64,000 nucleotides of DNA from Parabacteroides sp. GTDB lineage: Bacteria > Bacteroidota > Bacteroidia > Bacteroidales > Tannerellaceae. Shown here piece after piece: positions 1 through 64,000 of this stretch (its first letter is position 1; every line of letters begins with the position of its first letter). Where the stretch lies: contig JAFUOJ010000009.1 in the NCBI GenBank assembly GCA_017481945.1, positions 141,553 through 205,552 on the forward strand. The letters are read 5' to 3'. Position numbers and translations under genes: made by a program. A model generated the notes under the pieces. The model worked only from the letters and a program-made list of their open reading frames with translations. It ran no database searches and had not been told where the DNA came from.

Positions 1-186
1 TTCTCTGTGGCAGAACAATTCACAGGTGTTGCCGGTGTAATGGTCTCTATTGAAGATACGATTCGAGGTTTTAAAATGATTATGGACGGCGAAACGGATC
101 ATATTCCGGAACAAGCCTTCTTGAATGTCGGGACTATCGAAGATGTTTTTGAAAAAGCGAAACTCCTGGCGGAACAAGCAAACTAA
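1..186 (+). CDS. atpD: F1Fo ATP synthase beta subunit, C-terminal end (partial)
   Basis: The first 61 codons seen here are the end of the catalytic beta subunit of F1; the rest lies upstream of the window. The visible stretch contains the conserved C-terminal helical region of AtpD (SVAEQFTG, then an [13 protein letters not shown] segment and a final LLAEQAN). It is followed after 6 nt by atpC in the same direction. That is the Bacteroidetes arrangement, in which atpD-atpC open the operon rather than close it. Identity is certain from the motif and context; nucleotide-binding motifs are outside the window. Confidence 0.96.
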
Positions 187-192
187 ACAAAT

Positions 193-426
193 ATGAAACT
201 GGAAATTATATCTCCAACAGGTGTTCTTTTCGAAGGAGAGATCGACTGTATCTCTCTTCCGGGCACAATGGGATCTTTCGAGATTTTACCTGATCATGCC
301 CCAATAATAGCTGCTCTCCAACAAGGAATCATTGAATATGACAACGGGAAGCAGAGGGCTGAACTATCAATCCAAAGCGGATTTGTAGAGGTAAAGAGTA
401 ATCTAATAACTGTTTGTATTGAATAA
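193..426 (+). CDS. atpC: F1Fo ATP synthase epsilon subunit (short form)
   Basis: Encodes a 77-residue protein that is only the N-terminal beta-sandwich domain of epsilon (starts MKLEIISPTG; LPGTMGSFEILPDHAP is the family signature). The C-terminal helical hairpin that lets epsilon inhibit ATP hydrolysis in E. coli-type enzymes (about 130-140 residues) is absent, as is usual in Bacteroidetes. It lies 6 nt after atpD and 18 nt before the membrane protein gene, so it is part of the operon. By inference, hydrolysis must be restrained by other means in this enzyme. Confidence 0.95.
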   Translation: MKLEIISPTGVLFEGEIDCISLPGTMGSFEILPDHAPIIAALQQGIIEYDNGKQRAELSIQSGFVEVKSNLITVCIE

Positions 427-444
427 CCTAAAAAAATAGAAACA

Positions 445-897
445 ATGGGGGAATGGTTAAGTAAAAAAACGGGATGGTTAAAAACAAAGCTTATGGCATT
501 GGTTACATTTATCAATGCTGCAATTGGTATCACATTAGGGGGATTGCTTTACACGATTTGGCCGGATCTCTATTTTAAATGGTATCCTTCCATTCCTGTG
601 TTCTTTTGGTTAACAGGTATAGTCATGATATACGTGCTTGACCGTGTAAAAAGAGAAAATGGAGACGTTACTATCACCATGTTTATGCTTATACGTTTTT
701 GCCGATTCACATTAGCCCTCATTTTTTTAGGGCTATATATTGTTTTGGTCAATACAAATATGCAAACATTTGGTTCTACACTTATGCTCTTTTATCTAAT
801 CCATCTTGGACTGGAGACGTATACAGTTTATTTGTTTGAGAAAAAAAGAATGAAAAGAGAGAAAAAAGAAAGAGATGAACGATATCAAAAAAAATAA
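445..897 (+). CDS. Membrane protein of the atp operon (AtpI-like position)
   Basis: A 150-residue protein with four hydrophobic segments (about residues 16-38, 46-64, 77-100 and 108-128) and a very basic C-terminal tail (KKRMKREKKERDERYQKK). It sits between atpC and atpB and overlaps the atpB start by 23 nt, so it is translationally linked to subunit a. Its position and topology resemble the assembly-associated AtpI proteins of other phyla, but I see no diagnostic AtpI motif. Treat it as an unnamed atp-operon membrane protein, perhaps helping c-ring or Fo assembly. Confidence 0.8.
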   Translation: MGEWLSKKTGWLKTKLMALVTFINAAIGITLGGLLYTIWPDLYFKWYPSIPVFFWLTGIVMIYVLDRVKRENGDVTITMFMLIRFCRFTLALIFLGLYIVLVNTNMQTFGSTLMLFYLIHLGLETYTVYLFEKKRMKREKKERDERYQKK

Positions 898-1924
898 ATG
901 GGTAGGAATTATTCTATTCCTATGGTTCTGTTCTTTTCTTCCCGTAAAAGCAGAATCAGAGAAAATAGATGTGCAAGACATTGTCTTTTCGCATATCCAG
1001 GATTCCTATGCATGGCATATTACCGAGTGGAATGGCAAAGAGATAGAAATACCTCTTCCTATTATAGTCAAAAGCAAGGAACAAGGATGGGATTTCTTCC
1101 TTTCTCACCATCTACATCATGGAAATAGCTACCATAATTATTACATCGCAGCAGATGGTAAATATGCAGGTAAACTTGTTGAAAAGAATAGTCATGGAGA
1201 AGAGGTTCGTCCTATAGACTTGTCTTTGACTAAAAATGTCTGTGGTCTATTTTTCGCTTGTGGTGCACTGCTATTCATTGTGCTCCGAACAGCCCATTGG
1301 TATGAGAAACATCCGAACCAAGTACCAAAAGGATTTATCGGAGTCGTTGAAACAACCGTTTCTTATATTCAAGATAATGTCATTAAGGCATCAATTGGTG
1401 AAAAATACTACAGTTCATATTCATCTTATCTATTGACTGTCTTCTTCTTCATCTTGATTAATAATTTGTTTGGGATTATCCCTATTTTTCCCGGAGGAGC
1501 CAATGTTACCGGAAATATCGCAATCACATTGGTATTGGCAGCATGTACATTTATTGCTATAAACTTATTTGCTCCTAAAGCATATTGGAAAGAGATATTT
1601 TGGCCCAATACACCAATTTATTTGAAGCTTCCTATTCCTATTATGCCTTTCGTTGAGTTTGTCGGTATTTTTACTAAACCTATAGCATTAATGATTCGTC
1701 TCTTTGCAAATATTATGGCAGGACACTCCATTATTTTAGCGCTCACGTGTTTAGTATTCATCACCGCCTCTATGGGTATTATTATCAGCACAGGGATGAC
1801 CCTTGTTTCTGTCATTTTCTGTGTATTCATGAACTGCATGGAGCTTTTAGTAGCTTGTCTACAAGCCTATATATTTACCATGTTATCTGCAAGCTTTATT
1901 GGACAATCCAAATCGCAACATTAA
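875..1924 (+). CDS. atpB: F1Fo ATP synthase subunit a
   Basis: A 349-residue Fo subunit a, which forms the proton half-channels against the c ring. It begins with an extra N-terminal extension that looks like a cleaved signal peptide (WVGIILFLWFCSFLPVKAES) followed by a soluble domain of about 90 residues. This is longer than the E. coli protein (271 aa) but typical of Bacteroidetes. The C-terminal half has the conserved membrane helices. The essential arginine lies in IALMIRLFANIMAGH (about residues 270-285), the family signature. The gene overlaps the preceding one and ends about 40 nt before atpE. Confidence 0.96.
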   Translation: MNDIKKNKWVGIILFLWFCSFLPVKAESEKIDVQDIVFSHIQDSYAWHITEWNGKEIEIPLPIIVKSKEQGWDFFLSHHLHHGNSYHNYYIAADGKYAGKLVEKNSHGEEVRPIDLSLTKNVCGLFFACGALLFIVLRTAHWYEKHPNQVPKGFIGVVETTVSYIQDNVIKASIGEKYYSSYSSYLLTVFFFILINNLFGIIPIFPGGANVTGNIAITLVLAACTFIAINLFAPKAYWKEIFWPNTPIYLKLPIPIMPFVEFVGIFTKPIALMIRLFANIMAGHSIILALTCLVFITASMGIIISTGMTLVSVIFCVFMNCMELLVACLQAYIFTMLSASFIGQSKSQH

Positions 1925-1964
1925 TTATAAATATAATATTGATCAATCACTAAAAATTCAAAAT

Positions 1965-2219
1965 ATGTTATCAACAATTTTATTACAAGCAGTAGCCGGA
2001 GCAGGTTTAACAAAATTAGGAGCAACAATTGGTGCAGCATTAGCTGCTATCGGTGCAGGATTAGGTATTGGAATGATCGGTAAAGGAGCTGTTGAATCTA
2101 TTGCTCGCCAACCATCCGCAACTGGAGAAATTCGTACCTCTATGTTAATCATGGGTGCATTGATTGAAGGTGTAGCACTATTCGCAATAGTCGTTTGTTT
2201 CTTGGCTTTATTCCAATAA
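1965..2219 (+). CDS. atpE: F1Fo ATP synthase subunit c
   Basis: An 84-residue proteolipid with two transmembrane helices and the polar loop RQPSATGEIR. The ion-binding carboxylate is the Glu of GALIEGVALFAIV in helix 2. Helix 1 has no Gln, and the Glu is not followed by the Ser/Thr pair that binds sodium in Ilyobacter-type rings, so the ring is most likely proton-coupled. An in-frame ATG 22 codons upstream exists, but the start at 1965 gives a standard-length protein without a polar leader. Confidence 0.96.
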   Translation: MLSTILLQAVAGAGLTKLGATIGAALAAIGAGLGIGMIGKGAVESIARQPSATGEIRTSMLIMGALIEGVALFAIVVCFLALFQ

Positions 2220-2231
2220 AAAGTACAAAGT

Positions 2232-2732
2232 ATGTCACTATTTACACCAGATTCCGGACTACTGTTCTGGATGATTGTTTCATTCGGAATTGTCTTTGCA
2301 ATCCTTTCTAAATATGGCTTTCCCATTATTGTAAAAGCGATAGAACAAAGAAAGGCATACATCGACAATTCCCTCGAAGCAGCACGTCAAGCCAATGAAC
2401 AGCTTGCCAATATACAGGCTGAAGGAGCCAGAATACTGGCAGAAGCAAAAGAGAGACAAAACAAAATTTTAAAAGAGGCTTTTGCTGAAAAAGAGCAAAT
2501 CCTCGAGGAGGCTCGCCAAAAAGCGACTGCCGAGACTCGCCTACAGATAGAAGAAGCGACTCGACGTATCCAAGAGGAGAAAGAAAAAGCAATCCGCGAA
2601 GTACGTTCAGAAATCACTGATCTCTCTATCGCAATCGCGGAAAAGATTATAAAAGAAAAAATCGGCCGAGACAAAGAGCAACAGCAAATTATGAATCGGC
2701 TATTAGATGAAGTATCGTTTTGTAAATCATAA
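2232..2732 (+). CDS. atpF: F1Fo ATP synthase subunit b
   Basis: A 166-residue peripheral stalk subunit. One N-terminal membrane helix (about residues 10-28, LFWMIVSFGIVFAILSKYG) is followed by a long charged coiled coil rich in Ala, Glu, Lys and Gln (residues 35-150). This pattern is diagnostic of subunit b. It lies 12 nt after atpE and 3 nt before atpH. The only subunit b gene visible is this one, so the stalk is presumably a homodimer. Confidence 0.95.
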   Translation: MSLFTPDSGLLFWMIVSFGIVFAILSKYGFPIIVKAIEQRKAYIDNSLEAARQANEQLANIQAEGARILAEAKERQNKILKEAFAEKEQILEEARQKATAETRLQIEEATRRIQEEKEKAIREVRSEITDLSIAIAEKIIKEKIGRDKEQQQIMNRLLDEVSFCKS

Positions 2733-2735
2733 CGT

Positions 2736-3278
2736 ATGGATATAGGAATAATCTCTAATCGATATGCAAAAGCTCTTTTCTCTCTCGCAAAAGAAAGAGA
2801 TCTTGCAGATCAGGTATATGAGGACATAAAAAGGTTGGCTAATAATTTTTCTCTTGAACCAGAATTGAAAACGGTTCTAAGTAACCCTCTCACTTCTAAA
2901 GAAGAGAAACAAAAACTATTAATAACAGCCGGTGGTATAGAGGTTTCAGACTTATATACTCGTTTTATACATCTGATATTAGAACATAAACGAGAAAATC
3001 TTTTACCTTTTATCGCTCATACCTATATCCATTTATACAGACAGGATAAACATATCACGCGTGTACAATTTCATACAGCTGTTCCTGTGAGTGAAGAGGT
3101 CAAAGAACATTTACAAGACAAACTAAGAAAAGAGATGGGATGTACAGTTGAGTTTTCCGGAGTAGTTCAACCTGAATTAATCGGAGGATTTCGTCTGCGT
3201 ATCGGGAATAAACGGATAGATGCCAGCTATGCGACACAGTTGCGAGAGCTTCGCAAGCAATTACTTGAAAACAAATAA
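2736..3278 (+). CDS. atpH: F1Fo ATP synthase delta subunit
   Basis: A 180-residue delta subunit (OSCP homologue) linking the b stalk to the top of the F1 head. The N-terminal six-helix domain starts [15 protein letters not shown], the usual opening of the family. The C-terminal part contains the conserved [19 protein letters not shown]-like segment (here [13 protein letters not shown]). Length is standard. The gene is packed between atpF and atpA with gaps of 3 and 14 nt. Confidence 0.95.
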
Positions 3279-3292
3279 AAAAGGAAAGAAGT

Positions 3293-4873
3293 ATGACAGA
3301 CCAAATAAAGGTAAGTGAGGTTTCCACCATCCTACGCCAACAATTGGAAGGAATTAGTACCAACATCCGCACTGAAGAAGTAGGTACAGTGCTCCAAGTA
3401 AGTGATGGTGTTGCACGTATATATGGACTTGATAATGCCGAAGCAAACGAATTATTACAGTTCGACAATGGCATGGAAGCAATCGTAATGAACTTGGAAG
3501 AAGACAATGTCGGAGCCGTTTTATTAGGTTCAACAGATAAAATCAAAGAGGGAGACATTGTTAAGAGAACAAGACGTATTGCCTCAATCAACGTTAGTGA
3601 AGGTATGATCGGACGCGTTATCAATCCATTAGGTAACCCCATCGATGGGAAAGGAGAAATAACCGGAGAAACCTGCGAAATGCCTTTGGAACGGAAAGCT
3701 CCAGGTGTTATCTTCCGACAACCTGTAAATGAACCTTTGCAAACAGGTATCAAAGCTGTAGACGCCATGATTCCTATAGGACGTGGCCAACGCGAATTGA
3801 TCATCGGAGACCGTCAAACCGGTAAAACCTCTATTGCTATCGATACAATCATCAACCAGCGCAGTTCCTATGAAGCTGGTAATCCTGTATATTGTATCTA
3901 TGTAGCTATCGGTCAAAAGGGTTCAACTGTTGCAGCACTTGTCAATACGTTACAAGAAAAAGGAGCAATGGATTATACCATTGTTGTAAGTGCCACAGCT
4001 TCTGATCCCGCAGCAATGCAATATTTTGCTCCTTTCGCCGGCGCTGCAATCGGAGAATATTTCCGAGATAGTGGACGTCACGCATTGGTTGTCTATGATG
4101 ACCTCTCCAAACAGGCTGTCGCTTATCGTGAAGTTTCCTTGATTTTACGTCGTCCTTCAGGACGTGAAGCTTACCCGGGAGATATATTCTATTTACACTC
4201 TCGTTTATTAGAGCGTGCGGCTAAAATTATAAACCAACCTGAGGTGGCTCGTCAAATGAATGACCTTCCCGATAGTATGAAAGATAAAGTAAAAGGAGGA
4301 GGTTCTTTGACTGCTTTACCTATCATTGAAACACAGGCAGGAGATGTATCAGCGTATATTCCTACCAATGTAATATCTATCACAGACGGACAAATATTCC
4401 TTGAAACCGACTTGTTCAACCAAGGGAACCGTCCGGCAATCAACGTAGGTATCTCTGTCTCTCGTGTAGGGGGTAATGCACAACTAAAAGCCATGAAGAA
4501 AGTGGCTGGTACATTAAAGATAGATCAGGCTCAATTCCGAGAATTAGAGTCATTCTCTAAATTCGGAGGAGAAATGGACGCAGTTACTGCATTTACCATT
4601 GATAAAGGACAAAAAAACACTCAGCTATTGATACAACCTCAGTATAGTCCAATGCCCGTAGAGGAACAAATTGCAATTCTTTATTGCGGAACAAATGGAT
4701 TATTAAAGGATGTTGCTTTGGATAAGATTCATAATTTCGAACAAGAGTTTTTACGCGAATTACATACCTCACACCAACATGACGTATTAGACATACTCAA
4801 AACGGGGGTAATCAACGAGGATATCCAAAAGAAATTAGAAGAAACTGTTAAAAAACTAACAAGGGACTACTAA
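3293..4873 (+). CDS. atpA: F1Fo ATP synthase alpha subunit
   Basis: A 526-residue regulatory/non-catalytic nucleotide-binding subunit of F1. The Walker A loop GDRQTGKTS is at residues 172-180, Walker B ([10 protein letters not shown]) near 265. The alpha-type signature [14 protein letters not shown], which contains the arginine finger, is near residue 385. It begins with a ribosome-binding-like AAGGAAAGAAGT just before the ATG. The spacing to atpG is only 3 nt, consistent with coupled translation of the F1 subunits. Confidence 0.98.
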
Positions 4874-4876
4874 GCT

Positions 4877-5740
4877 ATGGCTTCACTCAAAGAAATAAAG
4901 CTCAGAATCGCGTCTATCCGAAGCACGCAGAAAATTACAGCGGCAATGAAAATGGTTTCTTCTGCCAAACTTCACCATACCCAAATGTTAGCAGAACATA
5001 CCCTTTTATATGCCAATAAACTTTCTGCCATCTTAAACGGGTTGTTAGAGGTTACCGATGAACAAAAGTCTTCTTATACGGAAGAACGTAACATAAAAAG
5101 CATAGCAATCGTTGTTTTTTCTTCAAGTAGTGGACTTTGTGGTACATTCAATACGAATATATGGAAAAACTTATCAACTCGATTACAAGAGCTTCACACG
5201 CAAAACATAACAGTTCATCTCTATCCTATTGGGAAAAAGATAGTAGATGAACTGCACAAAGCGGGTTATACTACTCATGAAGATTTCTTACATTTAGGAG
5301 AAAAGCCCTCTTATGAGGAGGCTGTTAAATTAGCTTCTTTTTTAAAAGACTTATTTATTTCAGGACAAGTAGATCAGGTGGAGTTACTTTATCATCACTT
5401 CAAGAATGTAGCGACACAGATATTAACTCGTAAAGTTTATTTACCGATCACATCACCAGAAACAGAGAATAAAGAGTCGATTCAAAATACAGACTATATT
5501 TTGGAACCATCTCAAAAAGAACTTTTAGCTCTCCTCTATCCTAAATTTCTAAATTTGACAATTTATACCACTTTATTGGATACAATCACTGCAGAACATG
5601 CAGCGCGAATGATGGCTATGCAAATTGCCAATGATAACGCAAATGATTTGATCCAAGAGTTAACACTCCAGTACAACAAAACACGTCAGCAAGCAATTAC
5701 TAACGAATTACTGGATATTATGGGAGGAAGCGGGAATTAA
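4877..5740 (+). CDS. atpG: F1Fo ATP synthase gamma subunit
   Basis: A 287-residue central rotor shaft. The N-terminus (SLKEIKLRIASIRSTQKIT) and the C-terminal helix (EHAARMMAMQIANDNANDL, near residues 235-255) are the two coiled-coil arms and carry the family signature. It is the last gene of the operon. A strong hairpin overlaps its stop codon, marking the operon end. All eight F1Fo subunits are thus accounted for in one transcription unit. Confidence 0.97.
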   Translation: MASLKEIKLRIASIRSTQKITAAMKMVSSAKLHHTQMLAEHTLLYANKLSAILNGLLEVTDEQKSSYTEERNIKSIAIVVFSSSSGLCGTFNTNIWKNLSTRLQELHTQNITVHLYPIGKKIVDELHKAGYTTHEDFLHLGEKPSYEEAVKLASFLKDLFISGQVDQVELLYHHFKNVATQILTRKVYLPITSPETENKESIQNTDYILEPSQKELLALLYPKFLNLTIYTTLLDTITAEHAARMMAMQIANDNANDLIQELTLQYNKTRQQAITNELLDIMGGSGN

Positions 5741-5786
5741 TTTTCCTGGGCAGGGAGTCTATTTTTCCTGCCCGGAGAAATTAATT
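5737..5786 (+). terminator. Rho-independent terminator of the atp operon
   Basis: CTGGGCAGG (5746-5754) pairs with CCTGCCCGG (5767-5775, one G-U pair) around an 11-nt loop. The stem is prolonged by TTAATTT on the left, starting in the atpG stop codon, and AAATTAA on the right. The stem is GC-rich in an AT-rich neighbourhood and is followed by ATTTTAG. Its place directly after the last atp gene supports transcription termination. Confidence 0.8.
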
Positions 5787-5919
5787 TTAGAAATAAAGTT
5801 TCGTCCTTTTAGGAAACTTTCAAACAAGTAAAAAACCAAAAGTTTTCCACTTTTCTTCGAATCGCACCTATATATCAGCTGATTGACATATTTTAACCAC
5901 ACAAAAGTTTTCCAAAAAG

Positions 5920-5949
5920 TTTACTATACAGTTATCCTGCTTACATTTG
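5920..5949 (+). promoter_or_regulatory. Probable promoter of nrdDG (Bacteroides type)
   Basis: TACATTTG at 5942-5949 matches the Bacteroidetes -7 consensus TAnnTTTG exactly. TTTA at 5920-5923 is a one-mismatch -33 element with an 18-nt spacer. The predicted transcript would start near 5955, about 35 nt before the nrdD ATG. The AT-rich stretch upstream (5800-5919) contains repeated AAAGTTTTCC-like words (for example near 5840 and 5905), which might be regulator sites. Confidence 0.65.
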
Positions 5950-5988
5950 CAACCGCTAAATTTAATTATCCAAATCAATAATTTTATC

Positions 5989-8196
5989 ATGATTCAAACT
6001 GTTATCAAACGAGACGGACGTATTGTCGGATTCAATGAAGAAAAGATAGCAACTGCTATTCGCAAAGCGATGTTACATACTGAAATTGGAGAAGATCGAG
6101 AATTGGTTCGACAAATCACAGACCATATCTCTTTCAAAGGAGATACTCAAATGACTGTTGAAGCGATTCAAGACGCTGTCGAATTGGAATTGATGAACAG
6201 TAGCCGTAAAGATGTTGCTCAAAAATATATTGCCTATCGTAATCAACGCAGTATTGCACGTAAGGCAAAAACACGTGATATGTTTTTAGAGATCATCAAT
6301 ATCAAATCAAACGATATTACTCGCGAGAATGCAAATATGAATGCAGATACTCCTGCGGGAATGATGATGAAATTTTCCAGCGAAACAACCAAACCATTCG
6401 TTGATGACTATTTATTAAGTGAAGAAATTAAAGAAGCGGTAGAAAAAAATTATTTGCACATCCATGATAAAGATTATTACCCGACAAAGAGTCTTACTTG
6501 CGTACAACATCCTTTAGATCATATCTTAAAATATGGCTTCTCCGCAGGACATGGAGAATCACGTCCGGCAAAGCGTATTGAGACAGCCAGCATTTTAGGT
6601 TGTATCTCTTTAGAAACGGCCCAAAATGAAATGCACGGAGGACAAGCTATTCCTGCTTTTGATTTTTATTTAGCTCCATACGTACGAAATAGCTTTATCG
6701 AAGAGATTAAAAATTTAGAAGATCTTACCGGAGAAGATTATAGTCATCTATATCAAATAGAATTAGAGGACTATATAAACCGACCTTTAGATGATTTAAA
6801 AGGAGAAGCACGTATTATACAACACGCCATGAATAAAACCGTCAGCCGTGTCCATCAATCTATGGAGGCTTTCATTCATAATATGAATACTATCCACTCC
6901 CGTGGAGGTAATCAGGTTGTATTCAGTTCTATTAATTACGGGACAGACACTTCAGCCGAAGGACGTTGTATCATTCGTGAAATTCTTAGAAGTACTTATC
7001 GTGGAGTCGGGAATGGGGAGACGGCTATTTTCCCTATCCAGATTTGGAAAAAGAAACGAGGTGTAAGTTACTTGCCGGAAGACCGTAACTACGATCTGTA
7101 TCAGTTAGCTTGTAAAGTAACAGCTCGTCGTTTCTTCCCTAATTTCCTAAATTTAGACGCAACATTTAATCAAAATGAAGATTGGAAAGCAGATGATCCC
7201 AAACGATATATTCATGAAGTGGCAACTATGGGATGTCGAACACGTGTATTTGAAAACCGCTTTGGTCCTAAAACTTCTATTGGTCGAGGAAACCTCTCTT
7301 TCTCAACCATCAATATCGTTCGTTTAGCAATCGAATGTATGCCTATCGAAAACAAAGAAGAGCGAATTGCCCGGTTCTTCGCCAAATTAGATCACATGTT
7401 AGAGGTTACAGCACATCAGTTACACGAACGTATGGAATTTCAAAAAACGGCTTATGCCAAGCAATTCCCTCTATTGATGTCATCTCTGTGGTTAGGAAGT
7501 GATAAACTAAAACCCAACGACACAATCGCTTCTGTAATTAATCAGGGTACATTAGGTATCGGCTTTATCGGATTAGCCGAATGTTTGGTGGCATTGATCG
7601 GGAAACATCATGGAGAAGACGAAGCAGCCCAAGAGCTGGGATTGAGAATTGTGACCTATATGCGTGATCGTGCCAACCAATTCTCTGAAAAATATCAGCA
7701 TAATTACAGTATCTTGGCAACTCCTGCCGAAGGTTTGTCAGGGAAATTCACACGTCGTGACCGTAAGCAATTTGGGATCTTACCGGGAATTACAGATCGC
7801 GACTACTATACCAACTCAAACCATGTCCCTGTTTACTACAAATGTAGTGCTCGACATAAAGCAGAGATAGAGGCTCCTTATCATGATCTAACACGTGGAG
7901 GACACATTTTCTACGTTGAAATGGATGGGGACGCGACACACAATCCGGAAGTTATCATGCAGGTTGTCGATATGATGGATCGTTACAATATCGGTTATGG
8001 CTCTGTTAATCACAATCGCAATCGTTGTTTGGAATGTGGGTATGAAAACGCAGATGTAAAATTAGAAAAATGTCCCAAATGTGGAAGTACACATATTGAT
8101 AAACTGCAACGCATTACCGGCTATTTAGTCGGAACGACAGATCGTTGGAACAGTGCCAAATTATCAGAATTAAATGATCGTGTTACCCACAATTAA
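5989..8196 (+). CDS. nrdD: Anaerobic (class III) ribonucleoside-triphosphate reductase
   Basis: A 735-residue glycyl-radical enzyme that makes deoxynucleotides without oxygen. An N-terminal ATP-cone allosteric domain (IQTVIKRDGRIVGFNEEKI, residues 1-95) precedes the ten-stranded barrel. Near the C-terminus are the zinc cysteines C680, C683, C695 and C698 (CLEC...CPKC) and the glycyl-radical loop RITGY with Gly711. An in-frame TTG 14 codons upstream lies inside the predicted -7 box, so the ATG at 5989 is preferred. It is followed 11 nt later by its activase nrdG. Essential for growth of an anaerobe unless a class I or II enzyme exists elsewhere. Confidence 0.98.
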   Translation: MIQTVIKRDGRIVGFNEEKIATAIRKAMLHTEIGEDRELVRQITDHISFKGDTQMTVEAIQDAVELELMNSSRKDVAQKYIAYRNQRSIARKAKTRDMFLEIINIKSNDITRENANMNADTPAGMMMKFSSETTKPFVDDYLLSEEIKEAVEKNYLHIHDKDYYPTKSLTCVQHPLDHILKYGFSAGHGESRPAKRIETASILGCISLETAQNEMHGGQAIPAFDFYLAPYVRNSFIEEIKNLEDLTGEDYSHLYQIELEDYINRPLDDLKGEARIIQHAMNKTVSRVHQSMEAFIHNMNTIHSRGGNQVVFSSINYGTDTSAEGRCIIREILRSTYRGVGNGETAIFPIQIWKKKRGVSYLPEDRNYDLYQLACKVTARRFFPNFLNLDATFNQNEDWKADDPKRYIHEVATMGCRTRVFENRFGPKTSIGRGNLSFSTINIVRLAIECMPIENKEERIARFFAKLDHMLEVTAHQLHERMEFQKTAYAKQFPLLMSSLWLGSDKLKPNDTIASVINQGTLGIGFIGLAECLVALIGKHHGEDEAAQELGLRIVTYMRDRANQFSEKYQHNYSILATPAEGLSGKFTRRDRKQFGILPGITDRDYYTNSNHVPVYYKCSARHKAEIEAPYHDLTRGGHIFYVEMDGDATHNPEVIMQVVDMMDRYNIGYGSVNHNRNRCLECGYENADVKLEKCPKCGSTHIDKLQRITGYLVGTTDRWNSAKLSELNDRVTHN

Positions 8197-8207
8197 AAAA
8201 GAGAAAT

Positions 8208-8708
8208 ATGCTTTCTATCATAGATATCATTGAAGATACAACGGTCGATGGCCCCGGTTTTCGAACAGCTATTTATGCAGCAGGCTGCCCCAATGCGTGT
8301 CCCGGATGTCATAATCCGGAATCGTGGGATATTAAAAAGGGGAAACAAGTTTCGACTGAAGAGATCTTAGAAAAGGTATTGGCTGACGATTTTGCAAATG
8401 TAACCTTCAGCGGTGGTGACCCTATGTTTCAACCGGAAGGATTCACCGAGTTAGCACGAGCAATTAAAGAAAAAAGCCAAAAGAACATTTGGTGCTATAC
8501 AGGTTATACCTTCGAGAAACTACTCAATAATCCTAAACAGGCAGAGCTTCTTAAATACATAGATGTCTTAGTAGACGGAAAATTCAAACAGGCATTACGA
8601 GATGAGAGTCTTCTCTTTCGAGGGAGTAGTAACCAAAGATTAATTGATGTGAAGGCTTCGCTTAGAGAGAATAAGACCGTTTGTGTAAATTATAATCCAT
8701 ATATATAG
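8208..8708 (+). CDS. nrdG: Anaerobic ribonucleotide reductase activating protein (radical SAM)
   Basis: A 166-residue radical SAM enzyme that installs the glycyl radical on NrdD. The 4Fe-4S cysteines C27, C31 and C34 form the expected CxxxCxxC motif (CPNACPGC). FSGGDPMF (near residue 65) is the SAM-binding GGE-like region. It forms an operon with nrdD. Its 3' half and first 42 nt are repeated almost exactly at 11909-12147 as a broken copy, so this locus was the border of a duplication (see findings). Confidence 0.97.
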   Translation: MLSIIDIIEDTTVDGPGFRTAIYAAGCPNACPGCHNPESWDIKKGKQVSTEEILEKVLADDFANVTFSGGDPMFQPEGFTELARAIKEKSQKNIWCYTGYTFEKLLNNPKQAELLKYIDVLVDGKFKQALRDESLLFRGSSNQRLIDVKASLRENKTVCVNYNPYI

Positions 8709-8722
8709 TCATTTTTTCATCG

Positions 8723-8911
8723 GAAACCTCCGCAGCGCTGCCGGCAAGCTTTCAGACATTCCTGAAACCTCGACGGCGCCGCTGGCAAGCTTTCAGAAGC
8801 TCCAGAAACCTCGACGGCAGCGCTGGCAGACTTTCAGAAGTTCCAGAAACCCCGCCGGCGGTGCTGGCAGACTTTCAGGAGGTCCGGAAACCTTCCCAGC
8901 GCTGCCGTCAG
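8723..8911. repeat. Tandem 41-bp GC-rich repeats, about 4.6 units
   Basis: Units begin with GAAACC at 8723, 8764, 8805, 8846 and 8887 (the last one partial), an exact 41-bp period. Each unit has a GC-rich core that is nearly palindromic (CAGCGCTG, GGCGCC, CGGCAGCGCTGG) followed by GGCA-AGCTTTCAGA. Units differ at several positions. The GC content is far above the surrounding DNA. The array fills the gap between nrdG and the convergent serpin gene. A shorter version lies after the broken nrdG copy (12162-12226). Function is unknown; it could act as a bidirectional terminator or protein-binding array. Confidence 0.85.
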
Positions 8912-8924
8912 GTAGAAATTGATT

Positions 8925-10226
8925 TTATAAGGCTGGATTACCTACTTTTCCTGCAAACAAAACTGTTCCTGTACTAAATTCAGAAAGTATAAAACCAAAC
9001 GGACGATTGAAATCGACTTTTAATGTAGGAGTCTCTACAACGCCTGCTCCATTACTCGTCATCTCCATTCCTAAACCGGAAACAGCAGCAGCCACTGTCC
9101 CCTCCTCTTCTACTTCAATCATTGTAATCTGTTTTACCCAAGAGATATATAAATCTAATAAACTCATTCTACTAAAATCGGCTGAAGAACTGAAAGCCTC
9201 TTGAATACCCATTGCTTTTAAAATAGAGACTAATTCAGAATCATTCGTTTTCGTTGCAAAACGAGGTATTGACAAAGTTGTTTTATACCCAACAAGTCCA
9301 CGATTTAACCATTGATTCCATTTCTCAGCAGTCAAACCTTGCCATAATTTATCAATACTCTGGTTGGAATCTGCCGGTAAAAAAGCATACATATTAAAAG
9401 CACCGTTTCCATAAGGCAGCCTGACAATGATAACTTCATCATTGCTTACACATTGCATTATTTCGTTTGCTTTCTGCATCATTGGCACAGATTTCTTTGT
9501 CCCATCAGCCAATATAAATTCTTTATCTTCCGTCTTAGATTTTTCAAACACAGATTGCCATGTTCCTTTAAAATACAAAGCGTCTAATAATATAGCCTCT
9601 GCTCCTTTAATCTCATTTACACTCTCAACAAATTCCGGAATCATCCCATTAGTCTGTTCTTTACTCCAGGCATTTATCTCATCCATTGTTGTCTCATCAA
9701 AAGGTAAATTATCCTTTAACGCAGCAAAGTAATATTTCTGACTCTGTGACACATAATCTGAAAGGAAAAGTTTATCACGCTTTCCCCACAAACTATTGGC
9801 ATTTATAAAGGTAGAGGTATTGTCTATTTCAGGAAGAGCCGTTTGTAACGCCAACATATATTCATTAATATCCTGACTTGAATATCCCTCAAAGCCTAAT
9901 GTCTTTTGTATCTGTTCATACGTATCTTTGTCTGCTCCATTCAATGCCATCCCCATTACTAATGAGATACCTAAAGGGGAATAGCAATAATTCACATTAT
10001 TACCTCTTTCTTTTGCTAATATATTCATCAGTTCAAAAGAGAAACCCTGTACTTGTGTATTAATAGCCTTACCAGCTTCTGTCAACACAATATTTTCACG
10101 TGCTTTCAATTCTACTTCAGGAAGTTCTTCTGTTGGTTCTTCTATTGTAGTTCCCAAATCATCTGAAGAACAGTTGAAAAATATGAATGCCATTCCTAAT
10201 AATACATATCTAAATTTCATATTCAT
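8925..10226 (-). CDS. Serpin, predicted surface lipoprotein
   Basis: A 433-residue serpin-family protease inhibitor. The reactive-loop hinge EEGTVAAAV (residues 374-382) fits the consensus of inhibitory serpins (small residues at P12-P10). Counting 17 residues from the hinge Glu puts the scissile bond near Met-Thr/Ser in GMEMTS. The C-terminal signature is FNRPFGFILSEFSTGTVLFAGKV. The start at 10226 is chosen because GGGAGA precedes it by 7 nt. It gives a lipoprotein signal with Cys19 (FFNCSSDD), and the acidic residues after the Cys resemble the Bacteroidetes surface-export signal. It starts 18 nt after a C10 cysteine protease gene, so protease and serpin are co-transcribed. The serpin may restrain that protease or host proteases, as miropin of Tannerella does. 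Confidence 0.93.
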   Translation of the reverse strand: MNMKFRYVLLGMAFIFFNCSSDDLGTTIEEPTEELPEVELKARENIVLTEAGKAINTQVQGFSFELMNILAKERGNNVNYCYSPLGISLVMGMALNGADKDTYEQIQKTLGFEGYSSQDINEYMLALQTALPEIDNTSTFINANSLWGKRDKLFLSDYVSQSQKYYFAALKDNLPFDETTMDEINAWSKEQTNGMIPEFVESVNEIKGAEAILLDALYFKGTWQSVFEKSKTEDKEFILADGTKKSVPMMQKANEIMQCVSNDEVIIVRLPYGNGAFNMYAFLPADSNQSIDKLWQGLTAEKWNQWLNRGLVGYKTTLSIPRFATKTNDSELVSILKAMGIQEAFSSSADFSRMSLLDLYISWVKQITMIEVEEEGTVAAAVSGLGMEMTSNGAGVVETPTLKVDFNRPFGFILSEFSTGTVLFAGKVGNPAL

Positions 10227-10244
10227 AAAATATTCTCCCATATT

Positions 10245-11549
10245 TTAATTAGCAGATCTTCTAATTTCTGGTATAATCTGAACGCTATTACTAAAATCAT
10301 AATTTGAAGGATTATAAACTCCTGCATTATAATAACCATCATAAGAACCATTCCACCCCCAATTAAAATTCCAACTTGTACTTAAAATTTCTCCGTCATT
10401 TAAATGAGGATTAACAATTGTAGACCAAACTCCTACATAATTATTGTTTGAATCATAAACATCCCAATCACACATATAAGTATACTTAAGTTCTTTACTT
10501 CCCATAAGAACCCATGCATGCCCTCCATTCGCTTCATCTACACCTCGAATATAAAGAGGCCTTCCATTAGAAAGAGACTGCTTAATCAATGTCTCATTAT
10601 AACTATTTACGGAAGCTGATGTATACCCCATATTTTGTAGTGCACTATAAGCATTATAAATATTAGAACCGCTACCACTTGGTTGATAATTCATATCTGT
10701 TTGCCTTCCTATCTCACGCAATAATGCAGCAACAGCTTTTGCATCAGTTGTCAAAGAAGTAAACTTCGTTGATAAATTAGCCCAATTCAGTGATAATGTA
10801 GAAGAATATGCTTCAGAATAAATAGATGTTGGGTATTGGTGAACAGACATAATTTGACCTAAAGCAACAGCAACACAACCTGCTGGACATTGTGTTCCAT
10901 CCACTATTGGACATTCACTATTATAAGGATAACGTTGTCCCCATTGTGCCGTTAATAATGGTCCAACAGTCACTTCTGCATATCCCCAATAATACTGCGG
11001 GTTACAATAATAATATCCCTCTTCATCAATAGAATCTGTGGGATAAGGATGTAAATCTGTTATCACAGACCCATCGTAATCAGCTAAAGCAGCCATAAAC
11101 ATCTGAACTCCAGGAACCTCTACATCCTCTGTTAGATTTCCATTATCAGAATATGCTAATACTCTGTTTACACAATCACTCGCAGAAAGAACAACAAACC
11201 CTGCATTATCTTCATAATTTACAATATAAATATCATCATTATCACTTGTTGATTTCGTTACATTATCAGATTTACCCCATTTGGTTGTGCTATAAAGGAT
11301 CGTCTCTTTTACTTTTTTAGAAACTAATCCTGCTTTTGTTGCAGCAGATGAAGAAAACTCTAAAGGTATAGCCAGAGCGACCTCCTCGATTTCTTCTGCA
11401 TTTAAAACATATCCTACCTTATTTTTAGGATCGAAATCACTCTGGCTTTTTAATCCTTGTTTTTTTGATGTCAATAAAGAATCATCATTATTACATCCAA
11501 TCAATACCAGCCCTAACAAAAAGGGCAATAAAAATCTAAACATTCTCAT
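10245..11549 (-). CDS. C10 family (streptopain-like) cysteine protease, lipoprotein
   Basis: A 434-residue secreted papain-fold protease of peptidase family C10 (SpeB, interpain, Bacteroides Bfp). The start at 11549 gives a lipoprotein signal with Cys19 (LVLIGCNNDD). The reading frame is open for 60 more codons upstream, but that part is a separate remnant. Residues about 40-190 are the inhibitory propeptide (VNYEDNAGFVVLSASD is typical). The mature part has catalytic Cys225 (CPAGCVAVALGQIM), His344 (NGGHAWVLMG) and the Trp/Asn region near 396 (FNWGWNG). All catalytic motifs are intact. It heads an operon with the serpin gene. Confidence 0.94.
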   Translation of the reverse strand: MRMFRFLLPFLLGLVLIGCNNDDSLLTSKKQGLKSQSDFDPKNKVGYVLNAEEIEEVALAIPLEFSSSAATKAGLVSKKVKETILYSTTKWGKSDNVTKSTSDNDDIYIVNYEDNAGFVVLSASDCVNRVLAYSDNGNLTEDVEVPGVQMFMAALADYDGSVITDLHPYPTDSIDEEGYYYCNPQYYWGYAEVTVGPLLTAQWGQRYPYNSECPIVDGTQCPAGCVAVALGQIMSVHQYPTSIYSEAYSSTLSLNWANLSTKFTSLTTDAKAVAALLREIGRQTDMNYQPSGSGSNIYNAYSALQNMGYTSASVNSYNETLIKQSLSNGRPLYIRGVDEANGGHAWVLMGSKELKYTYMCDWDVYDSNNNYVGVWSTIVNPHLNDGEILSTSWNFNWGWNGSYDGYYNAGVYNPSNYDFSNSVQIIPEIRRSAN

Positions 11550-11595
11550 TTGTTTTAAAATTAAAAGATTAATAATTAACATAAACTTTCTGACC

Positions 11596-11735
11596 GTAAT
11601 AATACTGTCATTATAACGAATCTCCACATAATAAACACCCGGCTCTAATTTGACTAAAAGCAGATATTCATCGCCTTGCAGAGGGGAACTCGCATACTCG
11701 GTGACACAAAAAATCGCCCCGTTTTTCATATATCA
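11596..11735 (-). pseudogene. Short gene remnant, copy A (beta-strand-rich fragment)
   Basis: On the minus strand this segment reads in frame as VTEYASSPLQGDEYLLLVKL followed by EPGVYYVEIRYNDS. It looks like the end of a small all-beta domain (similar in pattern to DUF3244 or type IX secretion sorting domains; this is a resemblance only). The same DNA recurs at 14483-14620 with few changes, and the amino acid reading is preserved there. Here an ATG at 11729 is in frame with the C10 protease downstream, by virtue of a run of six T instead of five. I regard it as an inherited fragment in the leader of the protease gene rather than part of the protease. Confidence 0.55.
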
Positions 11736-11908
11736 AATAACGTTCGCAAGATAAGAAATTATTTAATAATACAATAAGATTTCTTTAACCTAAAGACACC
11801 ATTTTCTTATTTTTTAGTATTATTTCTATTTATGCTTTGTAGTTCATTTCTATACTACAACTTTTATCATATAAATAATCGTGTTAGCCACAATAAAAAA
11901 AGAGAACT
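11736..11908. other. Duplication junction region without genes
   Basis: AT-rich spacer. Its left part (ATAAGAAATTATTTAATAA, about 11751-11770) matches the DNA after the second remnant (near 14638). The words around 11854-11877 (ACTACAACTTTTAT...) match 14659-14681. From about 11878 it abruptly resembles the 3' end of nrdD (TCGTGTTAGCCACAAT compared with TCGTGTTACCCACAAT at 8178-8193). The point near 11878 is therefore the joint between the end of one cassette and a second copy of the nrdD/nrdG border. Confidence 0.7.
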
Positions 11909-12147
11909 ATGCTTTCTATCATAGATATCATTGAAGATACAACGGTCGATAATCCAGATTTTCGAATGGTTATTAAATTAAAAAAAAGATATTGGCTGAC
12001 GATGTCTTAGTAGACGGAAAATTCAAACAGGCATTACGAGATGAGAGTCTTCTCTTTCGAGGGAGTAGTAACCAAAGATTAATTGATGTGAAGGCTTCGC
12101 TTAGAGAGAACAAGACCGTTTGTGTAAATTATAATCCATATATATAG
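11909..12147 (+). pseudogene. Broken nrdG copy
   Basis: The first 42 nt equal the start of nrdG exactly. The following part is degraded, ending in an A-rich run. At GACGAT the sequence jumps over what corresponds to 8391-8564 of nrdG, with GAT as microhomology. The last 143 nt match the nrdG 3' end with a single visible difference (AACAAG for AATAAG). The radical SAM cysteines are missing, so it cannot function. Such high identity at the 3' end with a ruined middle shows a recent duplication followed by deletions. Confidence 0.92.
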
Positions 12148-12161
12148 TCATTTTTTCATCT

Positions 12162-12226
12162 GAAACCTCCGCAGCGCTGCCGACAAGCTTTCAGACATTC
12201 CTGAAACCTCGACGGCGCCGCTGGCA
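12162..12226. repeat. Shortened copy of the 41-bp repeat array
   Basis: One full 41-bp unit (12162-12202), nearly identical to unit 1 of the first array (8723), is followed by 24 nt equal to unit 2. It then continues directly into AGGTAGAAATTGATTTTATA, the sequence that ends the first array. The missing units 2-5 are explained by recombination between repeat units. It lies between the broken nrdG and the convergent lipoprotein gene, exactly as the first array lies between nrdG and the serpin gene. Confidence 0.88.
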
Positions 12227-12275
12227 GGTAGAAATTGATTTTATAAGGTGATTCTATCCTGTGAAAGATTACAAA

Positions 12276-13064
12276 CTATTTTACTAACTCTATATACGGA
12301 TAAAGAGATATTTGATTTTTTGCGACTTTATCTTCGTCTGAATCTGTTTCTAATATTTTATAATCATTGATATCCCACTTTAATTCATCATTAATATAAA
12401 TTTGAGCAGGACGAAGAAATTGTTTATAAGTCTGAACATCCCTAACACCAAATAGAAAATCTATATTTTCCTCAAATAACCATTTACAAGTTATTTTATC
12501 TGTACTAACAGTGCCATCTTCTTTTTGCCAAGTTACAAACATAGAAGCTTCTTTATTTCCATCATAATAAAAATTTAATGGCAACGAAAAAACATCTTTC
12601 TTTTCACAAGAAGCTAAGAAAGTTCTCATATATTGAGAATTAGGCAAAAAATCTTCTAATAGAGGATACCTAACCAACCCCATCCCGATTAAATTATATA
12701 AATAATTAGGATTAGGATTGTTTATAGGATTATTTTTAACATAGATAACAGGGACATTTCCACTTGTTATAGAATAATAAGCGAATGAAGGATGATAAGT
12801 ACCAATATAACTATTTGTAAACAGAACATCCTCTGACAATTCTACTTCGTCATATTCATAATCTATTCTGATTTGTTCAAATGGAACCTTTTGCTCATCA
12901 ACTAATAAATCATTCTGATATTTATCTGATACAGATAAATATAAAGATGAGAAATACATATATTCAGAATAAGGAACTGCAGATGTACTTTCGTCCACAT
13001 CTTCACTACAGCTCAGAAAGAATACACTACTTATACATATTACAATATACAAAAATATCTTCAT
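12276..13064 (-). CDS. Unknown lipoprotein downstream of C10 protease
   Basis: A 262-residue protein with a lipoprotein signal (Cys19 in VFFLSCSEDVDES; acidic residues after the Cys suggest surface export). The rest is rich in Tyr, Asp and Phe, with no repeats and no family I recognise. It starts 5 nt after the frameshifted C10 protease gene. It occupies the same slot that the serpin occupies in the neighbouring cassette. By position it may be an inhibitor or partner of the protease, but nothing in its sequence proves this. It is not a serpin: no hinge or FNRPF signature is present. Confidence 0.75.
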   Translation of the reverse strand: MKIFLYIVICISSVFFLSCSEDVDESTSAVPYSEYMYFSSLYLSVSDKYQNDLLVDEQKVPFEQIRIDYEYDEVELSEDVLFTNSYIGTYHPSFAYYSITSGNVPVIYVKNNPINNPNPNYLYNLIGMGLVRYPLLEDFLPNSQYMRTFLASCEKKDVFSLPLNFYYDGNKEASMFVTWQKEDGTVSTDKITCKWLFEENIDFLFGVRDVQTYKQFLRPAQIYINDELKWDINDYKILETDSDEDKVAKNQISLYPYIELVK

Positions 13065-13069
13065 AACTC

Positions 13070-14437
13070 TTATTTTTTTCTGATATTATAAACCATTTTT
13101 CGATTATAATCATATCCTAACCAGGGATTTGCACAATAATAAAAAGTATTATCAATATATCCCCAACCCCAATTCATCAAATAATATGGATTTTGTTCTC
13201 CAGTTTTTCTAACACGCATTATTTCTGCATCCTCAGGCACATATCCCGTAGCTTCATAAAGAGAATCATTACAAAACGCATATATTTCATCATATTCATA
13301 AATATCCTTTTTATATCCATCTATAACCCAAGAATGCCCTTCTCCACTACTAGTTTGTCCTCGAACAATAATAGGTATTCGACTTTTCAAAGAGGATTCT
13401 ATTGTTTCAAAATCTGGAGAACCATATTCACTTGTAATCCCTAAATCATCAAATACAGACGGTATATCTGATGTAAAAGCACTTGAACCCCCAGCTGCAT
13501 AAATTGTATTCAATAACTTACCACCAACATACGCAATCATCATTTCTGATAAAGTATTCCCTGATAAATTCATATCATCAAATACAGAACTCGTAAAATT
13601 CCCAAAAGTTTGTGTATAATTTCCAGCATACCCTACACAAGAACCTGTAGAGGGCATTGTTTGAGGATAACCAATTTTATAATGGAGATAATATAAAACT
13701 TGAGAAGCAGCAACAGAAACACAACCAGCAGGACAACGCGTACTACTTGTTGACGTAGTATACGGTACATAATCATTATTTGATTGAGACCAACTTGTTT
13801 GTAATATATGATTAATACTGTCAACAGAGGTTAATACAGTTTCTGAACCTATTAAAGTCCAAACATAGGAATCAGATTCTGATTCATCTACAGACAATAA
13901 AGCAACTTGGCTAATAGAACTATCAATTCCTACCCATTTTTTTAATGCTTCTGAATATACTTCATAATCTGTCGTCTTCTTTAATTTTTTTAATCCATCT
14001 CTTATATCTTGTAAACCAATATGAAAAACCTTCCATATTACCAATATCTTTCAATGAAAGATGACCTGTTTCTGAATAAGCAAGAATTGCTTCAGTTCGT
14101 TTATCTCCTGAGAATAAACACCAGCCATCTGAATAATTAACTAAATACATAACGGTGTCTGTCCCTGAAACAATCGGCTCGATAGTTTCTTCTGAAATTG
14201 TTCTCGCTTTAGAGTTTGATGGGATAGACATAATGTTTGATTCGCCATATAAGTTTTGAGCTCCTCTATTGAAACATTAAACACATCAGACGATTCAGCC
14301 TTAGTAGTCTTAAAATTAACAACTACTTTGGTTTTCAACTCAGAACCCGTATTTTCTGGCAAAAGGACATCCAATTGATTTTCACAACTGGTAAAAAACA
14401 CACAAACAGTAAGAAATAGAAACAAATACTTTTTCAT
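13070..14437 (-). pseudogene. C10 family cysteine protease, two frameshifts
   Basis: The reading starts at 14437 with a lipoprotein signal (VCVFFTSCENQ). It shifts frame near 14230-14215 within the propeptide and again near 14025-14015, in a run of five T (GGTTTTTCATATTGG on the minus strand). From about 14020 to 13070 the mature catalytic domain is open and complete: CPAGCVSVAASQVL holds the catalytic Cys, GEGHSWVIDGYK the His, and LMNWGWGY the conserved Trp region. It is clearly divergent from the protease at 10245. It could be a young pseudogene, a phase-variable gene, or contain sequencing errors. It is followed 5 nt later by a lipoprotein gene. Confidence 0.85.
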
Positions 14438-14482
14438 GCTACAAAATTTTTAAAGATTAATATTCTATAAAATCCATCAACA

Positions 14483-14620
14483 GTAATATTACTGTCATTA
14501 TAACGAATCTCCACATAATAAACACCCGGCTCTAATTTGACTAAAAGCGGATATTCATCGCCTTGCAGAGGGGAACTTGCATACTCGGTGACACAAAAAT
14601 CGCCTCGTTTTTCATATAAT
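14483..14620 (-). pseudogene. Short gene remnant, copy B
   Basis: Almost the same DNA as 11596-11735. On the minus strand it reads RGDFCVTEYASSPLQGDEYP, then LLVKLEPGVYYVEIRYNDSN, in one frame. A TGA stop lies just before the segment, and the potential ATG near 14613 is out of frame because one T run has five instead of six residues. It lies in the leader of the second C10 protease gene, as copy A does for the first. It serves as the right-hand border shared by both cassettes. Confidence 0.55.
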
Positions 14621-14679
14621 CAAACAACGTGCCTAAGATAAGAAATTATTTAATAAAACTACAACTTTATAATAAAAAT

Positions 14680-14714
14680 ACCCCGGCGAGGTAGTTCTAT
14701 TTACCAGTCGGGGG
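14680..14714. terminator. Hairpin between cassette border and 14744 gene
   Basis: CCCCG (14681-14685) pairs with CGGGG (14709-14713), with a small internal loop and a second stem GGTA/TACC inside. A and T runs flank it on both sides, so it can terminate transcription of the minus-strand gene that ends at 14744. It is GC-rich compared with its surroundings. Confidence 0.55.
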
Positions 14715-14743
14715 ATAAAAATTGATAACCAATAATCTTGCGA

Positions 14744-15199
14744 TTAAAATCTTTCTGCCGGAGCACCTTCAGGTCGTTTAGGACGACTTCTTTCCATATA
14801 GCCTTGAAACTTCTTATACTGTTCTTCAGTAAGAATTGACTTTATAGAAGCGTCACGTTCTTTCATCATAGCGTCCATCTTTTCCTTCATCTCCTCACGA
14901 CTAAGTTGCTGTTCACTGTCTCTGTCAGGACGCATTGCTTCCATTTTTGTTCGAAAAGCTTTCTCATTTTCCTTCCACTTAGTCACTTGTTCATCCGTCA
15001 GAGATAAATCCTCTATTAATTCTCTCGTCAACATTGGCCCCCGAGGTCCACCATGAGGAGGTCTTTGCTCCCGACAAGAACAACAGCAACAACCATGAGA
15101 CGGTCCTTTTCTAAAACCCGGTCCTTCTGACTGTGCATTACTATAAATTGGAAACAGAAGAACCAACCCCACAAAAATGATTATACCCTTTATTTTCAT
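14744..15199 (-). CDS. CpxP/Spy-like periplasmic protein with Cys cluster (DUF4890-like)
   Basis: A 151-residue protein with a cleavable signal (IIIFVGLVLLFPIYSNAQS). Its helical part resembles Spy/CpxP-type LTxxQ proteins: LTREL-IEDLSLTDEQVTKW near residue 60 and LTEEQYKKFQGYMERS near residue 120 are the two LTxxQ-like boxes, and the body is Met, Lys and Glu rich. Unusually, a block HGCCCCSCRE (about residues 36-45) follows the signal, which could bind metal. Such proteins act as periplasmic chaperones or stress sensors; the exact role here is not known. It is transcribed divergently from tamB. Confidence 0.7.
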   Translation of the reverse strand: MKIKGIIIFVGLVLLFPIYSNAQSEGPGFRKGPSHGCCCCSCREQRPPHGGPRGPMLTRELIEDLSLTDEQVTKWKENEKAFRTKMEAMRPDRDSEQQLSREEMKEKMDAMMKERDASIKSILTEEQYKKFQGYMERSRPKRPEGAPAERF

Positions 15200-15373
15200 A
15201 TCTATATCACTTTATTTTTCAGGATAAAAATAAAAACATCCTTTCAAGCCCTCAAATAAATTAAACAGATACAAAAAATCTAATTACCAAATCCACATTT
15301 TTATCCTCGAATAAGAAATTCATTTGAAATAACACGAATTCTATCTGTATTTATTCCCGTTTCACCGATATGA

Positions 15374-15405
15374 TTTCTTTCTTTACGTTTTATTCCCTAC
15401 TTTTG
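15374..15405 (+). promoter_or_regulatory. Probable promoter of tamB-tamL
   Basis: TACTTTTG at 15398-15405 matches the -7 consensus TAnnTTTG exactly. TTTC at 15374-15377, 20 nt upstream, is a near-consensus -33. The start of transcription would be near 15412, about 30 nt before the tamB ATG at 15443. The rest of the 243-nt spacer (15200-15442) is AT-rich; I see nothing else in it. Confidence 0.65.
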
Positions 15406-15442
15406 TTTATAAGATGGGAACAAATTATTCTTTTAAATCGTT

Positions 15443-18400
15443 ATGAATAATAGCGAAAACACACAACAAAGACAGATGAAACGTTGGATAAAATGGGCTG
15501 GGATTGTATGTCTAATACCTTTTGTATTAGTCCTGCTCCTTTCAATTCTTTTATATATTCCTCCTTTTCAAAACTTTGCAGTACGGATAGCGACCCAACA
15601 GGTTAGTAAAGTAACTGATATGGACATTCATATCGGACGTATAAACCTATCTTTTCCTCTAAATTTAAACCTGCAAAATATAGAGGTAGTTACTCCTTCT
15701 GACACTTTACTCTCTTTAGAAAGTTTCCAGGTAAACATACACCTCATGCCTTTACTGCAAAAAGAGATTCTCATTGACGCTATTAATTTACAAGGAGGTA
15801 GAGTTAATTCAGGCGATCTCATTGATGGGATAAAAATAAATGGAACAGTAGGGAACTTCTATGCCAAAGCAGACCGTATTGATTTAGACACAGAAACCAT
15901 AAGATTAAATCAAATCAATCTTTCTGATACAAATATCGCATTAGAACTAAACGATACAACCTCCCAAGAAGATACGACCTCTACTCCTACTAATTGGAAG
16001 TTCATATTAGATCAAATCAATCTGGATCAAGTCTCTTTTGCCATGCAAATAGCAGACAATTCATTATCAACTTCTATTCCAAAAGCTTGTTTAACAGACG
16101 GATTCATTGATTTAGGACAAACGCAATATAGGGTAACACAATTCCAACTTACCCAATCTACACTCGCTTATACAAACAAGAATGAAATTGTATCTTCTGG
16201 TTTTGATCCTTCACATATCGCTTTCCAAAATATTAATATTCAATTAGACTCACTATTATATAAAGGGAAAGAGATACAAGGACAAATCAAGCAGTTCACT
16301 GCAGACGAACGTTCAGGGCTATCGATTACCTCACTCACAGGAGACATATACAGCGACAGTGCAACCATTAGCATACCTGAACTCTTATTGAAAACTCCAT
16401 ATTCTGAAATTCGTTTTTTAGCAACCATCCCTTGGAGTTCTATTGAAGATAATCCGACAAAATCTTTACACTCTTTATTAACTGCCTCTATCGGGAAAGA
16501 AGATGTATTTCTTTTTGCCTCTTCCCTACCTCAAGAATTCAAGCAAATTTATCCCCCCGAGAGGATGAATTTAACGGCAGGTGTGGAAGGAAATTTCTCT
16601 ACATTATACCTGCGTCAGCTAAAGGGAGAACTACCGGGGGCTATTACTGTAAATATGGCAGGAGAGATCAAATCTTTAACAGATAGCATTCGTCGTTCAG
16701 GTGATTTACGATTAAATGCACAGACGAAAGATCTAAGTTTCATCTTAAGTTTGCTTCCTTCTTCTGAACGTCCCCGTTATCATCTTCCGGAGATGCAACT
16801 AAACGGAGATGTAACTTTGCGTAATCAAACTTACGAAGCTCTCCTTTCTTTAACGGAAGGACAAGGGGTCGTTGAACTAAATGCCAATTACAACCCAACA
16901 CATGAATCTTATAAAGTAGATCTCAAAATAGATAGTCTAAAACCGACCCATTTTCTACCTTTAGATTCATTATATCATTTGACAGCTTTCATCCAAGCGG
17001 AAGGGAAAGGGTATGATCCTTTTCATTCCTCAACATGGGCAAAACTAAAGGGGGGTATCCAAGACATTCAGTATGGTACCTATTCAGTTTCAGATATTCA
17101 GTTAAATGGTACTTTTGAGAAAAATCAATTACAATTTGATTTACTCAGCCAGTATCCTTTGGCTCAAATGGATTTATCATTAAATGCTACTTTTAATAAG
17201 AAGATAGTAGACGCAATGTTAACGGCGGAGATACAAAATCTGGATTTTTACGGTATGCATTTAATGGAAGATTCATTAGCAACTGCTTTTACTCTTTCAG
17301 CAAAAGCACAAACAGACCTAAGCAAAAATAATTCCTTAGACCTCACATTAGGTAATTGGAAACTATTCACACAAAAAGGGACTTACCGTCCTAAATCTTT
17401 AACTCTTCATGCCAACAGCAAGCAAGATACACTCTATACTTCATTCCATGCCGGAGATTTAGATATGGTCCTTACAGGCAGTACGGATATTGAAGCCATT
17501 GTTGATAAATTCACTCAGATAAGTGAGAAACTTACCTTTCAATTGGAACATGACTCAATGATTGATATTCCGACCCTCCGTCCATTACTTCCAACTTTAG
17601 ATTTAACAATCAAAGCAGGAAGAGACAATCCTGTTTATAATATCTTACAGCAATATTCAATAGCTTTTGATCAATTCCATATTAAAGCAAACAGTTCTCC
17701 TGAAAAAGGATTCTTTTTAGATGCCGATCTTTTTAATCTGATACAAGATACAACTAAGATTGACTCCATTTGTTTTATTGTCCATCAAGACTCATTGGGT
17801 TTGCTATATACTGCCAAAGCTATTAAAACAAAATTCCGACAGCAACAACCATTCACAGCTAGTCTACAAGGGAAAATACGAAACACATTCACTGATACAG
17901 AAATACAATATACAGATGGAAAAGGGAAGACCGGTCTATTGTTAGGTGCTCGTATAGATAAAGAACAAGAAGGTTTACGATTACACCTCTTCCCGGAAAA
18001 ACCGATTCTGGCTTTTCGTCCATTCAAATTAAATACAGACAATTACGTTTTATATCGTGATATCAAGAATATCGCAGCTAATATTCATTTAACAGGTGAA
18101 AAAAATGCCTCTCTTTGGATCCACTCCGTTCCCGGAGAAGAAAAGACAGAAGAAGTTCATGCTGAGTTAAGCCAAATAGATTTACAGACTATATCTGAAG
18201 GGATACCAGACCTACCTGCTATGCGAGGAATGTTCAGTGCCAATTTACGCTATGCTCCCTCTGACAGCAGTTTTATGATTGCCGCAGACGCAAATATTGA
18301 TAGTCTATTTTATGAAAATGGACGAGTAGGAGAACTTATGCTCAACACAATCTATCTACCTCTTAGTGCAAAAGAACACCAAGTAGATATTCACCTATTT

Positions 18401-20077
18401 AGAGATCGCAATGAGATATCCACCATTAATGCTTATTACACGTCTGAAAAAGAGAACTATTTAGAGGGGAATATGTCTTTAACTGATTTACCTTTGGAAA
18501 TGCTCAACCCTTTTATCCCCGAGAATATGGCAAAACTAACTGGAGCTTTACAAGGCGAATTATCTATTCATGGTACACCAACTACACCTGATATCAACGG
18601 ATACTTCCAAATGGATAGTTCTTCCGTTTACGTAACAGCAGCAGGGACCTCTTTCCGCTTAGATTCTCAAGAGGTTCAAATAAAAGACAATCTGATTCAT
18701 TTCGACAAATACAATATTTATGCCTCTGGTAAAAATCCTTTTGTTATAGATGGGTCTATTGATATGCATAACCCATCCCAAATGCTTGCAGACTTAAAAT
18801 TAACAGCTCAAAACATGGAACTGTTAAATGTCAAACGAAATAAAGAGAGCATGGTATATGGGAAATTACTTGTTAATTTAAATTCAACAGTAAAAGGGCC
18901 TCTTGAATCTTTAACCATGAGAGGAGATTTACAACTGTTAGGAGGAACAGATGTTACTTACGTCTTGCAAGAATCTCCCTTAACAGCACAAGATCGACTC
19001 ACAGACCTTGTTACTTTCACTGATTTCTCCGACACAATACAAATGCGTCGCCGCCGTTCGGAAGCCCCTCTTCCTATCGGAGGATTAGATATGCTAATGA
19101 CTATCCGTATTGATCAAGCAGTACGGATTAATGCAGATATCACTCCTGACCAGTCCAGTCGAATTGAATTAGAAGGAGGTGGCGATTTATCATTCCAATA
19201 CACAACACAAGGAGAAATGATTCTAAACGGACGCTATACGCTTTCCGGAGGTATGGTTAAATATGCTATGCCTATTATTCCTTTAAAAGAATTCAACATT
19301 CAAAACGGTAGCTACGTTCAATGGACAGGGAACATCATGGACCCCACATTAAATCTGACAGCGACAGAACGTATGCGTGCTTCTGTTTCTCAAGATGATG
19401 GCAGCTCACGATTAGTAACTTTCAATGTAGGAGTCGCAATCAAACAGACATTAGAGAACCTACAACTACAATTTGTACTCTCCGCACCTGAAGACCAAAA
19501 TATGCAACAAGAACTAAACAAGATGGGAGAAAGTCAACGATCACAAATTGCTGTCACCATGTTAGTCACAGGTATGTATCTTAACATTAACGATACCGGA
19601 GGGAAGAAGCAAAATCTTAATATGGGTTCTGCCTTGAATAGCTTCTTACAAAGTGAAATCAATAATATCGCTGGGAACGCTTTAAAATCTGTTGATATCA
19701 CATTAGGTATGGAGCAATACGATCAAAATGGTAGTGGAGCCGGAGGAGAAAGAACCGACTTTTCATTCCGTTTTGCAAAGCGTTTCTATAATGATCGAAT
19801 CAGTATCATTTTAGGTGGACGTGTTTCAACCGGGCAAGATGTAAATGCAGGACAGTCACAACAATTTATTGACAATGTCTCTATTGAATACCGACTCGAT
19901 AATAGTGGTACTCGTTACATCAAACTCTTCCATAATAAGAATTACGAAAGCTTGTTGGAAGGAGAAATTACAGAAACCGGAGCCGGTATTGTCCTACGAA
20001 AGAAAATGCTTCGTCTCCGCGAACTCTTCATTTTTAAGAAGAACAAAGTTAAACCTGTAACAGAAGAAAAGAAATGA
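15443..20077 (+). CDS. tamB: Translocation and assembly module protein TamB (DUF490/AsmA-like)
   Basis: A 1544-residue inner-membrane-anchored periplasm-spanning protein. One N-terminal membrane anchor (residues 18-39, WAGIVCLIPFVLVLLLSILL) is followed by a very long beta-rich region with repeated LxLNxxxxN-type strands. The C-terminal 350 residues are the conserved DUF490/TamB domain (NGRYTLSGGMVKYAMPIIPL and ERTDFSFRFAKRFYNDRISI lie there). Such proteins form hydrophobic grooves thought to carry lipids or assist barrel assembly. The length is large even for the family. The stop overlaps the start of its outer membrane partner by 4 nt (ATGA), so the two are translationally coupled. Confidence 0.93.
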   Translation: MNNSENTQQRQMKRWIKWAGIVCLIPFVLVLLLSILLYIPPFQNFAVRIATQQVSKVTDMDIHIGRINLSFPLNLNLQNIEVVTPSDTLLSLESFQVNIHLMPLLQKEILIDAINLQGGRVNSGDLIDGIKINGTVGNFYAKADRIDLDTETIRLNQINLSDTNIALELNDTTSQEDTTSTPTNWKFILDQINLDQVSFAMQIADNSLSTSIPKACLTDGFIDLGQTQYRVTQFQLTQSTLAYTNKNEIVSSGFDPSHIAFQNINIQLDSLLYKGKEIQGQIKQFTADERSGLSITSLTGDIYSDSATISIPELLLKTPYSEIRFLATIPWSSIEDNPTKSLHSLLTASIGKEDVFLFASSLPQEFKQIYPPERMNLTAGVEGNFSTLYLRQLKGELPGAITVNMAGEIKSLTDSIRRSGDLRLNAQTKDLSFILSLLPSSERPRYHLPEMQLNGDVTLRNQTYEALLSLTEGQGVVELNANYNPTHESYKVDLKIDSLKPTHFLPLDSLYHLTAFIQAEGKGYDPFHSSTWAKLKGGIQDIQYGTYSVSDIQLNGTFEKNQLQFDLLSQYPLAQMDLSLNATFNKKIVDAMLTAEIQNLDFYGMHLMEDSLATAFTLSAKAQTDLSKNNSLDLTLGNWKLFTQKGTYRPKSLTLHANSKQDTLYTSFHAGDLDMVLTGSTDIEAIVDKFTQISEKLTFQLEHDSMIDIPTLRPLLPTLDLTIKAGRDNPVYNILQQYSIAFDQFHIKANSSPEKGFFLDADLFNLIQDTTKIDSICFIVHQDSLGLLYTAKAIKTKFRQQQPFTASLQGKIRNTFTDTEIQYTDGKGKTGLLLGARIDKEQEGLRLHLFPEKPILAFRPFKLNTDNYVLYRDIKNIAANIHLTGEKNASLWIHSVPGEEKTEEVHAELSQIDLQTISEGIPDLPAMRGMFSANLRYAPSDSSFMIAADANIDSLFYENGRVGELMLNTIYLPLSAKEHQVDIHLFRDRNEISTINAYYTSEKENYLEGNMSLTDLPLEMLNPFIPENMAKLTGALQGELSIHGTPTTPDINGYFQMDSSSVYVTAAGTSFRLDSQEVQIKDNLIHFDKYNIYASGKNPFVIDGSIDMHNPSQMLADLKLTAQNMELLNVKRNKESMVYGKLLVNLNSTVKGPLESLTMRGDLQLLGGTDVTYVLQESPLTAQDRLTDLVTFTDFSDTIQMRRRRSEAPLPIGGLDMLMTIRIDQAVRINADITPDQSSRIELEGGGDLSFQYTTQGEMILNGRYTLSGGMVKYAMPIIPLKEFNIQNGSYVQWTGNIMDPTLNLTATERMRASVSQDDGSSRLVTFNVGVAIKQTLENLQLQFVLSAPEDQNMQQELNKMGESQRSQIAVTMLVTGMYLNINDTGGKKQNLNMGSALNSFLQSEINNIAGNALKSVDITLGMEQYDQNGSGAGGERTDFSFRFAKRFYNDRISIILGGRVSTGQDVNAGQSQQFIDNVSIEYRLDNSGTRYIKLFHNKNYESLLEGEITETGAGIVLRKKMLRLRELFIFKKNKVKPVTEEKK

Positions 20078-22380
20078 AAGAAATAAAACATATTATTTAT
20101 CTCTTCACTATACTCCTATTCGTTTCTTGTTCCACGACAAAGAATTTACCGGAAGGTGAGGTTTTATATACGGGAATTAAAAACATTGAAATTACAAATG
20201 AAGATAAGAGTAAAGAAGGAGAAGAAGCTTTAACAGAAATTGAAGCTGCTCTCGCCTATCCACCCAACAATGCATTATTGGGTAGCTCTTCCATTCGTAT
20301 TCCTTTCCCTTTTGGTTTATGGGTTTATAATGCTTTTGTAAATAAGAAGGGGAAAATAGGGAAATGGATATTCAATAAATTGGCAGCAAAACCAGTCTTT
20401 ATTAATACTGTCAATCCCGAAGTTCGTACCAAAGTCGCTTATAATTTACTTCGTGAATATGGCTACTTCAATGGGAGCACCTCCTACGAGATAACACCAG
20501 ACAAGAAAAATCCTAAGAAAGCAAAGATTCATTACAAAATAGAAATGAACAACGCCTATACGTATGACAGTATTGCTTACGTTCGATTACGCCATCGAAT
20601 TGATACCTTAATCCAACGTAATATCGGAAATCGACTTATAAATAATGGTGATAATTTCAACGTTGTTCAATTGGAAGCTGAACGCCAACGAATATCTTCC
20701 CTACTTCGGAATAACGGATATTACTACTTTCGTCCGGAGTTTATTAGTTACCAAGCTGATACAATTCAACATCCTGGGAAAGTAGCCCTTCGTATTTCTA
20801 CCAAGCCAGGATTATCTCGCACGGTATTACGTCCTTGGAAGATCGGGGACATATCGGTTCATCTAAATGGATATAATAATGAATCCCCAACTGATTCTAT
20901 CCAATATAAAGACCTTAAAATCTTTTATGAGGGGAAACTCCGGGTACGTCCAAATGTGTTATACGACCGGCTAAAGTTCCATACAGGAGATCTATACTCC
21001 CAGCTACAACAAGAGAAAACACAAACCAACTTTTCTCGCTTGGGTATCTTTCGCTATTCAGAAATGCAATATACACCCAAAGATACCAGTCGTCGTTGCG
21101 ATACATTAAACCTACAAATCAACACTGTCTACGATTTACCTTTAGACGGAGAATTGGAATTAAACGTAACAACAAAAAGTAATGACCAGACAGGTCCCGG
21201 AGCTGTATTCAGTGTAACCAAGCGAAATATTTTTGGAGGTGGCGAAACTTTTAGTGTAGGTCTACGTGGTTCTTATGAATGGCAAACCGGAAAACGAGTA
21301 GCAGGGAAGAGTTCTGCCATCAATAGCTGGGAATTAGGTGCCAGTGGGACATTGACATTCCCCCAAGTTATCTTCCCCAGTTTGTTCAAAAGAGATATGA
21401 ACTATCCTTCAAGTACCTCATTTCGTATTTATATAGATCAATTAAATCGGGCTAAATTCTTTAAGATGTTAGCCTTTGGAGGAAGTGCTTCATACGAGTT
21501 CCAACCTTCCGCAACCAGTCATCACTCAGTAACTCCATTCAAACTAACCTACTCTTTGTTACAAAGAACGACAGCTGAGTTTGATTCTATCATAACTGAC
21601 AACCCTGCTTTAGGACAAAGTCTCGAGAATCAATTTATCCCTGCAATAGGATATACTTATACTTACGATGATTCACCCATCACAACAAAAAAGAATCATC
21701 TATGGTGGCAATCGTCCATTACACAAGCTGGACTCATCATTGACGCCATATATGCCGCAGCAGGAAAGAGTTTTAACAAACGAGACAAACAGCTATTAGG
21801 AAATAAGTTTGCTCAATTCATCAAAGTAACCAGTGAAATTCGTTACAACTATGCTTTAGGAGGAAACCAACATTTAGTCGGTCGCCTGATGGCAGGTATT
21901 GCGTATAGCTACGGGAATGCGACAACTACTCCTTATAGTGAACAATTTTATATAGGAGGAGCTAATAGTATTCGTGCCTTTACCATCCGAAGTATCGGCC
22001 CCGGAAGTTATCACCCAACTGACTCAAAATATGGTTATTTAGATCAAACTGGTGATATTAAAATTGAAGCTAATTTAGAATATCGTTTTCCTATCTTAGG
22101 AGATTTACATGGAGCTACCTTTTTAGACGCTGGAAACGTTTGGTTACTCCGCAACGATGAACAGCGTCCCGGAGGACAATTCAAATGGAACCGCTTTTGG
22201 AAAGACTTAGCTTTAGGAACAGGTATCGGCTTACGTTATGACTTAACGTTCTTAGTTATTCGTGTAGACTGGGGTATCGGCCTACATGTTCCCTACGATA
22301 CGGATAAGAAAGGTTATTACAACATTCCTAAATTCAAAGATGGTATGGGCGTTCATTTAGCAATTGGTTATCCTTTCTAA
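20074..22380 (+). CDS. tamL: BamA/TamA-family outer membrane lipoprotein (TamL type)
   Basis: A 768-residue Omp85-superfamily protein. It has a lipoprotein signal with Cys19 (LLFVSCSTTKNLPEG), unlike BamA or proteobacterial TamA. This matches the lipidated TamL variant of Bacteroidetes. Residues about 25-330 contain POTRA-like domains, and the rest is a 16-stranded barrel. The barrel carries the conserved segment GGANSIRAFTIRSIGPGSY (near residue 630, the lid-lock RGF/Y-like motif) and ends in an aromatic residue (AIGYPF). It is coupled to tamB and closed by a strong terminator. Confidence 0.92.
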   Translation: MKEIKHIIYLFTILLFVSCSTTKNLPEGEVLYTGIKNIEITNEDKSKEGEEALTEIEAALAYPPNNALLGSSSIRIPFPFGLWVYNAFVNKKGKIGKWIFNKLAAKPVFINTVNPEVRTKVAYNLLREYGYFNGSTSYEITPDKKNPKKAKIHYKIEMNNAYTYDSIAYVRLRHRIDTLIQRNIGNRLINNGDNFNVVQLEAERQRISSLLRNNGYYYFRPEFISYQADTIQHPGKVALRISTKPGLSRTVLRPWKIGDISVHLNGYNNESPTDSIQYKDLKIFYEGKLRVRPNVLYDRLKFHTGDLYSQLQQEKTQTNFSRLGIFRYSEMQYTPKDTSRRCDTLNLQINTVYDLPLDGELELNVTTKSNDQTGPGAVFSVTKRNIFGGGETFSVGLRGSYEWQTGKRVAGKSSAINSWELGASGTLTFPQVIFPSLFKRDMNYPSSTSFRIYIDQLNRAKFFKMLAFGGSASYEFQPSATSHHSVTPFKLTYSLLQRTTAEFDSIITDNPALGQSLENQFIPAIGYTYTYDDSPITTKKNHLWWQSSITQAGLIIDAIYAAAGKSFNKRDKQLLGNKFAQFIKVTSEIRYNYALGGNQHLVGRLMAGIAYSYGNATTTPYSEQFYIGGANSIRAFTIRSIGPGSYHPTDSKYGYLDQTGDIKIEANLEYRFPILGDLHGATFLDAGNVWLLRNDEQRPGGQFKWNRFWKDLALGTGIGLRYDLTFLVIRVDWGIGLHVPYDTDKKGYYNIPKFKDGMGVHLAIGYPF

Positions 22381-22436
22381 AAAGATAGTTATCCATTGAA
22401 CGAAACCTATCGTTTGTTCAATGGTTAACTATCTTT
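22381..22436. terminator. Bidirectional terminator between tamL and the SH3 gene
   Basis: AAAGATAGTTA-T-CCATTGAAC (22381-22401) pairs with GTTCAATGG-T-TAACTATCTTT (22416-22436), a 20-bp stem with a single T-T mismatch. It ends in TTTT on the right and follows A residues on the left. It separates the convergent genes tamL and the 22443 gene and can work on both strands. Confidence 0.88.
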
Positions 22437-22442
22437 TTAAAA

Positions 22443-22865
22443 CTATTTCAGCCATTTTTTCACTCCTCCATGATGGGAACATGTTCCTCTCCGATTTCTA
22501 CTAAAACTATACGTTCCATCACGACATAGAGCCGTAGCACCCGCTGGTACTGAATTATAATAAGTAGGGGATTGTACCTTTATTCCTTCCGAATTTGTAT
22601 AATACTTATTTTTAGAGCTTTGTTTTACTAAATATTTAGTTGAAATATATCCAACCTTACCATTATACTCAATAGGAACCCATTGACAGTTACAAGTTTC
22701 ATCAATACTGACTTTTGTTCCCGCAGGAACAACATCTATTACTAAATAACTTTCACCAGCCCCAGCTCTCATGTTTAAGTTAGTGGCTGTATAACGCACT
22801 CCATTTTGGGCATAAATAATAGTAGTCCAAAAGAAAGTTATTAAAAAGAAAAATATACGTTTCAT
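22443..22865 (-). CDS. Secreted SH3-domain protein with C-terminal DUF3761-like domain
   Basis: A 140-residue protein. The start at 22865 gives a signal peptide (KRIFFFLITFFWTTIIYAQ). A bacterial SH3 domain follows (NLNMRAGAGESYLVIDVVPA to VPIEYNGKVGYISTKYL, residues 25-85). The C-terminal module ALCRDGTYSFSRNRRGTCS then HHGGVKKWL has the His, Cys and Gly pattern of DUF3761. SH3 domains of this kind bind cell-wall peptides; substrate and role are unknown here. It is 24 nt from the upstream SH3-like gene and likely in one operon with it. Confidence 0.82.
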   Translation of the reverse strand: MKRIFFFLITFFWTTIIYAQNGVRYTATNLNMRAGAGESYLVIDVVPAGTKVSIDETCNCQWVPIEYNGKVGYISTKYLVKQSSKNKYYTNSEGIKVQSPTYYNSVPAGATALCRDGTYSFSRNRRGTCSHHGGVKKWLK

Positions 22866-22889
22866 AAGCAGAAAAATTATCAATATTTT

Positions 22890-23552
22890 CTAATCATTTA
22901 TGAAAGCTCTCCAAATATACCCAATAATACCTTCATAAGATACTTTATAATAATTTTTATTAGAAACCTTTTCTAATATTGTAACAGATCCATTTCTTAC
23001 TTCAGCGATTCTTTTACCTCTATTCGAATCAGGAGAATCTAATATAGGAGCAAATTTAGAAACACTCACTTTACCAGAATACTCTTTTACACTAATATTA
23101 CTCGAATATTCCCCAATATCACTTCCAATACTATTATCCCCATCTTCCCAAGATCTAAAATATCGATGACATTTATTTAACCATTTAATTATACTTCTAG
23201 CATTAGCTCCATTTGATAAATCACACTGAAGACTCTCATTCAATTGTCTCGTAAATTTTTTTATTATATTCATTTGGCTTTGGTTAAACCCATCTGTTAA
23301 TTCCGCAATTTCATCTAAAGTATCTAGAATTTCTTCAACTTCACAATCTATCAAATATCGATTCTGATCTGCTTGTTGCTGTTTATAAATCATAGTCTGT
23401 TGAATCACTCCTAAATTATAAGGAGATGTATATTCCCTATACGTTCGTGGAGAACTGTATTGTGAAGTTTGAGCAAAAGAATTTAATCCACTCAATAAAA
23501 AGAGTAGACAAAGAACGTATTCATTAAATATAAAAAAGGATTTAGAATTCAT
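22890..23552 (-). CDS. Secreted protein with C-terminal SH3-like domain
   Basis: A 220-residue protein with a signal peptide (YVLCLLFLLSGLNSFAQ). A helical central part (residues 50-140) has no recognised family. The C-terminus, KFAPILDSPDSNRGKRIAEV to YKVSYEGIIGYIWRAF, has the SH3 pattern seen in the next gene. It is preceded by a 150-nt leader that contains a hairpin element (23603-23690). It likely forms an operon with the SH3/DUF3761 gene. Function unknown. Confidence 0.72.
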   Translation of the reverse strand: MNSKSFFIFNEYVLCLLFLLSGLNSFAQTSQYSSPRTYREYTSPYNLGVIQQTMIYKQQQADQNRYLIDCEVEEILDTLDEIAELTDGFNQSQMNIIKKFTRQLNESLQCDLSNGANARSIIKWLNKCHRYFRSWEDGDNSIGSDIGEYSSNISVKEYSGKVSVSKFAPILDSPDSNRGKRIAEVRNGSVTILEKVSNKNYYKVSYEGIIGYIWRAFIND

Positions 23553-23566
23553 AACTATAATTATTA

Positions 23567-23715
23567 ATCTTCCCTGTCCCTGCCGGTCAGTATTTATAAA
23601 AAAGGAGTGTAAGGACTATCGTTTATTACCTTCTTGAAATTCAAATCTATCAGTATTCAAGAAAAATAATACCGAAACACTTCTCATAAACTATTTTTCA
23701 TATAACTCAAAAATA
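23567..23715 (-). promoter_or_regulatory. Structured leader element E1
   Basis: Read on the minus strand, a -7-like TATTTTTG (23708-23715) is followed by a hairpin-forming stretch in which TTCTTGAA (23631-23638) pairs with TTCAAGAA (23656-23663) and AGTGT pairs with ACACT at the base. A run of six T and the words GACCGGCAGGGACAGGGAAG follow, just before the 23552 gene start. The 23567-23630 part is a direct relative of 24137-24200, and the 23660-23690 part of 24355-24385. E1 therefore looks like a short form of the element at 24137-24411. Hairpin plus T run would suit a terminator or attenuator in the leader. Confidence 0.5.
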
Positions 23716-23738
23716 CCTTTGAAAACAGAAATATTTAT

Positions 23739-24116
23739 TTATAAATTAAAAAATAACATACTATCCCCTATTTTTGCACTATATTCATAAATTCGGATAA
23801 CATTAGTAAGATTGGGATCTACCACATCAGAAATTCCCCTATTTCTATCTATTGAAACAGGAGATATATCATTCCAAATTTGTCGGCCCTGATAATCTTT
23901 TCTTAAACAATATCCGACAACATAATTTCCTTTTACTCGAATAAGAATATTTTTAAGACCTTTTTGAGTATAATACACAGCTTGAATAGTCTTTGATTTT
24001 TGCTGATACTGATACTGTCGTTCTATAAATACCGACTCTTTAATTGCTGCGACTTGTCCATTTACACCACAAACTAAAACTGTAAAAACGAGACTAATAA
24101 CTTTCAATGTTTTCAT
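23739..24116 (-). CDS. Small secreted protein of unknown family
   Basis: A 125-residue protein with a signal peptide (KTLKVISLVFTVLVCGVNGQ). The start at 24116 is chosen because AGG precedes it by 4 nt; the only longer alternative uses TTG. The mature part is beta-rich with no family I recognise (central YTQKGLKNILIRVKGNYVVG). It ends about 190 nt before the SH3 protein gene and has its own long leader with hairpins. The shared leader type suggests common regulation with the SH3 operon. Confidence 0.6.
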   Translation of the reverse strand: MKTLKVISLVFTVLVCGVNGQVAAIKESVFIERQYQYQQKSKTIQAVYYTQKGLKNILIRVKGNYVVGYCLRKDYQGRQIWNDISPVSIDRNRGISDVVDPNLTNVIRIYEYSAKIGDSMLFFNL

Positions 24117-24136
24117 TTTCCTACTCAATTATTTCC

Positions 24137-24411
24137 TTCCCTGTCTCCGCCGGTCAGCATTTATAAAATAAGAAAGCGTGGAGACCATCGTTTATTATCC
24201 TTTTAAGGCTCTCGACTGCCCACACTCAATAATAAACAAGGTCTCCACGCTTGATATTGCATATAAATCTCCCATCTCTGAGATACATATATAACAAACA
24301 CAAGCGTAGAAACGATTTGCCTACTACCTCGAGTGTCAGAATTGTCGAGATTCTAAAAGGAGGTAATATCGAAACGCTTCTACGTTACTTTTTCAATACG
24401 AAGCAAAGATA
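24137..24411 (-). promoter_or_regulatory. Long structured leader element E2-E3
   Basis: AAGCGTGGAGACC (24174-24186) pairs perfectly with GGTCTCCACGCTT (24240-24252), and inside it TTTATTAT (24191-24198) pairs with ATAATAAA (24229-24236). A second hairpin lies at 24302-24386 (CGTAGAA/TTCTACG outside, TACCTC/GAGGTA inside). The second is an inverted relative of the first, so the whole also forms one large imperfect palindrome. TATCTTTG on the minus strand (24404-24411) is a perfect -7 word with TTTA 17 nt upstream, so these hairpins would sit in a 270-nt leader of the 24116 gene. It could be a regulatory RNA, or a MITE-like insertion. Confidence 0.5.
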
Positions 24412-24542
24412 ATTTATTTTTTTATTTTTAAAGCCCAAACAAATTAATTTTAGTAAGGATATAAAAAAATAGACAACATTGATAATGATCTCATTTTTAT
24501 TTCTACATTTGGACATAGAAACTTTTAAACTGACTATTACCC

Positions 24543-25595
24543 ATGAAACCTCTAAAACATTTCATTACAGTTACAACAATTTATGTATTGTGTTCTTGTT
24601 CTACAAATGAAAGACGAATATCTATTATAGAACAGTTTCCAACAATTACAGAAATCTCTCCTTTAGAAATTCCTGTTGATTCGTTTCTTGGTAAGCCTTA
24701 TCAAATTACTAATGCGGGAGACAAACTAATTATTGCAGATATTATAGATGAAAAGCTGATTCATATCTATGATTTAAAAGAGCAGAAAACAGTTAAACAA
24801 TTATTCTCAAAAGGCAGTGGACCTAATGATCTCCTCTTACCTATATATATAAATACTGTTGATACAAGTACCATAAATATATTTCAAAGACAAAATTCTG
24901 TTTATACGGAATATCACATCTCCAATTTACTTCAAGGAGACTTAAATCCTATTACCAAGGTTACTTGTAGTAATTCTGATGATATAAAGAAAATATTCAA
25001 TGATAAATTTATTGGTAATGGATTTTTTAAAGAAGGAGCTTTGGGAGTATTCAATAATGAGGGAGTTCTTATCAAAGAATGGAACACCTATCCTGATTTC
25101 ATTTATAAATTACCCAATCCTTCTTCTAAATTCCTCTTGGGCCAACAATATTTTGAATTCAATCCTCAAACACATCTGTTGATGACAGCTTCTATATTTA
25201 CCGGAGATATTCAGGTTTTCAACGTAAACGATCAATTAGAAATAACTAAAATAAAGGAATATAAAACACCTATATCAAGTATCGAACGTAGAATTGATAA
25301 TTCAAATGAAATAAAACCAAATGCAAATGACATTGTTTATTATGAAGATATTGCATGTACTGAACATTTCTTTTATATACTCTATTGCGGAAATCCCATG
25401 GGGAAGAAAGAAACCACAGAGAATAATTATATTTTACAATTTGATTCTACTGGGACTCCAATACAAGCAATCAAGACTAATAAAAGGATCTTTAAGTTTT
25501 GTGTTTCTCATAATGACTCTACAATTTATGCAATTGCTTTGACAGAAGATTTATCACATAACATAATAAAATTTGATTTGTCAAGTAAAAACTAA
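24543..25595 (+). CDS. Six-bladed beta-propeller lipoprotein (BF3164-like)
   Basis: A 350-residue protein with a lipoprotein signal (TIYVLCSCSTNE). The body has repeated beta-propeller strands (for example NAGDKLIIADIIDEKLIHIY and FSKGSGPNDLLLPIYI). The GSGPNDLL word is typical of the TolB-like/BF3164 lipoprotein family of Bacteroidales. No catalytic residues are visible. It stands alone between a long AT-rich spacer and a strong terminator. Role unknown; such propellers usually bind partners at the surface. Confidence 0.75.
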   Translation: MKPLKHFITVTTIYVLCSCSTNERRISIIEQFPTITEISPLEIPVDSFLGKPYQITNAGDKLIIADIIDEKLIHIYDLKEQKTVKQLFSKGSGPNDLLLPIYINTVDTSTINIFQRQNSVYTEYHISNLLQGDLNPITKVTCSNSDDIKKIFNDKFIGNGFFKEGALGVFNNEGVLIKEWNTYPDFIYKLPNPSSKFLLGQQYFEFNPQTHLLMTASIFTGDIQVFNVNDQLEITKIKEYKTPISSIERRIDNSNEIKPNANDIVYYEDIACTEHFFYILYCGNPMGKKETTENNYILQFDSTGTPIQAIKTNKRIFKFCVSHNDSTIYAIALTEDLSHNIIKFDLSSKN

Positions 25596-25597
25596 AG

Positions 25598-25637
25598 AAG
25601 TACCCCTTAAAGTTAAAATCAACTTTAAGGGGTACTT
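25598..25637. terminator. Bidirectional terminator
   Basis: AAGTACCCCTTAAAGTT (25598-25614) pairs perfectly with AACTTTAAGGGGTACTT (25621-25637) around a 6-nt loop. It is followed by TCTAT and preceded by A residues. It sits between convergent genes (propeller lipoprotein and acyltransferase) and can stop transcription from both. Confidence 0.93.
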
Positions 25638-25655
25638 TCTATATTTATTAGTCTC

Positions 25656-26810
25656 TTACTCCTGAACAGACAAATTATTCTTTAACGGATTAGAGTACAT
25701 CTCTAAAATCTTTGTACGTAAGAAATCTTCATCCTTATTGGGTAAATCAATCTTATTCAACTGTCCTTGCAAATAATCATCGAACTGTTTCTTGTCTTTT
25801 AAGCTGTAATACTCGCTAAAACGATTTGTTCTTGTCACCATATCATACGCGATGTAGTTACATGGATAGAAATGATAATGTTTATAAATACTTTTATCAA
25901 TAATAGAAGCAATCGTCGTAATCAACTCATTTTTATCCATCGTTGGATCTAAGTTCTCCAATTCTTCATTAATAGGTGAAGCTAAAGAGAAATGAACTCG
26001 ACCTTTATTACACAAAAGGCCAGTCTCCATACTTAATAAATCATCTCGTTGACACTTCACAAAGTTAGGATCATCTCGTTTCTGTTGAAACTCTTTTGCC
26101 TTTAAATAGTCACAAGGATCATATTCATAAGAGATAGCAACTGGAACTATATTCAATTCCATTAGATTAGAAACAATATCTTTATCTCCACTGATATTTA
26201 ACATCTTTAATATACTACCTTGCGTACGGTCATTTGAATCTTTAGCACGTCCTTCACGTTGAGCAATCCAAATAGATTCTTTTGTTTCTGTTATTGTATA
26301 ACGAATATAAGCAGAAAGCTTTTTACTCACTTCTAACATCTGACGAATTGGCACATTACGCTTAACAATAAAACTATTAATCAAACGCACAACAGTTCTA
26401 ATCCAAGGACGAATTAATAGATTACTACCGATAGCCACCTGTGTCATTCCATATCCAACATCAAACAACATAATGTTTAGAAATGAAGGATCTAAAACAA
26501 TGTCACGGTGATTAGAAATAAAGGTACAAGGCTTTTTATCCTTTGGCAACCGACTACGCCCTGAAAAAGTCAAAGAGAAGGTTGTTTTTCTTGCCAAACC
26601 AGTTACAATTTCATATACCAATTTAGACTTAAAATCTTCTTTAGTCTTAAAAGAACGCATAAGATCAGAAAAAGCTTTCCAATCAACATCCGGCTGAATA
26701 TAACGAAACGCCCGTTCAAAATCCGCATCAGTAGTCAACGATTCTATCGCCTCTTCTACCTCGTCATTATTTAGCGGTCGAATATCGTCAAAATTATAAG
26801 GAACTTCCAT
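25656..26810 (-). CDS. Glycerolphosphate-type acyltransferase
   Basis: A 384-residue protein with the PlsC/PlsB-type acyltransferase fold. The active-site block is ISNHRDIVLDPSFLN (near residue 100). Here His and the downstream Asp are separated by five residues rather than the usual four, a variant I believe is common in Bacteroidales. The REGRAKDSNDRTQ segment (near 180) resembles the EGxRS substrate box. The start at 26810 is chosen over in-frame ATGs inside a spacer made of repeated TTGACAATT words. It follows ddl with a 39-nt gap. Its acceptor is unknown: lysophosphatidic acid, or a special lipid such as ornithine lipid. Confidence 0.82.
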   Translation of the reverse strand: MEVPYNFDDIRPLNNDEVEEAIESLTTDADFERAFRYIQPDVDWKAFSDLMRSFKTKEDFKSKLVYEIVTGLARKTTFSLTFSGRSRLPKDKKPCTFISNHRDIVLDPSFLNIMLFDVGYGMTQVAIGSNLLIRPWIRTVVRLINSFIVKRNVPIRQMLEVSKKLSAYIRYTITETKESIWIAQREGRAKDSNDRTQGSILKMLNISGDKDIVSNLMELNIVPVAISYEYDPCDYLKAKEFQQKRDDPNFVKCQRDDLLSMETGLLCNKGRVHFSLASPINEELENLDPTMDKNELITTIASIIDKSIYKHYHFYPCNYIAYDMVTRTNRFSEYYSLKDKKQFDDYLQGQLNKIDLPNKDEDFLRTKILEMYSNPLKNNLSVQE

Positions 26811-26849
26811 ATTTTTTATAATTGATAATTGACAATTATGCATTGACAA

Positions 26850-27827
26850 TTAATTAAACTCATTTTCAATAATTTCAGTTAGCACATTTTTGATATCTAA
26901 CTCGGCTGCACGAACCTGTTGCGGGATAAAGCTGGTTGCAGTCATACCAGGTGTAGTATTAATTTCAAGCAGCTTAGGTTCACCATCTGCCGGAATAATA
27001 TAGTCTACACGAATTAATCCCTTTGCTCCCAATATATCATAGATTCTTGATGTCTCACGTTGTATCTTTTCGGTAAGTTCAACAGAAATACGAGCAGGTG
27101 TAATTTCTTGAACTTGTCCATTATACTTTGCATCGAAATCAAAAAACTCATTATCTGTAACAACTTCAGTAACAGGAAAAACAACCTCCTTCTTCGCAGT
27201 CTTATAACATCCGCAAGTCACCTCTGTCCCGTCAATAAAACTTTCAATAACAACTTCTTTTCCCTCTTCAAAAGCTTTAGCTATAGCAGGTTGTAAAGCT
27301 GAAAGTTCTTTTACTTTTGTTACCCCAAAACTACTTCCTCCATCATTTGGCTTTACAAAGACAGGAAGACCTAAGCGATTGAGGACTTCTTCCTCTGCAA
27401 CTGTTTGCCCTTTAAATAAATGAATAGACTCAGCTATCTTTACACCAAAATCTTTTAAGTAATGATTACAAGCATATTTATTAAAAGTCAATGCACTTAC
27501 AAACATTCCACAAGAAGAATAAGGCATTTCAATCATATCAAAATAACCCTGCAAACGACCATCTTCTCCAGGTGTTCCATGAATCGTAATATACGCAAAA
27601 TCAAAATGTCTTACTTGACCATCTTCATGAAAACTAAAATCATTCTTATCTATCGGTGTATATTCCCCGTTGGGAAGTTTCACAGCCCACTCACCTTTTT
27701 TTACGAGGGCAATATATACATTATATTTCTCTTTATCAAGAAAAGAATAAATTCCTTCCGCACTTTTTAATGAAACAATGACTTCAGAGGAATCACCTCC
27801 GGCTACTATAACAATATTCTTTTTCAT
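26850..27827 (-). CDS. ddl: D-alanine--D-alanine ligase
   Basis: A 325-residue ATP-grasp enzyme that joins two D-alanines for peptidoglycan synthesis. Conserved blocks: TIHGTPGEDGRLQGYFDMI (N-terminal, near 85), the glycine-rich loop KPNDGGSSFGV (near 160), and the metal-binding LLEINTTPGMTATSFIPQQV near the C-terminus. Length is standard. It lies 2 nt after a pseudouridine synthase gene in a minus-strand operon PASTA-rluD-ddl-acyltransferase. Confidence 0.97.
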   Translation of the reverse strand: MKKNIVIVAGGDSSEVIVSLKSAEGIYSFLDKEKYNVYIALVKKGEWAVKLPNGEYTPIDKNDFSFHEDGQVRHFDFAYITIHGTPGEDGRLQGYFDMIEMPYSSCGMFVSALTFNKYACNHYLKDFGVKIAESIHLFKGQTVAEEEVLNRLGLPVFVKPNDGGSSFGVTKVKELSALQPAIAKAFEEGKEVVIESFIDGTEVTCGCYKTAKKEVVFPVTEVVTDNEFFDFDAKYNGQVQEITPARISVELTEKIQRETSRIYDILGAKGLIRVDYIIPADGEPKLLEINTTPGMTATSFIPQQVRAAELDIKNVLTEIIENEFN

Positions 27828-27829
27828 TT

Positions 27830-28909
27830 TTATAGTTCTTTAGTATTTGCATATACTCGCCACTTATCAATCAAGGCTGTCATATCTGCAGGAATTTCAG
27901 AATCAAAAAACATTTCTACCCCTGTCGTTGGGTGTACAAAACCTAACGTTTTAGCATGTAAAGCCTGTCTTGGACAAATAGCGAAACAATTCTCTACAAA
28001 CTGTTTATATTTAGAAGATGTTGTTCCTTTTAATATTTCATTACCACCGTACCGCTCATCATTAAATAATGTATGTCCAATATATTTCATATGAACACGT
28101 ATTTGATGAGTACGTCCGGTTTCTAAACGACATTTTACCAACGTAACATATCCCAATCTCTCCAATACAGAATAATGTGTAACAGCTGTTTTTCCTTGAT
28201 CACCTTCTGGAAATACAGTCATCTGCATACGATCACGAGGATTTCGAGCAATATTACCTTCTATACGTCCCTCGTCTTCACGCACATTACCCCACACTAA
28301 AGCACGATATTCACGTTTAGTCGTCTTATGAAAAAATTGCAAACTAAGATTTGCTTTGGCTTCTGGCTTTTTAGCGACGACCAATAATCCAGAAGTATCT
28401 TTATCAATCCGATGAACGAGTCCCAACGCTGGATCATTTGGATCATAAGTAGGATCATCTTTTAAATACCAAGCAAGAGCATTCACTAATGTTCCCGTAT
28501 AATTTCCATGTCCAGGATGTACAACCAAACCTGCTGGTTTGTTTACTACTAGCAAGTCTTCATCTTCATACACTATTTTTATAGGAATATTTTCAGGATG
28601 GATTTCAAATGTACGAGGAGGACGCGTCATCATAATAGTCACAACATCCTCTGGTTTTACCCGATAATTACTTTTCACCGGTTTACCATTCGCCATGATA
28701 CAACCTGCTTGAGCTGCTGATTGTATTCTATTTCTTGTTGCTCCCACCATACGATCAACAAGAAATTTATCTACACGCAACAACGATTGTCCGCGATCTG
28801 CAACGAAGCGGAAATGTTCATACAGTTGAGGAGCTTTATCATCTCCCTCTTCCGGTTGCAACAGGTCATCTACCTGTTCATCATCCATTTCGTCAAAAAA
28901 CTCATCCAT
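27830..28909 (-). CDS. rluD: 23S rRNA pseudouridine synthase, RluD type
   Basis: A 359-residue RluA/RluD-family enzyme. An N-terminal S4 RNA-binding domain (SLLRVDKFLVDRMVGATRNR, residues 37-100) precedes the catalytic domain. The active-site Asp is in HRIDKDTSGLLVVAK (near residue 165), and GRTHQIRVHMKYIGH is the second signature. A 30-residue acidic N-terminal tail (MDEFFDEMDDEQ) is added. By family it modifies helix 69 of 23S rRNA; the exact site cannot be read from sequence. It lies 2 nt after the PASTA gene and 2 nt before ddl. Confidence 0.93.
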   Translation of the reverse strand: MDEFFDEMDDEQVDDLLQPEEGDDKAPQLYEHFRFVADRGQSLLRVDKFLVDRMVGATRNRIQSAAQAGCIMANGKPVKSNYRVKPEDVVTIMMTRPPRTFEIHPENIPIKIVYEDEDLLVVNKPAGLVVHPGHGNYTGTLVNALAWYLKDDPTYDPNDPALGLVHRIDKDTSGLLVVAKKPEAKANLSLQFFHKTTKREYRALVWGNVREDEGRIEGNIARNPRDRMQMTVFPEGDQGKTAVTHYSVLERLGYVTLVKCRLETGRTHQIRVHMKYIGHTLFNDERYGGNEILKGTTSSKYKQFVENCFAICPRQALHAKTLGFVHPTTGVEMFFDSEIPADMTALIDKWRVYANTKEL

Positions 28910-28911
28910 AG

Positions 28912-29532
28912 TTAAAACCAGTTTTCAACGTCACTATTCAATGACTCTATCGGAGTATTTTCATCTGGAAGTCCTAACGAATCCGTAGGCAATTCATCCT
29001 CACCACTACTCACTTTTAACACTAATGGAGCAGTTAATGGGACATGTTCTCCTTTTTCTAAAACACGTCCACGCAACTCAACCGCAATCGCTAAATCTTT
29101 ATAATCGCCAGGTACATACTCAATCTCTATCTTTTCAAATCCACAAGCTCGAAGAATCGCATACGCCTGTCGGAATGAAAGATCTTCCACTTCAGGCACA
29201 GCTGCCATCTGAGAAGTAAGTGCATTTACCGTAACGAATACGATACGTCCCTCTTTTACTTTCGAACCAGCCATTGGAACTAATTCTACAACAGCTCCCG
29301 GCTTTACACTTTTCGAAAAAACAGAGTCAATCACATTATAGCGTAAATTATTACTCTTAAAAAATTCTGCAGCTTCCTCAATACCTAATCCTTTGACATC
29401 CGGAACTACAACAGCCTCATTATGACGTGTATACACATCAAGCCATTTCAATGTTCCATACATCAAAGCACATACCACGACTATAGCTAACAATAAATTT
29501 AAGACATACGGATTTTTTAAAAAACCTTTCAT
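28912..29532 (-). CDS. PASTA-domain membrane protein
   Basis: A 206-residue protein with one N-terminal membrane helix (about residues 9-28) and two to three PASTA modules: VVPDVKGLGIEEAAEFFKSN, then VPEVEDLSFRQAYAILRACG, then a shorter end module. PASTA domains bind muropeptides or beta-lactams and usually sit on wall-sensing kinases or penicillin-binding proteins; here no enzymatic domain is attached. It heads the rluD-ddl operon, which fits a link to peptidoglycan synthesis. Confidence 0.88.
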   Translation of the reverse strand: MKGFLKNPYVLNLLLAIVVVCALMYGTLKWLDVYTRHNEAVVVPDVKGLGIEEAAEFFKSNNLRYNVIDSVFSKSVKPGAVVELVPMAGSKVKEGRIVFVTVNALTSQMAAVPEVEDLSFRQAYAILRACGFEKIEIEYVPGDYKDLAIAVELRGRVLEKGEHVPLTAPLVLKVSSGEDELPTDSLGLPDENTPIESLNSDVENWF

Positions 29533-29585
29533 TTCTATCTCATATTTATAGTGAGTTCAAAAATAGAAAACAATGCCTTTAAAAC

Positions 29586-29627
29586 AAAGAAAGTAAAGGC
29601 TTTTTAATAAAAACCTTTACTTTCTTT
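29586..29627 (-). terminator. Terminator after rpmH
   Basis: AAAGAAAGTAAAGG (29586-29599) pairs with CCTTTACTTTCTTT (29614-29627) around a 14-nt A/T-rich loop. It lies 21 nt downstream of the rpmH stop on the minus strand, and is also upstream of the PASTA operon, so it isolates rpmH. Confidence 0.82.
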
Positions 29628-29648
29628 ATGAAAATCAAACGGAATGAA

Positions 29649-29801
29649 TTATCCGTTGTATTCGTCAGAAACTGTTAACTTAGCTCTACCCTTTGCACGA
29701 CGAGCAGCTAATACTCTACGGCCATTAGCTGTAGCCATTCTTGAACGGAAGCCATGTTTGTTCTTTCTTTTTCGGTTAGACGGTTGGAATGTTCTTTTCA
29801 T
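29649..29801 (-). CDS. rpmH: 50S ribosomal protein L34
   Basis: A 50-residue basic protein that reads [20 protein letters not shown] and then [18 protein letters not shown], the universal L34 sequence. It is part of the large ribosomal subunit. The gene stands alone here with its own promoter and terminator; it is not followed by rnpA as in many bacteria. Identity is certain from the sequence. Confidence 0.98.
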
Positions 29802-29849
29802 CTTTCTATATATTATTTATTATTATCTTATTCATACTAATTTGGGCTG

Positions 29850-29880
29850 CAAAGATAAGGCTTTTTTTTATATAAACAAA
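29850..29880 (-). promoter_or_regulatory. Promoter of rpmH
   Basis: On the minus strand TTTG (29877-29880) and TATCTTTG (29850-29857) are separated by 19 nt, a perfect match to the Bacteroidetes consensus (-33 TTTG, -7 TAnnTTTG). Transcription would start near 29843, about 40 nt before the L34 ATG. Confidence 0.82.
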
Positions 29881-29974
29881 GAGTTGACACAAAAAACTTT
29901 AGTAATTTACATCCAATATTCCTCTTCCATTTCCACCATAAAATCCGGCCCAAACTCTCCATAATAAACAGAAA

Positions 29975-30934
29975 TTAATAAATTCCTCCCTTATACATAT
30001 TATCAAAATTCGTATGTTGTCCTTCCAAACGTTGTGCTTCATCACCTGTAGGATTCAATTCAATAGATTTTTTTAAATCCTCAAAAGCACCCTCTTTATC
30101 TCCTTTCAAATTCTTAGCACGACCACGTTCCGCATAAGCCTTTCCAAAATCAGGTTTTAACTCTATGACTTCATCCAAAAATGAAATAGCTTCCTCTAAA
30201 CGATTTTGAGAAATCAACAATTTCCCAATTTCCACATTAGCTTCTTCACTAAAAGGATTTAATTCAAGCGTATTCTGATAATCAGCCATAGCCACATCTA
30301 AATTACCTAAAGCTTCTTGAATGTGCCCTCTTAATAAATACGAAGTTTCCTCTTCGGGAGCTAAAAGAACTGCTTTTTCAGCATCAGGAAGTGCCTCAAC
30401 GGCCTGCCCCATTTGTAATAAAATTCGAGCACGTACTAAATAAGCGTCTGTAAAGTCATCTTTTAATGTAATTGCTTTCGTCAAATCTGCAAGTGCACCA
30501 AATAAATCATTTAAAGCAACCTTTGCTTTTCCCCTTAAAAACCAAGCTAAATGATTCGATTCTTCCAAATCAATCACATGTTGACAGTCCGCAATAACAT
30601 CTCCATCCCGATCTAACATAAACAATGTATTGATACGCAACAAACGGGCCTGAATATGATCTGGTTTTAAACTAATCATCCGATTTAAGACATCAAGAGC
30701 TTCATCCAACTTATTGGCAGCTGTATAAGCGGAGACTAAATAGGTTTGAGTTTCAAAATCCTCCTGCAAATCCAAGGCTCCAACGAAACATTTAATTGCA
30801 TAAGCTAATTTCCCAATTTTTAATGCTCGAACACCATCGTACTTTAAGACATCAAACTTTTTTTGGTTGTCCTTTTCTTCTCCTAATTCCTCTGATTTAG
30901 AAGAAGAGAATAGTGATTTAAAGAAATTTCCCAT
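29975..30934 (-). CDS. Tetratricopeptide repeat protein
   Basis: A 319-residue soluble protein. The start at 30934 (MGNFFKSLFSSSK) is preferred to one 11 codons upstream that has no sensible leader. From about residue 40 to the end there are seven to eight TPR units of 34 residues (for example AIKCFVGALDLQEDFETQTY and AMADYQNTLELNPFSEEANV). No signal peptide. A TATCTTTG -7 word lies upstream at 30965-30972 on the minus strand. TPR arrays bind partner proteins; the partner is unknown. Confidence 0.88.
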   Translation of the reverse strand: MGNFFKSLFSSSKSEELGEEKDNQKKFDVLKYDGVRALKIGKLAYAIKCFVGALDLQEDFETQTYLVSAYTAANKLDEALDVLNRMISLKPDHIQARLLRINTLFMLDRDGDVIADCQHVIDLEESNHLAWFLRGKAKVALNDLFGALADLTKAITLKDDFTDAYLVRARILLQMGQAVEALPDAEKAVLLAPEEETSYLLRGHIQEALGNLDVAMADYQNTLELNPFSEEANVEIGKLLISQNRLEEAISFLDEVIELKPDFGKAYAERGRAKNLKGDKEGAFEDLKKSIELNPTGDEAQRLEGQHTNFDNMYKGGIY

Positions 30935-31040
30935 ATTTTTATTACAAACTATTGTTTTTAGCAGCAAAGATACGAAAAGTCATAATCTATTTATATTTTT
31001 TAGGAAGAATCAGAATTCAATTTTCAAGGCTTTTTCTAAT

Positions 31041-31074
31041 TTTGTAGCATAAATATATAACTTGGGTAGGTTTG
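31041..31074 (+). promoter_or_regulatory. Probable promoter of oadGAB
   Basis: TTTG (31041-31044) and TAGGTTTG (31067-31074) match the -33 and -7 consensus with a 22-nt spacer, one longer than usual. Transcription would begin near 31081, leaving a leader of about 38 nt before oadG. Confidence 0.6.
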
Positions 31075-31118
31075 TGCCAGCCTCTTAAAAACACAAACTT
31101 AACTATCAATTTAAGATT

Positions 31119-31400
31119 ATGGAAAATTTAGAGATCGGACTTTTATTAATGGTGGTAGGAATGACTACCGTCTTTGCCATTCTTTTGATTGTTATTTATC
31201 TGGGAAAGGCTTTAATTGTATTAGTAAACAAATATATACCGGAAGAGATAGTAGTAAAAAAACAGGTAACTTCACAAAAAGTTACAGGACAAACTACCTC
31301 AACTACAAGTATAACAAACCAAACAACAGCTGCTATAGTATCAGCTGTTAGTATGGTAACAGCTGGTCAAGGAAAGGTTATCAAAATTGAAAAAATATAA
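31119..31400 (+). CDS. oadG: Sodium-pumping decarboxylase gamma subunit (OadG family)
   Basis: A 93-residue protein with one N-terminal membrane helix (residues 6-30, IGLLLMVVGMTTVFAILLIV). A C-terminal tail rich in Thr, Ser, Gln and Val (QTTSTTSITNQTTAAIVSA) follows. The VVGMTTVFxxL block is the OadG signature. The gamma subunit anchors the biotin-carrying alpha subunit to the membrane beta subunit. It is followed 17 nt later by the alpha subunit gene. Confidence 0.9.
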   Translation: MENLEIGLLLMVVGMTTVFAILLIVIYLGKALIVLVNKYIPEEIVVKKQVTSQKVTGQTTSTTSITNQTTAAIVSAVSMVTAGQGKVIKIEKI

Positions 31401-31417
31401 AAGGTATAATAAAGATT

Positions 31418-33313
31418 ATGAAGAGAGAAATCAAATTTAGTTTGGTCTTCCGGGATATGTGGCAATCTGCAGGAAAATATGTCCCTACAGTTGACCAACT
31501 AACCCGGGTAGCTCCTGCAATTATTGAAATGGGATGTTTCGCCCGAGTAGAGACCAATGGCGGAGGGTTTGAACAGGTAAATTTATTATTTGGTGAGAAC
31601 CCAAATAAAGCCGTACGTGAATGGACAAAACCATTTCACGAAGCAGGTATACAGACACACATGTTAGACAGAGCATTGAATGGATTACGTATGAGTCCTG
31701 TTCCAGATGATGTTCGTCAGTTATTTTATCAAGTAAAAAAAGCACAAGGGACAGATATTGCTCGTACATTTTGTGGTTTGAATGATATTCGGAACATTGC
31801 TCCTTCTATAAAATATGCAAAAGCAGCAGGTATGATTTCACAATGTTCATTATGTATCACTCATTCTCCGATCCATACGGTTGAATACTATACTAAAATG
31901 GCTATGGAGTTGATTGATTTAGGAGCAGACGAAATCTGTATTAAAGATATGGCAGGCATTGGGCGTCCCCATTCATTAGGTTTAATTGTAAAAAACATCA
32001 AAGAAAAACATCCTGAAATACCAATACAATATCATAGTCATGCAGGTCCCGGATTTAACGTAGCTTCTATTTTAGAAGTATGTAATGCAGGTTGTGATTA
32101 TATCGACGTAGGTATGGAACCTCTATCATGGGGAACAGGTCATGCCGATCTATTAACAGTACAAGCCATGTTAAAAGACGCAGGGTATCAAGTTCCTGAA
32201 ATTAACATGGAAGCATACATGAAAGTCCGTGGATTAATACAAGAATTTATGGATGATTTCTTAAGTTTATATATTAGTCCTAAGAATCGTTTAATGAACT
32301 CCTTATTGATTGGTCCAGGATTACCAGGCGGTATGATGGGTAGTTTGATGGCTGATTTAGAAAAGAATTTAGAGACAATCAACAAAAATAATATTAAGAA
32401 CAACAAACCACTTATGACACAAGATCAATTGTTAATTAAGTTGTTTGATGAGGTAGCTTATGTTTGGCCACGTGTAGGATATCCTCCATTAGTAACACCA
32501 TTTAGCCAATACGTCAAAAATTTGGCTCTCATGAACGTTATGCAAATGGAAAAAGGGAAAGCTCGCTGGAGTATGATTGCAGACGATATTTGGGATATGA
32601 TTTTAGGAAAAGCTGGTCGTCTTCCTGGACCATTGGCCCCAGAAATTATTGAAAAAGCGAAAATTGAAGGTCGTAAATTCTTTGAAGGAAATCCACAAGA
32701 TAATTACCCAGATGCTCTTGATAAATATCGTAAATTAATGAATGAGAAGCAATGGGAAACAGGAGAAGATGACGAAGAACTATTTGAATATGCTATGCAT
32801 CCTGCACAATATGAAGCCTATCGTTCAGGCAAAGCAAAAGTAGAATTTAAAATAGATGTTGCTAAAAGAAAAGCAGAAAAGCAGTCCAATACTCAACCAG
32901 TGGTAACAGCAGCAAATACAACAGTAGCAATGCCTACCACTCCGCAAGTCATGACTGTTGATGTCAATGGACAAGCATTCAGAGTTACTGTTGCTTTTGG
33001 AGATACAACAAACACCGCAACAGAAAAACCGACAACACCTACTTCCACTCCAGTAACCAACACCATTCCTACAGGAGGAGAAGGGAAAGAAGTCCTTTCC
33101 CCGTTAGAAGGTAAATTCTTTTTAGTAAAAGGGACATCTGACATACCAGTTAAAGTTGGTGACACAATAAAAGAGGGAGATATTCTTTGCTACGTAGAAG
33201 CGATGAAAACATATAATGCTGTACGTGCAGAATTTAGTGGAACTATTACATCTATTTGTTATTCTTCCGGAGACACTGTTTCTGAAGATGACATACTAAT
33301 GATAATCCAATAA
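31418..33313 (+). CDS. oadA: Oxaloacetate decarboxylase alpha subunit (carboxyltransferase and biotin carrier)
   Basis: A 631-residue fusion. Residues 1-480 are the carboxyltransferase TIM barrel (FRDMWQSAGKYVPTVDQLTR; metal ligands in HYHSHAGPG-like QYHSHAGPGFN). A Thr/Pro-rich linker follows (about 490-560), then a biotinyl domain with the lysine in EAMKTYN (Lys597). Most biotin domains read EAMKM, so the Thr is a variation. It transfers the carboxyl group from oxaloacetate (or a related acid) to biotin. Overlaps oadB by 1 nt. A pyruvate or methylmalonyl-CoA related substrate cannot be excluded. Confidence 0.9.
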   Translation: MKREIKFSLVFRDMWQSAGKYVPTVDQLTRVAPAIIEMGCFARVETNGGGFEQVNLLFGENPNKAVREWTKPFHEAGIQTHMLDRALNGLRMSPVPDDVRQLFYQVKKAQGTDIARTFCGLNDIRNIAPSIKYAKAAGMISQCSLCITHSPIHTVEYYTKMAMELIDLGADEICIKDMAGIGRPHSLGLIVKNIKEKHPEIPIQYHSHAGPGFNVASILEVCNAGCDYIDVGMEPLSWGTGHADLLTVQAMLKDAGYQVPEINMEAYMKVRGLIQEFMDDFLSLYISPKNRLMNSLLIGPGLPGGMMGSLMADLEKNLETINKNNIKNNKPLMTQDQLLIKLFDEVAYVWPRVGYPPLVTPFSQYVKNLALMNVMQMEKGKARWSMIADDIWDMILGKAGRLPGPLAPEIIEKAKIEGRKFFEGNPQDNYPDALDKYRKLMNEKQWETGEDDEELFEYAMHPAQYEAYRSGKAKVEFKIDVAKRKAEKQSNTQPVVTAANTTVAMPTTPQVMTVDVNGQAFRVTVAFGDTTNTATEKPTTPTSTPVTNTIPTGGEGKEVLSPLEGKFFLVKGTSDIPVKVGDTIKEGDILCYVEAMKTYNAVRAEFSGTITSICYSSGDTVSEDDILMIIQ

Positions 33314-34548
33314 TGAAAGAAATATTTCAAAATCTGTATGAGATGACTGCGTTCAGCAATATAGTTGCTGAACCGCAGTTTCTAATAATGTATGCAATAG
33401 CGTTTATATTGCTTTATTTAGGTATAAAAAAAGAATATGAACCATTATTACTCGTTCCTATTGCTTTCGGAGTCTTACTAGCGAATTTCCCAGGAGGAGA
33501 AATGGGGGTTATTCAAGCAGATGAGAATGGGATGGTAAACATACATGGTGTTATGAAGAACATTTGGGAAATGCCATTACATGACATTGCGCATGAATTA
33601 GGTATAATGAACTTCATTTACTATATGTTAATAAAAACTGGTTTTCTTCCACCTGTTATTTTCATGGGAGTTGGAGCTTTGACAGACTTCGGTCCTATGT
33701 TAAGAAACTTACGTTTATCCATATTTGGGGCAGCTGCACAATTAGGTATTTTTACTGTATTGTTAGTTGCTATCCTTATGGGATTTACTCCAAAAGAAGC
33801 AGCAGCTTTAGGTATTATTGGAGGAGCAGATGGACCTACAGCTATATTTACAACCATCAAATTAGCACCTCACCTATTAGGACCGATCGCCATAGCCGCC
33901 TATTCATACATGGCCTTAGTACCAGTAATCATTCCATTAGTAGTAAGATTACTCTGTTCAAAAAAAGAACTCAGTATAAATATGAAAGAACAGGAGAAAA
34001 AGTATCCTTCTACTCTGGAAATTAAGAATCTGCGAACTCTCAAAATTATATTTCCAATTGTTGTAACCACTGTTGTTGCTTTATTTGTACCAAGTGCAGT
34101 ACCTTTGATTGGAATGTTAATGTTTGGCAACTTAGTAAAAGAGATTGGGTCAAACACTTCTCGTTTATTTGACGCTGCTTCAAATAGTATCATGAATGCA
34201 GCTACTATTTTCCTGGGTTTATCAGTAGGTGCAACAATGACTGCTGAAGCATTCCTCAATTTTACTACAATCGGAATCGTAATCGGTGGTTTTTTAGCAT
34301 TTGCTCTTTCGATTGCTGGAGGAATTCTTTTTGTTAAGTTATTCAATCTTTTCACAAAGAAAAAGATCAATCCACTTATTGGAGCCACCGGGCTTAGTGC
34401 TGTACCAATGGCTTCTCGCGTAGCAAACGATATTGCATTAAAATATGATCCTAAAAACCATGTACTTCAGTATTGTATGGCAAGTAATATTTCTGGTGTA
34501 ATTGGATCTGCTGTTGCAGCAGGAATTCTTATTTCATTTTTAGGGTAA
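33313..34548 (+). CDS. oadB: Sodium-translocating decarboxylase beta subunit
   Basis: A 411-residue polytopic membrane protein of about nine to eleven helices that decarboxylates carboxybiotin and pumps sodium outward. The signature GIIGGADGPTAIFTT (near residue 180) contains the ion-binding Asp, and the C-terminal ASNISGVIGSAVAAG is also conserved. Together with the gamma and alpha subunits it forms a primary sodium pump. It is the last gene of the operon, closed by a strong terminator. Confidence 0.95.
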   Translation: MKEIFQNLYEMTAFSNIVAEPQFLIMYAIAFILLYLGIKKEYEPLLLVPIAFGVLLANFPGGEMGVIQADENGMVNIHGVMKNIWEMPLHDIAHELGIMNFIYYMLIKTGFLPPVIFMGVGALTDFGPMLRNLRLSIFGAAAQLGIFTVLLVAILMGFTPKEAAALGIIGGADGPTAIFTTIKLAPHLLGPIAIAAYSYMALVPVIIPLVVRLLCSKKELSINMKEQEKKYPSTLEIKNLRTLKIIFPIVVTTVVALFVPSAVPLIGMLMFGNLVKEIGSNTSRLFDAASNSIMNAATIFLGLSVGATMTAEAFLNFTTIGIVIGGFLAFALSIAGGILFVKLFNLFTKKKINPLIGATGLSAVPMASRVANDIALKYDPKNHVLQYCMASNISGVIGSAVAAGILISFLG

Positions 34549-34558
34549 AGTTTAAATT

Positions 34559-34617
34559 ATAAGAAAAAGCAATTGACGAATAGGGCTAAAATGCTATTGT
34601 CAATTGCTTTTTCTTAT
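34559..34617 (+). terminator. Terminator of oadGAB
   Basis: ATAAGAAAAAGCAATTGAC (34559-34577) pairs perfectly with GTCAATTGCTTTTTCTTAT (34599-34617), with an additional AATAG/CTATT inside the loop. The right arm carries the T run. It follows the oadB stop by 10 nt. Confidence 0.9.
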
Positions 34618-34725
34618 TTTCCAATGAAAATATTCTGCTTTTAAATATTGTTATCCCAAAATATTTACTTTAATTTGTGATTTAATACGGGATAACATTT
34701 ATCCTTTTCTTAAATGCGATTGAAT

Positions 34726-36570
34726 ATGATGGACACTCACGAAACTAATTTGCCTGTTGAAGAAAATGGTAAATTGGAAGAAACTAAAGCTCAGGTTACA
34801 ACACCGGAAAACACGGTAGAAACAACCGAAACTGCAACAGAAGAAGTTGCTGTCGTTACAGGGAAATTATCAAAAGAAGAAATTCTTGAAAAGTTAACCA
34901 GTTTGGTTGAAGCTACAACTACAGACGCAATTCGTAACGAAGTAGAAGTTCTCAAACAAACTTATTACAAAATCCACCGGAATGAAGTGGACGAATTGAA
35001 AAAAGCATTCCTTGAAAACGGTGGTGAAGAAAAGGATTTCATTGTTCCCGAAGATGAAACAGAAAATAAACTAAAAGAGTTATTAACTATTTATAAAGAA
35101 AAGCGAGCTGCTATTCAAGCGGAAGAAGAACGAATAAAAGCAGCAAATTATGCTTTGAAACTTCAATTAATCGATCAATTAAAAGCGTTGACCGAAAGTC
35201 AAGAAGATTTCAATAAACTATATAACAAATTCAAAGAAATACAACAGAAATGGAAAGAGATAAAACTCGTTCCTCAAGAATATGTAAATGATTTATGGAA
35301 AAGCTATCAGATATATAGCGAGAAATTCTATGATATCATTAAAATAAATAATCAATTTAGAGATTATGATTTCAAAAAGAATTTGGAATTAAAAACAGCT
35401 CTTTGCGAAACAGTCGAAAAATTACAAACAGAACCCGATGTTATTTCGGCATTTCATCAATTACAAAAATTACACCAACAATGGCGTGAAATTGGTCCTG
35501 TAGCAAAAGAATTGCGTGAAGATTTATGGGGACGTTTCAAAACAGCTTCAACAGTTATTAACAAACGTCATCAAGATCATTTTGATGTACTAAAAGCAAA
35601 AGAGCAAGATAATTTAGATGCAAAAACAGCAATCTGTGAACAAATAGAAAATATTGATTACACTACTTTAAAATCATTCAAAGATTGGGAAGAAAAGAAT
35701 AAAGAAGTCATCGCTTTACAAGATAAATGGAAAACGATTGGTTTCGCCCCTAAAAAATCAAATGTAAAGATTTTTGAACGCTTCCGTGCGGCTTGTGATG
35801 TCTATTTTACACGTAAAAATGAATTCTACAAAGTTATTAAGGAAGAGATGGAAAAAAATCTCGCCTTAAAAAAAGTACTGTGTGAAAAAGCAGAAGCATT
35901 AAAAGATAGTACCGATTGGAAAAATACTACAGATAAATTAATTGCTTTACAAAAAGAATGGAAAACGATTGGATCGGTAGCTCGCAAACATTCCGACATA
36001 GTATGGAAACGTTTTATCACTGCGTGCGATTACTTCTTCGAGCAAAAAAATAAAAACACGTTTTCTCAGAAAAATGTTGAGCAGACCAACTTAACAGCTA
36101 AGAAAGCTTTAATCGAAGAAATAAAGGCAATAGATGAAGCCGATCACGACAAAGCTCTTGCTTCATTAAAAAAGCTAATGGCTGAATGGAATACAATTGG
36201 ACATGTACCTTTTAAAGATAAGGACAAAATTTACAAAGAATATCACGAAGCAGTTGACAAACAATTTGATCGTCTCAGAATAGATCAAAGTGATCGTAAA
36301 ATGCAAGCGTTCCGTAATAATCTGAACGATCTAAGTAGTGGAGAAAGAGGTAAAGGGAAATTATATAACGAACGAGAAAAATTAGTTCGTATATATGAAC
36401 GTATGAAAAATGAACTTCAAACATACGAAAATAATATAGGCTTTTTAAGTATTTCTTCTAAAGGAGGTGGCGGTCTCTTTAAAGAAATGGAACGTAAAAT
36501 CGAAAAATTAAAAGAAGAGATGGCTCTTACAATTAAAAAGATTGAGGCCATTGATGAAAATCTCGAATAA
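34726..36570 (+). CDS. DUF349 repeat protein
   Basis: A 614-residue soluble, mostly helical, highly charged protein. After an acidic Thr/Glu-rich N-terminus (residues 1-60) there are five to six DUF349 modules, recognisable by W-x-x-IG words: WREIGPVAKE, WKTIGFAPKK, WKTIGSVARK, WNTIGHVPFK. The C-terminal coiled coil begins near 540. The start at 34726 is uncertain by a few codons. DUF349 proteins are widespread in Bacteroidetes; their role is not established. Confidence 0.9.
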   Translation: MMDTHETNLPVEENGKLEETKAQVTTPENTVETTETATEEVAVVTGKLSKEEILEKLTSLVEATTTDAIRNEVEVLKQTYYKIHRNEVDELKKAFLENGGEEKDFIVPEDETENKLKELLTIYKEKRAAIQAEEERIKAANYALKLQLIDQLKALTESQEDFNKLYNKFKEIQQKWKEIKLVPQEYVNDLWKSYQIYSEKFYDIIKINNQFRDYDFKKNLELKTALCETVEKLQTEPDVISAFHQLQKLHQQWREIGPVAKELREDLWGRFKTASTVINKRHQDHFDVLKAKEQDNLDAKTAICEQIENIDYTTLKSFKDWEEKNKEVIALQDKWKTIGFAPKKSNVKIFERFRAACDVYFTRKNEFYKVIKEEMEKNLALKKVLCEKAEALKDSTDWKNTTDKLIALQKEWKTIGSVARKHSDIVWKRFITACDYFFEQKNKNTFSQKNVEQTNLTAKKALIEEIKAIDEADHDKALASLKKLMAEWNTIGHVPFKDKDKIYKEYHEAVDKQFDRLRIDQSDRKMQAFRNNLNDLSSGERGKGKLYNEREKLVRIYERMKNELQTYENNIGFLSISSKGGGGLFKEMERKIEKLKEEMALTIKKIEAIDENLE

Positions 36571-36577
36571 AAACATA

Positions 36578-36611
36578 GATGAAGCCGTCTTTATATAAAG
36601 ACGGCTTCATC
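36578..36611 (+). terminator. Terminator after the DUF349 gene
   Basis: GATGAAGCCGTCTTTA (36578-36593) and TAAAGACGGCTTCATC (36596-36611) form a perfect 16-bp stem with a two-base loop, followed by ACTTTTA. It separates the DUF349 gene from the next gene, which begins only 15 nt later. Confidence 0.88.
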
Positions 36612-36625
36612 ACTTTTATACTACT

Positions 36626-37831
36626 ATGATACCTAAAATACACTTTTTTAATCCAGGACATGAAACTGCCATTCTACAAGGCATTGAAAATTATACTCCT
36701 CCAGCAAATGTACAGCGAATGATCAAAGAATTAGCTTACCTTCCTGTTTGGTATGCTGATCCTACTGATTATGTCTTCACTGAAGAAATAACCTCTCCTC
36801 GTTTTTTTTCTTTACAACCTAAAGAGTTAAAACCTTTTGCAACTCTTATTTCACATAATGAAATTATAAAGAAAGGTTATAAGTTACCACAAATGGAAGC
36901 TACTCCTTGGGGATTATCTCCACATAGCTACCATCTATTTAAAAGGCTCCAAAAAGAAGGGAACTTAGATCTATCTATACCTGAATGGAAAGATATCTAT
37001 ACCCAATTAACACACCGTAAAACAGCTGCAGACTGTTTAGAGAAAATTAGGGAATTATTACCTGATATGCCACAACCTGTTCCTCCTAAATTTTGCAACA
37101 AAATAAAAGATATTGAAAAATATTTAATTCTACAGAACGCACCATTCATATTGAAAACTCCATATTCCTCCTCTGGTAGAGGATTATATTGGTTGCCAGA
37201 GCGTAAATTAACAACTAAAGATCATACATGGATAGAAGGAGCAATAAAAAAACAAGGATGTGTCAGTATTGAATGTGCATTAGATAAACAACAAGATATA
37301 GCAATGGAGTTTTACTCCGATGGAAAAGGACACATTCAATATGAAGGACTCTCTTTATTCAGTGCAGGAGAAAAAGGGACTTATACAGGAAATATATTAG
37401 GCAGTCAAAAATATTTAGAAAGCCTTTTAAATGATGATTTAAAGGAACAACTCCAACAACTAAAAAAGACCATATCAGAAGCTCTTCGTCAAATATGTGG
37501 CTCCATTTATAAAGGTTATTTAGGTGTAGACATGTTAATCTACCAAAATAAAAACGGAGATTTTGCTATACACCCATGTATTGAAATAAACACACGTTAT
37601 ACCATGGGAATGGTAGCTTTACGTATTAGTCAAAAATATTTAGCCTCAAAAGCCCGAGGCGAAATGAGTATAACTTATGAAAGTAAACTTGGTGAAGCTT
37701 ATGCCCGTCACTGCTTTATGAAAAAAACCTATCCTCTTGAAATAGAAGATGGTAAAATTAAAGAAGGTTATCTTTCTTTATGCCCCGTAACAAAAGATAC
37801 TCGCTATAGAGCTTACATACTTGTCTATTAA
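36626..37831 (+). CDS. ATP-grasp-like protein of unknown function
   Basis: A 401-residue soluble protein. The segment FILKTPYSSSGRGLYWL (near residue 175) resembles the ATP-grasp nucleotide lid. HPCIEINTRYTMGMVAL (near 320) has the Glu-x-Asn metal-binding pair. The N-terminus MIPKIHFFNPGHETA is distinctive. This suggests an ATP-dependent carboxylate-amine or thiol ligase, but the substrate cannot be predicted. The gene is alone, followed by a terminator and tRNA-Pro. Confidence 0.68.
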   Translation: MIPKIHFFNPGHETAILQGIENYTPPANVQRMIKELAYLPVWYADPTDYVFTEEITSPRFFSLQPKELKPFATLISHNEIIKKGYKLPQMEATPWGLSPHSYHLFKRLQKEGNLDLSIPEWKDIYTQLTHRKTAADCLEKIRELLPDMPQPVPPKFCNKIKDIEKYLILQNAPFILKTPYSSSGRGLYWLPERKLTTKDHTWIEGAIKKQGCVSIECALDKQQDIAMEFYSDGKGHIQYEGLSLFSAGEKGTYTGNILGSQKYLESLLNDDLKEQLQQLKKTISEALRQICGSIYKGYLGVDMLIYQNKNGDFAIHPCIEINTRYTMGMVALRISQKYLASKARGEMSITYESKLGEAYARHCFMKKTYPLEIEDGKIKEGYLSLCPVTKDTRYRAYILVY

Positions 37832-37833
37832 CA

Positions 37834-37864
37834 AAAAAAGCTTGATATAAAATCAAGCTTTTTT
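37834..37864. terminator. Bidirectional terminator
   Basis: AAAAAAGCTTGAT (37834-37846) pairs perfectly with ATCAAGCTTTTTT (37852-37864) around a 5-nt loop, with a T run on either strand. It closes the 36626 gene on the plus strand and the tRNA-Pro transcript on the minus strand. Confidence 0.9.
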
Positions 37865-37865
37865 G

Positions 37866-37940
37866 TCGGGGTGACTGGATTCGAACCAGCGACCACACGC
37901 CCCCCAGACGCGTACTCTAACCGGGCTGAGCTACACCCCG
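37866..37940 (-). tRNA. tRNA-Pro (anticodon GGG)
   Basis: On the minus strand the acceptor stem CGGGGTG pairs with CACCCCG. The D arm starts TAGCTCAG, the T arm reads GGTTCGAATCC, and the discriminator is A. The anticodon stem CGCGT/GCGTG, with G-U pairs, encloses CTGGGGG, giving anticodon GGG. No CCA is encoded directly after the discriminator. The cloverleaf is complete at 75 nt. Confidence 0.93.
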
Positions 37941-37976
37941 TTTTTATTTAACGGGTGCAAAGGTATTATTTTCTCG

Positions 37977-39041
37977 CTATACTCCAAAACTTTCCCGATA
38001 AAAATCTAAAGACTCTATAATTTTTTCTTTACTTATCTGCTGATTTATGCGAACCTCACCCACCTGTGCTAACAATGTAAAATTTATAACACCTGCTTCG
38101 TTCTTCTTATCATGAGTCATCAGTTCATATAAAGTATCATAATCCTTACAGTCAAAAACAAACGGTGAATAATATTCTTTTAAATAATAAACCACCTGAC
38201 TTAATTTTTCCATTGGAAAACTACAAACTTTATGGGATAGATACAATTCACTGACAATTCCAGCAGCTACAGCATGCCCATGCAATAAAGGTTTTCCCTT
38301 TTTAAAAGATAAACTTTCATAAGCATGACCTATTGTATGACCAAAATTTAAGGCTTTTCTAATTCCATGCTCCTTAGGATCTTCCTCTACGATACGTTCT
38401 TTTACTGCAACAGACTGCGCTACCATTCGATTCAAGAAGCTATAATCTATCCGTGCATCTAAATCAAATAGGAAAACAGAAGCATAGATGTCCATAGAAC
38501 TAATCAATGCATGTTTAACCATTTCTGCATAACCAGACAATAGATTATCTCGATCTAATGTTTTTAAAAACTCACAATCAATAAACACACATTCTGGAGG
38601 ATAAAAAGCCCCAACCTCATTCTTTAGTCCATTGAAATTAACTCCCGTTTTTCCTCCAACTGCAGCATCAACCGAAGCCATCAATGTCGTTGGGATATTC
38701 ACTGTTCGTATACCTCTCTTAAAAGTAGCTCCAGCAAAACCTCCCATGTCTGTAATCATTCCTCCACCCAAATTGACTAATAAGGAATTTCGAGACGCTC
38801 CTTCGTTAGAAAGATACGACCAAATAGAGGCAACCTGCTCAATATTTTTGTTTGTATCACCGGCTTGAACTGTAATAACAGGAGCATTTTGAAATGCAGG
38901 GATATCCTTAACCAAAGGGTAACATTTTTCCTGTGTATTTGTATCTGTTAGTATAAACAACTTATCATAATCAAGAAGAGACAGGAATTTTTGTAATTCC
39001 TGTCTCATATCATTGCAAATAACCACTTTCTGTTTCGTCAT
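37977..39041 (-). CDS. aroB: 3-dehydroquinate synthase
   Basis: A 354-residue enzyme of the shikimate pathway that cyclises DAHP to 3-dehydroquinate with NAD and a divalent metal. Signatures: GGGMITDMGGFAGATFKRGI (near 90), PTTLMASVDAAVGGKTGVNF (near 120), and the metal-binding LNFGHTIGHAYE (near 245). Standard length. It is 12 nt from the alaS stop and probably co-transcribed with it. Confidence 0.96.
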   Translation of the reverse strand: MTKQKVVICNDMRQELQKFLSLLDYDKLFILTDTNTQEKCYPLVKDIPAFQNAPVITVQAGDTNKNIEQVASIWSYLSNEGASRNSLLVNLGGGMITDMGGFAGATFKRGIRTVNIPTTLMASVDAAVGGKTGVNFNGLKNEVGAFYPPECVFIDCEFLKTLDRDNLLSGYAEMVKHALISSMDIYASVFLFDLDARIDYSFLNRMVAQSVAVKERIVEEDPKEHGIRKALNFGHTIGHAYESLSFKKGKPLLHGHAVAAGIVSELYLSHKVCSFPMEKLSQVVYYLKEYYSPFVFDCKDYDTLYELMTHDKKNEAGVINFTLLAQVGEVRINQQISKEKIIESLDFYRESFGV

Positions 39042-39053
39042 ACTTTCTGTTTT

Positions 39054-41675
39054 TTATACGGCTCCTATAAGCTCTTTCATTATTCCTAAAGCAATTGCCA
39101 TTCCATTCAGATTTTTACCTCCTGCAGTCGCAAAATGAGGTTGGCCACCACCGCCACCTTGAATATGTTTAGCTGCTTCCTTCACAATCTTACCAGCATG
39201 TAAACCATCTTTTACCAAATCATCACTCAACATTATCATCAATGTACATTTAGCACTATCTGCAATAGCAGCCACAAATGCAAAACTACCTTCTGTCTCA
39301 GCTTTGATCTGGAAAGCCACATTTTTCATAGCATCTGGGTTACCCTTACCAATAAATTGCATAACCTTTATACCCTTCACCACAGTTGCCTCATTGATGA
39401 TTTCCTCTTTCAAACGCATTGCTTTTTCACGGATATAGTCCTCAATTTGTTTCTTCATATCCGCATTCTCTTCAATGGATTTCTTCATTGCTTGCGCCAG
39501 ATTAGGAATATTGTTCATCAAAGAGCGTAATTCACTAATCAAATCTTGTTGTGCATAGTACATCTGATCTGCTCCCTCAGCCGTAACAGCTTCAATACGA
39601 CGAACACCTGCGGCAATAGAACTTTCACCAATCACACGTAATGAGCCGATCATACCTGTAGCAGGGATATGCGTACCACCACACAATTCTATAGAGTTCG
39701 CATACTTAACCACACGTACTTCATCTCCATATTTTTCACCGAACAAGGCCATAGCACCTAAAGCTTTTGCCTCTTCAATCGGCATATTACGATGTTCTTC
39801 TAATGGAATATTCTTTCGTATTCTCTGGTTCACTAAAACCTCTACTTTACGTAGCTCTTCATTTGTCACTTTCTGGAAGTGTGAGAAGTCAAATCGTAAA
39901 GACTCCGGTGACACATAAGATCCTTTCTGTTCAACATGTGTACCCAATACTTCACGTAAAGCTTCATGTAACAAGTGCGTTGCAGAGTGATTACATTCAC
40001 ACTGAATACGTTTTTTCTCATTTATCTTAGCTGTAAATGTCACTGTTACATCAGCAGGTAACTTTGTAACCAAATGAACAGGTAAATTATTTTCACGCTT
40101 TGTATCAATAATATCAATTGTTTCATCTTCTGCAATCAACCAGCCAGTATCACCAACCTGACCACCCATTTCTGCATAAAAAGGAGTCTGATCTAAAACA
40201 ACTTGATATAATACTTTATTCTTTTGTTTAATCTGACGGTAGCGTAAAATTTCTGTCTCGCACTCAAACAAATCATAGCCGACAAACTTACATTCACCTT
40301 CTTTTAATACGATCCAGTCTCCTGTTTCAATAGCAGCAGCATTACGAGCACGTTCCTTTTGCTTCTGCATTTCAACATTAAACTCATCAATATTAGCTTC
40401 CATCCCATTTTCACGCAAAATCAATTCAGTCAAGTCCAATGGGAATCCGTATGTATCATATAAAGTAAAAGCGTCTACCCCACTAATAACGGTCTTTCCT
40501 GCAGCTTTTGTTTCTTCCATCTTTTTATCTAACAGACGGATACCTGTTTCCAAAGTACGTAAGAAAGACTCTTCCTCTTCTTTGATTACTTTTTCAATTA
40601 AAGTCTTTTGAGCGATCAATTCCGGATAAGCATCTCCCATCGTTTCGATTAAAACCGGTAATAACTTATACATAAATGATTCTTTACGATCCAAGAATGT
40701 ATAACCATAACGAACAGCACGACGTAAAATACGGCGAATAACATATCCCGCTTTTGCGTTTGAAGGTAACTGACCATCTGTGATTGCAAATGCTATAGTA
40801 CGAATATGGTCTGCGATTACACGCATTGCAATATCCTTTTGCTTATCTACCCCATACGTAGTACCAGCCATATCAGCAATTACCTTAATAATTGGCTGGA
40901 ACACATCTGTATCGTAGTTAGATGTTTTACCTTGTAATGCCATACAAAGACGTTCAAATCCCATACCTGTATCTATTACGCGAGCAGGTAATGATTCTAA
41001 TGAATTGTCCGCCTTGCGATTATATTGCATGAATACCAAATTCCAGATCTCAATTACTTGCGGATGATCTTTATTTACCATTTCTTGTCCCGGAACCTTA
41101 GCACGTTCTTCTTCAGAACGAAGGTCAATATGAATTTCTGAACAAGGGCCACAGGGACCTGTATCCCCCATTTCCCAGAAATTATCATGTTTATTACCAT
41201 TTATAATATGGTCTTTCGGCAAATATTTTTCCCAATAACCGGCTGCTTCATCATCTCGAGAAAGTCCTTCTGCCGGACTACCTTCGAATACCGTTGCATA
41301 TAAACGTTCGGGATTTAATTTCAAAACATCAACTAAATACTCCCATGCCCAACTAATCGCCTCTTGTTTAAAATAGTCTCCAAACGACCAGTTACCTAAC
41401 ATTTCAAACATAGTATGGTGATAAGTATCATGTCCAACCTCTTCCAGGTCATTGTGTTTACCACTTACACGAAGACATTTCTGTGAATCTGCTACACGTG
41501 GATACTTACGAGGAACATTTCCCAAAATTATATCTTTAAACTGGTTCATACCTGCATTAGTAAACATCAATGTAGGGTCACCTTTCACTACCATCGGAGC
41601 AGAAGGCACAATCTGGTGCTGTTTGGAAGCGAAGAAGTCTTTGAATGATTCACGAATCTCTTTTGCTGTCAACAT
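39054..41675 (-). CDS. alaS: Alanyl-tRNA synthetase
   Basis: An 873-residue class II synthetase. N-terminal catalytic domain ([20 protein letters not shown]; motif 2 with [20 protein letters not shown]). The editing domain has the zinc ligands [12 protein letters not shown] and [10 protein letters not shown] (near 675). The C-terminal C-Ala domain ends with the glycine-rich [15 protein letters not shown]. Length is normal. Divergently oriented from the M23 peptidase gene. Confidence 0.98.
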
Positions 41676-41713
41676 AATCTATTATATAGTCTCGTTAATA
41701 TTCTGAAAAACAA

Positions 41714-41744
41714 TTTGCAAAAGTACAGTAAATTATTATTTTTG
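41714..41744 (+). promoter_or_regulatory. Divergent promoters between alaS and the M23 peptidase gene
   Basis: On the plus strand TTTG (41714-41717) and TATTTTTG (41737-41744) are spaced by 19 nt, a perfect consensus promoter with a start near 41751, 20 nt before the M23 gene. On the minus strand TACTTTTG (41718-41725) is a perfect -7 word for alaS, but its -33 is poor. The two promoters overlap, so the polymerases would compete. Confidence 0.72.
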
Positions 41745-41770
41745 CACATATTCAAGCAAGAAAATATTTG

Positions 41771-42754
41771 ATGAAACTATTCAAAAACAGAAAAACATAT
41801 TACTTATATAATCCTAACACTCTCAATTATGAACGTGTTTATCCTTCTGCTAAAGATCGCTTTTTAGGATTACTCAGACACCTCAGTATCGGTATCATAA
41901 TTGGAGTGGGTGTCTTTTTTCTTTTATCGAGTATATATGATTCTCCAATTGAATCTCTTTTAAAAAAAGAAAACAAGCTATTACAAACGCAATATGAGGT
42001 TCTTTCTTTACGTCTGAATGAAGCATTAGAAGTTCTTAGCGACATACAACAACGGGATGAGAACCTATACCGAACTATATTCCAAGCAGAATCTATCCCC
42101 GAATCAGTTCGTAAATCTGGCTTTGGCGGCTCCAATCGTTATGAACATTTGATGAGTCTTTCTAATCCGGAATTAGTGGTTAATACGACACAAAAGATGG
42201 ATATGCTAAGCAAACAACTTTACGTACAGTCCAACTCTTTAGAGGAGCTCATTTCTTTAGGGAAAACTCAAGACGAACGAAACAAATGTATTCCAGCCAT
42301 TCAACCCATTGCTAATAAAGATTTAAAACGTACAGCTTCTGGATATGGTATGCGTATTGATCCTATTTACCGTACGCCACGTTTCCATTCCGGAATGGAC
42401 TTCTCTGCCAAAGTAGGAACAGATGTTTATGCAACAGGAGATGGCGTTGTTACTTTCGCTGCTTGGAAACAGGGATACGGAAACTGTTTAATGATTGACC
42501 ACGGATATGGATATCAAACCCTTTACGGTCATCTTAGCAAGTACAAAGCCCGTGTCGGACAGCGAGTAAAACGAGGCGAAGTGATCGGACAAGTAGGAAA
42601 TACGGGGAAATCAACCGGACCACACCTTCACTATGAAGTAATCGTTCGAGGCAGATACGATAATCCATCCAAATATTACTACATGGATTTAACACCAGAA
42701 GAATACGACCGAATGATACAAATTGCGGAAAATCACGGTCAGGTTATGGATTAA
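41771..42754 (+). CDS. M23 family metallopeptidase with N-terminal membrane anchor
   Basis: A 327-residue LytM-type peptidase. One membrane helix (about residues 36-56, HLSIGIIIGVGVFFLLSSI) is followed by a coiled coil (60-180) and then the M23 domain. The zinc ligands are in FHSGMDFS (HxxxD) and HLHYEV, with the central His in DHGYGYQTLYGHL. It is predicted to cleave peptidoglycan cross-links, or to be a divisome/elongation cofactor. The start is the ATG at 41771, directly after a strong promoter; a TTG one codon before is not needed. Confidence 0.92.
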   Translation: MKLFKNRKTYYLYNPNTLNYERVYPSAKDRFLGLLRHLSIGIIIGVGVFFLLSSIYDSPIESLLKKENKLLQTQYEVLSLRLNEALEVLSDIQQRDENLYRTIFQAESIPESVRKSGFGGSNRYEHLMSLSNPELVVNTTQKMDMLSKQLYVQSNSLEELISLGKTQDERNKCIPAIQPIANKDLKRTASGYGMRIDPIYRTPRFHSGMDFSAKVGTDVYATGDGVVTFAAWKQGYGNCLMIDHGYGYQTLYGHLSKYKARVGQRVKRGEVIGQVGNTGKSTGPHLHYEVIVRGRYDNPSKYYYMDLTPEEYDRMIQIAENHGQVMD

Positions 42755-42769
42755 ATAGAGTTTAACACA

Positions 42770-43126
42770 ATGGCATTAAATAAAGATAAAAAGCTGAAAC
42801 TCTATTTTTCCATTAGTGAAGTAGCACAGATGTTTGATGTGAATGAATCAACATTACGTTTTTGGGAAAAAGAGTTTAATCAAATACGTCCCCGTAAAAC
42901 AGGTAAAGGAACACGGTTTTATCGCCAAGAAGACATTGACATAATCCGATTAATATACCATTTAGTGAAAGAACGTGGTATGACCTTAGAAGGAGCACGT
43001 AAGAAATTAAAAGAGAATCCAGAGACTACAGTTCGTCATGAAGAAATAGTAAATCGGTTGAAACAAATCAAAGATGAGTTGTTAGATTTAAAAGAAGCTT
43101 TTGACGCATTAGATACTGCCAGATAA
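42770..43126 (+). CDS. MerR-family transcriptional regulator
   Basis: A 118-residue DNA-binding protein. The winged helix-turn-helix is YFSISEVAQMFDVNESTLRF then WEKEFNQIRP (residues 13-45). A helical dimerisation arm follows (ERGMTLEGARKKLKEN, DELLDLKEAFDALD). It is short and lacks an effector-binding domain. Sixteen nt after the M23 gene, so probably in its operon, an arrangement I believe is common in Bacteroidales. Its targets are unknown. Confidence 0.9.
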   Translation: MALNKDKKLKLYFSISEVAQMFDVNESTLRFWEKEFNQIRPRKTGKGTRFYRQEDIDIIRLIYHLVKERGMTLEGARKKLKENPETTVRHEEIVNRLKQIKDELLDLKEAFDALDTAR

Positions 43127-43212
43127 GTATTTTACCGAAAACAAACATCTATAATTTTAGCTTGTTACATCGGAAAATCGTACCTTCGCAAGCAATTTAA
43201 TAAGATATTAAT

Positions 43213-43608
43213 ATGGAAATTACAGGGAAAATTATTGCAGTACTACCTGAACAAGGAGGTATTAGCAGAAATGGAAATGAATGGAAAAAGCAGGAATACG
43301 TATTAGAAACACATGATCAATATCCAAGAAAAGTCTGCTTTCAAATATTTGGTGCAGACCGAATTGCCCAAGCAGCAATACAGCCGGGTGAAGAATTAAT
43401 CGTTTATTTCGACATCGATAGCCGCGAATATCAGGGACGTTGGTTTACAAATATCAGTGCATGGAAAGTAGAACGCCCAATGGCAGCAACACCTCAGTCA
43501 GCTCCGGGTATGATTACTCCTGAGAATGTAATGCCTTCCGCAGCTCCAACCATGCAGTCTGCACCTGATTTTGGTCCTGCAAATCCTATTGATGATCTAC
43601 CTTTCTGA
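43213..43608 (+). CDS. DUF3127 protein (single-strand-binding-like OB fold)
   Basis: A 131-residue protein. The N-terminal 85 residues (GKIIAVLPEQGGISRNGNEW; YVLETHDQYPRKVCFQIFG; WFTNISAWKVER) match the DUF3127 family, which has an SSB-like OB fold. The tail is Pro, Ala and Met rich and ends acidic (PANPIDDLPF), like the C-terminal tip of SSB proteins that recruits partners. This supports a role in DNA handling, but it is not the main SSB. A weak promoter (TTTA at 43156, TACCTTCG at 43181, 21-nt spacing) lies upstream. Confidence 0.85.
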   Translation: MEITGKIIAVLPEQGGISRNGNEWKKQEYVLETHDQYPRKVCFQIFGADRIAQAAIQPGEELIVYFDIDSREYQGRWFTNISAWKVERPMAATPQSAPGMITPENVMPSAAPTMQSAPDFGPANPIDDLPF

Positions 43609-43609
43609 T

Positions 43610-44563
43610 ATGGATATAGTTTTATTAATTGGAGGACTACTTTTAATACTGATCGGAGCAAATGCTTTGACAGATGGAGCCGCAGCTGTCGCCAAGCGAT
43701 TCCATATATCCAGTTTAGTCATCGGATTAACCATTGTTGCTTTTGGCACATCAGCCCCCGAACTGACGGTGAGTGTAGTATCCGCATTAAAGGGGAATGC
43801 CGATATGGCAATTGGTAATGTTGTCGGAAGTAACATCTTCAATGCCTTGATGATTGTAGGATGTACTGCTGTTATTGTTCCAATCAGTGTAACAAAGGGT
43901 ACGTTAAGTAAAGAAATACCACTGTGTATACTCTCTTCTCTCGTATTACTCATCTGTGCAAATGACGTCCTAATCGACAAAGCCACAGAGAATACTATCA
44001 GCGGAAGCGATGGCTTACTTCTTTTATGCTTCTTCTTAATTTTCTTAGGATACACATTCGCCATTGCTCATAACGGAAGCGGAGAAGGCGAGTCTGAGAT
44101 TAAGGATATGCCTATCTGGAAATCCTCCTTATTTATCATAGGAGGTTTAGCCGGATTAATTTACGGCGGACAGTTCTTTGTTGACGGAGCCTCTGGCATT
44201 GCCCGTAGCTTAGGAGTCAGCGAATCCATCATCGGCTTAACATTAGTTGCAGGGGGTACTTCTCTTCCGGAATTAGCCACTTCTGTTGTCGCAGCTCTGA
44301 AAAAAAATCCTGAGATGGCTATCGGGAATGTGATAGGTTCCAACCTTTTCAACCTGTTCTTCGTCTTAGGATGTAGTGCAACGATAAGTCCACTGGGTAT
44401 GCAAGGTATCACCAATATGGACCTTGGAGTCCTAATCGGATCTAGTATATTACTTTATATTTTTGGATGGTTCTTTAAAACACGGACAATAACAAGGATA
44501 GAAGGTATTGTCATGATTGCTTGTTACGTAGGCTATACTGCCTATCTAATTTCTCTATCTTAA
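43610..44563 (+). CDS. CaCA-family calcium/sodium antiporter (YrbG type)
   Basis: A 317-residue membrane protein with ten helices and two inverted alpha-repeats. The repeats are GTSAPELTVSVVSALKGNAD with NVVGSNIFNALMIVG (near 45-85) and GGTSLPELATSVVAALKKNP with NVIGSNLFNLFFVLG (near 215-255). The Glu of PEL in each repeat is the ion ligand. The ATG at 43610 is 1 nt after the DUF3127 stop (TGATATG), so the genes are coupled. Confidence 0.93.
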   Translation: MDIVLLIGGLLLILIGANALTDGAAAVAKRFHISSLVIGLTIVAFGTSAPELTVSVVSALKGNADMAIGNVVGSNIFNALMIVGCTAVIVPISVTKGTLSKEIPLCILSSLVLLICANDVLIDKATENTISGSDGLLLLCFFLIFLGYTFAIAHNGSGEGESEIKDMPIWKSSLFIIGGLAGLIYGGQFFVDGASGIARSLGVSESIIGLTLVAGGTSLPELATSVVAALKKNPEMAIGNVIGSNLFNLFFVLGCSATISPLGMQGITNMDLGVLIGSSILLYIFGWFFKTRTITRIEGIVMIACYVGYTAYLISLS

Positions 44564-44601
44564 AATCAAGTTCCTCTTACATTTTAAATCATATAGAGAT
44601 T

Positions 44602-44916
44602 ATGAGTAGGATACCTAAACAAATGTTAGAATACAGTGCCTTTCTGAAGAAACTTAAAAGCACCGTTGAGCTACAAAAGATGACAGCCCAAGAACGTTTG
44701 ATTTATGAACTACAGATCGGAGCTGAACGAGATTTTTATATCTGTTGGGACGAACAATACGAAAAAGGAGTCGAAAAAGGAATTGAGGAAGGGGAAGCTA
44801 ACGGGAAAGCAAAAGAGCAACGGCTCATTGCGACCAATCTTAAAAAGAGTGGTATTGACCTGCAAACCATCGTTTCCTGCACAGGTTTATCTTTAGAAGA
44901 GGTAGAGAAGCTGTAA
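44602..44916 (+). pseudogene. C-terminal fragment of a PD-(D/E)XK (Rpn-type) transposase family protein
   Basis: A 104-residue reading frame (MSRIPKQMLEYSAFLKKLKS) resembles only the C-terminal tail of Rpn/PD-(D/E)XK nuclease family transposases of Bacteroidales. The features are ERDFYICWDEQYEKGVEKG, a Gly/Glu/Lys-rich stretch, and an ending like IVSCTGLSLEEVEKL. The catalytic nuclease domain (about 200 residues) is missing. It may be a remnant, or a short independent protein. It marks the left edge of the accessory island. Confidence 0.65.
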
Positions 44917-44944
44917 CTCTTTAGAGTTTAACTTATAAAAAGAA

Positions 44945-44980
44945 GCGAATAATCGGATTGGATTCAATCCGGTTATTCGC
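44945..44980 (+). terminator. Hairpin terminator
   Basis: GCGAATAA-T-CGGATTG (44945-44960) pairs with CAATCCG-G-TTATTCGC (44965-44980), 15 pairs with one internal mismatch and a 4-nt loop. It is followed by TTTCTTGTTT. It follows the Rpn fragment by 28 nt. Confidence 0.85.
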
Positions 44981-45021
44981 TTTCTTGTTTCGTACAATCA
45001 GGACTGCTGGATGTACTTTTC

Positions 45022-45190
45022 AATACCCCACAAGGTATCGAGTCAATACCTTATAAGGTATCGGTTCAATACCCGGTAAGGTATTACGCTAATACCCTAT
45101 AAGGTATCGACCTAATACCTTACCGGGTATTCGTGTAATAACTTATCGGTTATCGAGTCAATAACTGGTAAGTTATTGGAGTAATAAATA
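45022..45190. repeat. Seven tandem 23-bp hairpin repeats
   Basis: Units start at 45022, 45045, 45068, 45091, 45114, 45137 and 45160, an exact 23-bp period, with a trailing partial unit at 45183. Each unit is a short palindrome: AATACC...GGTAT in units 1-5, and AATAAC...GTTAT in units 6-7. The change CC to AC on the left arm is matched by GG to GT on the right arm, so pairing is conserved. The 6-bp spacer between palindromes (CGAGTC, CGGTTC, ACGCT...) varies. The function is unknown: hairpin array in RNA, or a series of protein-binding sites. Confidence 0.9.
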
Positions 45191-45210
45191 AGGGGAGATT
45201 AAGACATAAA

Positions 45211-45239
45211 AAAACCGTCCCTCTTGGAAGGACGGTTTT
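45211..45239 (-). terminator. Terminator of the fimbrial operon
   Basis: AAAACCGTCC (45211-45220) pairs perfectly with GGACGGTTTT (45230-45239) with a 9-nt loop. A run of A on the plus strand gives a T run on the minus strand. It is 24 nt downstream of the fimbrillin-like gene stop. Confidence 0.9.
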
Positions 45240-45262
45240 CTTTATATAAGTAGAATCTTATT

Positions 45263-47641
45263 TTATTCATTAATACTTTCTATTGTAACACCAGTTACTG
45301 TATTATTGCCATTACTTTCAGCTGGCTTATTATAAGTCAAACTTCCATATACCGCTCCATATGTAGTAACAGATTCTTTATAACCATTTGCATTATCCTG
45401 AACAATTTTCACGTTTTCTACTGTGTTACCACTAACTGCATTCTCATCTGTATCATTAGTATAACCGACAATACCTCCAAGATCACGGTAAGCTGTAATA
45501 GTTACATTTTTTACAGAACAACCACTAATAGAGTTTAGTAGATTTGTAAAACCAGCAATACCACCAACTTTATCTCCATTATCGTATTCACCATTTATTA
45601 ATTCAGGAACAGATGTAATTGTTCCACCTATAACATGACAATTTTTAATAACTTCTGACTCTGCAGTAGAATATCCCACAATACCACCTGCATAATGGCT
45701 ACTTAAAATATTTACATCTTCTAATGTAACGTTTTGAATAGTTGCATTTAAAACAGTTCCAAAAAGACCTGCTGTTGCATATTTAGCCTCCTTAGAGACT
45801 ACAGTTAAATTACTAATCTTATAGTTATTTCCATCAAATATACCTTTAAATGTTGGTGTCGGATGACTAGCAATAGTTGCTCCCCCAATCGGTGTCCAAT
45901 TTACATTTGACAAATCAATATTAGCAGTTAATTTAATAGTTTTACCACTAAAATCATTACCGTCATTAACTGTAGTCGCAAACCAATTCATACCTGCTGC
46001 TGAAGAAATTTCATATTCACCTGTAGTAGCATTTAAAGAAACACCGTCTGCAACAAGTTGTTTTCCGTCAACTATGATGTAAGAACCATCGTCACCATAT
46101 TCATATCCACCGTTAACCATAGTACAACCATTCATAGTTAAAACAGCTCCTGCGACAGCACTAACACCATCAAAATATTGATCTGTTGTATTAACGTCAC
46201 TTACATCAATAGTACAGTTGGTCATTGTTGTATTTTGATAGAAACGAACCATTCCATAAAGACCATTACCTGTAATATTACAGTTAGTCATTTCAACTGA
46301 ACTAATAGCACGACCGAAAGAACACCATCCAGACAAGTTACAATCTTTAAAGACAACATTACCATCACCATTATCAAAATGGATAGAATATGCATCATTT
46401 GGATTACTAAATGTACAACCTTCAAAAATCACAGTACCGTCTACATCGTTACCATAGCTACGACCTTCAACAACAGCATTACGAATAGTAACGGTAGTAC
46501 CGGCTGGAACTAATGAAGTTGTAAGAGCTGTACTTCCACTAAGTGCTCCTACATTAGCTCCACTAACATCAACAATAATATTTGTATTTCCATTTGCGAC
46601 TTCTGTTGTCAAAGCGTCCTTAATTGTTTCATAATATGTTTCACCAACCTTTACGCCTAAACTTTCATTTCCATCATCTGTAACATTATTCTCTCCAGAG
46701 AAAACTTCATCTATAATAACATTAAAGTCAACACCACTTGTCAAGATATTACCAATGATATTGGTTCGCCAGTTACGCTGAATTGGTATTTCTTTATCTG
46801 CTGAAGGTGCAAATGTGATTGTCTTACCATTAATATCAAATACAGCCTTTAAATCTTCCAACTTTGATGGTTTAACACCTTTTCCATCTGCGTCTTTCAC
46901 CAAAAGATAACTCATTGAAAGGTATTTATACGCCTCTCCTCCAGCAACTAAATCTTCACTTACCATCTCTTTTTGTGCAAAAGTTATAGTTTCAGGAAGA
47001 CTTTCACTCTGACTTACTTCACCTGTCAACAAGTTGATTTGGTCTGCAACATTGCTACTGCTGAATGAAACAGAAGATTTTCCGTTAAAGCTTTCATCTG
47101 AGATATTTGCAGCTTTAAGAGCAGCCTTCCATTCTTCTTTTGTTGTACCAACGTTTAATTGAGCAAACGGACGTTTTAATGTAATAGCAACCTCCTGAGC
47201 AGCATTAACTGTCAATTCGTGATTTGCAAAGAAGGCATCGCGAAATTCGTGGTTATTGGTTGCACTGTTATAGCTTACTACGACATTTCTTAAATCAGTA
47301 GTGTTATAAGCTGAACAATTGGAAGCTTGTGCCCAAAAAGCAAACTGATAAGTATGCCCCTTTAATAATACGACATTTACTGTAGCTCGTTTATTTGCTA
47401 CAGTAACATTGTTCTGACGAAGTTCTGTTATCTCTTCTCCATCTTCATACACTGCAAAAACCAACTTGTCTACCGTAGTTCCATCTCCGACTGCCTTAGT
47501 TTTAATATCACCACGTAACTCAGTAGTGAAGGATACCGTTACTTCATTACCTGAACTCTGAGCGACTATCTCGTCTTCAGAGCAGCTTGTTGCCAGCAAC
47601 ATCGTTGCTAAAGCAAACATTCCCATGAATACTTTCTTCAT
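45263..47641 (-). CDS. Fimbrillin-like (DUF6562/Mfa-type) adhesin with beta-helix and GLUG repeats
   Basis: A 792-residue surface lipoprotein (signal with Cys in LLATSCSEDEIVAQ; acidic export-like residues). Residues 30-310 match the fimbrillin-like domain of Bacteroidales (VTVSFTTELRGDIKTKAVGD; AFWAQASNCSAY; ITLKRPFAQLNVGT). Residues 340-560 form a right-handed beta helix with short strands (MTNCNITG, MTNCTIDVS). The C-terminal 230 residues hold GLUG-type repeats (FKGIFDGNNYKISNLTV; AGGIVGYST; GGIAGFTN; GGIVGYTN). It is the last gene of the HU-DUF3575-DUF5119 operon and is likely the fimbrial tip or stalk adhesin. It has lower GC than the three genes before it. Confidence 0.85.
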   Translation of the reverse strand: MKKVFMGMFALATMLLATSCSEDEIVAQSSGNEVTVSFTTELRGDIKTKAVGDGTTVDKLVFAVYEDGEEITELRQNNVTVANKRATVNVVLLKGHTYQFAFWAQASNCSAYNTTDLRNVVVSYNSATNNHEFRDAFFANHELTVNAAQEVAITLKRPFAQLNVGTTKEEWKAALKAANISDESFNGKSSVSFSSSNVADQINLLTGEVSQSESLPETITFAQKEMVSEDLVAGGEAYKYLSMSYLLVKDADGKGVKPSKLEDLKAVFDINGKTITFAPSADKEIPIQRNWRTNIIGNILTSGVDFNVIIDEVFSGENNVTDDGNESLGVKVGETYYETIKDALTTEVANGNTNIIVDVSGANVGALSGSTALTTSLVPAGTTVTIRNAVVEGRSYGNDVDGTVIFEGCTFSNPNDAYSIHFDNGDGNVVFKDCNLSGWCSFGRAISSVEMTNCNITGNGLYGMVRFYQNTTMTNCTIDVSDVNTTDQYFDGVSAVAGAVLTMNGCTMVNGGYEYGDDGSYIIVDGKQLVADGVSLNATTGEYEISSAAGMNWFATTVNDGNDFSGKTIKLTANIDLSNVNWTPIGGATIASHPTPTFKGIFDGNNYKISNLTVVSKEAKYATAGLFGTVLNATIQNVTLEDVNILSSHYAGGIVGYSTAESEVIKNCHVIGGTITSVPELINGEYDNGDKVGGIAGFTNLLNSISGCSVKNVTITAYRDLGGIVGYTNDTDENAVSGNTVENVKIVQDNANGYKESVTTYGAVYGSLTYNKPAESNGNNTVTGVTIESINE

Positions 47642-47674
47642 TTCTCTTAATGTTTAATTGTTAATACTATAGTT

Positions 47675-48835
47675 TTATTCTTTGTTTTGTTTCTTTTCTT
47701 TCGCACTTTTTATCTCTACCGAATGGTCTCCCTCAAAGCTCGGGTCAATCGAGACTCCCCCGTCGAAGCTTCCTTCCGGCTTCACGTCCGGAAAGACAAT
47801 CGGTTCGTCCGGATCGTCATAGCCGGGATCATCCGGATCATCAGGCGTATCGGGATCGTCCGGGGTTGGGTCATCTGGCTCGTCCGGGACATCAGGGATG
47901 TCCGGGTCATCCGGTATATCAATCGCCGGCTTTCCTAACTCCAGATACAAAATCCGACTGCAATCATCCTTCGTTTCGCTAAAGCGATTACCCACCAAAA
48001 AGGCATAGTTCAGCACCGTCTCGTTATCCACCAAGCGAACCGACATATTGAGTATATTCTCCTCCGCTTTCCCCTCGTGATCCGATGGTAATCCGAAGCT
48101 CAGGCAACTGGTACTCAAGTAACCTTCGCTGCGCTCCGATTCGGAGGTCACTGCGCTCCAATTTGTCAGCAAATGCGTAACCCGGGGAGAAGTCCTCACT
48201 TCCGAGTCCATCATGTACCCTTCGGCTATCCCCGAAAGGCTGCTTTCCACCGAGCGTACATTATAAATTCCGTGCACGTGTACCTTGACGTAAACCGTAT
48301 AAATCACGTTCTCCGGATAGACCGTCAGTACCGTCTCCTCGATCGGAAGACCCAGCTCTTTCTGATGTCGGTACTGTTTCAACATCTCTTCCGTCACCTT
48401 AAAATCGCGATGAATCGCTATGCCCAAACGTTCCGGGTCGGCCACGATCGGCTCATTTACACTGCGTTTCATCTTCATCTGTGAGTAAATCTCATAGGCG
48501 TATGCTTCGGCTGTCGACAGACGGTCCATGTTCCGGAAGTTAATTGAACCCAACTCACTCATCGTTTCATTGAAGACCAATACATCATACGTATTTACAG
48601 GGATATTTACCGATACCTTATCCGGATTATGGCTCTCTACGCAAATCGCCTCCGTCCCGTCTTGTGGGAAGAAGATGACTGTCATTCCCATCGGATATTC
48701 ACAGAAGCGGTCCCACACTGCCTCGACTCGTACCGGAACAAGGTGCGGGTGTTCGTAACAAAGTTCCTTATGTTCGCAACCGAACAGCAAGACTGTCAGC
48801 AACAGAACGCTTATATATCGTACTATTCTTTTCAT
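47675..48835 (-). CDS. DUF5119 lipoprotein with Pro-Asp repeat tail
   Basis: A 386-residue lipoprotein (LLTVLLFGCEHKELCYEHPH). The first 290 residues are the DUF5119 domain found in Bacteroidales fimbrial gene clusters (VRVEAVWDRFCEYPMGMTV). A tail of repeated DDP/DxPDDPD units (about 305-345) then acts as a flexible acidic arm. It is probably a fimbria assembly or anchor protein. It overlaps the DUF3575 gene by 4 nt. Its DNA is clearly richer in GC than the window average. Confidence 0.85.
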   Translation of the reverse strand: MKRIVRYISVLLLTVLLFGCEHKELCYEHPHLVPVRVEAVWDRFCEYPMGMTVIFFPQDGTEAICVESHNPDKVSVNIPVNTYDVLVFNETMSELGSINFRNMDRLSTAEAYAYEIYSQMKMKRSVNEPIVADPERLGIAIHRDFKVTEEMLKQYRHQKELGLPIEETVLTVYPENVIYTVYVKVHVHGIYNVRSVESSLSGIAEGYMMDSEVRTSPRVTHLLTNWSAVTSESERSEGYLSTSCLSFGLPSDHEGKAEENILNMSVRLVDNETVLNYAFLVGNRFSETKDDCSRILYLELGKPAIDIPDDPDIPDVPDEPDDPTPDDPDTPDDPDDPGYDDPDEPIVFPDVKPEGSFDGGVSIDPSFEGDHSVEIKSAKEKKQNKE

Positions 48836-49461
48836 CGCTTACCTCCTTTCTGCCACGGCAGTAGCCATACTAAAGAGACCTCGACTTTGGTCGGTCCCCA
48901 CCAATTCCGATTTTTCGTGTATTGCCAGACATAACAGCCATCAATCGGGTCGTATTCCATATATTCGCCTCTCAAATAGCCCACACCCAAGGTGAAGTCT
49001 AAGTTGAGACGTTTAGCAATTGGCAAAGAATAACCATATTCTATACCTCCGCCATACGACCATTTGTCTCCCAAATAACCACGACCACCCCATTCGAAGT
49101 CGTACGTCAGCATTTGGGCATAAAGACCGATATGGTGTCCGACGAAGGTCCGTTCCTTACTTCTCTTGCCCAACCATTTACGTACTGCAAAGTCACCACC
49201 ATAGGTCCGCCAGTAGCGATGTTTCCGGTCCGTATGCCACCAGGCATACATCCAGTTGGCAGCTACCGTCCAGTTCTTCTTCAGATACAGCTCTACTCCG
49301 ATGTTCGGGACAGCCGCTGCGTCATAGAGTAGATTCGTCTTTACAACCAGATAATCAAACTTTTGCGAGAGGACATCACGCGATTCTGAAGCTTTTTCCC
49401 CTTCTTGAGCGGAAAGAAAGCAACAGACAAACAATCCGATAAGGGTTAATATCCGTTTCAT
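48832..49461 (-). CDS. DUF3575 outer membrane protein
   Basis: A 209-residue protein with a signal peptide (LTLIGLFVCCFLSAQEG). The body is DUF3575, a small beta-barrel-like family (LVVKTNLLYDAAAVPNIGVE; WTVAANWMYAWWHTDRKHRY; LNLDFTLGVGYLRGEY). It ends with basic residues. It occurs in Bacteroidales fimbriae loci together with DUF5119. It overlaps both neighbours by 4 nt (HU upstream, DUF5119 downstream), so the operon is translationally coupled. Confidence 0.88.
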   Translation of the reverse strand: MKRILTLIGLFVCCFLSAQEGEKASESRDVLSQKFDYLVVKTNLLYDAAAVPNIGVELYLKKNWTVAANWMYAWWHTDRKHRYWRTYGGDFAVRKWLGKRSKERTFVGHHIGLYAQMLTYDFEWGGRGYLGDKWSYGGGIEYGYSLPIAKRLNLDFTLGVGYLRGEYMEYDPIDGCYVWQYTKNRNWWGPTKVEVSLVWLLPWQKGGKR

Positions 49462-49751
49462 TTTACAGGAGAGTTTTTTAAGTTTACTTGTTCAAACAGT
49501 TCTGTTCCGACAACAAACTTGACGGAGTTACGTGGAGTAAGCATACAAGGTTCTCCGGTCTTGACATTGCGGACCGGGCGTGCCGTCTGCTTCAAGATAC
49601 GGAACGTACCGAAACCTCTGACGACTACGCTTTCTTCTGCCTGCAGAGATTCCGTAATACAATCCAAAAAGGCATTGATTATGGGTTGTACTTCTACTAC
49701 GGTCTTATCCAATCGCTCGGCAACCTGTTTTATCAATAGATTCTTATTCAT
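49458..49751 (-). CDS. HU-family DNA-binding protein
   Basis: A 97-residue protein of the HU/IHF fold: MNKNLLIKQVAERLDKTVVE, then the beta arm VVVRGFGTFRILKQTARPVR with NVKTGEPCMLTPRNSVKF. It is the first gene after the invertible promoter, so it is made only with the fimbrial proteins. HU or IHF bend DNA and often assist tyrosine-recombinase inversion; a role in the switch itself is a reasonable inference. The start is preceded by GGAG 5 nt upstream. Confidence 0.9.
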   Translation of the reverse strand: MNKNLLIKQVAERLDKTVVEVQPIINAFLDCITESLQAEESVVVRGFGTFRILKQTARPVRNVKTGEPCMLTPRNSVKFVVGTELFEQVNLKNSPVK

Positions 49752-49765
49752 TTTTCTCCGTTTTA

Positions 49766-49921
49766 GCTACTTGGTAGGTAGCAGTGCTGTTTTCACGTTG
49801 CAAAATTAGAAATACTATGAAAAACAAACAAAAGAAATGTAATTAAATCTTTCCTCGGAGGTTCTTTTTTTAGGAAACAGTCTCTTTTCGCTCTCTTTTT
49901 CATAGCTACCTACCAAGTAGC
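49766..49921. promoter_or_regulatory. Candidate invertible promoter segment (17-bp inverted repeats)
   Basis: GCTACTTGGTAGGTAGC (49766-49782) recurs inverted as GCTACCTACCAAGTAGC (49905-49921), a perfect 17-bp match that ends abruptly on both sides. The repeats enclose 122 bp (49783-49904). Inside lies a consensus promoter pointing at HU and the fimbrial operon. A tyrosine recombinase gene ends 4 nt beyond the right repeat. Each repeat is itself partly palindromic (GCTAC...GTAGC), as in tyrosine-recombinase crossover sites. This is the layout of phase-variable promoters in Bacteroides. Confidence 0.82.
49801..49832 (-). promoter_or_regulatory. Promoter of the fimbrial operon, inside the invertible segment
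   Basis: On the minus strand TTTG (49829-49832) and TAATTTTG (49801-49808) are separated by exactly 20 nt, matching the Bacteroidetes consensus. Transcription would start near 49794 and run leftward over the left inverted repeat into HU (ATG at 49751). In the other orientation it would run toward the recombinase 3' end and leave the fimbrial genes without a visible promoter. The present assembly therefore shows the ON state. Confidence 0.82.
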
Positions 49922-49925
49922 CTTC

Positions 49926-50852
49926 CTATTTTTCCTTATACATATATACTTTCCTAAAGCAATCATTTGTCACTTTTGTCAGTTTGTCTAAGGAGAAGCT
50001 GCGTAGATAAATCTGGGTGGTCCGTATCGATTGATGTCCCAATAGCTCACTGATTATTTCGATTGGTACTTGCTGTTCTTTTAGCTGATTGGCGAAGGAG
50101 TGACGAATCGAGTATGAGGTTACCGGACTCTTTATGCCGGCTCGGGTTTTCAGAGTTTTCAGATTCCGGTTGAATTGCTGTAACGCATTCTGATACTCCA
50201 AGTATGCAGCCTCTCCCTTTTGAGAGCCACTTAGGAAGGGCATGAGGTATTGGGAGGAATGAGAAGTCTTCCGAGAGAGTTCCTGCTGCATGGCGTTTGC
50301 ACTTCTTAGGACTTCTAATCGGATCGAAGTTCCGGTTTTCCGGCGTTGATAACTTAGGATATTGTCCCGGACATTCTCTGATTTTAAATGGGCAAAGTCT
50401 GCAAAAGACATCCCACCGTATTGAAACATTAGGCAAACCGCCAACTGAGTTTTCCTTAGTCGGGGTTCCTTCACCGGGACCGTCATCAGGCGATGTAGTT
50501 CTTTTAGTGGCAAAGATCTTTTCCTCCGGCTCTCGATTCCGGTAAACACACCACTGAACAGATTCGGAATATAGGTAGCTTCTCCCTTTTCTACCGCCCT
50601 GTTATAAATACAGCGCAGGCGACGCATATAGGTCGAAATTGTGTTTCGGGAGCGGCCTGCCTTTTGCAGGTAGAGTTCATATTCATGCAGACATGTTTTG
50701 GTTATTTCCTCATATGCAATCTCTTCCGTTGCTTTGAAACGCACAAACGAGCGGAGGGCATCCAAGTAACTTTTGGCAGTTGAGAAGCGTTGTTCCTTTT
50801 GTAACAAAGTAACATACTCTCTCATTCCTTCTATAAATCCTTTCTTTTTCAT
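49926..50852 (-). CDS. Tyrosine recombinase (site-specific integrase)
   Basis: A 308-residue recombinase. The N-terminal SAM-like core-binding domain spans residues 5-105 (YVTLLQKEQRFSTAKSYLDA). The catalytic domain has Lys in YQRRKTGTS, Arg250 in YSIRHSFANQ, His273 in LLGHQSIRTT and the nucleophile Tyr282 in TQIYL. The first catalytic Arg of the family is not obvious: the region reads FQYGGMSFADFAHL where many Bacteroidetes relatives have ARGM. Its 3' end is next to the inverted repeat, so it is most likely the invertase of the fimbrial switch. GC content is higher than in the core genes around. Confidence 0.9.
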   Translation of the reverse strand: MKKKGFIEGMREYVTLLQKEQRFSTAKSYLDALRSFVRFKATEEIAYEEITKTCLHEYELYLQKAGRSRNTISTYMRRLRCIYNRAVEKGEATYIPNLFSGVFTGIESRRKRSLPLKELHRLMTVPVKEPRLRKTQLAVCLMFQYGGMSFADFAHLKSENVRDNILSYQRRKTGTSIRLEVLRSANAMQQELSRKTSHSSQYLMPFLSGSQKGEAAYLEYQNALQQFNRNLKTLKTRAGIKSPVTSYSIRHSFANQLKEQQVPIEIISELLGHQSIRTTQIYLRSFSLDKLTKVTNDCFRKVYMYKEK

Positions 50853-50893
50853 ACCGGTATTTTCTTTTGTAATCCCAGCAAAGAAATAAAAAT

Positions 50894-50927
50894 ACCCGAT
50901 GACAAAAACTAATTTGCCACCGGGTAC
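50894..50927 (-). terminator. Terminator after relA
   Basis: On the minus strand CCCGGTGGCAAA pairs with TTTGTCATCGGG (12 pairs, two of them G-U), extended by TA/TA, and is followed by TTTTTATTTC. It lies about 55 nt downstream of the relA/spoT stop and separates it from the recombinase gene. Confidence 0.75.
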
Positions 50928-50980
50928 TATTCTTTTTACTCTTACTTATTTGAAAAGTCAAACTCTTGCTTTTACCTTCT

Positions 50981-53284
50981 TTAATCAGCTACACGCGCTA
51001 CAGACTTAATGTTCTTTATCTTTGAAAGAACAACGCACAAACGTTGGATATCCTCTACATCATGTACCTTCATCCGAACTTTCCCTTCAAACACGCCATC
51101 TTTTGCTTCTATCAACAGGCGAGTGATGTAAACATTAAAGTCATCAGATATGGTACGAGTAATCGTATTTAAAACACCCATAGAGTCAATACCTTTTATC
51201 TCTAAGGTAGCTTCGAAAGCAGAGTGGTGACTGCTCCATTCCGTATTCAGTATGCGTTCACCAAAACTACTCTTTAAACGCATAGCAATCGGACAAGAGC
51301 GTTTATGAACGACTACATTGCCATCGTCATTTATAAAGCCTAACGACTCATCTCCCGGAATGGGCTTACAACAGTCTGCAATCACATAATTGCGTTCAAA
51401 AGCCTCTTCTTTCAAGATATAAGGTTTCTTTTTATCATACTTCGGCTTTCCTTTCTTATCCTTATTCTCTTCCTCTTTCTTTTCAGAGTCTGTACTTTTA
51501 GAGGCAATGCGAAGAGCCTGTTTTACATACTTAAATAAAACATTGTCTGTCTTCTCTTTTAATAACTTACGGATGTTTTCCGGAAGAACAACTTCCTCTT
51601 TTTCTACTGCATAATAGAACTCTTCACGCTTAGAAAAGCCGTAATACATACTCAGCTTATCTATATTAGAGGTGTTGGCCTCCAAGCCATTCCGTTTGAG
51701 GATTTCAAATACTTTTATTTCTCCCTCTTTTACAACCTCTTTACGTATTTTCTTCAAGAAAGAATCAATCTTTGCACGTGCTCTTGCTGTGGTAACAAAT
51801 CCCAACCACTCCGGTTGAGGCACTTGTGACCGGGATGTTAAAACTTCCACTTGGTCTCCACTTGCTAATTGATGGCTTAAAGGAACTAACCGATGGTTGA
51901 CCTTAGCGCCAATACAACTATTTCCGACATCTGAATGTAGAGCATAAGCAAAATCAAGTGCTGTAGCTCCCTGAGGTAGCGTTTTAATATCCCCCTTCGG
52001 AGTAAAGACAAAAATCTCAGAAGTAAATAGATTCAGTTTAATCGTATCCAAGAAGTCAAGTGCATTCGGATTCGGACTTTCTAATATCTCAGTAATAGTC
52101 TGTAACCATTTATCTAATTCCGTATCTTCTTCAACATTATGTTCCTTATATTTCCAATGAGCAGCAAAACCCTTCTCGGCGATTTCATTCATACGCCGAC
52201 TCCGAATTTGTATTTCAACCCATTCGCCATCCGGTCCCATTACGGTTAAATGAAGAGCTTGATATCCATTCGCTTTAGGACGGCTTACCCAGTCACGAAT
52301 TCGGTCTGGACGAATCCGATAAATATCAGTTATGGCAGAATAAATATCCCAGCATTGATTTTTCTCATCAACTCCGGGAAGAGGATCAAAGATAATCCGG
52401 ACAGCATATATATCATAGATGTCTTCAAAGCTCACACCCTTAGTCTGCATTTTATTCCAGATAGAATAAACAGATTTAACCCGAGCGCGCATTTCATATT
52501 GCAATCCCATCTCTTTCAGTTTCTTATTTACAGGAATTGCAAAATGCTCGAACAGTTGATTACGAGCAGCCTCGGAGGTCTGTAACTTTAAATTTATATA
52601 GGCATATTCTTGAGGATGTTCATACTTAAAGCTAAGGTCTTCTAACTCCGTCTTAATAGTAAAAAGCCCTAAACGATGAGCCAACGGAGCATATAAATAG
52701 AGCGTTTCTCCTGCAATTTTGAATTGTTTGGCGGGTAACATAGAACCTAATGTACGCATATTGTGCAAACGATCCGCAATCTTTATCAAGATTACCCGAA
52801 TATCATCGCTCATCGTCAACAATAGCTTACGGAAGTTTTCAGCTTGTGCTGAAGCTTGCTCTCCAAAAATACCTCCGGATATTTTGGTCAGACCATCTAC
52901 AATTTGTGCGATCTTCTCACCAAACATATCTTTAATATCCTCAACCGTATATTCAGTATCTTCAACTACATCATGTAACAAAGCTGAGCAAATGGAAGTT
53001 GACCCTAATCCCATCTCACGGCAAACAATTCGCGCAACGGCAATTGGGTGCATAATATAAGGTTCTCCTGAACGACGTTTTACTCCTGCATGTGCTTGAT
53101 TAGCAAAGTTAAACGCTTTCGTAATCCGTTCAACCTTTCGGCGGTGATTTGAATTAAGGTAGTCTTGTAATAAAGCATTAAAACCGTCCTGAATCATTTG
53201 TTCATCAGGAGAGAGAGTAGGATTTGCTGCTTCCTGTACAGGTTGCATATCCGCTTTTACTTCTGTATTATTCATGTCGCCCAT
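50981..53284 (-). CDS. rsh: Bifunctional (p)ppGpp synthetase/hydrolase (RelA/SpoT, Rsh)
   Basis: A 767-residue stringent-response enzyme. HD hydrolase domain (residues 60-200: HAGVKRRSGEPYIMHPIAVA and LLHDVVEDTEYTVED, both metal-binding halves intact). Synthetase domain (RVKSVYSIWNKMQTKGVSFE, YDIYAVRIIFDP). TGS domain (VFTPKGDIKTLPQGATALDF) and C-terminal ACT domain. The intact HD box suggests active hydrolysis, so it is a long bifunctional Rsh. The true start may be the ATG at 53284 or 53275. A -7 word TATATTTG lies upstream at 53321-53328 (minus). Confidence 0.95.
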   Translation of the reverse strand: MGDMNNTEVKADMQPVQEAANPTLSPDEQMIQDGFNALLQDYLNSNHRRKVERITKAFNFANQAHAGVKRRSGEPYIMHPIAVARIVCREMGLGSTSICSALLHDVVEDTEYTVEDIKDMFGEKIAQIVDGLTKISGGIFGEQASAQAENFRKLLLTMSDDIRVILIKIADRLHNMRTLGSMLPAKQFKIAGETLYLYAPLAHRLGLFTIKTELEDLSFKYEHPQEYAYINLKLQTSEAARNQLFEHFAIPVNKKLKEMGLQYEMRARVKSVYSIWNKMQTKGVSFEDIYDIYAVRIIFDPLPGVDEKNQCWDIYSAITDIYRIRPDRIRDWVSRPKANGYQALHLTVMGPDGEWVEIQIRSRRMNEIAEKGFAAHWKYKEHNVEEDTELDKWLQTITEILESPNPNALDFLDTIKLNLFTSEIFVFTPKGDIKTLPQGATALDFAYALHSDVGNSCIGAKVNHRLVPLSHQLASGDQVEVLTSRSQVPQPEWLGFVTTARARAKIDSFLKKIRKEVVKEGEIKVFEILKRNGLEANTSNIDKLSMYYGFSKREEFYYAVEKEEVVLPENIRKLLKEKTDNVLFKYVKQALRIASKSTDSEKKEEENKDKKGKPKYDKKKPYILKEEAFERNYVIADCCKPIPGDESLGFINDDGNVVVHKRSCPIAMRLKSSFGERILNTEWSSHHSAFEATLEIKGIDSMGVLNTITRTISDDFNVYITRLLIEAKDGVFEGKVRMKVHDVEDIQRLCVVLSKIKNIKSVARVAD

Positions 53285-53368
53285 ATTGAATACCCTTCTC
53301 TATATTAAACTGTATGAAGGCAAATATATTAAATATTTGCTTAGATATTCTCTAAAGAGGCAAAAAAG

Positions 53369-54886
53369 TTAAACAACAGGAATTTTCAAAACTTGTCCCG
53401 GACGAATATTAGCGTCCGTTAATCCATTGGCTTTTCTCAAAGCAGCAATAGTAACTCCCGGATATTTCTTTGCAATAGAATATAAGGAATCTCCGGAACG
53501 GACAACGTAAGTCTGCTTTTTCTCATTTGTATTTTTAGCTGTAGTAGTAGACTTTGCTTCTTTTGTCTTCTCATAGGTTTTTGTCGAAGCAAAGGCAAAT
53601 CCCCCATTATCGACCTGTAAACGCAAACGGCGACCTTTTGCAACTCGATTGGATTTCAAACCATTCCATCGACGAATTTCTTTAGGAGTTACTCCATATT
53701 TATTTGCAATTGTATAAATATTCTCTCCAGCTGCTACCACATGTATTATTTTCTCTTGCATTGGCTTATTAGTCTCTCCCGTTGCATTCACAGCTACACA
53801 ATTTGCCAATAACTCTTCTATTCGATGTAGATAAACAGTATCCTCCTTATCTACAAAAGCATAAGTTTGAGAAGCAGGTAACTTTAAAACCGATGGTTTT
53901 GTATTTCCAGGAATAATATCTCTTTTATATTGCGGATTCAATGCGCGAAGCTGTTCTATATCTACTCCTAAAACATCTGATACCTGTTGTAAATGAAGCA
54001 TTTTACCAACCATCACTGTATCAGTTGCTAATGGCAAACTGGTCTGTAATGGACAAATATTATGCTCACAATAATAATTCATAATATAGTTTGCCGCAAT
54101 AAACAACGGAACATACGAACGAGTTTCTTTAGGTAAATAGCGGAAAATCTCCCAGAAATCAGTTTTTCCTCCCGAACGTCGAATTGCCTTATTGACATTA
54201 CCCGGACCACAATTATAAGACGCCAAAACTAAATTCCAATCACCATAAATAGCATACATATCCTTAAAATACTTACAGGCAGCTTCTGTAGCTTTTTCTG
54301 GATCACGACGTTCATCTAATAAGCTATTTATTTCCAATCCATAAATTTTTCCCGTAGGCAACATAAACTGCCACAGTCCACAGGCTCCAACTCGAGATAA
54401 AGCAACAGGATTTAACGCACTCTCCACAACTGCTAAATACTTTAACTCCAAAGGTAATCCATGTTTATCTAAAATCTGTTCAATTATAGGAAAGTAAAAA
54501 TCAGCCATTCCTAACATATAACGGACTAATCCTCGTTTACGAGCTGCATATAAATCTATACAATCCCGAACAATATCATTATATGGTAAATGAATTATAC
54601 TTGGTAATCGTTCCAAACGCTCTGCATAAACAGAATCATGAAAAAAAACATTTTCTACATCATCATGGCAATAGTCATCAACTTTTGAGAAATATTGTAC
54701 ATGCCAAGAATGTAATAGACTATCCACATTAGCGTCCAAACTCTCCGGTATCAATCCTACCAAATTCTCTAAAGAATCTTCTTCTAAAACAGTGGGTTTA
54801 GATTCTCCAAAGATGGGATCTTGTGCATAAACGATTTGGATAGAACAAAGAATACTAAATAAAATTAATAGTAAGTTTTTATTCAT
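53369..54886 (-). CDS. mltD: Lytic transglycosylase with two LysM domains (MltD-like)
   Basis: A 505-residue periplasmic enzyme. Signal peptide LLLILFSILCSIQIVYAQ. The SLT domain (residues 110-260) contains the catalytic Glu in LAVVESALNPVALSRVGACG then LWQFMLPTGK. Two LysM modules at the C-terminus bind glycan: HVVAAGENIYTIANKYGVTP and YVVRSGDSLYSIAKKYPGVT. It cleaves glycan strands to 1,6-anhydro ends. Upstream neighbour is DUF5683, 4 nt away, in the parAB operon. Confidence 0.93.
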   Translation of the reverse strand: MNKNLLLILFSILCSIQIVYAQDPIFGESKPTVLEEDSLENLVGLIPESLDANVDSLLHSWHVQYFSKVDDYCHDDVENVFFHDSVYAERLERLPSIIHLPYNDIVRDCIDLYAARKRGLVRYMLGMADFYFPIIEQILDKHGLPLELKYLAVVESALNPVALSRVGACGLWQFMLPTGKIYGLEINSLLDERRDPEKATEAACKYFKDMYAIYGDWNLVLASYNCGPGNVNKAIRRSGGKTDFWEIFRYLPKETRSYVPLFIAANYIMNYYCEHNICPLQTSLPLATDTVMVGKMLHLQQVSDVLGVDIEQLRALNPQYKRDIIPGNTKPSVLKLPASQTYAFVDKEDTVYLHRIEELLANCVAVNATGETNKPMQEKIIHVVAAGENIYTIANKYGVTPKEIRRWNGLKSNRVAKGRRLRLQVDNGGFAFASTKTYEKTKEAKSTTTAKNTNEKKQTYVVRSGDSLYSIAKKYPGVTIAALRKANGLTDANIRPGQVLKIPVV

Positions 54887-54890
54887 GATT

Positions 54891-55649
54891 TTAAAACTTT
54901 AAACTGCAATTCAAACCATACGAAGCCGAATTATAACGTGTTTTCGGAGAAACTTCAGGCGACCAATGAAAACTCAAATCAGGAGAGACATCAAAATCGA
55001 ATAAATGTGCATCCACATAAGCGTCTATAATACTAATGGCATACACACCTACCGTAATAATGATACTTAAATCCCGATAACGACGATAATAGTCTTTCCT
55101 ACGTTTCAAGTTATCTTGAAATTGAGTATTTGAGACATAAGAACTTTCTTGTCCTTTAGGGACAAAAATAGTCCACTTATCACTCCAAGGTCCATTGTAA
55201 GTCGTTCCTTCCTGATTGGCTAACTGGACTTTACCATAGTCAATCATTATATCAAAATAGGCATTCGAATAATCTTTATAATTCTTATTATTCCACGTAA
55301 TCGCATACATACATCCCATAAAAGCTCCATAAACTAAAGGGAGCTTCCAGTATTTCCGATTATAGATTTGTCCTAAACCGGGAACCAAAGCATACAACAA
55401 CGCTTTATTGGGATCGGGTTTAAACACTTTCAACTCTGTTTGAAGGAGTTTGAGAGAATCAGCAGAAACAAGTACAGCCTGCACCGTAGAATCAGAAGCC
55501 ACAGTCTCCCCCGGTACAACAATCTTAGTAATTGTATCACGTGGGATTACAGTGTCTCGTTTTATAACAGTCTCTGTTTGAGCAAACCCGCCACGAATGA
55601 AACTGCATAATAATACGACTATTAAGACTATAACACTTTTGCCTTTCAT
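54891..55649 (-). CDS. DUF5683 membrane protein
   Basis: A 252-residue protein. Signal peptide VLLCSFIRGGFAQTE; the middle has the family block NKALLYALVPGLGQIYNRKY then WKLPLVYGAFMGCMYAI. A second hydrophobic segment (LSIIITVGVYAISIIDAYVDAH) follows. Function is unknown. The gene overlaps parB by 4 nt and is followed 4 nt later by mltD, so it is in one operon, parA-parB-DUF5683-mltD. Confidence 0.85.
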   Translation of the reverse strand: MKGKSVIVLIVVLLCSFIRGGFAQTETVIKRDTVIPRDTITKIVVPGETVASDSTVQAVLVSADSLKLLQTELKVFKPDPNKALLYALVPGLGQIYNRKYWKLPLVYGAFMGCMYAITWNNKNYKDYSNAYFDIMIDYGKVQLANQEGTTYNGPWSDKWTIFVPKGQESSYVSNTQFQDNLKRRKDYYRRYRDLSIIITVGVYAISIIDAYVDAHLFDFDVSPDLSFHWSPEVSPKTRYNSASYGLNCSLKF

Positions 55650-56536
55650 TTCAACTTATCCAACAAACCTATCAATCTTTCCAATTCATCTTCAGACGCA
55701 AAAGGGATTGTGATTTTTCCTTTCCCCTTATCATTACAAACCAATTGTACTTTAGTCTGAAAAAAGCTGGACAAATGTTCTTTCAACATATTATATTCTT
55801 CAGGTAATTTAGGTTTACGTTCTGCTGACTTTTCACCTTTTCCCTGAGCCAAATCTGCGGCATTGATTCCAGCTCTAACAATCTCTTCTACATTACGAAC
55901 CGATAACCCTTCTGCTAAAATCTGCTCGTATAAAGCCAATTGTACTTCTGGATCTTCCACTGGAAGTAACGCACGAGCATGCCCCATATCTATTTTCCGG
56001 TCTTTTAAACCCATCTGTATCTCTGCGGGTAATTTCAATAGACGTAAATAGTTCGTAATTGTTGCTCGTTTTTTTCCTACACGTTCACTTAATTTTTCCT
56101 GAGTTAATCCGTAAGTGTCGATTAGTTTCTGATAAGCCAATGCTATTTCAATCGAGTTCAAATCCTCACGTTGGATATTCTCGATCAAAGCCATTTCAAC
56201 AATATTCTCGTCGGCTGCAGTTTTAATATAAGCAGGTATAGTTTCCAGTCCTACCATTCGAGAGGCACGATAACGGCGTTCCCCAGAAATAATCATATAC
56301 TGTTCTGGTCCTATTTCTTTCAAAGTAATCGGTTGGATAACCCCTAAAGAACGGATAGACGTTGCTAATTCTTCCAATGTCTCCTCTTCAAAAATAGAAC
56401 GAGGTTGCTCCGGATTCGGTTGGATCTTACTCAACTCTATTTCACTAATAGACGATGAACCACCTGTCTTCAGGTCATCCATCGTTATTAAAGCATCCAA
56501 TCCACGGCCAAGAGCCGATCTTTTCACTACTGCCAT
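55646..56536 (-). CDS. parB: Chromosome partitioning protein ParB
   Basis: A 296-residue protein that loads onto parS sites and clamps DNA using CTP. Start at 56536 (MAVVKRSALGRGLDALI) is the standard opening of ParB. The CTP-binding boxes are IQPNPEQPRSIFEEE and ISGERRYRASRMV. The helix-turn-helix is around LTQEKLSERVGKKRATITNY, and the C-terminal dimer domain ends LIGLLDKLK. Follows parA by 23 nt. Confidence 0.96.
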   Translation of the reverse strand: MAVVKRSALGRGLDALITMDDLKTGGSSSISEIELSKIQPNPEQPRSIFEEETLEELATSIRSLGVIQPITLKEIGPEQYMIISGERRYRASRMVGLETIPAYIKTAADENIVEMALIENIQREDLNSIEIALAYQKLIDTYGLTQEKLSERVGKKRATITNYLRLLKLPAEIQMGLKDRKIDMGHARALLPVEDPEVQLALYEQILAEGLSVRNVEEIVRAGINAADLAQGKGEKSAERKPKLPEEYNMLKEHLSSFFQTKVQLVCNDKGKGKITIPFASEDELERLIGLLDKLK

Positions 56537-56559
56537 ATTTCTAATTGACAATTAATTAA

Positions 56560-57324
56560 CTATTTGTTTTTTGCAATCAGTTCCTGTGCTAACTGCATAT
56601 AATTAAGCGCTCCTTTAGACTCGGCATCATACAATAATACCGGTTTACCATAACTGGAGGCCTCACTCAATTTAACATTACGCTGAATAACCGTTGTAAA
56701 AACCAAATCCCGGAAAGGGCGTTTCACCTCTTCATAAATTTGATTTGCCAGACGAAGACGTGAATCATACATCGTTAATAGAAAACCTTCTATCTCTAAT
56801 GTCGGATTCAATTTCGACTTAATAATCTTAATTGTATTCAGCAATTTACTAATACCTTCCAAAGCAAAATATTCACATTGGACAGGAATGATAACCGAAT
56901 CAGCAGCCGTAAGTGCATTTACAGTAATTAATCCCAATGAGGGCGAACAATCAATCAATATATAATCATACTGCTCTTTCAACGGACTCAATACACGTTT
57001 CAGTATTTGTTCCCGATTCTCTAAGTTCAACATCTCAATCTCAGCACCAACGAGATCAATATGAGAGGGGATAATATCCAGTCCCTCTACTTCTGTATTT
57101 ATAATAGCCCTTTTCGAGTCATCTCTATTCACCAAGCATTCATAAATGGATAACTCAACATTTCGAATATCCACACCCAGTCCGGACGAAGCATTTGCCT
57201 GCGGATCTGCATCTACAACCAATACTTTTTTTTCAAGTGCTGCCAACGAGGCTGCCAAGTTAATTGTAGTCGTAGTTTTACCAACTCCACCTTTCTGATT
57301 TGCCAAAGCGATAATTTTTCCCAT
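56560..57324 (-). CDS. parA: Chromosome partitioning ATPase ParA
   Basis: A 254-residue P-loop ATPase. Deviant Walker A KGGVGKTTTT at residues 11-20, Walker A' VDADPQANASSGLG (near 38), Walker B LIDCSPSLGLITVNAL (near 122). With ParB it segregates the replication origin region. The promoter at 57348 reads into it. The pair is typical of chromosomal parAB, which implies the origin may be nearby, but no parS site was found in the window. Confidence 0.97.
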   Translation of the reverse strand: MGKIIALANQKGGVGKTTTTINLAASLAALEKKVLVVDADPQANASSGLGVDIRNVELSIYECLVNRDDSKRAIINTEVEGLDIIPSHIDLVGAEIEMLNLENREQILKRVLSPLKEQYDYILIDCSPSLGLITVNALTAADSVIIPVQCEYFALEGISKLLNTIKIIKSKLNPTLEIEGFLLTMYDSRLRLANQIYEEVKRPFRDLVFTTVIQRNVKLSEASSYGKPVLLYDAESKGALNYMQLAQELIAKNK

Positions 57325-57347
57325 ACATTACTATATTATTCAGGGGA

Positions 57348-57377
57348 CAAAACTAAGCATTAAAAACCTAACCTAAA
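57348..57377 (-). promoter_or_regulatory. Promoter of the parAB operon
   Basis: On the minus strand TTTA (57374-57377) and TAGTTTTG (57348-57355) have an 18-nt spacer. The -7 word is a perfect TAnnTTTG. Transcription would begin near 57341, 17 nt before the parA ATG. Confidence 0.6.
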
Positions 57378-57529
57378 TCAGTTTAACCAAAACAATGTTC
57401 GTTTTGTTGAAAAGTCGCCTTATTTGTTGATAACTTGCAAATATAAACAGAATATCTCAATAACTTATTTCAGATGAGTTAAATAAGGGATAATTTTTTT
57501 CATTACCTCATTTGTTCTAAAACATTCCT

Positions 57530-57537
57530 TATATTTG
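57530..57537 (+). promoter_or_regulatory. Probable -7 element of surE-lpxB
   Basis: TATATTTG matches TAnnTTTG exactly and lies 24 nt before the surE ATG. The -33 is not clear: TTTG at 57511 is only 15 nt away. The rest of the 237-nt space between parA and surE is AT-rich with nothing else that I recognise. Confidence 0.5.
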
Positions 57538-57561
57538 TCACATAAAAATAAAGAACGCACA

Positions 57562-58326
57562 ATGAACAACAGACCGCTTATTCTTATTACAAATGACGAT
57601 GGTGTTGACGCCAAAGGGATCAAGGAACTAACTAAATGCCTACGCGATTTAGGGGATATTATTGTTTTTGCCCCAGACGGAGCTCGCTCAGGAATGTCCA
57701 GTGCCATTACATCTAATATACCTATTAAATATAAGTTGATAAAGGAAGAGGAAGGACTAAAGGTGTATAGCTGTACCGGAACTCCTGTGGATTGCGTAAA
57801 GTTAGCCATCAACGAAGTATTAGATCGTAAACCTGACTTATTGGCTTCCGGTATCAATCATGGAGGTAATTATGCCATTTGCGTACAATACTCCGGGACA
57901 ATGGGAGCTGCAGCTGAAGGTTGTATCTTTGGAATTCCCTCTTTAGGTGTTTCTTTATTGGATCATCTTCCTGACGCAGACTTTAATGAATGTTGTCGTT
58001 TAGGGCATGAATGGGCTAAATGGATTATTCAAAACGGATTACCGGACGGAACATATTTAAACCTAAATGTTCCTAACATACCTCAAGTTAAAGGACTTAA
58101 GCTTTGTCGACAAGCCAATGGCCGTTGGACAAATGAGTTTAAACGCTCAGAGAATGGTACAGGAGAACCTGTCTTCTGGCTAACTGGTTCCTTTGAAAAT
58201 ATAGAACCTATCCAACCGGACAATGACACTCTTGCTTTAGATAATGGATATGCGTCATTGGTTCCTTGCAAGATAGATGTAACAGATTATGATTTTTTAG
58301 CGAAGCTAAGAGAAGTTGAAAAATGA
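57562..58326 (+). CDS. surE: 5'/3'-nucleotidase SurE
   Basis: A 254-residue metal-dependent phosphatase for nucleoside monophosphates. The N-terminal metal site is [13 protein letters not shown], followed by [14 protein letters not shown] (near 38) and the conserved [20 protein letters not shown] (near 95). The start at 57562 ([14 protein letters not shown]) is 8 codons from the metal Asp pair, standard for the family. It overlaps lpxB by 4 nt. Confidence 0.96.
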
Positions 58327-59456
58327 AATATTTTCTTATAGCCGGTGAAGCTTCCGGAGATCTTCATGCTTCCAACCTTATGGCAGCACTCAAAGCGCAA
58401 GATGTTAAAGCAGACTTTCGTTTCTTGGGAGGCGATTTAATGCAAGCCGTAGGAGGCACATTAGTAAAGCATTATCGGGATATGGCTTTTATGGGATTTA
58501 TTCCGGTACTGCTTAACCTGCGTACAATTCTAAACAACATGAAGGCATGCCAGGAAGAGATACGCAATTATCAACCGGATGTCGTGATTTTAATTGACTA
58601 TCCCGGCTTTAACTTACAGGTAGCTAAATTCGTAAAGACTCAATTAGGAATTCCTGTTCATTATTATATTTCTCCTAAGATTTGGGCCTGGAAGCAATAT
58701 CGCATTAAAGATTTCCGCCGTTATGTAGACCGTATGTTCTGCATTCTTCCTTTTGAGGTCGACTTTTTTAATAAATTGAACTACTCAGTGGATTATGTCG
58801 GGAACCCATCTGTTGATTCCGTCGCTTATTATAAAGAGGAACAATCAGCCCGTCCCGATACCTTCCGACAAGAAGAACAATTGGATGAACGTCCTATATT
58901 GGCTCTTTTAGCCGGAAGCCGCCGACAAGAGATAAAAGATAACCTGCCAACTATGCTCAAAGTGGCCGCAGATTTCCCAACACACCAGCCTATAATTGCC
59001 GGAGCACCTGGGATTAAACCGGAGTACTATCAACAATATATCGGGAATACGAATGTAAAAATTGTTTTTGGTAAGACTTATCCTCTTTTACAACATAGTG
59101 ATGTAGCCTTAGTTACCTCAGGAACTGCGACGTTAGAGACCTCTCTTTTCCGCGTACCACAGGTAGTTTGCTACTATGTACCCGCAGGAAAGTTATCCAG
59201 TTTCATCTTTCGTCACTTCTTTCATACGAAATATATCTCGTTAGTAAATCTCATTGCCGACCGAGAAGTAGTACAAGAGCTGTTCGGCGCACGCTTCTCT
59301 TACGAACAGATACGGGATGAATTAGGAAAAATCCTACAAGATAAAACGTATCGTAGCACTATGCTTGCCGGTTGTGATGAGATTATCCAACGATTAGGTC
59401 AGCCGGGAGCTTCCCAAAGAACGGCAACACTTATCTACAACGCCTTAAAGCATTAA
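58323..59456 (+). CDS. lpxB: Lipid-A-disaccharide synthase
   Basis: A 377-residue GT-B glycosyltransferase that joins UDP-2,3-diacylglucosamine and lipid X in lipid A synthesis. Signatures: [14 protein letters not shown] (residues 6-19), [34 protein letters not shown], and [20 protein letters not shown] near 270. Standard length. Translationally coupled to surE. Confidence 0.97.
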
Positions 59457-59545
59457 CATCTTTTAAAGAACTTCTTTGCAGCGTTTTCTATTTGTTTCTC
59501 ATCTTTCCTGTTAGAAAGAATTTATAAATGACTAAAGAAACAAAT

Positions 59546-60262
59546 ATGAAGACGTTGAGAAGTTTTATGTTATTATTAGGGCTTTTGTTAAGCTCTACCG
59601 TGTTTTACTCTTGTTTAGATGACGATGATAATGACTATTTCTATGATTCTTTTTTGGATAATCTAAAAGCAATCGTCACCATCAAGCCAATAGATGATTC
59701 TTCTTTCTATATGCAAGTGGATGACACTACTACATTCTATCCGGAAAAGCCTTATGCTCTCGATAGTTTAAGAGAGACACGCGCCTTTATTATCTATAAT
59801 TATTCAGACACTAAGACTCCGGGATATGATCATACGGTCAACATCGTACGATTAGACACCTTACTAACCAAAGACATTGCTCCCGACTTAGGTTTAGAAA
59901 ATGATACGTATTACGGTACTGACCCAGTAGGATTAAACGGGAATAGCATTTGGAATCCCGACGGTGTTTGGATTGAAGACGGATACATCACCTTTGATTT
60001 CATTCTTTACCGAGGACATAACGACGAAGCAAAACATTTCATGAACTTAGTACAATCCAATAGTCTCGACCCTTATGAATTGGAATTCCGTCACAATGCT
60101 CATGGTGATGCCCAATTAACTCTTGCGTCTGGACTGGTATCTTTCCGATTGGACAAACTACCAAACACAGGTGGACAGACTGTAAAACTAAAGATTAAAT
60201 ATAAATCGTTGTCATCAGATAACTATAAGACAATCGAATTAGATTACAAATCCAAGAACTAA
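59546..60262 (+). CDS. NigD-like lipoprotein
   Basis: A 238-residue protein. The start at 59546 gives MKTLRSFMLLLGLLLSSTVF, then YSCLDDDDND: a lipoprotein Cys followed by an acidic run, the surface-export type. The two domains (IVTIKPIDDSSFYMQVDDTT with a beta-sandwich; C-terminal GQTVKLKIKYKS) match the NigD-like family of Bacteroidales. NigD itself is a bacteriocin-locus protein of Prevotella; the role of this homologue is unknown. A single gene with its own terminator. Confidence 0.88.
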   Translation: MKTLRSFMLLLGLLLSSTVFYSCLDDDDNDYFYDSFLDNLKAIVTIKPIDDSSFYMQVDDTTTFYPEKPYALDSLRETRAFIIYNYSDTKTPGYDHTVNIVRLDTLLTKDIAPDLGLENDTYYGTDPVGLNGNSIWNPDGVWIEDGYITFDFILYRGHNDEAKHFMNLVQSNSLDPYELEFRHNAHGDAQLTLASGLVSFRLDKLPNTGGQTVKLKIKYKSLSSDNYKTIELDYKSKN

Positions 60263-60308
60263 AAACCTTCCCACATAACTTTTATTTTTTATCATTTTGG
60301 TTCAAGAG

Positions 60309-60331
60309 AGAGACATCGCGACGATGTCTCT
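60309..60331 (+). terminator. Terminator after the NigD-like gene
   Basis: AGAGACATCG (60309-60318) pairs perfectly with CGATGTCTCT (60322-60331), loop CGA, followed by a run of eight more T. A model rho-independent terminator. Confidence 0.95.
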
Positions 60332-60402
60332 TTTTTTTTCACTACTTTTTACCTCCGAGATGCAACGGTTATTCTTCTCTTCTCGTTTATATAAGTAGAA
60401 GT

Positions 60403-60933
60403 ATGGAAAAGACAAATACACATCTGATCGAAGGGTGTCGCAGAGGGGATCGCACTGCACAGCTCACCGTATATAAGCAATACGCACAACGATTGTACGC
60501 AGCTTGTCTACGTATCATCGGGAATACGTCTGAAGCAGAAGAGGCTATGCAGGACACATTCTTAAAAGCTTTCACCCATTTGGAACAATATCACGAGCAA
60601 CAAAGCTTTGGAGCTTGGCTACATCAAATAGCCGTACGCACAGCTATTGACTATGTTCGCCGAGAAATACCGGAATGGGAGGAGTTATCTGATTCCTATA
60701 TCGATTCAGAAGAGGATGAGTCTGATGAAGAGGCAATACAATATACCGTTGCCCAAATAAAGGAGGCCTGTAAGAAATTATCCGCAGGCTATCGTGTCAT
60801 CCTCTCGCTTTATCTCTTTGAAGGATATGATATGGAAGAGATTGCTTCTATTCTAAAGATTCAACCTTCCAGCGTAAGGAGTCAGTATCTTAGAGCAAAA
60901 CGTAAATTGTTGGACTTAATAGTAACAAAATAG
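60403..60933 (+). CDS. ECF-family RNA polymerase sigma factor
   Basis: A 176-residue sigma-70 family ECF factor. Region 2 (YKQYAQRLYAACLRIIGNTS, then EAEEAMQDTFLKAFTHLEQY) recognises the -10 element. Region 4 (AGYRVILSLYLFEGYDMEEI with ASILKIQPSSVRSQYLRAKR) is the helix-turn-helix for -35. The linker between is acidic (DSEEDESDEEA). It is followed 4 nt later by a membrane protein that could be its anti-sigma factor, and then a DUF4097-like protein. Confidence 0.94.
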   Translation: MEKTNTHLIEGCRRGDRTAQLTVYKQYAQRLYAACLRIIGNTSEAEEAMQDTFLKAFTHLEQYHEQQSFGAWLHQIAVRTAIDYVRREIPEWEELSDSYIDSEEDESDEEAIQYTVAQIKEACKKLSAGYRVILSLYLFEGYDMEEIASILKIQPSSVRSQYLRAKRKLLDLIVTK

Positions 60934-60937
60934 AATT

Positions 60938-61477
60938 ATGGATAAGCTTAAAACTTTCATAGACACGAACCGAGAAGCCTTTGAAGATGAACTTCTACCG
61001 GAAGGTCATTTCGATCGCTTTGAACAGAAATTGCCAAAACCACGCAAAAGCAAGGCTGTCATATACAGCCTCTATGCTTTTGCGGTTGCGGCTTGTATTT
61101 CCTTGTTATTCTTGGTTAGAATACCGGAGGGAGAACTACTTCCTGAGCCAACTCCCATAGCAGAAGAGCCTTGTACTTGCGAATTTGCAGAGGAGTTTGA
61201 AGAGCTTCGCCTGTATTATAATATGCAGATAAGTGAAATTATTTCGCAAATGAAAACATTATGTAAGCAGCAATCCATCCCCGGAGCAGAAGGATTGCTA
61301 CAAGAAACAAATGTAGTTTTAGCTGATAGTCATGCATTCGAGGAGACCATTCTCCCGACATTACCCTGCTCCAATGACGGCTTGTACACCATGAACATGC
61401 ACTACAACGCCAGCCTGAAGAGCCTAAACGGTATGCTTGCACAGATGGAAGAATTGAAAACAAGAAATAAAAAATAA
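60938..61477 (+). CDS. Putative anti-sigma factor, single-pass membrane protein
   Basis: A 179-residue protein. Short cytoplasmic part (residues 1-40, MDKLKTFIDTNREAFEDELL), one membrane helix (about 42-62, VIYSLYAFAVAACISLLFL), and a periplasmic part with several Cys (PCTCEFAEEF; QMKTLCKQQS; LPCSNDGLYT). The topology and position after an ECF gene fit an anti-sigma factor. No zinc motif (HxxxCxxC) is present, so this is inference from context only. Confidence 0.6.
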   Translation: MDKLKTFIDTNREAFEDELLPEGHFDRFEQKLPKPRKSKAVIYSLYAFAVAACISLLFLVRIPEGELLPEPTPIAEEPCTCEFAEEFEELRLYYNMQISEIISQMKTLCKQQSIPGAEGLLQETNVVLADSHAFEETILPTLPCSNDGLYTMNMHYNASLKSLNGMLAQMEELKTRNKK

Positions 61478-61496
61478 CATTAAAACAGATAGACAA

Positions 61497-62579
61497 ATGA
61501 AAACGAACTATTCACATGCAACTATGCACAAGCAGTCTACATTCCGGACAAGTATGCTTATGCTCCTCGTTTTACTGTGTTCTCTCCCTACTTGGGCGAA
61601 CCAATTCAGCGACATTAAAAAGAAGGAAATCGAAAAGAGTTTTACGGTTAGTAAAAATGATCTCCTACAAGTTGATAACCGATATGGGAACATTACCATT
61701 TCCCATTGGAACAAAAACGAGGTAGCAATCCGCGTTGAAATCGAAGCAAAAGCCAATAGTGAGAAAAAGGCTCAAGCAATCCTCGACCGAATTCATATCC
61801 AAATGGAGAAGACGAATCACACAGTTTCCGCTGTCACCTCGCTGGATCCTGACAACAGTTCCGGCAACAATCAATCTTTTTCTATCAAATATTTTATCAA
61901 CATACCGGAAGAGTTAGCCTGTTCCCTAACACAACGATTCGGGAACATTAATATGCCGGAGAACAACAAAGGGAAATGTAATCTCCAGACAAAATACGGA
62001 AATATAAACGGCGGTAACTTCTATGCTCCCTTAGAAGTAGAAGCAAAATATGGAAACATAATTATAGCCAATACGACAGATAAGCTGGAAGTTGAATGCA
62101 AATACGGGAATCTGACCGCAGGAAAAGTCAAACAAATGGATGTCGAAATCAAATATGGCAACCTGCAAATAAAGGAGTTAGAGAACGGTTCTTTGGATCA
62201 AGGATACGGGAATAGCACCATTCAGAAGATAACAGAAGGTATTACTATCAGCGATTTAGGTTATGGCACATTGAATATCAAGGAACTTTCTCCAAACTTT
62301 AAGAAAGTATCCATAGAGGCAAGTTACAGTACGGTAAACATTGATATGGATAAAAACGCCTCTTTCCACCTCATCGCTGAAGATATGAAATACGGGAACT
62401 GTCGCGTAAAGGGATTTAACGTCACTCAAAACAACCAGACTACTCACACTTCCGACTTCGACAGTCAGGAGGTAAAAAAGAATAATGATTACTACGACCT
62501 TAGCATTAATAGTGGCAAAGGCGGGAAGATTCATTTCAACGGGAATAAATTCAGTAACATAAAGATCACAGCCCTATAA
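61497..62579 (+). CDS. DUF4097-like secreted beta-helix protein with KYGN repeats
   Basis: A 360-residue protein with a signal peptide (MLMLLVLLCSLPTWANQ). The body has short beta-helix repeats: the words KYGN or YGN recur roughly every 18-22 residues (QTKYGNINGG, EAKYGNIIIA, ECKYGNLTAG, EIKYGNLQIK, DQGYGNSTIQ). This is the pattern of the DUF4097/putative adhesin family. It follows the ECF and anti-sigma-like genes with a 19-nt gap and may belong to their regulon. Function unknown. Confidence 0.78.
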   Translation: MKTNYSHATMHKQSTFRTSMLMLLVLLCSLPTWANQFSDIKKKEIEKSFTVSKNDLLQVDNRYGNITISHWNKNEVAIRVEIEAKANSEKKAQAILDRIHIQMEKTNHTVSAVTSLDPDNSSGNNQSFSIKYFINIPEELACSLTQRFGNINMPENNKGKCNLQTKYGNINGGNFYAPLEVEAKYGNIIIANTTDKLEVECKYGNLTAGKVKQMDVEIKYGNLQIKELENGSLDQGYGNSTIQKITEGITISDLGYGTLNIKELSPNFKKVSIEASYSTVNIDMDKNASFHLIAEDMKYGNCRVKGFNVTQNNQTTHTSDFDSQEVKKNNDYYDLSINSGKGGKIHFNGNKFSNIKITAL

Positions 62580-62608
62580 AATCCGGTTCCCTATCTTTCA
62601 AAAAAGTA

Positions 62609-62638
62609 ATGCCGACCTTTTGAAAAAGGGGTCGGCAT
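62609..62638 (+). terminator. Terminator after the DUF4097-like gene
   Basis: ATGCCGACC (62609-62617) pairs with GGTCGGCAT (62630-62638), and the loop can add CTTTT/AAAAG. It follows the gene stop by 30 nt. The T run is short on the plus strand (CGCTTT). Confidence 0.75.
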
Positions 62639-62660
62639 CGCTTTGAAAAAAAGTCTGCAT

Positions 62661-62740
62661 GAAACTCAAAGTTTCTTACCATGAAACAAAAAGTTTCAAA
62701 GGTGAAACTCCGAGTTTCATCATAAGAAACTTTCAGTTTC
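62661..62740. repeat. Four tandem GAAAC-GTTTC palindromes
   Basis: GAAAC-5 nt-GTTTC palindromes start at 62661, 62683, 62704 and 62726 (periods 22, 21 and 22). The five central bases differ (TCAAA, AAAAA, TCCGA, TTTCA) while the arms are invariant. A degenerate GTTTC follows near 62751. The array lies between convergent genes (DUF4097-like and DUF1080). Its structure resembles the 23-bp hairpin array at 45022, but with an unrelated stem sequence. Confidence 0.82.
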
Positions 62741-62803
62741 AAAACAGGTTGTTTCTGAAGAACAAATTACCCCCTAAAAAAGGTCAAGCTTTCATCCATA
62801 AAA

Positions 62804-62836
62804 AAATCCCGACATCTTAAAAAGACATCGGGATTT
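62804..62836 (-). terminator. Terminator of the DUF1080 gene
   Basis: AAATCCCGA (62804-62812) pairs perfectly with TCGGGATTT (62828-62836), with TCTT/AAGA inside. On the minus strand a T run follows. It lies 26 nt beyond the DUF1080 stop. Confidence 0.85.
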
Positions 62837-62862
62837 CCAACTAAAACCAATAACTGATCGTA

Positions 62863-63651
62863 TTAATCAAGCTTTTTAACTGTAATGTTACGGAACCATA
62901 CATCATCACCATGATCTTGGAATCCGATATAACCTTCATGGTTTTCACCACCGCAATTTAGCAATAGGTCGTAAGCTTCCGGCCATTTTTCTTTGCTGAA
63001 TTTACTCTTATCCAACATTTCTTGCCACTGCGGAGTCCACAAATGATATTCAACTACAACTTCATCATTCTGGTAGTGAACAACAGTTCCTTTGTAAACC
63101 ATAATCTTTACTTTATTCCATTCACCTGCCGGTTTAGAATTTTGCGGTTTAGCAGGAATCATATCATACAAAGAAGAAGACTTACGGTTACCATCTTTAC
63201 CCAACTTAGCGTCCGGATGGTTTTCGTTATCCAACACCTGACATTCAGGAGCAGAGATATAAATAGGCTTGCCCGGAACTTCTTGAGCTAAATAGAAGAT
63301 ACCAGAGTTACCACCTTTAGAAATCTTCCATTCCAATTCCAATTCAAAGTTCTTGAACTTCTGGTCAAAGATTAAATCTCCACCATCTTTATTCTGAGCT
63401 TCGCCGCCACCAGAACCGTTGAATTTAATGCAACCATCTTCGATTGTCCAACGAGAAGGAACGTCTTGACGATTGTAACCTCTCCAACCAGTAAAGTCCT
63501 TACCATTAAACAAAGAGATCTTACCTTCGTCTTCGCTTTTTACTTCAGTCTTTGTTTCAGCAGCTGCATTTTCAGCTTTCTGTCCACCACCACAAGATAC
63601 CATGAAAGACATCATTGCAGCAGCACCTAATAATAATACTGACTTTTTCAT
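62863..63651 (-). CDS. DUF1080 (3-keto-disaccharide hydrolase family) lipoprotein
   Basis: A 262-residue protein. Lipoprotein signal (LLGAAAMMSFMVSCGGGQ). The domain begins SLFNGKDFTGWRGYNRQDVP, and continues with DLIFDQKFKNFELELEWKIS and GNSGIFYLAQEV, the DUF1080 concanavalin-like fold. Members act on 3-keto glycosides or bind sugars. It follows a Gfo/Idh/MocA oxidoreductase gene by 24 nt; the pair is frequent in Bacteroidetes and fits a 3-keto-sugar pathway. Confidence 0.92.
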   Translation of the reverse strand: MKKSVLLLGAAAMMSFMVSCGGGQKAENAAAETKTEVKSEDEGKISLFNGKDFTGWRGYNRQDVPSRWTIEDGCIKFNGSGGGEAQNKDGGDLIFDQKFKNFELELEWKISKGGNSGIFYLAQEVPGKPIYISAPECQVLDNENHPDAKLGKDGNRKSSSLYDMIPAKPQNSKPAGEWNKVKIMVYKGTVVHYQNDEVVVEYHLWTPQWQEMLDKSKFSKEKWPEAYDLLLNCGGENHEGYIGFQDHGDDVWFRNITVKKLD

Positions 63652-63675
63652 TCTTTATTTTAATTATTAAATCAA

Positions 63676-64000
63676 TTATCTTGGCATATCAGGCAAATTC
63701 CAGCCAGCGCGATAGTTATGTTTAATCAATTCAGCTGCAAATTGTTTTGCATTTACCGGATCTGTCCAGTCTTTTGCAAATGATGGATGACCGTCCTTGA
63801 TTGTGAAACCATCCTTAATACAAGTCTTGATCATTTCATCATCTTTAATGTTCAAGAACTGCATATTCTGACCATCCCATTCTAATGTTCTGTTCAATGC
63901 TTGCAAACGAACTGCCAATACACCCATAACAATCATTTCATTGAATGGACCTGCTTCAGAGAAGTCTGATTTACATTTCACACGATTAGAGCCAGCTTTA
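63676..64000 (-). CDS. Gfo/Idh/MocA family oxidoreductase, C-terminal part (partial)
   Basis: The last 108 codons of a gene that continues past the right edge. The visible part (FSEAGPFNEMIVMGVLAVRL; LNRTLEWDGQNMQFLNI; ending HNYRAGWNLPDMPR) matches the substrate domain and C-terminal tail of Gfo/Idh/MocA dehydrogenases linked to DUF1080 proteins in Bacteroidetes. The NAD-binding fold is outside the window. The other strand shows nothing better. Confidence 0.82.
   Translation of the reverse strand, partial: KAGSNRVKCKSDFSEAGPFNEMIVMGVLAVRLQALNRTLEWDGQNMQFLNIKDDEMIKTCIKDGFTIKDGHPSFAKDWTDPVNAKQFAAELIKHNYRAGWNLPDMPR

Follow-up and report, generated by a model that had tools for sequence, protein, structure and literature searches.

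The 64,000-nucleotide stretch of Parabacteroides DNA analysed here (the window) contains a locus which is, in our judgement, very likely a phase-variation switch: a tyrosine recombinase would turn a fimbria-like operon on and off. An initial annotation had proposed a promoter-inversion switch for a surface operon, and the comparison with related loci supports it with respect to the clade of the recombinase, its sites, the position of the promoter-like box and the existence of inverted relatives. As in invertons, a promoter-bearing segment is bounded by inverted repeats and lies next to the gene of a site-specific recombinase. What appears unusual is the cargo, as a capsule-type switch stands before an HU-led fimbria-like operon: the type of switch is known and the combination new, and the locus is very probably functional. 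The features are:

45263..47641, minus strand: fimbrillin-like surface protein, 792 aa, with DUF6562 (PF20200, E 7.1e-12)
47675..48835, minus strand: DUF5119 protein, 386 aa, possible Mfa2/FimB-type anchor (PF17145, E 8.1e-43)
48832..49461, minus strand: DUF3575 protein, 209 aa (PF12099, E 1.1e-43)
49458..49751, minus strand: HU/IHF-family DNA-binding protein, 97 aa, first gene of the operon (PF00216)
49766..49782, no strand: left recombination site, HU side, exact inverse of the site at 49905..49921
49783..49904, no strand: predicted invertible segment, 122 bp, perfect repeats on both borders
49801..49832, minus strand: Bacteroidota-type promoter-like TTTG-N20-TAATTTTG, directed toward HU (ON), recognised by its pattern and its position in related loci
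49905..49921, no strand: right recombination site, recombinase side, GCTAC-N7-GTAGC, from the repeat search
49926..50852, minus strand: tyrosine recombinase, 308 aa, proposed invertase, 3' end abutting the right repeat (PF00589, PF13102)
50891..50928, minus strand: terminator-like hairpin after relA/spoT and 5' of the recombinase gene, 16-pair stem with a T-rich tail

The inverted repeats at 49766-49782 and 49905-49921 are perfect over 17 bp and enclose 122 bp, exactly as annotated. Each arm is itself of the form GCTAC-N7-GTAGC with an asymmetric 7-bp spacer; short inverted arms around an asymmetric spacer are the layout expected for the core site of a tyrosine recombinase. As the spacers of the two sites are inverted to each other, recombination between them would invert the segment. 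The distance between the site centres is 139 bp. A chance origin of the repeat pair is not expected: it is the single perfect inverted repeat of at least 15 bp with a gap of 60-1000 bp in the 64 kb, and 100 first-order Markov sequences contained a mean of 0.08 such pairs, none of them of 17 bp. The motif GCTAC-N7-GTAGC occurs twice in the window (0.01 expected), exactly in the two arms, and these were the sole copies found in the draft genome when up to two mismatches were allowed.

The promoter-like TTTG-N20-TAATTTTG directed toward HU, which had likewise been annotated, was found at 49832-49801 on the minus strand; 18 bp separate the end of its box from the distal site. On its own, this type of pattern is not rare (7 occurrences with a spacing of 18-22 in the window versus 3.1 expected), and it gains its meaning because the position is common to related loci. 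The recombinase gene ends, again in agreement with the annotation, 4 nt outside the right repeat, with its stop codon ending at 49926. The terminator-like hairpin stands between relA/spoT and the recombinase gene; no terminator-like site was found on the minus strand of the recombinase-HU interval, so that read-through from the recombinase gene into the operon is possible and could give some expression in either orientation.

In P. distasonis APCS2/PD, a 17-bp repeat GCTACTYRGNRAGTAGC is reported to surround putative promoters, with an integrase gene before them, at 10 of 12 capsule operons; the same 2025 paper, which deals with phage co-existence, describes capsule expression as changing under phage (PMC12118408). 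A comparison of P. distasonis capsule clusters reports an integrase in each (PMC9409006). The window site agrees with the GCTACTYRGNRAGTAGC consensus given in PMC12118408 at 16 of 17 positions, the last spacer base being different. The recombinase matches PF00589 (E 4.5e-19) and PF13102 (E 1.2e-17). With a threshold of E 1e-60, related recombinases were found at 25 places including the window, which are spread over 5 of 38 Parabacteroides genomes. In a maximum-likelihood tree of 41 rows (duplicates and the fragment L093 were dropped), the window protein joins six of the 24 capsule-labelled rows, separately from the remaining 18, with a support of 100/99. Note that four of the 24 capsule-labelled rows (L007, L010, L018r, L020), whose downstream DNA is missing, were labelled by kinship, and that L007 and L010, two of the six rows grouping with the window, bear the label by kinship alone. 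The highest identity of the window recombinase to these rows is 64%, and the program used for the tree flagged long terminal branches, including that of the window (0.46). On the basis of this tree, we assign the enzyme to the P. distasonis GCTAC-type capsule-switch clade.

A GCTAC-type site was found at the 3' end of the recombinase gene in all 24 other related genes, between 16 bp inside the gene and 10 bp beyond it. For 20 of these relatives, 3.0-11.1 kb of downstream sequence were fetched; the other four hit contig ends. Two sites are present in 21 distinct loci including the window (L011r, which is the same place as L007, was excluded from this count); in 20 of these 21, the two sites are inverse to each other without a mismatch over 17 bp. 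Four loci with one site were left out of the two-site set: L041 and L048, where a single site was found although the sequence continues, and L010 and L020, whose sequences end 194 and 27 bp past the recombinase gene. Exactly one of the two sites has a TAnnTTTG box 14-18 bp to its inside in 19 of the 21 loci (the mean for shuffled sets, n=200, was 0.17 and the largest value 2); L036 and L042 have no such box at the expected place. The distance from box to site is 14-16 bp in the 18 related loci versus 18 bp in the window. The box points toward the operon in five loci (the window, L044, L046, L051, L052) and toward the recombinase gene in 14.

The window resembles the invertible capsule promoters of P. 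distasonis with respect to recombinase clade, site motif (at 16 of 17 positions), promoter position and the order recombinase-segment-operon. It differs in its cargo, which is an HU-led fimbria-like operon and not a NusG/UpxY-led capsule operon, and in the length of its segment, which is with 122 bp the shortest of the 21 distinct loci; the other 20 measure 237-328 bp. Moreover, its spacer TTGGTAG occurs in none of these 20 loci. The difference in cargo was followed by means of phmmer with the products of the first two genes of L033 as queries: of 20 capsule loci, 17 were found to have a UpxY-like gene and all 20 its small neighbour, and the window has neither. We take the small neighbour to be putatively UpxZ-like, by its position; it had no Pfam match. 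Of the three loci missed with the UpxY-like query, L035 and L044 do match the NCBIfam UpxY model, albeit under its cut-off, and the third is L048; the E-values of the first genes of L033, L035 and L044 against this model are 4.5e-20 to 3.8e-27, all below the cut-off. In the record of P. distasonis TSDC17.2 which matches L035, a NusG-family gene and a polysaccharide gene follow.

Inversion among relatives was assessed by comparing the alignment scores of a segment in inverted and in direct orientation, the maximum score of a flank being 150. In the genome G018, sister loci have segments of 305 bp which lie in opposite orientations between conserved flanks: L043 versus L046 scored 292 inverted and 10 direct (flanks 139 and 135), and L045 versus L046 scored 284 and 10 (flanks 91 and 135). 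Between genomes, L169 of P. distasonis TSDC17.2 and L036 of G004 gave 290 inverted versus 22 direct (flanks 143 and 150); for L171 of TSDC17.2 and L051 of G005, whose flanks are less conserved (122 and 100), the values were 145 and 13. L166 and L035 have the same orientation; L168 and L170 of TSDC17.2 are not comparable, owing to one site near the record end and an extra tandem site. Judged by these alignments, segments of related capsule loci occur in both orientations.

The window locus itself was very probably assembled in the ON state, as had been annotated, because the promoter-like box faces HU; it does so at the family's position. In its own assembly, which represents one genome of the species (a draft of 2.79 Mb in 45 contigs, 83% complete), neither a flipped form nor a second copy of the locus was found. 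The contigs C14 and C33 were considered as a flipped allele and rejected: they carry another switch and are identical over 2202 bp in the same orientation, which therefore represents draft redundancy. This other switch (L151/L152) consists of a recombinase gene and 20-bp repeats TCTCTATATAAGAGACGGAT around a 173-bp segment.

The reading frame of the window recombinase is intact, and R170, K172, R250, H251, H273 and Y282 are as in all 26 clade rows. However, the clade has neither the canonical box I arginine nor the RGM arginine, yet related loci invert, and R170 is conserved instead. At the box I position, as aligned with Xer- and integrase-type proteins of the same genome, the window enzyme has Ser149 (S or A in 26 of 26 clade rows); the RGM-motif arginine of several other Bacteroidales recombinases corresponds to Gly146 (G, A, S or C in 26 of 26). 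R170, which lies two residues N-terminal of K172, is found in all 26 clade rows as well as in all aligned fimbria-linked recombinases, and is absent from six rows of the window's own genome (L142-L147) which keep the box I arginine. R170 is a candidate for the missing box I arginine. The active site seems unusual but not unprecedented, because recombinases of the IntCTnDOT subgroup are reported to have this arginine at one of two places, the second lying further downstream (PMC8138268). We regard the recombinase as very probably active at the window locus. The start of its gene and the upstream hairpin (50832-50940) recur with 84% identity at G000:C13:177631-177739 (L173), in which the reading frame diverges soon after its first codons; this copy looks like the remnant of a lost sister recombinase gene.

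In the proposed mechanism, the recombinase would bind both GCTAC-N7-GTAGC sites, and strand exchange within the asymmetric 7-bp spacers would invert the 122-bp segment. In the ON state, transcription is expected to start some 10 bp ahead of the distal site; the transcript would cross this site and continue into the genes for HU, the DUF3575 and DUF5119 proteins and the fimbrillin-like protein. In the OFF state, the surface operon would lose its promoter, which would then point into the 3' end of the recombinase gene. As this gene ends 4 nt from the segment, the OFF promoter would fire antisense into it. The same would presumably apply to the 14 loci whose box faces the recombinase gene, and such antisense transcription could couple the orientation of the segment to the level of recombinase.

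Two other readings of the repeats have to be weighed against a working switch. The locus could be a locked relic, whose recombinase and sites no longer work together and whose promoter is fixed in the ON orientation. The single orientation in the assembly, the unusually short segment and the spacer seen in no other locus compared are consistent with this, as are the broken 5' part of a former sister recombinase gene at another place of the genome, which indicates that such genes decay, and the HU-DUF3575 operon of G006, which has neither recombinase nor repeats in the stretch read. We nevertheless regard a relic as improbable, as the repeats remain perfect over 17 bp, the recombinase has kept its frame and the residues R170, K172, R250, H251, H273 and Y282, and the promoter is at the family's usual position. 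The repeats might also serve as operators of a regulator or form a hairpin in the 5' leader, the recombinase being an unrelated neighbour. Indeed, each repeat can form a short hairpin, and a 221-nt stretch with both repeats folds better than shuffled sequences (z -3.97), mostly owing to the pairing of one repeat with the other. Such a role would leave unexplained that the same class of motif stands at the 3' end of all 24 other related recombinase genes and that sister loci are inverted between such repeats, and we give it hardly any credence.

The order HU-DUF3575-DUF5119-fimbrillin of the initial annotation was recovered with the corresponding Pfam domains. The HU and DUF3575 frames as well as the DUF3575 and DUF5119 frames overlap by 4 nt each, as expected for one operon. 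The HU protein matches PF00216 over residues 1-90 (E 2.3e-24) and scores under the cut-offs of all matched NCBIfam models, and we therefore assign it neither to the classic HU nor to the IHF subunits. When used as phmmer query, the DUF5119 protein finds two proteins encoded in its own genome which belong to the Mfa2 family (PF08842; 8.9e-10 and 2.8e-10). The fimbrillin-like protein matches the NCBIfam model of the FimD tip adhesin with E 3.6e-5, far below the cut-off, and the Pfam fimbrial test yielded no more than DUF6562 and DUF5119 in the candidate pilin and anchor proteins. It is this family resemblance which suggests that the product of the operon is a fimbria.

The relatives of the single genes lie in different surroundings. 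For HU, 46 places were listed and 20 loci were read. HU is followed by DUF3575 in five of these 20 loci, namely in the window, in G006, twice in G012 and once in G037. The nearest HU relatives found are those of G006 (74% and, for a partial one, 78% identical); the G006 HU-DUF3575 operon has a TAAATTTG box upstream, according to a by-eye reading, and the stretch read there contains neither a recombinase gene nor repeats. The loci of G012 and G037 (L129, L130, L153), which belong to other Parabacteroides, are like the window in the order recombinase, inverted repeats, HU, DUF3575 and fimbrial-type genes; unlike the window, they have a distant recombinase (E about 1e-33 to 1e-32), CTTAT-N7-ATAAG sites, which are perfect repeats, and segments of about 380-456 bp. 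The nearest relatives of the DUF3575 protein, up to 75% identical, belong to operons without HU. Of 31 places listed for DUF3575, the surroundings of 20, not counting the window, were read: HU was found in none of them and an upstream recombinase in six. Two operons of the window's own genome, L156 (G000:C12) and L157 (G000:C11), combine a recombinase, CTTAT-N7-ATAAG repeats, DUF3575 and an Mfa2-family gene, and their first gene encodes a helix-turn-helix protein of 426-428 aa; L156 additionally has DUF3868 and Fimbrillin_C. With HU nearest to G006, DUF3575 nearest to HU-less operons and the recombinase nearest to capsule loci, the parts look interchangeable.

What HU does in this operon can be considered in two ways. 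The initial annotation saw in HU a dedicated helper of the inversion, with feedback: the HU protein made by the operon would act on the switch, favouring or blocking inversion, so that the ON state feeds back. The 139 bp between the site centres make a tight loop, which would suit an architectural helper, and HU-first operons behind a recombinase and repeats recur in L129, L130 and L153, albeit with a distant recombinase. On the other hand, none of the 20 same-clade capsule loci encodes HU in the 3.0-11.1 kb read downstream, HU comes first without a switch in the stretch read of G006, and the longer segments of L129, L130 and L153 have less need of a bending helper. Furthermore, the genome has another HU-family gene, and a housekeeping protein could supply the architectural help to the short loop instead. 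The idea of feedback is not favoured, because the same clade serves capsule loci without HU and HU occurs without a switch, and we consider it unlikely.

Alternatively, HU could be a phase-variable regulator of transcription, local or global, whose target is the surface operon or other genes and not the switch. Against this role speaks that an HU protein is commonly a general nucleoid protein. The first gene is, however, a helix-turn-helix gene in the two recombinase-linked fimbrial operons L156 and L157, and a NusG/UpxY-like gene in the capsule loci. In Porphyromonas gingivalis, moreover, the HU gene PG0121 is reported to be co-transcribed with a surface-structure operon, that of the K-antigen capsule, and a null mutation to lower the transcription of this operon (PMC3969353). 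There, the HU gene lies beside a capsule operon which has a 77-bp inverted repeat, and the abstract mentions no invertible promoter (PMC3969353). We give the role as a regulator about an even chance; on balance, regulation of the operon or of other genes seems likelier than feedback on inversion. A pattern repeats itself in that the first gene behind such promoters is a regulator acting on nucleic acids: HU or a helix-turn-helix protein before fimbrial genes, a NusG/UpxY-like protein before capsule genes. A more far-reaching idea, which we put forward only tentatively, is that inversion also switches a nucleoid protein that resets expression elsewhere, and perhaps the switch itself, and thereby leads to a different cell state, with modules, regulators and cargos being exchanged independently. 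A phase-variable nucleoid protein and its effects are a testable question in a gut-type bacterium.

More generally, the locus suggests that the recombinase-and-site module of P. distasonis capsules is not tied to capsules and can precede a fimbria-like operon. In the open-licence literature, which was searched only narrowly for HU, we found no description of an HU-led phase-variable fimbrial operon. At the order level, the recombinase clade was detected at E 1e-70 in one of 393 sampled genomes, which is the window's own; at most five candidates were scored per genome, and misses are therefore possible. The HU profile found 4 of the 393 genomes at E 1e-22, and DUF3575 followed HU in none of the five order-level HU loci outside the window's genome. 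No relatives of the recombinase were found in viral_contigs; the exact 17-mer occurs in one copy each in six viral contigs, and the phage records matching the recombinase, 62 in total, are all less than 60% identical (48% for the best-ranked one). Carriage on plasmids was considered and rejected: the best records are 'plasmids' of P. distasonis TSDC17.2, and two of them which were opened hold housekeeping genes (secDF, rapZ), which makes a chromosomal origin of these records probable. Two weak DNA matches of the promoter region, in G006 and G007, have unrelated surroundings and seem to reflect A-rich sequence that matches by chance.

Outside Parabacteroides, tyrosine recombinases at phase-variable outer-surface loci are described for Bacteroides fragilis (Weinacht 2004, via PMC12632263). 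In B. fragilis, a local tyrosine recombinase is reported to invert promoters of outer-surface protein genes, one of them matching a fimbrial protein (PMC12632263), which resembles the switch proposed for the window. The window differs with respect to species and cargo, and the repeats of B. fragilis are reported to carry GTTAC-GTAAC (PMC12118408). A capsule locus of B. finegoldii has a recombinase which is 47% identical, together with one GTTAC-N7-GTAAC and one ATTAC-N7-GTAAC site.

Two further observations concern the loci used for comparison. Some of L038, L129, L153, L156, L157 and L170 have three copies of the site or two alternative repeat pairs, and these extra copies could permit more than one inversion. 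In addition, the HU-DUF3575 operon of G006 (L126) and L156 of G000 follow the same kind of small gene, with products starting MEHKEKEWVDF and MEKKENELVDF, which looks like different surface operons at one chromosomal site.
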